From a virus: a stretch of 29,758 nt of DNA. Shown here one piece after another: positions 1-29,758 of the stretch. The notes below the pieces were generated by a model. The model worked only from the letters and a program-made list of their open reading frames with translations. It was not told where the DNA came from and did not search any database. Numbering within the stretch: the stretch's first letter is position 1; each line of letters begins with the position of its first letter. Location of the stretch: the IMG/VR virus record IMGVR_UViG_3300017748_000072, positions 1 to 29,758 of that record, one strand, 5' to 3'. The translations under genes were made by a program, and so were the position numbers.

Positions 1-388
1 AGAGGAAAGGACTTCAATTTTAGCAAACGGTTTATGGAAGTTTTTAGATAAAGACCCACTTTATGTTGAGGTTCCTCACCACATAGCAGTTTCTTACAAC
101 CCCTCCGGAGGAAGAATGAATATTTTTTACGACGGACAGTTAATAAAAACAGGAGTCCACTCAGCAGGAGGAAACTTTTCTTTGGCTGAATCGGACATTA
201 ATATCGGACAACAATCGGATGCCTCTAACCAAACAAATAAAAGAAGAAGTCAGTTTATGGGGGAGATGCATGAGATGGTGTTTTTAAGCCGATACAAAAA
301 AGGGGTGGGTTCAACAAACACACTTACACCGTTCTATGGGGATGTTTTACTATACTTTGATTTTGAGGAGGCGAACTTAGATGGCTGA
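1..388 (+). CDS. LamG/concanavalin-like domain protein, C-terminal part (5' end outside window)
   Basis: The reading frame is open from base 2 to the stop at 386-388, so the 5' end lies left of the window. The ATG at 116 is probably internal, because residues encoded upstream (HHIAVSYNPSGG) continue the same domain. The pattern AVSYNPSGGRMNIFYDGQLI, then INIG, then FMGEMHEMVFLSR, is what is seen in the LamG/concanavalin-like jelly-roll family: strands around a short name-the-ligand turn, an IG strand, and a closing F-x-G-x-(M/I)-x-E-x strand. Such domains in tail genes of viruses usually bind host surface glycans; that role is inferred here. Its end overlaps the next gene, whose ATG is at 381. 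The family call is moderate; the tail-adhesion role rests on the neighbouring tail genes. Confidence 0.6.
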   Translation, partial: EERTSILANGLWKFLDKDPLYVEVPHHIAVSYNPSGGRMNIFYDGQLIKTGVHSAGGNFSLAESDINIGQQSDASNQTNKRRSQFMGEMHEMVFLSRYKKGVGSTNTLTPFYGDVLLYFDFEEANLDG

Positions 389-3300
389 TGAAGTCTTTGT
401 TTTGAACGAGGGTCAAGCCCTCCCAACTGATTTTACAGCCGCCCTATCAACTGGGACATTTAACACCGCTACTTCCACTAATCCCTTCGTGGTGACTAAA
501 AGCAGTAGTCATTCTACGAGTGAAAACTTCAACTACTACGAGGTCTACGATGGAGAGGTTTCTTCCTTCGGGGGAACAACCACCGCAATTAACACCACTT
601 CTACAACAAACGCCCAAGAAACTCCCGGTTATAGGGTCCAGTTAGATACAGGAAATGCTAACGGATTTACAATTGATACCGATTACCATTATTTTGTATT
701 GGTTTATTCGGACAGTATTTACCAACACCACTTTGCTAAATATACCGAGCAGACAAAATACGATGGAACGGTGTATAACATTGACTTCACTCCCCGTCTA
801 AAAGAAAACATTCCCGTGGGAACGCAGGTTAAAATTTTCAAGGGACCGTTGGTTAGTAGTAGTATTGTAGCGGCTGGATATGGGTTGGTTAATAACACGG
901 CAACATCGGAAGAAAGACACGATAAATTCGTAGAACTTAGCAGACCTACTTTCTATTTCCTATCGGGTGATAAACTTGAACCCAACCGCAAATACTCAAT
1001 AACCAAGAGATTAATTAGTGGTTCAAATACTGTCAATAGTAGTTCCTTTTTCAAAACCGCCCCCTTAACTAGCGACTACATTTTAGATAAAAGTTTCTAC
1101 ACCCAAAATGCAACCATTGTAGATAACAACAAAACACTAGATAACGGCTCAACACCACAACTTAGAAACACATCTACTGGAACAGGCGCAACCTACACCT
1201 TTAGCACTACAACATGGAACGACTCTTCAAGAAATATCTACTACTCCGATAGTGGACACACAACCTATCTAGGTTTTATTGACTCGCCGGTTAGAAACCA
1301 ACTTATTCCAAACGCAATAAATGTTAAAACCAAAAAAACAATCACAAATAGAGGAAACTATTTTGAGGCAAAGTTTTCCGATGTCACTAAGTTTTTAGAT
1401 AAGAAAATAAATACTAATGAGAGAGTAGAAGTAAAGGAGGGTATCAAGAGGCAAAATATTACCTATGAACCCCAAGCCACCCTGCCGGGTATTTTTAACA
1501 ACCACTCAAACCCAAGCCTTACCTCTAATATAACAGTTACGGGTTTAACAGAAAATCAAGACCTAAGAGAACTCCTATATAATTCGTCAACAGCAAAATA
1601 TGAATTAATTTTAATTGGGAATTACTACTACTTGCTCTCGGCTATTACCGCCCCTTCTAGCGGCTCACAGATTATTACAATTTCAAACAGAAGGGCAATC
1701 ACAAGTTCTACCTTTGAGGGTTCCGCCACGGTTGCTTCCATGACAGATGCTACGGCTTTTAGAAAGGAATGGTCGCCTGTTGTAAATAACTTTATTACCA
1801 CGCATAGTATTGATATTGAGCAAGTTAGCGAATCTGTTAGTAGTTCTATTACGAATGGTTCTAAAACAATTACTGTTTCTTCTACTAATTTAGAAGTAGG
1901 GTATGAAGTGATAGGAACTAGTATTACAACAGGGACTACGATTATACAAATACCCAATTCAACTTCGGTGGTCGTTTCTAACCCCGCTACTGCTTCGGGG
2001 TCTATTACACTTACTTACAGGGCAAACAAGCGAAATGGTATTGTAGTAAGTGATTTAGAAGCAGATATTAATGACCTAGAATATAGAATTGACGGGACAA
2101 ACTATGGTTTTTCAATAAAGGTAAAAAGGGGAGACCTTCATAACGGTTATGTAGAATTTGAAGATGCCCCTACCTCTTCCTATTACGACTCAACAGATAT
2201 AGTTTCGTCTTTAAAAGGAAAACTAGATGTCAACAAAGTGATTTTTGAAGGTAGAATAGAAACAGTAGAGAAGAAGATTGAAATGAATCTACACTACATC
2301 ACCTTGTCCGGTAGGGATGATATAGGAAAGTTATTATCAAGACCGGTAGATAAAAATTACATATATAGTGAGGACTACCTATATTCCTCCATTAGTCCCT
2401 TTACTGACGGGTTCACCGATACGGGGTTAGATATATCAACGACACTAAATGACAATACCGTTTATAAGGCTAGGCTTACGGTGGGGGGGTCTGTTTCTAC
2501 AGAAATTAAATGGGGCGATGTTCTTTATGTTAAATTTGGAAGCAGGTATATTATGATAGGTGTAAGTGGTTCAAACCACGCTGTTGCTTCTAGTCCTTCA
2601 ACTTTAGATTTAATTAATGATTGTTTAATTGATACAAATTCTAATAATTACGGTATCAACTCCGGGTCTTTAACGATAGGGGATATTTATGTTGCCAATA
2701 AAAAAGTCTTGGTGGGAAAAAGTCTAGAAACTTCATTAAGACATGATGGTGCTACAACTCTTTATGGTTCACTAGATAAAGGGTATAGACTAGTAGGTAG
2801 TGGAAAATTTTTATCCAGCGATGGAAGTCAAGAAAAATCTACAACTTATTCTTCTTTTAATGAAGATGGCAAAGAAATAGAAAGTCTACTTATTACTCAA
2901 GGTTCATCCTCTAGTAGAAAGGATTCTCCTATTGGTTTTACTTTTAATGAAGTTACTAACAATTCAATAGAAACCTTAGAGTTTATTACCAGTAATAACT
3001 CTCAGGATTTAACAGAAACAGAAATAGTGGTGGGCTATGTTTCCCCCATTGTTTTAGGTAGGATGGATTTCAATAATAGTGATTCCTTTTATGATAACTC
3101 AATGGGAATGTATCTAGTAAATTCTAATGGATTAGATAGAGGAGGGTTTTTACATTTATTAGACAATCTTACAAACACAGACTCTAATGGAGAAACTAGA
3201 TATGGCCCCGCTACTTATAAAAATGTAATTGTAGATGATAGAGGTTTGGTTGTTACCCCCGTTAAAACAAACTATTTTATGAGATTTGGTTCTCCTATTT

Positions 3301-6300
3301 TTAGATTTAACAATCTAGTTCAAAGTTCTATGTATCATTACAGGAGATATAAAAGAGAACTGGATAGATTTAGCGATGGTAGTTCAAATGACACAGTTAA
3401 GAGTAGTCCTCCTTCGGGATATGAGGACAATTTTTCCGGATTTAATTTTTATACCACCTCTTTTAGAATAGAAGGTAGTTCTTCCGTAAGTAGGACATTT
3501 TACTCCGATACGGTTAACAGTAATCTAAAGGACTTACCCGTAAGTTATACTGGATATTACCCTGCGGTGGGAAGCACCCACATAGATTTGACTACCTTCC
3601 CCGAATCTTATAGAACCAGTCATTATAATTACGGACGACTAGTAGGATATGCTACTAACGGAACTCCGTTTAGTATTCTAGATAACAAAGAGCGTGTAGA
3701 AATTGATGACCCATCCATTGTTAACCCGTTTTTATTTATCTTAGGGGATGCCCTTCCTGTTAACAAAAAAAGAAAGGATAGTTTATTTAATCAAGATATT
3801 AGTAAAAATTTAGCAGGGTATTATGCGATGGTTAAATTTAAACCATCAAAGAGTTCTACTTCTATTGGTCATAGAAATTACATAGGAAACACCCAATTAG
3901 AAACCTTGTTTGATTCCGACTATAAGTTTTTTCCCATTAATAGTGTTTCTAACACCAACCCTCTAAGAATGAACTTAATGAGATTGAGAACAATGACAGT
4001 TGATAAAGATTTTAATGAAATTAACTATGAACTTTCTAAAAATAAAACTACACTTAAAGCGGGACCAAAAAAAATAAGACAAGAAATTTCTCATTCCTTG
4101 CCTAGAGGTGGACTAAGTTTATACAAAGTTAATATCACTACCAACACATCTAGTAGTTCTACAACTATCGTTGTTGATGACGCTACAGACTTAAATAAAA
4201 GCGTAGGAGGAACTGTATATCATAAAGTTTTGTATACTAGTCCTAGCGACGATTCTACAGGTTTTTCACGCCTACTAGGAACTGTTTCAAGTATTGCTTC
4301 GGCTTCTCCTCCTACCACTATTACCCTAGCCGCTAATTGTGCCGTGGACGGCTATAGTGGAGAAGTTTATGTTAGCGATGGGGCTAATGAACATCAAAGC
4401 GAAAGCCTTGCTAGTATTGGGGGAGGAACTCCCGGTCATACTGTTATTGCTCCTAATTATTTTCTAGCAGCCGGAAGAAGTTTAGGTTCTCACGCTAATT
4501 ACGAGGTTCTAGAAAATGCCGCCTTTGTTAGAACAACTGTTAGTTCTTCCCAAAGCCAACTAAATCCTAAATTTTTAAGATACGGCTTTACTAACTCTTC
4601 CAATAGAGATACTATATCCATAACTGCCGATTTAAGAATTACAAATATTGCGGGTAGTGGGACAAATACCGCCACAATTACTTTCAGTAATAACGCTGGT
4701 GGTGTTGCTCCTGACCTACAATACTTTAGTAGAAATAATGAAGTTATTACGGTAGCGGGGCATAGTAATTCTAATTTTAATATTGATTATAGCATAACGG
4801 GGAGGACCTCTAATTCACTTACGGTTTCAACAGTTAGTAGTAGCAATCCAATAACAGGGGAATCTGCGGACACTTCTGATGTTTCTTGCACTATTACTTC
4901 ACCTAGATATAGACATGTAGTTGTTAATCCTTATAGGTTGGAAAATGACGGGGGGTATGTTTATTATTCTTCGTCTGCTGAGGAACAAAGAAATGGTATC
5001 TACACAGGAATGAAAGTTGTTGTGGTGGACCATTCTAGCCCAAAGGGGGCGACACCATCTTTACAAGCCGAATTATCAAATTTAAATCAAGCAAATAACT
5101 ACGGAACTACTATTACAGAAAGTGCTGTTGATTACGAAGACACGACGACGAGTAAGTGGAAATTATACACTACCACATATTTAGGAAACCTTAGTTCTAG
5201 AGATTTAGTATCGGAAACAGCAGATGTTGAATTACTCTATGTTCCTGTAATTGATGTTGGTATGAGCAATATTAGTGTGATAACAGGAACAAACGCAAGC
5301 CCTAGTGATGCCTATACAGGTAAGACATTTATAGCCATTGATGTAGACTACACGGAAAAATTTGAAAGAACGGTGGGTTCACTAAATGCTACTACCACAT
5401 TTAGCAGATGGATTCATTATATAGGAGACTTGACAGGAAAATATCTCCACAATGATAATGACGGAACCTTACACTACATTAAGCATCACCACATATCAAA
5501 ACAAAGTAGCGGGGAAAAGTTTAGACACTTTTTAGAAGTGGACAATGGCTCCGGTATTGGTTCCTCGGATAAACTTACAGTTCTTTCTGTTTGTTCACTT
5601 ACTACCCAAAGAGATAAAACCGCAATTTCTCTCTACGACTACTCCCAAACAAATGTAATCAACCCATCTACGGGTAGATTTTATGAGAATGAAACCCCTA
5701 AAAGAAATTGGGCGGCTACTACCCTAACGACAAATTCTGTAACCTTTACCGATACAGAAGCAATAGTAAAGGGCATGTATGTTTTAATGGATTGTGATAG
5801 TGCAGGTTCCGCTTACATGGTTCACAGAAATACATCTAACTCTTTATTTACAGCAGATAATAATTACTCGGTTTGTTTAACAGACGGAAGAGATAAATTA
5901 GATACAGGTTTATCTGTTAAAACAAGACCCAGACTATCCGGAGCCACCGTTTTAACTTACATTTTTCCGGAGATGAAAACATTTTACGGTTCGGTATCAG
6001 TTGGGGAGATATTTACAATTAAAGCCATTGGTAGAATAAATTCTTCTAATGTAGAAAGCATAAAAATTGTTTCCCCCCTACAAATTCAAACCGAAGTAGA
6101 GGAAATTGCCGATGATATTATTTCTTCTATCGGCTTAACTTATAATAAATCAGCAGATTACGGGACAACCGACCACGATAAGTATTACATAGGTTCTAAT
6201 TTTGATGGACAGGATTCCTTTACAGCAGTTAATAGTGTTTTAGATTATAAGGGCCTTAAACTAAAAATTGATGGAGAAACCTTTGACATCGTTTCAAACG

Positions 6301-6953
6301 AAAGTGCTAAAGAGTATAGAAGCATAGAACTAACAGAAGATAGTATAGAATATAATATAACTTCCTTTAAGAGAGATATTTCTTTGTATGATAAGTTTAA
6401 TTCTGTTGTAGTTATTGGAGATGATGTAAGGGGTATTGCTAAAAACCATTCCGAAATTGAAGCAGATGGTTCCGAAAAGATAAAAGAAATCTATGACTTT
6501 TCTATCACCGGACAGGAACAAGCGAATGAAAGGGCCATGAAAATGCTTAGGGCATTTTCTACCTTATCAAACGCTATTCAAATAGGGGTTGCATCCGACC
6601 TTCCTCACATTGAACCGGGACAAATTATTACCTTGAAGTTTGAAAGAGAGGGAATTTTTAGAGGAGAATATGCAGTAATAGAAGTGGTAAAAGAATCCGG
6701 CTACCCAACGAAACTTTTATTAGGAGAATACACCAAAGACCTTTCAGCGACACTATCGCTGTTGTTGGGGGAGACTAGAAACCTACAAGGGAGAAATAAA
6801 CAGGTATACAAGTCTTACGCCAGTCCCTCTATTAGTTTGCAGACGGTAAGACTTAAATTTGTAAAGGCCACAATCACAAAGAATACTGGTGTTTCAACAA
6901 CGGTGTTAGGATTCGGTTCAACAATAGGATTTGATATGGGGTTAGGATTATGA
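381..6953 (+). CDS. Giant tail/baseplate hub-like structural protein (2190 aa)
   Basis: This is by far the largest gene here and is rich in Ser, Thr, Asn and Gly, as expected for a beta-rich virion protein. Two segments look like halves of a tail-hub (gp27/gpD-like) fold. Near residues 620-657 there is VIFEGRIETVEKK followed by ITLSGRDDIGKLL. Near 2004-2095 there are FNSVVVIGDD, QANERAMKMLRAFSTLS, PHIEPGQIITLKFEREG and GEYAVIEVVKE. In hub proteins these elements lie close together; here about 1300 residues of beta-rich sequence separate them. An Ser/Thr-rich, Ig-like stretch lies near 520-560. The role would be the tail tip or baseplate that carries fibres. The gene overlaps the preceding one by 8 bases and the next by ATGA. 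The structural role is well supported; the hub assignment is an inference without an alignment. Confidence 0.6.
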   Translation: MADEVFVLNEGQALPTDFTAALSTGTFNTATSTNPFVVTKSSSHSTSENFNYYEVYDGEVSSFGGTTTAINTTSTTNAQETPGYRVQLDTGNANGFTIDTDYHYFVLVYSDSIYQHHFAKYTEQTKYDGTVYNIDFTPRLKENIPVGTQVKIFKGPLVSSSIVAAGYGLVNNTATSEERHDKFVELSRPTFYFLSGDKLEPNRKYSITKRLISGSNTVNSSSFFKTAPLTSDYILDKSFYTQNATIVDNNKTLDNGSTPQLRNTSTGTGATYTFSTTTWNDSSRNIYYSDSGHTTYLGFIDSPVRNQLIPNAINVKTKKTITNRGNYFEAKFSDVTKFLDKKINTNERVEVKEGIKRQNITYEPQATLPGIFNNHSNPSLTSNITVTGLTENQDLRELLYNSSTAKYELILIGNYYYLLSAITAPSSGSQIITISNRRAITSSTFEGSATVASMTDATAFRKEWSPVVNNFITTHSIDIEQVSESVSSSITNGSKTITVSSTNLEVGYEVIGTSITTGTTIIQIPNSTSVVVSNPATASGSITLTYRANKRNGIVVSDLEADINDLEYRIDGTNYGFSIKVKRGDLHNGYVEFEDAPTSSYYDSTDIVSSLKGKLDVNKVIFEGRIETVEKKIEMNLHYITLSGRDDIGKLLSRPVDKNYIYSEDYLYSSISPFTDGFTDTGLDISTTLNDNTVYKARLTVGGSVSTEIKWGDVLYVKFGSRYIMIGVSGSNHAVASSPSTLDLINDCLIDTNSNNYGINSGSLTIGDIYVANKKVLVGKSLETSLRHDGATTLYGSLDKGYRLVGSGKFLSSDGSQEKSTTYSSFNEDGKEIESLLITQGSSSSRKDSPIGFTFNEVTNNSIETLEFITSNNSQDLTETEIVVGYVSPIVLGRMDFNNSDSFYDNSMGMYLVNSNGLDRGGFLHLLDNLTNTDSNGETRYGPATYKNVIVDDRGLVVTPVKTNYFMRFGSPIFRFNNLVQSSMYHYRRYKRELDRFSDGSSNDTVKSSPPSGYEDNFSGFNFYTTSFRIEGSSSVSRTFYSDTVNSNLKDLPVSYTGYYPAVGSTHIDLTTFPESYRTSHYNYGRLVGYATNGTPFSILDNKERVEIDDPSIVNPFLFILGDALPVNKKRKDSLFNQDISKNLAGYYAMVKFKPSKSSTSIGHRNYIGNTQLETLFDSDYKFFPINSVSNTNPLRMNLMRLRTMTVDKDFNEINYELSKNKTTLKAGPKKIRQEISHSLPRGGLSLYKVNITTNTSSSSTTIVVDDATDLNKSVGGTVYHKVLYTSPSDDSTGFSRLLGTVSSIASASPPTTITLAANCAVDGYSGEVYVSDGANEHQSESLASIGGGTPGHTVIAPNYFLAAGRSLGSHANYEVLENAAFVRTTVSSSQSQLNPKFLRYGFTNSSNRDTISITADLRITNIAGSGTNTATITFSNNAGGVAPDLQYFSRNNEVITVAGHSNSNFNIDYSITGRTSNSLTVSTVSSSNPITGESADTSDVSCTITSPRYRHVVVNPYRLENDGGYVYYSSSAEEQRNGIYTGMKVVVVDHSSPKGATPSLQAELSNLNQANNYGTTITESAVDYEDTTTSKWKLYTTTYLGNLSSRDLVSETADVELLYVPVIDVGMSNISVITGTNASPSDAYTGKTFIAIDVDYTEKFERTVGSLNATTTFSRWIHYIGDLTGKYLHNDNDGTLHYIKHHHISKQSSGEKFRHFLEVDNGSGIGSSDKLTVLSVCSLTTQRDKTAISLYDYSQTNVINPSTGRFYENETPKRNWAATTLTTNSVTFTDTEAIVKGMYVLMDCDSAGSAYMVHRNTSNSLFTADNNYSVCLTDGRDKLDTGLSVKTRPRLSGATVLTYIFPEMKTFYGSVSVGEIFTIKAIGRINSSNVESIKIVSPLQIQTEVEEIADDIISSIGLTYNKSADYGTTDHDKYYIGSNFDGQDSFTAVNSVLDYKGLKLKIDGETFDIVSNESAKEYRSIELTEDSIEYNITSFKRDISLYDKFNSVVVIGDDVRGIAKNHSEIEADGSEKIKEIYDFSITGQEQANERAMKMLRAFSTLSNAIQIGVASDLPHIEPGQIITLKFEREGIFRGEYAVIEVVKESGYPTKLLLGEYTKDLSATLSLLLGETRNLQGRNKQVYKSYASPSISLQTVRLKFVKATITKNTGVSTTVLGFGSTIGFDMGLGL

Positions 6954-7294
6954 TTACGAGAGATGGAAGAACTGATATTAGAACCCATGTGAAAGACACT
7001 TTCGTTTATGCACAGGTGGGGACGGGTGGAGATAGCACCAACCCAAATGCTAGTGATTTAGATTCTCCCATTGGGAGCAGGTTCAGCGTTAGTGGAACTG
7101 ATAGCGGAGAGACTAGCGTTGATTGGAAGTTTAGTGTATCGGGTTTAACCCACATTGGACACACGATTAAGGAGGTGGGTATTTTTGATGCAAGTAGTGG
7201 GGGGAATATGCTTCTACGGGTGAACTACGATGCTATCGGACCACTCACTTCAACAGACGATATAGAATTTATAATTACGGTGGAGGTAGACTAA
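6950..7294 (+). CDS. Small tail-fibre-associated protein (114 aa)
   Basis: The start ATG overlaps the stop of the giant tail gene (ATGA), so translation is probably coupled. The C-terminal half, HTIKEVGIFDASSGGNMLLR followed by a hydrophobic strand FIITVEVD, resembles the conserved core of collar/fibre N-terminal domains in tailed phages, where a similar I-(K/R)-E-V-G-(I/L)-F-D sequence precedes a short beta strand. The first third is Gly/Asp/Ser-rich. It sits between the hub-like protein and the long fibre, which fits an adaptor that joins fibre to baseplate. The family resemblance is by eye and the exact role is inferred. Confidence 0.5.
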   Translation: MITRDGRTDIRTHVKDTFVYAQVGTGGDSTNPNASDLDSPIGSRFSVSGTDSGETSVDWKFSVSGLTHIGHTIKEVGIFDASSGGNMLLRVNYDAIGPLTSTDDIEFIITVEVD

Positions 7295-7295
7295 T

Positions 7296-9194
7296 ATGGT
7301 AAATTATTCAAATAGAGATTATATTACAAAATTGAATGCAACTGATACAACAGATGGATTAAAAGACGGAACCGATAAAATTCATGCCAATATTATTCGT
7401 TCTTTAGAACAAGCGGCTAGGCAAAATTATGTTGTTTCCTACGGGGCTTCTAATTTTGTTCAAGAAGCAGGAGGCTCAAGAACTAGATTTAAGTTTAGTG
7501 GAAATATTACATTTATGAGGGATGGTGTAATTACAACAAGCACCCCTACTCAAGTTGAATTAACATCCGATGCTTCAACAAATACCCGATACGATTTAAT
7601 CGTTATTGCTTCTTCGGGTGCTTTGGCGGTTAGAGAGGGAGATGGTTCTACTGCTACTGCAAGAGGTCCGGATAATTTAACTGCTGGTGATATTCCCGTA
7701 GCATTAGTGGAAGTAGTCGGAGGTTCGGGTGCGAACATTACAACTAGGCAGGTTCAACTTTATGGGTATGATAAAACCTCAAATTCTTTATCAATTGCAT
7801 ATAGCGATAGTAGTGTGTATACTGAGGCCATGTCTGTTATCGCTACTGCTGATAGAACCACATTTAAAAATAAAGTAGCGAATGCAGATATTAGATTTAT
7901 TTTAGCCGACAATACCGCTGATGAGAAGTTTGAAATTTTATCCGATGATGATTCGGACGGTGATGAAGGAGATACCACGGTATTTTCAGTAGACGGTTTA
8001 GGTGCTACAACAATTGCAGGAACTTTAAATTTAGGTAGTGTATCGGCGGCTGGAACAGATACGGATAAATTTTTAGTTTTAGATAGCGGAGGAAATGTAG
8101 ATTTTAGAGCAGGTTCGGATGTAGCGAGTGATATTGGGGCGGCTGCCGCACTAAACGATTTATCCGATGTATCGTATTCAAGTGGGGACTTAACTATTAC
8201 AAGTTTAGATAAAGTTGTTTTTTCTAATGGAGCAAATGCTGAATTGAGTGTAGCCACGACAGGTGCGGGAACTGATGGAAGGGATTTAACAATTTCAGCA
8301 GGTTCGGCCCCCACGGGTTCTGCTAATCAATCCGGTGGAGATTTAATCCTTAATGCGGGAGGAGGCGATGGAACGGGAACTTCTATTATGACTTTTAATA
8401 CCAAAGTAAATGGAACAGACGCAGTAGCAGAAAGAATGAGAATTCATAGTGATGGAAGCGTCGGTATTGGCACGAATGCCCCCGAAACAGAATTACATGT
8501 GGTAGGAGCCAGTAATCCAGCAATAACCATACAAGAAACGGGACAAACAGGCCATTTGAAACTTAAAGGGCTACAAGATTCGCAAGCACAGATTATTGCT
8601 GAAAATGAAACTGCAAGCGAAACGATTCTGTTGGATATTGATGCAAAGGCGGTAAATGGACAAGACCAATCCATAAGATTGAATAGAAATTCCAATGCTA
8701 ATTCGGATGCATATTTAGTTCTAAAACAACCCGGAACAAATAATAACTCTTTCTTGTTCTATTCCGATAAAGATGGAACTGCTCACAAGGCGGTGTTTTC
8801 CGGTAATTTAGAAATGGAAGGAGCAATTCTTTCTAAAGGATATATTAGAAATATTACCGAAGTAGTTGGTAATGCGGCAGGACCACCTCCTGTTATTAAT
8901 TATTCAGTATTAGATACTGACGACATTATTATCGCTAAAGCCCCTTCAGGAATTCCGCCAAACGATTTAATTATACAACTGCCAGATGCAGGAGCAACGG
9001 ATATTGGAAGAACATACAGACTTATTGCTTCGGATGTAACTGCGGCATTAACTTTGGATAGGACAGGAAGTGATGATGCAATAGAAGACCCAACTGGGGC
9101 TACTATTTCTTTACCATTTGCTTTATCGGCAGGTAAAATTTATGACATTACCTGTATTGATGCTGATAGATGGATGCTTATGCAATTAAACTGA
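7296..9194 (+). CDS. Tail fibre / receptor-binding protein (632 aa)
   Basis: The protein has an N-terminal ordered domain (about residues 1-165), a long repetitive Gly/Ser/Thr/Asp-rich middle, and a distinct C-terminal domain (from about 525) that ends in DADRWMLMQLN. Residues around 382-403 contain RIHSDGSVGIGTNAPETELH, the hallmark 'G-x-V-G-I-G-T-x-x-P-x-x-x-L-x-V' of fibre shafts and fibre-chaperone modules in many marine phages. No catalytic motif was seen. It starts one base after the stop of the small fibre-associated gene and would be co-transcribed with the tail genes. It is likely the main host-recognition fibre; the receptor cannot be told from the sequence. Confidence in a fibre role is high. 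Confidence 0.8.
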   Translation: MVNYSNRDYITKLNATDTTDGLKDGTDKIHANIIRSLEQAARQNYVVSYGASNFVQEAGGSRTRFKFSGNITFMRDGVITTSTPTQVELTSDASTNTRYDLIVIASSGALAVREGDGSTATARGPDNLTAGDIPVALVEVVGGSGANITTRQVQLYGYDKTSNSLSIAYSDSSVYTEAMSVIATADRTTFKNKVANADIRFILADNTADEKFEILSDDDSDGDEGDTTVFSVDGLGATTIAGTLNLGSVSAAGTDTDKFLVLDSGGNVDFRAGSDVASDIGAAAALNDLSDVSYSSGDLTITSLDKVVFSNGANAELSVATTGAGTDGRDLTISAGSAPTGSANQSGGDLILNAGGGDGTGTSIMTFNTKVNGTDAVAERMRIHSDGSVGIGTNAPETELHVVGASNPAITIQETGQTGHLKLKGLQDSQAQIIAENETASETILLDIDAKAVNGQDQSIRLNRNSNANSDAYLVLKQPGTNNNSFLFYSDKDGTAHKAVFSGNLEMEGAILSKGYIRNITEVVGNAAGPPPVINYSVLDTDDIIIAKAPSGIPPNDLIIQLPDAGATDIGRTYRLIASDVTAALTLDRTGSDDAIEDPTGATISLPFALSAGKIYDITCIDADRWMLMQLN

Positions 9195-9220
9195 TAACAT
9201 TTAAATAGTCATTTAAAGAC
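9190..9220 (+). promoter_or_regulatory. Candidate archaeal promoter before the small membrane-protein genes
   Basis: The 45-base gap between the fibre gene and the next ATG (9240) holds TTTAAATA at 9200-9207 and a second ATTTAAA at 9211-9217. The first is a good archaeal TATA box; a start of transcription about 25 bases on would fall near 9230, leaving a leader of about 10 bases. No strong SD precedes the ATG at 9240, which fits a short-leader transcript. This is inference from motif and spacing. Confidence 0.45.
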
Positions 9221-9239
9221 TCAATAACTAGGTAGCACC

Positions 9240-9455
9240 ATGTCGGCAAGCGATATTGATGAGGTTCTCTCAAGGGACACCGAGGGGAAATTAAATTGGC
9301 TTGTTGGCGAGGTTACAGAAATCAAACAGGATGTTTTGGTTATTAAAAATAATCACTTAACGCATATTGAAAGCGATATGAATTTAATTAAAAAGGTTTT
9401 GGGAGGAGTAGTAGTATTTTTAATTGCTGCCTTTACAGGCATACAGGTGATGTAA
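9240..9455 (+). CDS. Small coiled-coil protein with C-terminal membrane anchor (71 aa)
   Basis: Residues 1-50 are charged and amphipathic (WLVGEVTEIKQDVLVIKNNH region) and look helical, probably coiled coil. Residues about 52-70 (LGGVVVFLIAAFTGIQV) form one membrane helix at the C-terminus. This plan matches XhlA-type phage proteins, which work with a holin at lysis, but the resemblance is only in architecture. The TATA-like promoter just upstream could let this gene and the next two be made apart from the tail genes. A role in lysis or in membrane contact is inferred. Confidence 0.55.
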   Translation: MSASDIDEVLSRDTEGKLNWLVGEVTEIKQDVLVIKNNHLTHIESDMNLIKKVLGGVVVFLIAAFTGIQVM

Positions 9456-9456
9456 G

Positions 9457-9723
9457 TTGTGGTTTAATATTTTAAAAGGAAAGGCTCTTGTTCCAAACGC
9501 TAGAACAAGAAAGGAAATTGATAGGTATATGGAAACAGTAGAGGGAAAAATAGGAGTTAGAGATGTTAGAAATGCTATCTTTAAAAAACTGGGAATGTTT
9601 GCTGATACAAGCGGAACTAGAATTATTAACTACTTAATGGGCTGGCATCACGAAAAAATGGAAGCCTACGATGAGAATATTAAACATTATACAGAATATA
9701 GAATAGGAACGGGGTTGAATTAA
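9457..9723 (+). CDS. Hypothetical protein, TTG start (88 aa)
   Basis: No family is recognised. The only in-frame start at the upstream stop is TTG at 9457, with GGTGA at 9446-9450 a suitable distance before it. The product is basic and largely helical (ARTRKEIDRYMETVEGKIGV, then VRNAIFKKLGMF), with no clear membrane segment or cysteine motif. It starts one base after the stop of the membrane-anchored gene and abuts the next gene, whose ATG follows its stop codon directly. Co-expression with two membrane proteins suggests it acts with them. Confidence 0.6.
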   Translation: MWFNILKGKALVPNARTRKEIDRYMETVEGKIGVRDVRNAIFKKLGMFADTSGTRIINYLMGWHHEKMEAYDENIKHYTEYRIGTGLN

Positions 9724-10143
9724 ATGAATAAAAGAGGAGATAAGGACAGCGTGAACGACAGAATGGTTAAGTGGACGGCCCTACCAGCGGTTTATCTATG
9801 GTTGGCCGCAAGCGGAGCCGTAGTTGCTATGGGCATTATTAGACCCGAAGTTGTTCTTGAAAATATTGAAGGGTTCATTGCTCTTATAGCAATTATTGGT
9901 GGAACTGCTCAACCGGCATTTGCTACTATGCTTGAACTTTGGAAGCAAGAACAACAAACTGAAACGGATTTGCACCCCTCAGTAATTGAATCCCAAACAA
10001 AGGTTATGGAACAAAGAGCCGCTTTAGAAAGAGAAATGGCTCTCAATGCTCAAAAGCACAAGCATATGATGGATGCTGAGGAACGCCGAGCCAAGATTGA
10101 ACTTGTTAAAGATGGCAAGGCCGTGTTTAAAAAAGATAAGTAG
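9724..10143 (+). CDS. Two-helix membrane protein with long charged tail, holin-like (139 aa)
   Basis: Two hydrophobic segments are clear: about residues 17-40 (ALPAVYLWLAASGAVVAMGI) and about 49-70 (FIALIAIIGGTAQPAFATML). They are followed by a charged, Gln/Glu/Lys-rich helix of about 65 residues (EQQTETDLHPS, then EERRAKIELVKDGKAV) that is probably coiled coil in the cytoplasm. Small size, two membrane helices and place at the end of the structural genes suggest a holin-like role, but no conserved holin motif was seen and archaeal holins are poorly known. It is the last gene of the plus-strand unit; the strands converge about 80 bases on. Confidence 0.6.
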   Translation: MNKRGDKDSVNDRMVKWTALPAVYLWLAASGAVVAMGIIRPEVVLENIEGFIALIAIIGGTAQPAFATMLELWKQEQQTETDLHPSVIESQTKVMEQRAALEREMALNAQKHKHMMDAEERRAKIELVKDGKAVFKKDK

Positions 10144-10151
10144 GAATAGTT

Positions 10152-10216
10152 AAAAAAATTCGGATTTATCAAAAACGCAAAAAAAGGACTACCGCCCCCC
10201 GAAGGGAACGATAGCC
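10152..10216 (-). terminator. Intrinsic terminator of the minus-strand operon (UUCG hairpin plus T-runs)
   Basis: On the minus strand, just after the stop of the exonuclease gene, GGCTATCG (10216-10209), TTCCC, a TTCG loop (10203-10200) and GGGGG CGGTAGTCC (to 10186) form a stem of about 13 pairs. There is one bulged T and a few G-U pairs. T7 follows at 10185-10179, then T5 at 10175-10171 and T7 at 10158-10152. The plus strand has no T-run after the stem, so the site mainly serves the minus strand. Confidence 0.8.
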
Positions 10217-10225
10217 CAATATTAC

Positions 10226-10822
10226 TTACCACTCAATTTCAATTTTATGGAACTCATTATCGTTCTCATTAAAATACTCAATTTGTTTATTCACTCTACC
10301 TTTTTCCCAAACCTCATAAGAGATTTTAGAATCCAAAACACAATACTTGACAACATCTTCATACCTTCCTTCTGCCCACCACCTAACAGCAGTTAAACCG
10401 TCTGCGGATTTTTTAGTTCCTAAATTACACTTTGCTAAATTATCTAGCGAGACATGAAACCCACTAGTATGTTTATTCATAAGTCGGCTGGTATCAATAC
10501 ATCTAGCATCTTTATTGTCAAGAAACTTCTTTGCAATAAAAATATCCATTGAATCCCGAAGGGCTGGTAGGTCAAAACTAATAATGTTGTGTCCTAGCAA
10601 AACACCTCCTTCGTCAAAGTGCTGGTCCAAGTCGTATTTTAAACTCCTAAGAGACTTAACCAACACCCCGTCAATACTCATGGGTTTATCTACATAAGCC
10701 CTTGATTCCTTTCCGTCCCATGTTGTAACGCAGGTTATATTCCACATATGGGTATTGTTCCAACCTCCGATGTCTGCCGCACTATTTCCTGTTTCAATAT
10801 CAATTGCTAATACTTTATTCAT
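10226..10822 (-). CDS. DEDDy 3'-5' exonuclease (RNase H-like, 198 aa)
   Basis: The three Exo motifs of the DnaQ-like superfamily are present. Exo I is AIDIET with D8 and E10, Exo II is GHNIISFDLPAL with D84, and Exo III is KYCVLDSKISYE with Y160 and D164, the tyrosine form (DEDDy). It has no polymerase domain, so it is a stand-alone nuclease that would remove nucleotides from a 3' end in two-metal fashion, in repair, recombination or primer processing. The ATG has GAGGTG eight bases upstream and overlaps the end of the preceding small gene. It is the last gene before the terminator. Fold and activity are well supported; the in vivo substrate is unknown. Confidence 0.85.
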   Translation of the reverse strand: MNKVLAIDIETGNSAADIGGWNNTHMWNITCVTTWDGKESRAYVDKPMSIDGVLVKSLRSLKYDLDQHFDEGGVLLGHNIISFDLPALRDSMDIFIAKKFLDNKDARCIDTSRLMNKHTSGFHVSLDNLAKCNLGTKKSADGLTAVRWWAEGRYEDVVKYCVLDSKISYEVWEKGRVNKQIEYFNENDNEFHKIEIEW

Positions 10823-11000
10823 TTTTATACACCTCTATGTCCTTGATTTCTTCCAAAGAATATCCACTTGTTATTAAATTAGCAAGACTATTTAAATGTT
10901 CCTTACTTATAAAGGTCATTAAAATATCCACTATATCTTCTTTGGAAATTTGTTCATTACTAAAGTAGGACCTAATCGTCATAACCCTATCCTTATTCAT
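10815..11000 (-). CDS. Hypothetical small protein between helicase and exonuclease (61 aa)
   Basis: No family is recognised. The product looks all-helical and charged (YFSNEQISKEDIVDILMTF, then LANLITSGYSLEEIKDIEVY). The ATG at 11000 overlaps the stop of the candidate helicase; GGAGG encoded in the helicase's last codons lies about ten bases upstream. A second ATG at 10982 is also possible. Its stop overlaps the exonuclease start, so all three genes are probably translated in series. A small helicase or nuclease partner would fit the place, but nothing in the sequence shows that. Confidence 0.55.
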   Translation of the reverse strand: MNKDRVMTIRSYFSNEQISKEDIVDILMTFISKEHLNSLANLITSGYSLEEIKDIEVYKNE

Positions 11001-12543
11001 CGTTAGTCGCCCTCCTCATGTAGACCTTTTTATCTCTTTTTTCAACCTCAAAGAGATGTTCCGCTTTAGTCCAAAGTCGGTAGAATGTTGCTCTCGCTTT
11101 CTTTGTTTTCTTGAGGTAGGTTTGAATTACACTAGTTTTTGTAACCCATCCATCGGTAGCATTTGTCCTTTCTTTGGTTTCCTCATAGCAAGAAATTACA
11201 ATGTTCTCCACCTTTTTAGATTGAGTCCTAGTATCTCCGCCCTTGAGTTTCATACTGAACCAGTCCGTAATAGAATCAAAACTACTATCCGTAAGAATTT
11301 TTGCTTGGTCTACATGACGAGCCGTTACAATGGGAGACTTTTCCGAGATAGCACACAGGGTAGCGGCAATACCCATGTTGTTGATAGTATTCATTCGGAA
11401 TGAATCTAGTGCCTCATACATTTGAATCCCCTCGTAGTTGTCCATATGCCGACGCATACCTTTGTTAACAACCTTAAGACGATTGAGGGCTTCCTGCTGA
11501 AAAACAGTAATGGTTCTTTTATCCCCTGTTTCTTGGAGGCGGCGTTGAACCCATAGATAAATGTCGTAGAGTTGATTCGCATACTTCTCAAAGTCCAAGT
11601 GGTCTTCCTCTGTATCTCTAATGATACCGAAACTGTCCAAGTAAATATCCTCCATCTTTGCCTTCAACGAAGGAGCAATTTCCCTAACATATAACCACAT
11701 TCTTTGAAACACACCCTTTGTGAGAATAACTGCTTCCAACCCTTGTGGGGGAAGAGTGGTAGCCCATAGTGAACGCTGACAATCAACCACCAATGGTTCT
11801 TTCCAATCGGTTAGTCGTTTCTTAATTAGATGTGTGTCCGAATCTAACTTGTTCATAAACTTTTGAAACATCATCACCGTGTCTTGTTTATGCTGACTAT
11901 CCTTAAAAATACCCGAATGTTCAAATTCATCAAATGCAATAAAGCCCGAACCATACAACGCACCATTAACCGTGATGTCAATAAACTGTTGCTCAGGGTC
12001 TCCGTTATCATCTACTGGGTTATTCTCACCCGCTTCCCATCGTTCATTAAGTTGATTAGTCTTAATTGTTCCTAACAGGGCTTGGTCTGTAAAGGCATCC
12101 GGGTTTTCAAGAGTAAATTTATCTAATCCCGATAATCTACCCCTTATGTTTTTACCAGTAATTTCTGCAAATTCATCGGACATGGGGTATTCGTTAACTA
12201 GTGTGAACAAATGCTCCCATGTAGGTTGTAAGAAATCAAACATCGTTGTCTTACCTGTTCTAGCCGTTTGAATCCAACAGAAATGAATTCGTGTATCAAG
12301 GGGAGTCCCAAGGACCGCCACCCTAACACAATTCTTTAATATCTGCCCAAGTGTTACAAAATACGACATAGCGGCTGGATAGTCGTTATAAACTGAATAC
12401 TTCGTAACTCCTTCTATCCAATTTAGTGCCGTTTTTGGCAACTCTACTGCTTCTCTCTTTTCTATAATTTTTGCTACTTCTTCGTTCATGCTAACGAGAC
12501 TGTCGTATAATTCCCACTCGTCTACATCAAAATCTATGCTCAA
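10993..12543 (-). CDS. P-loop ATPase, candidate replicative helicase with C-terminal winged helix (516 aa)
   Basis: A P-loop-like segment, QTARTGKTT (residues 92-100), has the GKT core but Gln where the first Gly of Walker A is usual. Walker B is FIAFDEFEH (201-209) with D205 and E206. Downstream, KGVFQRMWLYVREI (near 280) resembles the arginine-bearing segment of DUF3987/D5-like helicases. The helical region MGIAATLCAISEKSPIVTA is like an AAA+ lid, and the C-terminus (RATFYRLWTKAEHLFEV) looks like a winged helix. It starts with TTG, preceded by GGAGG at seven bases and overlapping the XPF gene stop (TTGA). As the only helicase-like ATPase beside the primase in this replication operon it is the best candidate for unwinding the fork. 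The exact family is uncertain. Confidence 0.55.
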   Translation of the reverse strand: MSIDFDVDEWELYDSLVSMNEEVAKIIEKREAVELPKTALNWIEGVTKYSVYNDYPAAMSYFVTLGQILKNCVRVAVLGTPLDTRIHFCWIQTARTGKTTMFDFLQPTWEHLFTLVNEYPMSDEFAEITGKNIRGRLSGLDKFTLENPDAFTDQALLGTIKTNQLNERWEAGENNPVDDNGDPEQQFIDITVNGALYGSGFIAFDEFEHSGIFKDSQHKQDTVMMFQKFMNKLDSDTHLIKKRLTDWKEPLVVDCQRSLWATTLPPQGLEAVILTKGVFQRMWLYVREIAPSLKAKMEDIYLDSFGIIRDTEEDHLDFEKYANQLYDIYLWVQRRLQETGDKRTITVFQQEALNRLKVVNKGMRRHMDNYEGIQMYEALDSFRMNTINNMGIAATLCAISEKSPIVTARHVDQAKILTDSSFDSITDWFSMKLKGGDTRTQSKKVENIVISCYEETKERTNATDGWVTKTSVIQTYLKKTKKARATFYRLWTKAEHLFEVEKRDKKVYMRRATNDE

Positions 12544-13205
12544 TATGATACCTCCTTTTCTTCATTTAGTGCTTCTAATATACTAGAAGCGGTTATTTTT
12601 CCTATTTTTTCTATTTTTGTTAGTGATTTTACATCACTTGATGCAATTTTTGCTATTGACCCGTAAGTTTCAAGCAATAAATTGGCTTTTTCGTTTGTAA
12701 TGCCTTTAATTTGTGTCAAAATATCAATTCTAACATCATCTGTTCGTTTTTTCTTGGGCAACATTTTACTCAAGTCTACTTTTCTGTCCTTATTGTAAAA
12801 ACAAGCAACAATAAACTCGGCGGCATCCCTTGTGGCGGGAATCCACACGACTTTTGTATTAGTATTAAGAGTAATTGCTGACATAGCACCCACTAATCTT
12901 CGTTTCATCTTATTTATGACTGTTTTATCAAATGTTTTTAGGTGTGTTCCTAGTTCGGAAGCCTTTCCATGAATTAGAACAACAGTTTTACTGTAATTAT
13001 CTTCCATGTTGCTTATTTGGTTAAACATTCTTTTTTCCTTGACGGAGTAGTAGAAATCACTAACGGATTTTGCCTCAATGCAGATATTTTCACCCACATA
13101 GTCTCCAACCTCAATAAACCTTCTTTCCACAGGAACTCTAGCCAAGCCAGCAAAGTATTCCACATTAGAACACAATACAGAACTTTCTCTACTATCAATT
13201 ATCAT
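12540..13205 (-). CDS. XPF/ERCC4-family structure-specific nuclease with helix-hairpin-helix tail (221 aa)
   Basis: The N-terminal nuclease domain begins IIDSRE (D4, E7) and carries GDY at 34-36, followed by IEAKSVSDF at 43-51. The family consensus there is ERK-x3-D; here it is EAK, so the acidic residues and Lys are kept but Arg is Ala. The C-terminal part (LTQIKGITNEKANLLLETYG and KIEKIGKITASSIL) is a pair of helix-hairpin-helix DNA-binding motifs, as in archaeal XPF. It would cut branched or flapped DNA at forks or recombination intermediates. The frame opens further up, but GGAGG at 13213-13217 is seven bases before ATG 13205, so that start is chosen over GTG/ATG codons at 13247 and 13211. 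It overlaps the primase end by 11 bases. Family confidence is high. Confidence 0.82.
   Translation of the reverse strand: MIIDSRESSVLCSNVEYFAGLARVPVERRFIEVGDYVGENICIEAKSVSDFYYSVKEKRMFNQISNMEDNYSKTVVLIHGKASELGTHLKTFDKTVINKMKRRLVGAMSAITLNTNTKVVWIPATRDAAEFIVACFYNKDRKVDLSKMLPKKKRTDDVRIDILTQIKGITNEKANLLLETYGSIAKIASSDVKSLTKIEKIGKITASSILEALNEEKEVSY
12551..12555 (-). promoter_or_regulatory. Ribosome binding site that fixes the TTG start of the candidate helicase
   Basis: GGAGG lies seven bases before TTG (12543-12541), which overlaps the XPF stop as TTGA. No ATG is in a better position. The same seven-base spacing precedes many other starts in this operon. Confidence 0.7.
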
Positions 13206-14232
13206 CGCCATACCTCCAACACTTTCCAACGCACATTCCTTTATCAATTAGAGTCGCACACGAAGCCGACATAAACCTCTTATTCACCACATAGTTCACA
13301 AACTTTCTAGTAGTGGCTGGGTTGTAATCAATCCAAACATCTTCTTTACTAGCAATCTGTTCAACCTCAGCACAGATGATATTTGATATATCGCCCAAGA
13401 CTTCACCTTGTAATTCTCTTGGACTTCCTTCAATGCCCCGTTCAATCAAAACCATGTCGGAAATAATTTCATTATACCATTGAACGAGCAGATACCTAGC
13501 CTCATGTAGTGGGTTTTGAACCAAATTAGCCGAGGCCAAACAAGGAATCACCGGCAGGGTAGCGGGCGAGTCCACGCTTTCAATCTCAATGCCCGCCGCC
13601 TCAATTTCTTTTACCTTAGGCCATTCAAGCAATTGTTCTCCATAGTATTCATTTGCACCCGACCTTTGTTTCTTGCTCATTTCTAGGATGAAGTTTAAAT
13701 CATTCTTTAAGTCCGATTGCCTTAGGGGGATAGAAAACCTCTTTGCCCCCATGTGATAGGTATTTTGCACTCTTCGTAGGCGGGTTGTGTTGATAACCCG
13801 ATGGTCAAGTAGAGGAGACTTTTTGATTACATCATGGCAGATATTGAAAAATGCCTTGACTCTTCTCAAGTCCGAAGTCCTCTTACCATAGACGAAAATG
13901 TAAAAACCTCGTCCACTAAAAGCCATCCGATGTTTTAGATTTCTTTTTATCAACCAAGCATGAAGAGTCTTTAAGTCCTCATACGCTTCGTCCAAAGAAT
14001 CATTTCCATGAGCGTCAATATCCAAAAAGATTCTGTCAATAATAACTGAATGTTCAAGCCCCCGGTTGTCGGAAAACTCATCGTAATTATATACAGATGT
14101 ATATACATTCATCTTACCGTTGTAGATTTTAATATAGTCTAAAAATTCTTCTTTGTCGTGAACAACAAACCGCTTAGGCTGTCTAGCGTTCATGTGTGGG
14201 CTTCCTGCCCATACTTCTCTCGGAAAATACAT
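13195..14232 (-). CDS. Archaeo-eukaryotic primase with PriL-like iron-sulphur C-terminus (345 aa)
   Basis: The N-terminal half is an AEP catalytic domain. FLDIDAHG has the metal-binding D71 and D73, FSGRGFYIFV (105-114) corresponds to the nucleotide-binding motif, and LLDHRVINTTRLRRVQNTYH (141-160) gives the third acid D143 and the conserved R-L-x-R. From about residue 228 the sequence changes to a PriL-type pattern: IPCLAS with C231, HEARYLLVQW, then a C-terminal SCATLIDKGMCVGKC with C325, C334 and C338. Four such cysteines hold a 4Fe-4S cluster in archaeal and eukaryotic large primase subunits. The gene thus appears to join PriS and the PriL C-terminal domain in one chain that makes primers alone. 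GGTGA lies four bases before ATG 14232. The AEP call is firm; the fusion call is inferred from the motif pattern. Confidence 0.85.
   Translation of the reverse strand: MYFPREVWAGSPHMNARQPKRFVVHDKEEFLDYIKIYNGKMNVYTSVYNYDEFSDNRGLEHSVIIDRIFLDIDAHGNDSLDEAYEDLKTLHAWLIKRNLKHRMAFSGRGFYIFVYGKRTSDLRRVKAFFNICHDVIKKSPLLDHRVINTTRLRRVQNTYHMGAKRFSIPLRQSDLKNDLNFILEMSKKQRSGANEYYGEQLLEWPKVKEIEAAGIEIESVDSPATLPVIPCLASANLVQNPLHEARYLLVQWYNEIISDMVLIERGIEGSPRELQGEVLGDISNIICAEVEQIASKEDVWIDYNPATTRKFVNYVVNKRFMSASCATLIDKGMCVGKCWRYGDDN
13213..13217 (-). promoter_or_regulatory. Ribosome binding site deciding the XPF nuclease start
   Basis: GGAGG is one base from ATG 13211 but seven bases from ATG 13205. The latter is the spacing seen before other genes here, so 13205 is the likely start. 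The site lies inside the last codons of the primase gene. Confidence 0.65.
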
Positions 14233-14241
14233 TTTTTCACC

Positions 14242-14613
14242 TCATACTTGTTTAGTGTCCTTTTTAATCTGCTCTCGCAGTTCTTCCTTAGAAGGAAGTG
14301 TTTTTACTTTTTCTTTCTTTATTTTTTCCGGAAGGACAACCGGCTTAATATTCATTTCAATCTTGGCTGAATCTAAATCACCTACAATTAATTCTGTCAA
14401 GTGTTCAATATGAAAGGTGTAGAAAGCATCCTCAATTTCCTTTCTCAGTTCATCACTCACAAAATTAGCCATAATATCAAGAGTATATTTCTCTTTACTA
14501 ATTATGTTTCCCAATGTTTGTTCTATGTTGTAAATGTCCTTAACAGTCCACCCAAACTCTAGCACCTTTTTAACTAAATCATTCTTTACTTCTTCAAATT
14601 TTTTTCTATCCAT
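14242..14613 (-). CDS. Hypothetical charged helical protein (123 aa)
   Basis: No family is recognised. The product is rich in Lys and Glu and mostly helical (DRKKFEEVKNDLVKKVLEFG, then DELRKEIEDAFYTFHIEHL), with a basic, proline-containing tail (VLPEKIKKEKVKTLPSKEE). The open frame reaches back to 14703, but that would overlap the Cas4-like gene by 86 bases. GGTGAT, which overlaps the Cas4-like stop, stands just before ATG 14613, so that start is chosen. It lies between the nuclease and the primase and is probably coupled to both. A role in primer synthesis or end processing is only suggested by place. Confidence 0.6.
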   Translation of the reverse strand: MDRKKFEEVKNDLVKKVLEFGWTVKDIYNIEQTLGNIISKEKYTLDIMANFVSDELRKEIEDAFYTFHIEHLTELIVGDLDSAKIEMNIKPVVLPEKIKKEKVKTLPSKEELREQIKKDTKQV

Positions 14614-14617
14614 GTTA

Positions 14618-15511
14618 TCACCAATCATATCCAATACTGCTTTCGCCCTTTTCACAAACAGAGTAAAGACCACACGCCCTACACTTCTTGTAAAAATCAT
14701 CAAATGGGAACTCCATAAGTAGGTAGGAGTCCACTAGTTTCTGCATCGCCTTTTCAACCGATACTTCTGTTCTCGCCTTTACGGGTTCAAGAAATATGTA
14801 GTTGCTCGCTGGGAAAAACCATCCCCAATTAGTAAATTCCATATTAGGGTCAAGTCCCTCTGCAATTTTCTCTTCATCCGTTGCGTTATCAAAGAGAATT
14901 TTATAGAAGGCCATTTCCTTTCTCATGTGGGTAGCCTTGCTATCCTTCCAAATGCCCGTCTTAAGTTCAAGTGGGGTATACCCACCATCAACAATAAACA
15001 ACCTATCAATGATACCTTGTAGGTGTATTTGAACACCATTCAATTCAATTTTAGCATTGAGGCGAACTTCATTACCAGCGGGCTTAAAGAATTCAACAAT
15101 GCCTTCCTTCACACAGTCAATAAATCGTTCAGCAGACCACGAAGCCATACTCCTATACAAAGCCGATGTAATTTCATCGGTCGTTTCTGGATAAAGTTCC
15201 AAGAAACTCTTTGCTAATTTATTGGGGTCGTCAATGTAATTCATAGCATCGTCAACATCAACTGCCTTCCAAAAATCCTCTTGGGCGTTGTGTGCTTCTG
15301 TTCCTCTAAGCATCGCTTCGTTAGCAGGTTGCGATACTTTGCCTTCACCTAATGGGTCATAGGACATTCTATAAGATGCCCTACAAAAACCATAGGTTCC
15401 TAACGATGATTTAGTAATTTTAAGCATGGGGCCATTTTCATCATCGGGGTTCCATTGATATGTAAAGCCGTTGTTTAAATCCCTTTCTGTCCATTCTGTA
15501 ACATAATTCAT
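14618..15511 (-). CDS. Cas4/RecB-like nuclease with four-cysteine iron-sulphur motif (297 aa)
   Basis: The PD-(D/E)XK core of the RecB/Cas4 family is clear. RGTEAH (69-74) supplies the motif I His, GIIDRLFIVDGG has D169, and PLELKTG has E182 and K184. KEMAFYK (198-204) stands where the family's Q-x3-Y motif occurs. Cysteines C43, C277, C280 and C286 (CRACGLYSVC) match the arrangement that holds a 4Fe-4S cluster in Cas4 and AddB. Such enzymes resect or trim DNA ends. There are no other CRISPR genes in the window, so a role in viral recombination or end processing is likelier than spacer acquisition. The ATG overlaps the HNH gene's stop; GGAG precedes it. Confidence 0.85.
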   Translation of the reverse strand: MNYVTEWTERDLNNGFTYQWNPDDENGPMLKITKSSLGTYGFCRASYRMSYDPLGEGKVSQPANEAMLRGTEAHNAQEDFWKAVDVDDAMNYIDDPNKLAKSFLELYPETTDEITSALYRSMASWSAERFIDCVKEGIVEFFKPAGNEVRLNAKIELNGVQIHLQGIIDRLFIVDGGYTPLELKTGIWKDSKATHMRKEMAFYKILFDNATDEEKIAEGLDPNMEFTNWGWFFPASNYIFLEPVKARTEVSVEKAMQKLVDSYLLMEFPFDDFYKKCRACGLYSVCEKGESSIGYDW

Positions 15512-15987
15512 TTTCCTATCTCCTTTAATTCGTCTATTAATGATGAGGCTTGTTGCCTCGTTTGAACGCTGGATATTACATTTTCTGTTCCACCCAACTT
15601 TCTAATGTAGTCCAACTGCTTTTCAGTAGGAGGACCGTCAGTATTTTTAACCACCTTTACGGGTTCTTCCATAACCTTCCTTCTTAAGGAAGCAGTAGTC
15701 TCGTCGTGGCAAGGCTTACAAACCTCAACCACATTACTTCTAGCATAGATTAAATACTCCTTTCCGAGTTCTCTACATCTATGTTGTGAAATAATATGAT
15801 GCCATTCTGTTTTTTCAAAATTATCACCACAAATGGTGCAAATTTTCTGTTTAACCCAAAACTTCTTTTCCTTCTTGTAAATTACTAGAAGGTCTTGTTC
15901 TAAGTTTTCTATTTCTTTCTTTTTGTTATTTATTCTTTCATGTAATTTTCTCATACTTTTAACATATGTTCCGTCTTTTTTACCCAT
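15508..15987 (-). CDS. HNH endonuclease with zinc-binding cysteines (159 aa)
   Basis: Residues 1-45 form a basic coiled coil. The HNH domain follows: CTIC (C50, C53), the catalytic WHHIISQH (H63, H64), and CKPCHDET (C90, C93, H94), whose cysteines with the first pair bind structural zinc. The C-terminus has a separate short helical module, PPTEKQLDYIRKLGG and ASSLIDELKE, a pattern often found appended to viral and plasmid DNA-processing proteins. It would cut or nick DNA with one metal ion. It sits between DNA polymerase B and the Cas4-like nuclease, with GGTGG before its ATG, and overlaps the nuclease gene by four bases. It could be a freestanding homing endonuclease, but operon overlap on one side suggests a resident gene. 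Confidence 0.8.
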   Translation of the reverse strand: MGKKDGTYVKSMRKLHERINNKKKEIENLEQDLLVIYKKEKKFWVKQKICTICGDNFEKTEWHHIISQHRCRELGKEYLIYARSNVVEVCKPCHDETTASLRRKVMEEPVKVVKNTDGPPTEKQLDYIRKLGGTENVISSVQTRQQASSLIDELKEIGK

Positions 15988-15988
15988 A

Positions 15989-18421
15989 TTACCACCACTC
16001 CTCTAACCTTGACTGGTTAATGTCTTTTCTATAAAGAGATAAAGGCCACCCCATGCTCTCAAACACTAACGCAGATTTCTTAATAATTTCAGCCTCAGCA
16101 ATAAATTCCCAATCGGGTGCATAAGTGTTAGTAAGGTTCATTTGGTTGATACTTCTAAAAGCCAAGTATTCTGCTGACTTTGATTCGCCTTTCCATAGAT
16201 AACACTTCTCCTCTAGGTTGTGATTATTCATTTTGTAATAGTAATAAGAATCACCCTTGGTAATTCTGCCGCCTAGGTCTTGTTGGTTATAATATAGAAT
16301 ACCAGCCGTCCCACCAGCAACCATCTTATATTCGCTTAATGGTTTTCGTAGGCGGCTTCTCTTAACTAACCTCTTTATATCCACCTTGCCCTTGACAATA
16401 TCCTTATACCATTCATTGCAGTAGGCCACTATTTCGTCTTTATCGTTAAACAATGATACCTTCTTTAAAAGGTTTTCTTGAAACTCTTTCGCTACAGGGG
16501 TCTCATTACTTTTCTTCATCTCAAAACCCATTACGAAGAATTTATCCTCATCTAAAAAGGACCCGTCTTTCCAAGAAAGCCAGCCGCAATATCGGTTCTT
16601 TTTCTTTGACAGGAAAAACTTAGAAGCAAACTTTTCAAATTCTAACTCAACAGGCTCACGAAAAACATCCTTTGAAATGTAGTCGTTAAGTTTTTCACGA
16701 AGTTCCAGCGCATCATCAACATCTCTAACCTTGATAAAAACAGAATCCGTATGGCCGTAGATAACTTCGTAGCCTAAGTCTTGTGCCTTAAAAGCCGTCA
16801 TTCTCATGGCCCTGCGAGCAGAAGCCGTAATTGATTTAGCCATATCCATGTCTGCCCAACCGTAGCCATCCTTTGCTAGAATACCGTAGAATGCATTGAC
16901 AACTCGCTTAGTAGCCATCTGTGCTGAATCCCACTTTTGGTATTCTTCCTCCGTAGTTGCTTCCGAGCGTAGTTTCTTGTAAGAATCTCTCATTTCCATC
17001 AGTTCCTTAACCGCTTGGGGCAATACACCTTCACCGTCCTTGCTAAAATGAATATTCGGACGGCCCGAATACGGTCTTAGGTTCTTTGGGGTTTCCCACC
17101 AAACAGCATACCCATCACGGGTTTTACTTTCCCACGAGATATTCATTGAAGCCATCATTGACGGGTATAGAGATTTGAAGTCAAAAATAGCCACATTCTC
17201 ATGTTGTCCGTAAGTCTTTTCCTCATTGGGGTCCATAACGAAAGCCGCTTCAAACTTCTCCTTTGAACCTTTCAGTCCGGTAGGAGGAACCCAATCAGCC
17301 TTCTTCATAAAATACACGCCAGCCATCTGTGAATTGTGATAAGTGTTTTCAAATGGACAACCAATCAAGCGTTGTAGGGCTAACTGATTCTCACTAACAT
17401 TGAGTTTTTCATCAATGTCCACACACAATTTTACATCTATTCGTGCATATTCCAAGTAAGTGTCCGTGTCTTCAAGCCAAGCCCTTTCGTAAAACTCGTT
17501 GTCTTGGAACTTAGCAGAAACAACCTTACCATCATTCTCAAGAACCAACTTAGAACAATCATCCAACTTCAAAGAAGGTAGAGTTCCCATTTGTGAATCA
17601 GTCCACAAACGCTCAAATCTATCCATCAAGCAAAAGGTCAAACGACCCTTAATTGGTTGGCCGCTATTATGGTAGTTTTCTACTTTAAGGTTCCACCCAA
17701 CAGGTTCACCACCAGCATAACGCCTTGAAACATTCTTGATTTCCCCATAGGGAGACATAAGCGTAGGGTTAATATTCAATTCACACATACGAGAAATAAC
17801 TTTCGGTATGTCAAAACCAAGCAAATACCACCCAATAATCATGTCGGGGTCTTGCTCTTGCATTAAGCGAATAAACGCATAAAGCATATCAGTTTCATTG
17901 TCATACACTTCAAGCCATTCCTGTTCCTTGTGAATAACTCTTTCAGCAAACCAAGTCATTACAGTAGGTTTCTGTGTGTAGTTATCGTAAATACTCAGCA
18001 CCGTAATTTTCCCATCGTGTTCTCCACCCACTTGAGTTTCAATATCAAAATACCACTTGCGTAGGTTGTATTCGGGAATCTCGTAATCCGAATCAATACA
18101 CCAAAGCCTAGCCGCATCCACATCACCTTGATAGGTTCTCTCAGTTTTGTGGATTTCCTGCATAATATTGTATCTATCGTAGGGGTTCTCGTAGTAATAC
18201 TTTACGAGAGGAGTTCCTTCCAAGTTTTTACGGTTAGTGGGACTTCTAATAAAGTCCACCCTCCTACCTCTCGCAATTATACTTCTACTAATTTTAGTAT
18301 CAATGGGTAGATAAAAGTAGGGGCGGCATTCAAATGTTTCTTCCTTTCTTTCATCGTTAATATCCCGATAACGAAGTTTAATCCTGTGTTCGTTGTTCTC
18401 TTGAATCGTGTTTATCATCAT
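15989..18421 (-). CDS. polB: Family B DNA polymerase with proofreading exonuclease (about 810 aa)
   Basis: All main motifs are present (numbered from GTG 18430). Exo I is YFDIET (D129, E131), Exo II is GWYLLGFDIPK (D207), and Exo III is YARID (Y328, D332). Polymerase motif A is DFKSLYPS (D417), motif B is KRVVNAFYG (K508), and motif C is YGHTDS (D562). KKKNRY near 610 is the usual basic element beyond the palm. Both synthesis and proofreading should be active. In motif C the first Asp of the common YGDTDS is His. The 5' end has several starts: GTG 18430, ATG 18427, ATG 18421 and ATG 18418. GTGAT at 18430-18426 favours 18421 or 18418. The gene overlaps the small gene before it by about 44 bases. 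It is the replicative polymerase of the virus. Confidence 0.95.
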   Translation of the reverse strand: MMINTIQENNEHRIKLRYRDINDERKEETFECRPYFYLPIDTKISRSIIARGRRVDFIRSPTNRKNLEGTPLVKYYYENPYDRYNIMQEIHKTERTYQGDVDAARLWCIDSDYEIPEYNLRKWYFDIETQVGGEHDGKITVLSIYDNYTQKPTVMTWFAERVIHKEQEWLEVYDNETDMLYAFIRLMQEQDPDMIIGWYLLGFDIPKVISRMCELNINPTLMSPYGEIKNVSRRYAGGEPVGWNLKVENYHNSGQPIKGRLTFCLMDRFERLWTDSQMGTLPSLKLDDCSKLVLENDGKVVSAKFQDNEFYERAWLEDTDTYLEYARIDVKLCVDIDEKLNVSENQLALQRLIGCPFENTYHNSQMAGVYFMKKADWVPPTGLKGSKEKFEAAFVMDPNEEKTYGQHENVAIFDFKSLYPSMMASMNISWESKTRDGYAVWWETPKNLRPYSGRPNIHFSKDGEGVLPQAVKELMEMRDSYKKLRSEATTEEEYQKWDSAQMATKRVVNAFYGILAKDGYGWADMDMAKSITASARRAMRMTAFKAQDLGYEVIYGHTDSVFIKVRDVDDALELREKLNDYISKDVFREPVELEFEKFASKFFLSKKKNRYCGWLSWKDGSFLDEDKFFVMGFEMKKSNETPVAKEFQENLLKKVSLFNDKDEIVAYCNEWYKDIVKGKVDIKRLVKRSRLRKPLSEYKMVAGGTAGILYYNQQDLGGRITKGDSYYYYKMNNHNLEEKCYLWKGESKSAEYLAFRSINQMNLTNTYAPDWEFIAEAEIIKKSALVFESMGWPLSLYRKDINQSRLEEWW

Positions 18422-18590
18422 TTTCATCACTCAGTATTTCAATCTCAATGTCGTTTTCTCTTAGTTCATACTGCATTTGGTTTTGAATGTAGTGAATAAG
18501 GTGTTGTTTTAGTTCCTTAGCGGAGGTATCTCGCCAATACCACCCACCCCTCACTAAGAGGTTTAGTTTAAATTTAGGACCATCACTCAT
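18378..18590 (-). CDS. Hypothetical small protein overlapping the polymerase start (70 aa)
   Basis: No family is recognised. The sequence starts with a beta-like segment (FKLNLLVRGGWYW), continues with a helix (AKELKQHLIHYIQNQM), and ends in a strongly acidic, polar tail (IEIEILSDENDDKHD). Its ATG overlaps the MazG-like gene's end, with GAGGG upstream. Its last 40-50 bases also encode the start of DNA polymerase B in another frame, which may couple their translation. The acidic tail is partly fixed by that second reading. Confidence 0.55.
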   Translation of the reverse strand: MSDGPKFKLNLLVRGGWYWRDTSAKELKQHLIHYIQNQMQYELRENDIEIEILSDENDDKHDSREQRTQD

Positions 18591-18828
18591 GCAAATCCCT
18601 CATCATTTGTGCAAAGTCTCTTCCGTATTTCATGGTGAGTTCAATATCCTTAAACTCCTGCAATAAGCGTTCTACATAAACACTTGCATCCATTAATTCC
18701 TCTTGGAGATGGGTAAGCCATTCGTGAACAGAAAGGTCTTCTCGTTCCATTGTTGTGCCGTATTTCTTTTTGCCGACTTCTGCTCGTTGTTGAATTTTTT
18801 TGCACACTTCATCTTCGTGTTTGCTCAT
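18583..18828 (-). CDS. MazG-like nucleotide pyrophosphohydrolase-type protein (81 aa)
   Basis: The order RAEVGKKKYG, then EWLTHLQEELMDASVYVERL, is what is seen in small MazG-like and dATP/dGTP pyrophosphohydrolase-like proteins of phages. These are all-alpha proteins whose E-E-L-x-D-A segment supplies metal-binding acids. Here only part of the classic EExxE...ExxD set is obvious in one chain, so activity may need a dimer or may be lost. Such enzymes cleave NTPs to NMP and pyrophosphate and can shape the nucleotide pool or alarmone level in infection. The start overlaps the preceding gene (ATGA), with GGAGAG upstream. The gene lies directly upstream of the polymerase genes, which fits nucleotide metabolism. 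Confidence 0.6.
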   Translation of the reverse strand: MSKHEDEVCKKIQQRAEVGKKKYGTTMEREDLSVHEWLTHLQEELMDASVYVERLLQEFKDIELTMKYGRDFAQMMRDLHE

Positions 18829-19049
18829 TCTTCTCTCTCCTTATATTCGTATGCCCATGTAATTTGGTCTGTTAAATCCATAGAGTATTTACGATGAATT
18901 TCTTGTAAAAAGATAATCACATCGTCATGTCCTGCAAACTCACATAGTTCGTTAGTATCGTGTTGGTCATAACCTTGAATATCATCAGCGAACCAAACCG
19001 CTACCTTTAACATACCATCATATGAACACCCATCTAACTGTTGTATCAT
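18825..19049 (-). CDS. Hypothetical acidic protein (74 aa)
   Basis: No family is recognised. The product is acidic and mixed alpha/beta (YDGMLKVAVWFADDIQGYDQ, then VIIFLQEIHRKYSMDLTDQI) and has no membrane helix. Two cysteines (in LDGCSYDG and NELCEFAGHDD) are too far apart for a CxxC pair. The last residues are KEREE, whose codons hold the SD site of the MazG-like gene; the stop and the next start overlap as ATGA. Its own start overlaps the preceding gene in the same way. Confidence 0.55.
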   Translation of the reverse strand: MIQQLDGCSYDGMLKVAVWFADDIQGYDQHDTNELCEFAGHDDVIIFLQEIHRKYSMDLTDQITWAYEYKEREE

Positions 19050-19255
19050 TCTTCTTCCTCCATGTTCATGTTTAGGATTCTATCAAGTAGTCTCACCTGT
19101 CCAATCAAATATAGAATAACCCCACTATTACTCTCACCATACATTTTGAGAAACTGTTCTAGTGTTGTGTTTCTCTCATTCAAGTTATGCATTAGCGTAT
19201 AGTGGAGTTGGGTTCTCATTGTTGCTAGAATAGTCAACAAAATTTCTCTTTCCAT
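19046..19255 (-). CDS. Hypothetical helical protein (69 aa)
   Basis: No family is recognised. The sequence looks fully helical (REILLTILATMRTQLHYTLM, then GVILYLIGQVRLLDRILNMN) and amphipathic, without a strong membrane segment. GGAGG is seven bases before the ATG at 19255, and the gene begins just after the sliding clamp gene stop (19258). The C-terminus is EEEE; those codons are the SD site of the next gene, which starts within the stop as ATGA. It could be a small clamp or polymerase accessory protein, but only its place suggests this. Confidence 0.55.
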   Translation of the reverse strand: MEREILLTILATMRTQLHYTLMHNLNERNTTLEQFLKMYGESNSGVILYLIGQVRLLDRILNMNMEEEE

Positions 19256-19257
19256 AT

Positions 19258-20022
19258 TTAAGCCTCCAATCTAGGCGCACGAAGAATAGTCACTCCACCG
19301 TTCACAAACACAAACGGCATATCATCATCGTAGTAAATGTAAGTCCATTCGTCCTCTCCATGCAAAATGGGTTTAGCCATAGGCAAAGAAAACGAACCAA
19401 TACTTGGTTCAGTAGTAGAACCTTCAATAGCATTAATTCGTGTGGAGAAGTTTTGTGAACCCCTGTGAGAAGAAACAGTAAGAACTTGGCCCTCATACCC
19501 AAGGGTATAAACAGATGTTCCAACCTTTTCAGCATTTTTAAAACTATCTACAAGAGCATTTGTGTGAACCGCTACCTTAGTATTGAGAGTTAACTTTTCT
19601 GTAACCTTCAAGAACTCGCTTTCTTCGTGGTCTGTTTCGCAAATAGTAGAAAACCTCCCCATAACATGGGCGTATTGATGTCTTTCAAGTGAGGGTAATT
19701 CAGCAATAGAATTACCATAACTAACCTTGATAATACCATCTACGGAAACGACACTACATTCTTCATCCGGTAGATACTTTAGCAAGGTGTCAGCATTGAC
19801 ACAAAATCTACCGGGTGTTTCGCACTCCATGTGATAATTTTCAACCCGAACATAAGTAGACATATCACCATTTTCAATAATTAGGTTTTTTCCTGTAGCC
19901 GTAATCCGAATCTCGTTCCCAAGACTTGAGTTTTCACTACTTAATCCCCTGTTGTATTTCCCCTTAATAAGGGAAACATTAATATCATTCTTCAATCTTT
20001 TTCCATTCATTGTAATTTTCAT
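19258..20022 (-). CDS. pcn: PCNA-type DNA sliding clamp (254 aa)
   Basis: Length is typical of a two-domain PCNA chain that forms a trimeric ring. Domain one has the beta-rich IRITATGKNLIIENGDM and FCVNADTLLKYLPDEE. Domain two has VAVHTNALVDSFKNAEKVG followed by VLTVSSHRGSQNFSTRI. The C-terminus, TYIYYDDDMPFVFV, then ILRAPRLEA, matches the last strand and the 'A-P-R-(I/L)-E' ending of archaeal and eukaryotic PCNA. The frame stays open to 20067, but GGTGGTGA at 20028-20035 stands five bases before ATG 20022 (MKITMNG), so that start is chosen. The ring would tether DNA polymerase B to DNA and be loaded by the RFC subunit encoded upstream. The sequence is divergent, but length and C-terminus agree. 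Confidence 0.8.
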   Translation of the reverse strand: MKITMNGKRLKNDINVSLIKGKYNRGLSSENSSLGNEIRITATGKNLIIENGDMSTYVRVENYHMECETPGRFCVNADTLLKYLPDEECSVVSVDGIIKVSYGNSIAELPSLERHQYAHVMGRFSTICETDHEESEFLKVTEKLTLNTKVAVHTNALVDSFKNAEKVGTSVYTLGYEGQVLTVSSHRGSQNFSTRINAIEGSTTEPSIGSFSLPMAKPILHGEDEWTYIYYDDDMPFVFVNGGVTILRAPRLEA

Positions 20023-20083
20023 GTGTTTCACCACCAATTTGTTCATAACTTCTATACATAATATCACACCATTAATCGTTTAT
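20023..20083 (-). promoter_or_regulatory. Clamp gene leader: the largest gap in the minus-strand operon, candidate internal promoter
   Basis: Sixty-one bases separate the RadA-like stop from the chosen clamp start; most other genes here overlap. The gap holds an AT-rich TATTATGTAT (20063-20054) about 32 bases before the ATG, and a strong SD GGTGGTGA (20035-20028). A TATA-driven start giving extra clamp mRNA is possible. This is inference. Confidence 0.3.
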
Positions 20084-20998
20084 TCAAAGGTTGTTTTCCT
20101 TGACTTCGGGAAGGCCATTCCATGTGACCTTGCCCTTTTGATTCTCAAAAATTAAGAAGGATTGACCTTCATTTGTTGCATTGGTTTTAGACTTTGTAAC
20201 CTTTGCATATAGGCTAGTTTTACCATTTCGTTCTTCACGATAAGTGTAAATGTGTTGGTAAAGTTTAGCCGTAGTAGACTTTTCCCAATCGGGCTTTTGT
20301 CCCACAACTTCAAACCCATCATGCACTTCTTTCATGTGCGTGATGAAAAACTTATGGCACTCCAATTGACAAGCCGCTTTAAACAAACGCTGGTATTCTT
20401 GCGTCCGAGCAAACCATTGGGTGGGAACCATTTTGACTTTATCAGCCTGTCGTGGGTCATTACCTTTAATATGGTTTAGCCGAGCAATCATATTTGTTGT
20501 ATCAAGCCAAGTGTCCAAGCCATCAAAAACGATGGCCTTAACTGCTTCAACCTCAATTTCCTCTTCCTCATCTTCAAGACTAATTTTCTTAGTTTCAATT
20601 GCTTCTTTAACCATTCCAATAAAGAAACGGGCCATATCAGCAGTAGCCAAATAATCAATAGTCATGTCGTCTTTGTAGACATGGGGGTTGTAGATAAACA
20701 CCTTATCATCGGAAGACCAATGTTGCCTCCAAGTAGGTTCTGCTCCTTCATCAAAGTCCAGCACAAAAACCCAATGTGTTTTCTTCTCTTCTTCCGTTCT
20801 ACAATCCAAACAAATACCTGTTTTTCCAGTTCCGGGGTCGCCCGAAACACCACAAATCATAAATGCTGATTCATGCTTCAACAGATTTCGTCGTTGTGTA
20901 AACGCTCTTGCCTTTGCCTTAGCAAAAGCCGTATTTCTTTCTTCTTCGTTAACGCTAGACAAAATTTTGCTAGCATTTCCTTTTCCTTTCAAACTCAT
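20084..20998 (-). CDS. RecA/RadA-like recombination ATPase, Sak4-type (304 aa)
   Basis: Walker A is GDPGTGKT (53-60) in the setting ICGVSGDPGTGKTGICLDC, and Walker B is VKAIVFDGLDTW (153-164, D159). Between them, VFVLDFDEGAEPTW is the usual strand carrying an acidic sensor. After Walker B, AACQLECHKFFITHMKEVHD corresponds to the RecA-core strand with a polar residue after 'IT'. The N-terminal 40 residues are basic and helical. The core is short like Sak4 and RadB proteins, which promote annealing or strand exchange and work with ssDNA-binding proteins. Residues 140-152 are strikingly acidic (LEDEEEEIEV). The gene follows a small gene by an ATGA overlap and precedes the clamp. A role in viral recombination-dependent replication is likely. 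Confidence 0.75.
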   Translation of the reverse strand: MSLKGKGNASKILSSVNEEERNTAFAKAKARAFTQRRNLLKHESAFMICGVSGDPGTGKTGICLDCRTEEEKKTHWVFVLDFDEGAEPTWRQHWSSDDKVFIYNPHVYKDDMTIDYLATADMARFFIGMVKEAIETKKISLEDEEEEIEVEAVKAIVFDGLDTWLDTTNMIARLNHIKGNDPRQADKVKMVPTQWFARTQEYQRLFKAACQLECHKFFITHMKEVHDGFEVVGQKPDWEKSTTAKLYQHIYTYREERNGKTSLYAKVTKSKTNATNEGQSFLIFENQKGKVTWNGLPEVKENNL

Positions 20999-21186
20999 TC
21001 TTCTTCCTCTCCTTTAAATTGTTCTTTTAGTTGTTTTAATTGGTTTTCATGCACAATACGGGTGAACATTTTCCCACTTTGTCTCATGTGAAAACGAACA
21101 CTATACATGTCGTCTTCTTGGTGTCGCCATTCAATGCTTTCCACCTCTTCTAAATCCAATAAAATTTCATTCATTCGTATAATCAT
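20995..21186 (-). CDS. Hypothetical small protein ending in a glutamate run (63 aa)
   Basis: No family is recognised. A beta-rich core (EILLDLEEVESIEWRHQED, then YSVRFHMRQSGKMFTRIVHE) is followed by a helix (LKQLKEQFKGEEEE). The ATG at 21186 has GGAGG seven bases before it. The last four Glu codons contain the SD site for the RadA-like gene, whose ATG overlaps the stop. The protein could be a small partner of the RadA-like ATPase, on place alone. Confidence 0.55.
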   Translation of the reverse strand: MIIRMNEILLDLEEVESIEWRHQEDDMYSVRFHMRQSGKMFTRIVHENQLKQLKEQFKGEEEE

Positions 21187-21299
21187 TTTTCTTCCTCCAA
21201 ATGTATAGGCTTCGCACCTATCCGTATGTCATTCAACCGCCACATATACACGGCTGATACTGTCGCTGTATCTCTATGCCGACAATACCATAAGTTCAC
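21183..21299 (-). CDS. Candidate 38-residue microprotein, GTG start
   Basis: This short frame begins at GTG 21299, which overlaps the stop of the membrane miniprotein as GTGA, and ends in a TGA that overlaps the next ATG as ATGA. Its last codons (HLEEEK) contain GGAGGAAG, the SD site for the next gene. The product is basic (WYCRHRDTATVSAVYMWRLN) with no known motif. The two exact overlaps and the Glu-run ending match other genes here and favour a real gene, but GGAGAGG is about eleven bases from the GTG, which is rather far. It may instead be a leader stretch. Confidence 0.4.
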   Translation of the reverse strand: MNLWYCRHRDTATVSAVYMWRLNDIRIGAKPIHLEEEK

Positions 21300-21448
21300 A
21301 GTTCATCTAGCCTCTCCGTAAGGAGCAAAAGAGCCGAAGCCCAAAGCCCTACAAAAATACCCAACTGTTGGTCGTGCAAGGCATAAATACCAATGCTACC
21401 AACAATTGAAACTAGGCTACTGTAAAGTCCAATTTTCTTCCAATCCAT
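21296..21448 (-). CDS. Two-helix membrane miniprotein (50 aa)
   Basis: Read from ATG 21448: the product starts MDWKKIGLYSSLVSIVGSIG and goes on with a second hydrophobic stretch, GIFVGLWASALLLL, before the polar end TERLDEL. That gives two short membrane helices joined by a polar turn (LHDQQ). GGTGAT, which contains the stop of the preceding OB-fold gene, precedes the ATG by four bases. Function is unknown; a membrane tether for replication or a small toxin-like protein would both fit. The start site, strong SD and membrane pattern make a real gene likely. Confidence 0.65.
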   Translation of the reverse strand: MDWKKIGLYSSLVSIVGSIGIYALHDQQLGIFVGLWASALLLLTERLDEL

Positions 21449-21453
21449 TGTAA

Positions 21454-22695
21454 TCACCAATAGTTGAGAGAGTCTCCATCGGAGGTATCAACAGATTCAG
21501 CCAGTCCCGTAGCCAAACGAACATTTAGTCCGTATAGGTTGATAGAAACTGGGTTGTATTCGCCATTAATTGGGATTCCGCTTTCGTCCTTCTTTTGTGA
21601 TTGGCTGGTTCGTCCAATAACGACAATATCCGAGCCAACCCCAAAGTCAATGTCCACATGGGAAGGAACCCAAATCGGAGTTGATTCGGGCATATCCTCG
21701 TCTTCAAAGCCATAATTAGCATCAAGAGGTTCAATCCAAATAACACGGTTTCCGGTGTTTTTATTGACGGTCAAGTTCATGCTGGTGACGATACCATCCG
21801 TTACAGTAATTTTCAATCCCTGTTGGGTTTGAATTTCTTGGTGGTAGGACTCAATATCCATTAGGTCAGTTACAAACTCACCCATGTTTTCAACCAATGC
21901 ATCCTCGTAGTTATAAGAAGAGGTATCAAACCATCGTGGGTCGTCCTCATCCAAAATATCAATGTAGGACAAGGTTTCTAGAGTCTTGTTGCGAATACCG
22001 TAGATAGCATTCCTGTCCTCGTTAGGCAAACCATAAAAGGTGAGCATACGGAAACAATCAGCCTTGAAATTCTTAGCCATTTCGTTCTTCAACTGAACAG
22101 TCCAAAGTTGGGTTTCCCCGTCTTCCTTCTGTCCGATGAAATGCGCTCGCACTTGATGTTGTTCTTTTGGTAGGGGGCGACCATAATTTTTGTTGGTGTC
22201 GCCCGATTGCCAAGTCTTAACTGCGTCAAGAGGAACAATCCAAACAGTTTCCGAGATTTCAATAGCCATGTCGGGAACTTGAGGGAGAGTTTTTGTTTCC
22301 CACTCATCGTTCTTAACTTGGGTCTTTTTGAATTCACCGTCTTCAAGAACAATCTCAGCAACCAAGCCATCAGTTAAGGCTTGCGATGCATCAGCGTTGT
22401 AGCGAGAACGAACATTCTTACGCTTATATTCCATGATGTCTCGGACTGGTTCAATTCCAACAAAGAATCCTGTAACCATAGCACCAAAACTTTGCTGTGA
22501 ACTTGAACGGTTAGAGGCAAGACGACTTCGCACATATTGGCGAGTCAAGGACATAGCCATTAATTGTTGTCGCTCATCCTCTAAATCCAAGTTATTGCTC
22601 GTGGCTAACTCGGTATATTTAGCATTCATTTCTTCTTCTTCAATTTGTAGTCTCTTAGCAAGACTACCCAATTCGTTTTCTATTCTTTCAATCAT
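21454..22695 (-). CDS. Candidate ssDNA-binding protein with OB-fold-like region (413 aa)
   Basis: No motif fixes a family. The N-terminal 60 residues are a charged helix (RIENELGSLAKRLQIEEEE). The middle (about 120-210) is beta-rich (MAIEISETVWIVPLDAVKTW, then HQVRAHFIG). The C-terminal part (about 300-390) has LKITVTDGIVTSMNLTVN, NRVIWIEPLD and GSDIVVIGRTSQSQ, an order of strands that suggests an OB fold. The tail is acidic (VDTSDGDSLNYW), as is common in ssDNA-binding proteins that recruit partners. It lies directly between the clamp loader and recombinase genes, where an RPA-like protein is expected and no other candidate exists. GGAAGTGA precedes the ATG. The replication-protein-A-like role is inference from position and composition. 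Confidence 0.45.
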   Translation of the reverse strand: MIERIENELGSLAKRLQIEEEEMNAKYTELATSNNLDLEDERQQLMAMSLTRQYVRSRLASNRSSSQQSFGAMVTGFFVGIEPVRDIMEYKRKNVRSRYNADASQALTDGLVAEIVLEDGEFKKTQVKNDEWETKTLPQVPDMAIEISETVWIVPLDAVKTWQSGDTNKNYGRPLPKEQHQVRAHFIGQKEDGETQLWTVQLKNEMAKNFKADCFRMLTFYGLPNEDRNAIYGIRNKTLETLSYIDILDEDDPRWFDTSSYNYEDALVENMGEFVTDLMDIESYHQEIQTQQGLKITVTDGIVTSMNLTVNKNTGNRVIWIEPLDANYGFEDEDMPESTPIWVPSHVDIDFGVGSDIVVIGRTSQSQKKDESGIPINGEYNPVSINLYGLNVRLATGLAESVDTSDGDSLNYW

Positions 22696-22699
22696 TTTT

Positions 22700-23629
22700 T
22701 CACTTCCTTTTATTTTTCATAATTTGGGAGCAGAACCAAGCAATTAACACTTTAGGCGTCACGCTTCGGCTCCTCCACTCCATTTCTCCTACCGCTGATA
22801 TGCACATAAACCTTGTGGTATTGTCCACATCAATTTCCATAACGGCTTGTAGGAGTTTATTACATATATCCTTTACACTTTGTCCATTCTTTACTAGCGT
22901 TGTCAAGTAGTTCATACCCATCGGGTCGCCACTCAACATTTGTAGTAGAGCATTTTTGTAGAACTTTAGTTTTGCTTCCATAATTTCATCAAGACTTGTA
23001 TCGGAAAAAATACACGCCTGAACCTCATTAATAGCACGACGAAAATCTCCATCGCAACTTTCTACAATTTTTTGGACTAAATTTTGCTTACTTTCATCTA
23101 CTTCTAATACATTATCCCCGGACATTAGTCTTAGAAGTCGCTCAACCTGCACCTCATCGGGCAACGGTTGAAACAGATAGTTTGCACACCTTGACTTCAA
23201 GGCCTCTTCTACACCGTAGGAGTCGTTGCAGGTAATAACGAAGGTGGTATTTACTGCTCGTTCCATAGTGCGTTTTAATGCTCGCTGGGCATCCTTGGTC
23301 ATTCCCTCTATTTCATCAAGTAAGACAAATTTCATTTTATTTCCACTAACAGAACTAGTGGTAAGAAAATTGTAAATAGTCTCACGCACGGTTTCTAGTT
23401 TGCGGTCTTGGCTAGCATTAATCTCAAGAAAATTAGTCTTGAAATCCTCGCCCAAGAACAGTTTAGCCATAACTAAAGCGGCTGTTGTTTTACCAGTTCC
23501 CGGCCTACCATGTAATAGTAGGTTAGGCATATGGTTTTTCTCAACCCATCGGTGAGCGTCTTCTGTAAATCTGTGTTGTCCTATAATTTCTTCAATTGTT
23601 GTTGGTCTAAATTCTTCTGTCCAATTCAT
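22700..23629 (-). CDS. rfcS: Replication factor C small subunit, AAA+ clamp loader (309 aa)
   Basis: Near-complete RFC motifs are present. The N-terminus is WTEEFRPTTIEEIIGQ (RFC box II), Walker A is GRPGTGKT (41-48), and Walker B is FVLLDEIEGM (101-110), with DEIE in place of the common DEAD. Sensor 1 is FVITCND (130-136) and the arginine finger motif is SRC (146-148). The helical collar domain follows. It would form the ring that opens PCNA with ATP and places it on primed DNA. No canonical RFC large subunit is seen in the window, so the small subunit may work alone, with a host subunit, or with the P-loop protein at 26104-26934. The start overlaps the chaperonin's end by 23 bases, with GAGGG upstream. 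Confidence 0.93.
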   Translation of the reverse strand: MNWTEEFRPTTIEEIIGQHRFTEDAHRWVEKNHMPNLLLHGRPGTGKTTAALVMAKLFLGEDFKTNFLEINASQDRKLETVRETIYNFLTTSSVSGNKMKFVLLDEIEGMTKDAQRALKRTMERAVNTTFVITCNDSYGVEEALKSRCANYLFQPLPDEVQVERLLRLMSGDNVLEVDESKQNLVQKIVESCDGDFRRAINEVQACIFSDTSLDEIMEAKLKFYKNALLQMLSGDPMGMNYLTTLVKNGQSVKDICNKLLQAVMEIDVDNTTRFMCISAVGEMEWRSRSVTPKVLIAWFCSQIMKNKRK

Positions 23630-25178
23630 GTCGTTCCCTCATAATCAATCTCTTAGCCGTTAACACATAACCCGCTACTGACACGGCACTTCGTAGCGAT
23701 GAACACACAACCCCAGCGGGGTCAATTACCCTGTATTCGGGGGCATGTAAATACCATTCGTCTTTGATTCCATCGTAGGCATATTCTTGAGAAAGGTTGT
23801 GCATTACATTCTCAAGGGTGGTGTCTTCGCCCACACAATTCTTATACAGGGTATTAAAAACTGCAAATAAAGCATTTCTAAACCCGATACGAATATCTAA
23901 TTTAATATCGGGGTTATTGTCAATATTATAGTATTTTAACAAAGACAAACCCGAACCCCATGTGTAGCCTGTTTGAATGGCCGAGCGAACAGCATTCAGC
24001 GAATCGTCTAGTCTATCCTTTTTGTTGTGGATTTCCTGTTCCGACTCCCCGTGGATTTTAATAATACCAGCCATTCCATTCAACTTACCCATTCTAGCCA
24101 AGTTCTTTTTCTTGTGGAATTCTGTTTCAGCCATAGCCGCATCCTCAACAATTTGTTCACATCTCTTAGCGACTCTTTCGGGATTACTGGGCTGACCAAT
24201 AAATAGTGTGCTTGAGGCGTTGATAACTAACGACTCACATTCACCTAAATGTTCAAGTCGGGCGTGGCGAATATCCTCATCTAATGCATTAATGAAATAA
24301 TGACAATTAAGGAATGTAGCCAAGTCTCCCAATTTAAGTCCCGTCCAAACAGAAATGTCCTCGGCCTTAGCAATAGAAGCATCAATAGAACCATTCATAC
24401 TATTCACCACGAATTGATTCAAAGCAATAGGACTAATGGACTTAAGCACCATTAGTAGTGGGCGTTTGTTCTCCTTTGCTAATTCCAAGGCGGGTAGGAT
24501 TTCTTCAAAGTCTTTCACCTCTTGGTCGCTAACCAACACAAGAGGGTTTTCCATTCGCCTCTCCTTTCCATTGACCCGTTCCAAAACATTGTGAATATAC
24601 CCAGCCGATGATTCAAAACCCTTTACAATTTCTATTTCGTCCTTTCCCGAGTGAGAAGGTTCAACAGTAATAACTCCTTCCATTCCAATAGAACGAATAA
24701 TTTTGCTAATGCGTAGGGCCATCTCTTCGTCGTTGTTTGCACTAATCAAGGCGATAGCATAAATGTTATCAAGTGTAATTTCCGACGCGTTAAACGAAAT
24801 CTCGGATTCTAGAGTCTGCATTAACTTGGTGAACTCGCTTCTAATTAGCGTTGGGTTATATCCCTGTTCAATTAGTTTCATTCCCTGCTTAATCAACGCA
24901 TTAGCCAACACCGACGCAGAAGTAGTTCCATCACCGGACTTTTCCTGCGCTCTTTTGCAGACCTCAATTAGTAGTTTTGCACCAACCATTTCTTCCTTTG
25001 TAAGGGAAATGTTCCGAGCAATTGTAACGCCATCGTTGATAATCAACGGGGGTAAATCATCGGGTCTGTCAATAATAACAGAATTTCTTGCTGGTCCCAA
25101 TGTTACACCGACTACATCGGCTACTGCTTCAATTCCCTTCACTAGTGTTTTATTTGTTTTTTCTTCGTTGTAAATCAT
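23607..25178 (-). CDS. groL: GroEL-type group I chaperonin (523 aa)
   Basis: Alignment by eye with E. coli GroEL is clear along the whole chain. VVGVTLGPARNSVIID matches VKVTLGPKGRNVVLD, INDGVTIARNI matches TKDGVSVAREI, and GDGTTSASVLA (82-92) is the nucleotide-binding loop. ISANNDEEM and GMEGVITVE follow, then the apical LVLVSDQEV and LPALELAKENKRPLLMV. The second equatorial half has RMGKLNGMAGIIKI, KKDRLDDSL and RVIDPAGVVCSSLRSAVSVAG. These are group I features; archaeal thermosomes (group II) have a built-in lid and different sequences. The Gly-Gly-Met tail of GroEL is absent. A GroES-like gene lies two genes upstream. It would make a folding cage, probably for viral capsid or replication proteins. 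The ATG has GGGGG seven bases before it and overlaps the preceding stop as ATGA. Confidence 0.92.
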   Translation of the reverse strand: MIYNEEKTNKTLVKGIEAVADVVGVTLGPARNSVIIDRPDDLPPLIINDGVTIARNISLTKEEMVGAKLLIEVCKRAQEKSGDGTTSASVLANALIKQGMKLIEQGYNPTLIRSEFTKLMQTLESEISFNASEITLDNIYAIALISANNDEEMALRISKIIRSIGMEGVITVEPSHSGKDEIEIVKGFESSAGYIHNVLERVNGKERRMENPLVLVSDQEVKDFEEILPALELAKENKRPLLMVLKSISPIALNQFVVNSMNGSIDASIAKAEDISVWTGLKLGDLATFLNCHYFINALDEDIRHARLEHLGECESLVINASSTLFIGQPSNPERVAKRCEQIVEDAAMAETEFHKKKNLARMGKLNGMAGIIKIHGESEQEIHNKKDRLDDSLNAVRSAIQTGYTWGSGLSLLKYYNIDNNPDIKLDIRIGFRNALFAVFNTLYKNCVGEDTTLENVMHNLSQEYAYDGIKDEWYLHAPEYRVIDPAGVVCSSLRSAVSVAGYVLTAKRLIMRERHELDRRI

Positions 25179-25357
25179 TCTTCTTCCCCCTTTAGATAAA
25201 AGTGTCCGCTTCCTGCATGTGCAATCCTACCAATGTAGGTTTTAAACTTATTTTCTACCTCGTCGTCTGTTGTTACATTCCAAACCCATTTTGATAGGTT
25301 AGATTCAAGCCAAGAGATATATTCTAAAACCATTGGTGTAGGTATTTGGTTGGTCAT
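25175..25357 (-). CDS. Hypothetical small protein between the zinc-ribbon microprotein and groL (60 aa)
   Basis: No family is recognised. The chain is mixed and polar (PMVLEYISWLESNLSKWVW, then VENKFKTYIGRIAHAGSGHF) and ends KGEEE. The frame reaches 25372, but GGGAGG at seven bases favours ATG 25357, which overlaps the stop of the microprotein before it. The Glu codons at its end hold the SD site of the chaperonin, so it may tune GroEL output. It lies between groS-like and groL genes and could be a chaperonin accessory, on place alone. Confidence 0.6.
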   Translation of the reverse strand: MTNQIPTPMVLEYISWLESNLSKWVWNVTTDDEVENKFKTYIGRIAHAGSGHFYLKGEEE

Positions 25358-25470
25358 TGTTGTGCCTCCCATTTCATTGTTAGGTCACAACAAGTCATAA
25401 TATTTATGATAGGTTGTATATTGCGTGGATATTGATTACCACACTTCTTGCATACTGCAAGCCATTTCAT
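25354..25470 (-). CDS. Zinc-ribbon-like microprotein (38 aa)
   Basis: Read from ATG 25470, which overlaps the GroES-like stop as ATGA. The product begins MKWLAVCKKCGNQYP and later has IMTCCDLTMKW. CKKCG plus CC gives four cysteines, enough for one zinc site. GGTGAGG, encoded by the GroES-like tail, precedes the start; the stop overlaps the next ATG as ATGA. A basic four-Cys knuckle of this size could bind nucleic acid or protein. Coupling on both sides makes a real gene likely. No function is known. Confidence 0.6.
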   Translation of the reverse strand: MKWLAVCKKCGNQYPRNIQPIINIMTCCDLTMKWEAQQ

Positions 25471-25697
25471 TCTTCCTCACCTACCACGGCCACAATATCG
25501 TGTGGAGATACCGCTTCAAATTCTTCGCCATTAAAAGTGAATATGAAACTTGACTTATAAACTATCAAGTCTCCGACTTCCGTTTGACTGTTCTTTTCAA
25601 TCACAACGCCAATATTCTTAGGTTGTCCCCTAACGATACCGCTTTCCGATTGTAGTTTTTTCTTCTGTATTATAATATAATCATTCTTTGTTTTCAT
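25467..25697 (-). CDS. groS: GroES-like co-chaperonin (76 aa)
   Basis: The plan matches GroES. YIIIQKKKLQSESGIV corresponds to the first strand and the start of the mobile loop. NIGVVIEKN corresponds to the GEVLAVGNG strand, EVGDLIVYKSS to KVGDIVIFNDG, GEEFEAVSPHDIVAVV to NEEVLIMSESDILAIV. It is shorter than bacterial GroES (about 97 residues), mainly because the mobile loop and roof region are reduced, as in phage co-chaperonins such as T4 gp31 where sequence is also divergent. It would cap the GroEL-type chaperonin encoded 300 bases downstream. GGAGG is seven bases before its ATG. The fold is well supported by the pattern; pairing with the viral GroEL is inferred. Confidence 0.75.
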   Translation of the reverse strand: MKTKNDYIIIQKKKLQSESGIVRGQPKNIGVVIEKNSQTEVGDLIVYKSSFIFTFNGEEFEAVSPHDIVAVVGEEE

Positions 25698-25804
25698 TCT
25701 TCTTCCTCCTGTTTTTTAATACATTTTTTACAATAGCCCCATCGGGACAATGTTTCTGCTGGTCCATGATAACATTCACCACAATAGGGCGCATATTTTC
25801 TCAA
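25694..25804 (-). CDS. Zinc-ribbon microprotein upstream of groS, TTG start (36 aa)
   Basis: Two CxxC pairs are seen: YAPYCGECYHGPA and WGYCKKCIKK. The spacing of about 15 residues between the pairs is typical of a small zinc ribbon. The tail is QEEEE, whose codons carry the SD site for groS. The start is TTG 25804, which overlaps the stop of the membrane miniprotein upstream as TTGA, with GGTGA four to five bases before it. The stop overlaps the groS ATG. Function is unknown; a nucleic-acid- or protein-binding regulator is possible. The cysteine pattern makes this frame more credible than the two others. Confidence 0.65.
   Translation of the reverse strand: MRKYAPYCGECYHGPAETLSRWGYCKKCIKKQEEEE
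25705..25709 (-). promoter_or_regulatory. Embedded ribosome binding site of groS within the zinc-ribbon gene
   Basis: GGAGG lies seven bases before the groS ATG (25697) and inside the codons of the Gln-Glu run that ends the upstream microprotein. It is the clearest case of an SD site that doubles as the C-terminal coding sequence. Confidence 0.7.
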
Positions 25805-25959
25805 AGCATCACCGCCGCAAATAATCCTAGAGTAATGATATTTACTACCATCACTCCGATTGCTATTTTGTTCATGCTATGAATGTCGTCCTTTACTTGG
25901 ACTAACTCGTGAAAAACCATGTTCCCAATCTCAATCAATGTTTCCATGTCTTTCTTCAT
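25801..25959 (-). CDS. Small protein with C-terminal membrane helix (52 aa)
   Basis: Read from ATG 25959 (a second ATG at 25947 is possible). The first 32 residues are polar and helical (ETLIEIGNMVFHELVQVKDD), and residues about 34-52 (IAIGVMVVNIITLGLFAAVM) form one membrane helix that ends at the stop. The plan repeats that of the 71-residue protein on the plus strand. It overlaps the gene before it by 29 bases and the zinc-ribbon gene after it by TTGA. Function is unknown. Confidence 0.55.
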   Translation of the reverse strand: MKKDMETLIEIGNMVFHELVQVKDDIHSMNKIAIGVMVVNIITLGLFAAVML

Positions 25960-26107
25960 TGTATCTACTCTCCGTTTCTTTCATTGTTAGATTATCTATG
26001 TAGCCCTGCGCCCAAACAGACAAAGGGATGTATTTAATCAAGCCTTTCATATCCATTTTGGGGTCTACTAACCAAGCCGTGAACGCAACCCCCCTTGACT
26101 TCCTCAT
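25931..26107 (-). CDS. Hypothetical small protein after the P-loop ATPase (58 aa)
   Basis: Read from ATG 26107, which overlaps the stop of the ATPase gene as ATGA. The product begins RKSRGVAFTAWLVDPKMDM and goes on with LIKYIPLSVWAQGYIDNL and a charged end. No motif is recognised. GATTACAC precedes the start, with no strong SD, so translation probably depends on coupling to the gene before. Length, overlap and absence of any other frame in this strip support a gene. Confidence 0.5.
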   Translation of the reverse strand: MRKSRGVAFTAWLVDPKMDMKGLIKYIPLSVWAQGYIDNLTMKETESRYNEERHGNID

Positions 26108-26934
26108 GTGTAATCCTCCAATTTAGCCTTTCTTTTTACTCTAGCAACCTTTCTCTTTGGCTTTTTAATACCCAGCAACTTGCAATCAGCCTCACTTAAC
26201 CTTCTTGCTAGCGAGTTAGCGTATGCCTCGTTGCTTATTAGTCTTTTCAAAATATATGTCTCATCCGGTTTTAACCCAGCCTTGACACATATAGCATTGT
26301 AGGGGTTGTCGCCTTTTCTTTGTGGGGGGACAATTTTTCTATATCCCCCATCCCAAGAGTAGGCAAACAGCGCATAGAAATACTTCTTATTCACCCGGTT
26401 CATGTAGGACGAAACCACCACCAGTCGTTCATTTTCGGGGAAGGTTGCTATTGCCCACGAAATTAATTGCATTGGTGGGGGTGATAGGTTAACCAAGTCT
26501 CGGTAAAACCTAGCCCTGTCTTTAGTCTTAATGTAGACCCCCGTTATCTCCCAAATATTGGCTTCAAGAGTTTTATATTCCTTGTTATTTTTACAATACA
26601 AAAGTAGTTTCTGTTGGTAGTAGTTTTTTCTACCAGCCATTTTTACATCACAGCAATTCATAATCGTCTTAGGAACATCCTTTTTATTATGTGAGGTAAA
26701 TATTAAATCCACCCCAGCATGAATAAGTTCCAATATTTTGTCCTTATCGGGTTTGTAATTTACTTCTTCAATCACAACCACGGTGTCTTTAGGAACCGAA
26801 TATGGGTCTACTATTTGTATATCATTTGCGTAGAAATAAACCGAATCTCGGTTTCCTACCTCAATTTTAGCCTTAGAGGTCTTTCCTGTCCCCCACTTCC
26901 CTATGTAAATCTTTGGTCTTTTCTTCATCCTCAT
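26104..26934 (-). CDS. P-loop ATPase, possibly a clamp-loader-like partner (276 aa)
   Basis: Walker A is GKWGTGKT (12-19) and the Walker B-like strand is TVVVIEEVNY (51-60), with Glu in place of the Asp. A sensor-1-like strand LIFTSHNKKD (77-86) ends in a polar residue, as in AAA+ proteins. The core is compact. The C-terminal half is helical (LISWAIATFPENERLVV and SSYMNRVNKKYFYALFAYSW), followed by a very basic tail (KKPKRKVARVKRKAKLEDYT) that could bind DNA. Order of strands and collar-like helices recall RFC or delta-type clamp-loader subunits, which often have weak ATPase motifs. A DNA-translocating or packaging-related ATPase is another choice. The ATG at 26934 overlaps the preceding gene by 62 bases. 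Nucleotide binding is well supported; role is inferred. Confidence 0.55.
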   Translation of the reverse strand: MRMKKRPKIYIGKWGTGKTSKAKIEVGNRDSVYFYANDIQIVDPYSVPKDTVVVIEEVNYKPDKDKILELIHAGVDLIFTSHNKKDVPKTIMNCCDVKMAGRKNYYQQKLLLYCKNNKEYKTLEANIWEITGVYIKTKDRARFYRDLVNLSPPPMQLISWAIATFPENERLVVVSSYMNRVNKKYFYALFAYSWDGGYRKIVPPQRKGDNPYNAICVKAGLKPDETYILKRLISNEAYANSLARRLSEADCKLLGIKKPKRKVARVKRKAKLEDYT

Positions 26935-27313
26935 TCATTATCGCCTCAAAGTTATATTTACTGTCGTCTTCTAAATGTTTATTTTCTTTTATCATTCCCA
27001 TTAATATTTTAAATGTCTCCCACCCAGAATTCTTGGATGGAACAAATGATGGAAATATTTCGCATACTCTAAATATGCTATGTCTTCTTCTAATTAGTAT
27101 TGAATCTACTCTTCTACCCCTTTCCCTAATTAATGAAAAGGATATGTCTTCTGCCTCTAGTGTCTCGCACAGGGCTTGAATCATTTTTTCCGGTGGGCGG
27201 ATATAAATTAGAAACCTTGGTTCCCACCCACGATTACTTCTAACCCTTACGATGTTAAACTTACATGAAGCGGTTAGTAGTAATATACCGCTAAGTTGTT
27301 CTGTTGAATACAT
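26873..27313 (-). CDS. LAGLIDADG-like protein lacking catalytic acids (146 aa)
   Basis: Start ATG 27313 is chosen because it overlaps the stop before it (TAATG) and has GGTGG upstream; the frame itself reaches 27349. STEQLSGILLLTASCKFNIV resembles the first LAGLIDADG helix and strand, but the acidic residue at the end of the helix is replaced by Thr/Ala. WEPRFLIYI, a helix (IQALCETLEAEDISFSLI), RRVDSILIRR and the end W-x-x-F-x-x-x-x-x-x-I-x-E-x-K-H-L (WETFKILMGMIKENKHL) follow the family order. Loss of the metal-binding acid suggests it no longer cuts DNA and works as a DNA-binding factor. The resemblance is by eye and modest. Confidence 0.4.
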   Translation of the reverse strand: MYSTEQLSGILLLTASCKFNIVRVRSNRGWEPRFLIYIRPPEKMIQALCETLEAEDISFSLIRERGRRVDSILIRRRHSIFRVCEIFPSFVPSKNSGWETFKILMGMIKENKHLEDDSKYNFEAIMNEDEEKTKDLHREVGDRKDL

Positions 27314-27531
27314 TATGGTCCACCCATATCCATTAGGTCTACTTCCCACAGGTGAAAGTGTTTATGACCCAAAATAAATAGGCCAGCCTTATCCTTCGGT
27401 CCAATAAATGTCTCGCCACACACAAAACAATGCACCTTTACAATCTCGTTATACAACCTTACACTAGATTCATCGGCAATATCTACAATATTTCCTTCTT
27501 GAACTGGTGATTCATCCCCTGTTTCCCACAT
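27313..27531 (-). CDS. Small protein with one zinc-finger-like motif (72 aa)
   Basis: Residues 1-33 are acidic (SPVQEGNIVDIADESSV). Then VHCFVCGETFIGPKDKAGLF and LGHKHFHLWEVD form a C-x2-C-x16-17-H-x-H-x-H arrangement, which can hold one zinc ion in a C2H2-like finger. Such single fingers are common in archaeal viruses and may bind DNA or protein. No strong SD precedes ATG 27531; it overlaps the gene before by 20 bases. Its stop overlaps the start of the LAGLIDADG-like gene. Confidence 0.6.
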   Translation of the reverse strand: MWETGDESPVQEGNIVDIADESSVRLYNEIVKVHCFVCGETFIGPKDKAGLFILGHKHFHLWEVDLMDMGGP

Positions 27532-27835
27532 AGGCTCTCATGTAATCCCTTAGTGTTAGATTCCTAAAAAGGTTTTGGGTGTCTTTTACTTTAGTTTCCG
27601 GTTTTACTAACGCTTTTACTGGTTTTTTACCTGTTTCTAATTCTTTCTTGAGTTTTTTAGCCGCTTTTTGATAGCGTTTTTGGGCTGGTTCTTTCCATTC
27701 ATTAAATGTAGAAAAAGGACTATCCATAAATAGTCCGTGGTCCTCATCTAAAAACTCCCAAATAATTGCTTCAATTAATCGTGTGCGACACCCCTCCGCC
27801 GTTTTAGGTTCTTCGTCGCTATCGTAAGTGGTCAT
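27512..27835 (-). CDS. Hypothetical charged protein (107 aa)
   Basis: No family is recognised. The N-terminus is acidic (YDSDEEPKTAEGCRTRLIEA), the middle is aromatic (IIWEFLDEDHGLF), and the C-terminal half is Lys-rich and helical (QKRYQKAAKKLKKELETGKK). GGAG nine bases before ATG 27835 lies in the last codons of the gene before. The basic half might bind nucleic acid. Confidence 0.55.
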   Translation of the reverse strand: MTTYDSDEEPKTAEGCRTRLIEAIIWEFLDEDHGLFMDSPFSTFNEWKEPAQKRYQKAAKKLKKELETGKKPVKALVKPETKVKDTQNLFRNLTLRDYMRAYVGNRG

Positions 27836-27837
27836 TC

Positions 27838-28077
27838 TTATTTCTCCTTATACCTTGGGTGATTTTTAGGCAAACGGTGTAGGCGGCGTTCACTCATATT
27901 TTGCATATACTGAGCAACACTAGCAACACTACTAGCCCAACGCTTTTCTGCTACTTCATCGTTTTCGGGAACCATTTGATACTTCAAGGCTTTCAATGAA
28001 TCGGCAATCAATTCCGAATCTAATAACGCTTGAAGGATTTCATACTCGCCGTGAGGAACAGTTCTAATCCTCGTCAT
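27838..28077 (-). CDS. Hypothetical helical protein (79 aa)
   Basis: No family is recognised. The product is helical and polar (GEYEILQALLDSELIADSLK, then RWASSVASVAQYMQNMSERR), with a basic C-terminus (LHRLPKNHPRYKEK). The frame opens at GTG 28092, but ATG 28077 has a GGTGTGAT-like SD and is chosen. It overlaps the small gene before it by 14 bases. GGAG in its last codons serves the next gene. Confidence 0.5.
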   Translation of the reverse strand: MTRIRTVPHGEYEILQALLDSELIADSLKALKYQMVPENDEVAEKRWASSVASVAQYMQNMSERRLHRLPKNHPRYKEK

Positions 28078-28231
28078 GGCAATCACACCCACCGTTCAAG
28101 TCATTCATAGCCATGACATACCCTGCAAGGGTAAATGTCGCAAGTTTAAGTTCTGCACTAAACGCCTTGTTAAACTTTTCTGCTTGTTCTGTCAAAAGCA
28201 AAAGTTTGTCGTAGATTTTATCTAATCCCAT
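28064..28231 (-). CDS. Small protein with cysteine/histidine C-terminus (55 aa)
   Basis: Read from ATG 28231, directly after the histone stop (28232), with GAGGTGG encoded by the histone's end about five bases before. A helical first half (GLDKIYDKLLLLTEQAEKFN) and a hydrophobic stretch (LATFTLAGYVMAM) are followed by LNGGCDCHDED. The CxCH end could bind a metal in a dimer. Function is unknown. Good SD and exact fit between two genes support it. Confidence 0.6.
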   Translation of the reverse strand: MGLDKIYDKLLLLTEQAEKFNKAFSAELKLATFTLAGYVMAMNDLNGGCDCHDED

Positions 28232-28453
28232 TCATTCCACCTCATCCATAATTCTAGTCCATGCAAGCATGATGTCTTCTCGTGAAATTCTAGTAGACTG
28301 ATTACCCCTTCGGGTTGCCTCTTCACTTGAAAGTTTAACCAAGTAGGCAACAAGTCGCTGGCTTCTAGATTGAAGTTCTGCTACTGCATCTTCCTTGATT
28401 CCTCGTGATGTGTTTATTCCAATAATTCTTCTAATTTCTCTTACGCTAACCAT
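28232..28453 (-). CDS. Archaeal-type histone-fold protein (73 aa)
   Basis: Length and pattern match archaeal histones such as HMfB (69 residues). The first helix VSVREIRRIIG parallels LPIAPIGRIIK. The long central helix VAELQSRSQRLVAYLVKLSSEE parallels RITLAKILEEMGRDIASEA. The loop R-x-G-x-x-T (RRGNQSTRIS) parallels RHAGRKTIK, and REDIMLAWTRIM parallels AEDIELAVRRF. It would dimerise and wrap DNA, either compacting viral DNA or competing with host chromatin. Compared with HMfB it has fewer lysines and an acidic end (MDEVE). GGAG precedes the ATG by about ten bases, and the start overlaps the zinc-ribbon gene before it. Fold confidence is high. Confidence 0.8.
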   Translation of the reverse strand: MVSVREIRRIIGINTSRGIKEDAVAELQSRSQRLVAYLVKLSSEEATRRGNQSTRISREDIMLAWTRIMDEVE

Positions 28454-28863
28454 TTGTTATACTCTCCTTTGTTGTAAAAAATCTTAGGAGGAATGCCCCC
28501 TAAGTTATATGTTATCCAAAATTGACCTTGGCCGACTGATATTTCTAGTCCGGCCCAGCCTTGCTTTACAGTTCCTAAACGCTTTACATTAATCATATTT
28601 CCATACATGTGATTATACAACATACTCACATGATTTAAATTGTCGTGCAGATATTGAACCACTAATGGTTCCTGCACATCTACCCATTCCTCTTCCGAGA
28701 AGTATTCTCCTGTCCAATCGCAAACTCTACATTTGTTTCCTTCACAAATAGGGCAAAGATACCTTCTGTCATAAACAGGAAACCTAACTGTGCTTAGTCT
28801 AGGGGAAACCTGTCCGTCTGCACGATTTTGGTCATTATTTCTTTGTCGTATTTCTTCTCCCAT
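28441..28863 (-). CDS. Zinc-ribbon protein with C-terminal beta-rich domain (140 aa)
   Basis: YLCPICEGNKCRVCDWTG (35-52) has four cysteines in C-x2-C-x4-C-x2-C form, a compact zinc site. The C-terminal domain (about 90-140: VKRLGTVKQGWAGLEISVGQ, then FWITYNLGGIPPKIFY) is beta-rich and not recognised. ATG 28863 has GGAG eight bases before it but lies 70 bases inside the end of the JAMM protease gene, an unusually long overlap that suggests the two are made together. It might feed a substrate to, or be a target of, the protease; that is speculation from position. Confidence 0.6.
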   Translation of the reverse strand: MGEEIRQRNNDQNRADGQVSPRLSTVRFPVYDRRYLCPICEGNKCRVCDWTGEYFSEEEWVDVQEPLVVQYLHDNLNHVSMLYNHMYGNMINVKRLGTVKQGWAGLEISVGQGQFWITYNLGGIPPKIFYNKGEYNKWLA

Positions 28864-29336
28864 ATTAATCTCTCCTCACCACCTAGAACGATTGCTTGTT
28901 GTAGGATGGGTCGCCATGTTCTTAAAGTTCTGCGGTCAGTTCCCGACCAAAAGGCGACCCCGAAGGGATGGGTATGAATCCAACACTTCAAGGGAAGTTT
29001 CATTCCCGAAACCATAACTCCTCCGTAGTCCACCAATCCCGGTGAGCCGGAATTCATAAACAACTTATCGTTAGCATCAACAATAACGCTAACTTCTAGT
29101 CCTCCTAAAGTTTCAACAGATGCCTTCCAAATCTCATCCAAAAACATGGGACTACTGGTATCAGCGATTCCGCTAAAAATCATATGTCTCCATGTTTGGT
29201 TAATAGGTTCCTGCCAAACTTCGGCAGGAACATTAGTCCATCGTTCATTCAAATTACCTACGGGTTCCTTGATATTATCTCCGAGGAAAAACCCGTGGTA
29301 GTCGTTCTCAATTTTTTCTTCCATTTCTTCTTTCAT
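28794..29336 (-). CDS. JAMM/MPN+ metalloprotease, deubiquitinase-like (180 aa)
   Basis: The zinc motif is exact: H-x-H-P-x6-S-x2-D in WIHTHPFGVAFWSGTD (H121, H123, S131, D134 from ATG 29336). The upstream Glu is probably E75 in SVETLGGLEV, 46 residues before the first His, as in archaeal JAMM proteins. These enzymes cut isopeptide bonds and remove ubiquitin-like proteins such as archaeal SAMPs; some phage tail and antiphage proteins also use this fold. The gene is in the replication unit, not among tail genes, so action on a host ubiquitin-like modifier is an appealing idea but unproved. The frame opens at TTG 29366; ATG 29336 after AAGGAG is preferred. Confidence 0.8.
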   Translation of the reverse strand: MKEEMEEKIENDYHGFFLGDNIKEPVGNLNERWTNVPAEVWQEPINQTWRHMIFSGIADTSSPMFLDEIWKASVETLGGLEVSVIVDANDKLFMNSGSPGLVDYGGVMVSGMKLPLKCWIHTHPFGVAFWSGTDRRTLRTWRPILQQAIVLGGEERLIWEKKYDKEIMTKIVQTDRFPLD

Positions 29337-29349
29337 ATTTTTTTTCTCC

Positions 29350-29758
29350 TTAAATAAAGTTCGCAATTACTCCTAATGCTAAGACACTTGCAAGTATTCC
29401 TAGTCTTTTTAAATTTTGCAGGGGGTCTACATCCAAAATAGTTCCTGTAATTAGATTTTCCATTAGGAAACTTTTATCGTCTATTGTATAACTTTTCCAT
29501 TCTAAAACACTATCAAGTGTTGGCAAACAGAAATGATACCAATAACCATCCGTTACAATAAATCTATAACCACTAATGTTAGGAACATGTGCTAAGAAAT
29601 CCTCTACTTGCTGAATACCCTTATGGGTTTGGTTCGGTGCTTCTGCTTCAATTAACCACTTAACAGGATGCTTATGACCTTTGAAAGAAACAGTTAGCAA
29701 ATAGTCTAAATATTTATTCTTATTATCCACCGTTGTAAATTGAGGTTCACGAATATAT
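29350..29758 (-). CDS. Protein with C-terminal membrane helix, 5' end outside window
   Basis: The frame is open from the stop at 29350 to the right edge. GTG 29730 has no SD, and upstream codons (YIREPQFTTVDNK) read smoothly into the domain, so the true start is probably beyond the window. The visible part has LDYLLTVSFKGHKHPVKW, LIEAEAPNQTHKGIQQV and GYRFIVTDGYWYHF, an order that recalls the PD-(D/E)XK nuclease fold seen in HsdR N-termini, but with EAE where E-x-K is needed. A membrane helix (LGILASVLALGVIANFI) ends the chain. A degenerate or unrelated fold is possible. It is the first visible gene of the minus-strand unit here. Confidence 0.5.
   Translation of the reverse strand, partial: YIREPQFTTVDNKNKYLDYLLTVSFKGHKHPVKWLIEAEAPNQTHKGIQQVEDFLAHVPNISGYRFIVTDGYWYHFCLPTLDSVLEWKSYTIDDKSFLMENLITGTILDVDPLQNLKRLGILASVLALGVIANFI

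Follow-up and report, generated by a model that had tools for sequence, protein, structure and literature searches.

Does a single short viral protein combine the two halves of a primase that cells keep in separate subunits, and if so, which parts of them? There is continuing debate over how the C-terminal domain of PriL (PriL-CTD) passes the first nucleotide on to PriS, and the large assemblies formed by the eukaryotic enzyme make it slow to study; an enzyme of about 340 residues, reduced to one chain with just a catalytic and an initiation domain, would be a compact system for asking what the nucleotide-binding triad and the Fe-S cluster do. The initial annotation of the window analyzed here, the whole stretch of 29,758 nucleotides of an IMG/VR virus fragment (29.8 kb), proposed such an enzyme, PriS fused to the iron-sulphur domain of PriL, with both functions in 345 residues. 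The ORF lies on the minus strand, the plus strand of the same interval containing many stops, and its layout is as follows:

13195..14232, minus strand: single-chain primase ORF, 345 amino acids plus stop, with the start ATG at 14232 followed through 345 codons
14238..14243, minus strand: Shine-Dalgarno-like GAGGTG, preceding the ATG at 14232 and overlapping the stop of the upstream gene
13612..14232, minus strand: AEP/PriS-like catalytic domain, residues 1-207, from the AlphaFold2 model and the VIA comparison
13567..13611, minus strand: linker, residues 208-222, with model confidence below 50 at residues 210-220
13198..13566, minus strand: PriL-CTD-like helical domain, residues 223-345, from profile matches, the CTD model and the alignment

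The AlphaFold2 model of the full protein, built with 42 relatives, has a mean pLDDT of 83.5 and a pTM of 0.61. Only about 15 linker residues separate the AEP domain from the CTD, and the PriL N-terminal domain is absent. The architecture is that of PriS plus PriL-CTD alone and not of a full PriL subunit, so that the proposal of both functions in one chain holds for the AEP domain and the PriL-CTD but does not extend to the whole of PriL. Marine members of the family that were examined range from 326 to 353 amino acids. Homologs were sampled through one scan of viral contigs, which gave 20 relatives, and a profile scan that returned 367 stretches encoding relatives, of which 80 were kept; conservation was counted in an alignment of 118 distinct homologs, haloviral sequences included. 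Sixteen positions are invariant in this alignment (D71, D73, D143, R151, R154, N157, C231, N240, P241, H243, R246, W300, D302, C325, C334 and C338), the exceptions being a few gaps in sequences truncated by contig ends. Each of the elements singled out in the initial annotation, namely D71, D73, D143, IPCL with C231, the helix HEARYLLVQW, SCATLIDKGMC with C325 and C334, and GKC with C338, is found at the residues named there.

In the VIA comparison of the modeled N-terminal domain with 1000 chains, PriS of Pyrococcus furiosus (1g71) ranks first (Z 14.0 over 179 residues, rmsd 2.6), and the leading rows are PriS of P. furiosus, P. horikoshii and P. abyssi (Z 14.0, 13.7 and 13.4; 179-182 residues; rmsd 2.6-3.1). 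The runners-up, Prim-PolC, LigD-Pol and human PriS, lie within about 1-2 Z units of the Pyrococcus proteins (Z 14.0-13.3), and Foldseek assigns the domain a probability of 1.00. By its predicted fold the N-terminal domain is an AEP, Z-scores alone not deciding which AEP is nearest. At the sequence level the signal is fainter: the window protein by itself has no AEP, PriS or PriL match in Pfam or NCBIfam, its PHROGs matches are limited to phrog_9660 (unknown function, residues 293-339) and phrog_16345 (primase, residues 33-205), and a full-length search of PDB sequences gave one weak LigD-like match and no PriL. PriS models match several relatives weakly (best, TIGR00335 at 0.0017). The acids of AEP motif I (hhhDhD) and motif III (hD) are in place, and the active-site positions map as follows:

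14014..14022, minus strand: motif I, D71-x-D73, metal ligands; each in 117/118 homologs, the remaining one a gap
13804..13806, minus strand: motif III, D143; 118/118
13900..13902, minus strand: Tyr111 at the position of the motif-II nucleotide-binding His (SGRGF-Y); His in 95 and Tyr in 22 of 118
13753..13773, minus strand: motif IV, R154 and H160, second and third members of the triad; R154 in 118/118, position 160 His in 32, Asn in 79 and Arg in 7

The nucleotide-binding triad of AEPs is composed, as defined by Kazlauskas and colleagues, of the motif-II His, a motif-IV Arg/Lys and a motif-IV His/Asn (PMC5862659). The window protein has Y111-R154-H160: the histidine of motif II (sxH) is missing, and with it the H-R-H triad that is the signature of archaeal PriS proper and that occurs in 13 relatives. 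This tyrosine and its variation within the family are absent from the initial annotation. Some plasmid- and virus-borne AEP families are known to vary at motif II (PMC5862659), so Tyr111 does not place the protein outside the AEP superfamily. Across the 118-homolog alignment the triad reads HRN in 75 sequences, YRH in 19, HRH in 13, HRR in 7 (haloviruses) and YRN in 3. Tyrosine at position 111 is found in the clade of the window protein and in L040, L057 and L059; most relatives have histidine, which reappears in a nested subclade. A quick tree of 67 sequences, for which positions 111 and 160 were omitted, accounts for position 111 with only two changes and for position 160 with four. Most simply read, His gave way to Tyr once, where the window's clade begins, and one subclade later regained His. 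Since a motif-II tyrosine is known from the PrimHYQ family, Tyr111 is a variation on a known theme.

The C-terminal domain carries the elements of a PriL-type signature:

13540..13542, minus strand: C231, first proposed Fe-S ligand; 118/118, aligned with C287 of human p58
13495..13506, minus strand: H243-x2-R246, proposed site for the initiating NTP; 118/118, in register with H303-x2-R306 of human PriL
13219..13260, minus strand: C325-x8-C334-x3-C338, second to fourth proposed Fe-S ligands; C325 in 117/118, C334 and C338 in 116/118, the rest gaps

The human numbering is one in which we take the first PriL cysteine to be C287, with H303 and R306 counted from it; H243-x2-R246 lies four residues nearer to C231 than the human pair does to C287. 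R306 of human PriL, like yeast R355 and PriX R72, is essential for primer start (PMC5700102). The four cysteines are in register with those of haloviral PriL-like domains that match PriL models, with a C3-C4 spacing (x3) shorter than in the archaeal PriL motif. Because C132, a further cysteine of the window protein, varies (it is kept in just 32 of the 118 homologs), the four proposed ligands are, as judged from the alignment, specifically conserved. When residues 206-345 were shuffled 100,000 times, the pattern P-C-x-H-x2-R-x-[YF]-x-C-x-C-x-C never arose; in the viral loci fetched it matches 113 of 1,941 ORFs, each of them seemingly a family member or a haloviral homolog; as the pattern had been loosened to fit the family, this chance test is descriptive.

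Profile searches point the same way. The NCBIfam PriL models NF002589, NF002591 and NF002588 match 8, 6 and 2 of 42 members, respectively, with E-values in relatives from 7.6e-4 (the best) to 0.15, and haloviral homologs at 1.8e-4, all far below the curated cut-offs. In the members inspected the alignments cover the cysteine end (residues 302-338 of L028 on profile positions 287-329, and residues 265-336 of L040), and in HVTV-2 the match at 1.8e-4 takes in the whole CTD, residues 283-363. The CTD profile, the haloviral profile and a combined CTD profile returned no PriL chain from the PDB sequences. The best PDB row of the combined profile, an unrelated helical surface protein, was rejected. 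Modeled alone, the CTD reaches a pLDDT of 75.9 and a pTM of 0.73, with low pLDDT in the tail that holds C334 and C338. Foldseek ranks PriX, the PriL-CTD substitute of Sulfolobus, first at E 1.4, and VIA aligns it at Z 6.6 over 87 residues, a middling score for a helical domain, no chain reaching Z 8; the human 4Fe-4S domain (3q36) follows at Z 3.2, with residues 3-125 of the model on p58 residues 271-391. Single scores are modest, and it is their agreement, together with the in-register cysteines, that carries the case: model and sequence comparisons support a PriL-type C-terminal domain, which on its residue pattern most likely holds a 4Fe-4S cluster. The proposed fusion of PriS to the PriL iron-sulphur domain is thus upheld by the PriS fold, the in-register PriL profile matches in relatives and haloviral homologs, a CTD model nearest to PriX and then to human PriL-CTD, and the combination of H-x2-R with four cysteines.

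Two other readings of the cysteines have to be weighed. The protein could be a fusion of a primase with a zinc domain, comparable to UL52-type primases or to human PrimPol with its zinc domain at the C-terminus. The type of metal cannot be read from sequence, the C-x8-C-x3-C cluster at the extreme C-terminus would suit zinc, and the C-terminal zinc motif of human PrimPol is needed for priming (PMC10415149). Against zinc, the first ligand lies 94 residues upstream within a helical domain, in the PriL order P-C...H-x2-R...[YF]-x-C-x8-C-x-C, PriL profiles match relatives at the cysteines themselves, and the fold search yields PriX and PriL-CTD; we consider zinc unlikely. The CTD could also be a helical bundle of the PriCT/PriX kind that starts primers without a metal cluster, its cysteines being merely structural, a reading with which the closeness of the model to the cluster-free PriX would agree, as would the finding that the Fe-S cluster of S. 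solfataricus is dispensable for priming (PMC5700102). The four cysteines are retained in 118 distinct sequences, from marine to haloviral, with only 20-30% identity between their CTDs, something that would be difficult to account for unless a metal is bound and that makes such a bundle very unlikely.

The gene lies in a conserved viral replication cluster. On the minus strand of the fragment, this cluster encodes a DnaQ-like exonuclease, a 516-aa ATPase, an ERCC4 nuclease, the primase, a short gene, a PD-(D/E)XK nuclease, an HNH nuclease, a family B polymerase, a sliding-clamp-like gene, a Sak4-like ATPase, the RFC small subunit and GroEL. The genes closest to the argument are these:

12540..13247, minus strand: ERCC4-type nuclease with HhH, the next gene downstream; Pfam ERCC4 5e-16, overlapping the end of the primase ORF
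10993..12543, minus strand: 516-aa ATPase, two genes downstream of the primase; some orthologs match DUF3987
15989..18430, minus strand: family B DNA polymerase of the same replication cluster; Pfam DNA_pol_B 6e-45, and synteny

The order PolB, PD-(D/E)XK nuclease, primase, ERCC4 nuclease, ATPase, exonuclease is essentially kept in 17 marine-type contigs, where the exonuclease of L102 falls outside the fetched stretch and the HNH gene is confined to closer relatives; the ERCC4 nuclease adjoins the primase in all 17. The ATPase is likewise conserved in the 17 marine contigs, and two of its orthologs match DUF3987 (3.3e-5 and 1.9e-4), a putative helicase domain which Kazlauskas and colleagues describe as fused to AEP primases (PMC5862659); by sequence, the ATPase may be a candidate partner helicase of the primase. 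When 16 viral records were searched for MCM, the only match fell below the threshold. Neither HVTV-2 nor any of 15 further viral records, 77-98 kb in length, yielded a separate PriL gene; this search excludes only a PriL of the cellular type because the Pfam model used misses the fused CTD as well. L102 and L103 are contigs in public MAGs named Altibacter and Maricaulis; a reading of these names as hosts was dropped, since both carry the same viral gene order and are most likely mis-binned viral contigs that give no host evidence. As a separate observation from the sequence alone, motif C of the family B polymerase (15989-18430) reads YGHTDS, with His in place of the first Asp of the DTD usual in family B. 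A 190-aa protein at 28794-29366 has a JAMM-like HTHPFGVAFWSGTD motif and a weak Prok-JAB match (E 0.008), and is a possible JAB/MPN metalloprotease.

Magroviruses (Aoguangviridae and Apasviridae), viruses of marine Poseidoniales archaea, have a published gene set, summarized in the ICTV profiles, of an archaeo-eukaryotic DNA primase with PolB, clamp, clamp loader and GroEL. The window has the same set. At the level of gene content, the virus appears to be a magrovirus-like tailed virus. A GroEL-type (Group I) chaperonin gene, expected for magroviruses, adjoins the RFC small subunit at 23607-25178. That the protein is a repair polymerase of the LigD/Prim-PolC kind and not a replicative primase, to which the LigD and Prim-PolC structures close behind PriS (Z 12-13) might point, is the least probable reading, in view of a PriL-type CTD that carries the initiation residues, a fixed place in the cluster with PolB, clamp and clamp loader, and haloviral homologs annotated as primases.

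We conclude that the gene very probably encodes the replicative primase of a magrovirus-like marine archaeal tailed virus, composed of an AEP/PriS domain, a flexible linker and a PriL-CTD most likely with a 4Fe-4S cluster. The enzymatic activity that we infer would begin with binding of the triphosphate of the first nucleotide by the CTD, through H243 and R246. The CTD, on its linker, would then swing this nucleotide towards a second one held in the AEP active site, presumably made up of D71, D73, D143, R154 and H160 with Tyr111 in the usual place of His, and the first dinucleotide would form. In cells the subunits are held together by the PriL N-terminal domain, a role that would here fall to the peptide tether. 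The viral family B polymerase, which has a clamp and a clamp loader of its own, would then take over the primer.

Among known systems, the cellular PriS-PriL and PriSLX primases share the PriS fold and the PriL-CTD signature, with R246 corresponding to human R306 and H243 to H303, but they consist of two or three chains and possess the PriL N-terminal domain, whereas the window protein is one chain without it. The initial annotation regarded the single chain as a departure from the two subunits of cells; one chain it is, but an unusual one it is not, as haloviral annotations, PolpTN2 and Nanoarchaeum equitans precede it. N. equitans NEQ395 is a monomeric primase with both domains, cellular and known from one species. 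PolpTN2, of the Thermococcus nautili plasmid pTN2, is likewise an AEP fused to a PriL-like region with four cysteines; the protein is brown, consistent with Fe-S, and makes DNA primers (PMC3973330). Its motif-II His is also replaced, by Gln where the window protein has Tyr, and its 923 amino acids include PriCT-1, both PriL domains and a winged helix, compared with 345 amino acids of AEP and PriL-CTD only. Lacking PriCT-1, the winged helix and the motif-II Gln, the window protein falls outside the PolpTN2 family.

The closest likeness is to fused primases of haloarchaeal tailed viruses (HVTV-2, HVTV-1, HCTV-1 and HCTV-5, Druskaviridae), of which the Haloarcula viruses HVTV-2 and HCTV-1 are cultured. 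Primases of HVTV-2, HCTV-1 and near relatives have the same domain order, catalytic acids, four cysteines and NPxHxxR motif as the window protein, which shares with the Druskaviridae type homology over both domains and the order of the cysteines: hhalign matches the marine family to the Druskaviridae primases at E 2.8e-17 over 281 columns, and the family profile HMM (A2) matches haloviral ORFs at 1e-12 to 1e-16. A tblastn search of annotated phage records with the window protein found nothing, the haloviruses being reached only via a divergent relative. The HVTV-2 primase (gp100, UBF22907.1) differs in length (382 versus 345 amino acids), C3-C4 spacing (x8 versus x3) and triad (H-R-R versus Y-R-H), and haloviral CTDs are about 20-30% identical to marine ones. 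The HVTV-2 and HRTV-27 records describe a 'eukaryotic/archaeal primase small subunit (N-terminal region) and large subunit (C-terminal region)', and those of HVTV-1 and HCTV-1 call the same gene a 'hypothetical protein'; HRTV-27 gp62 (Hafunaviridae), similarly annotated, matches the family over the AEP part only. The ICTV profiles of Aoguangviridae and Apasviridae do not mention a fused CTD in their primase. The idea of PriS and PriL in one chain is not new, and the remaining interest lies in the small size, the lack of a PriL N-terminal domain, the wide marine viral distribution and the natural His/Tyr series of a family that is found across hundreds of viral contigs and has haloviral relatives in culture. 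Tentatively, the family, widespread in marine viruses, may count among the shortest chains known to join the functions of PriS to those of a 4Fe-4S PriL-CTD without the PriL N-terminal domain; its normally fixed motif-II nucleotide-binding residue would have turned from His to Tyr and back, with shifts at motif IV, and it would be a natural minimal model of the eukaryotic primase.
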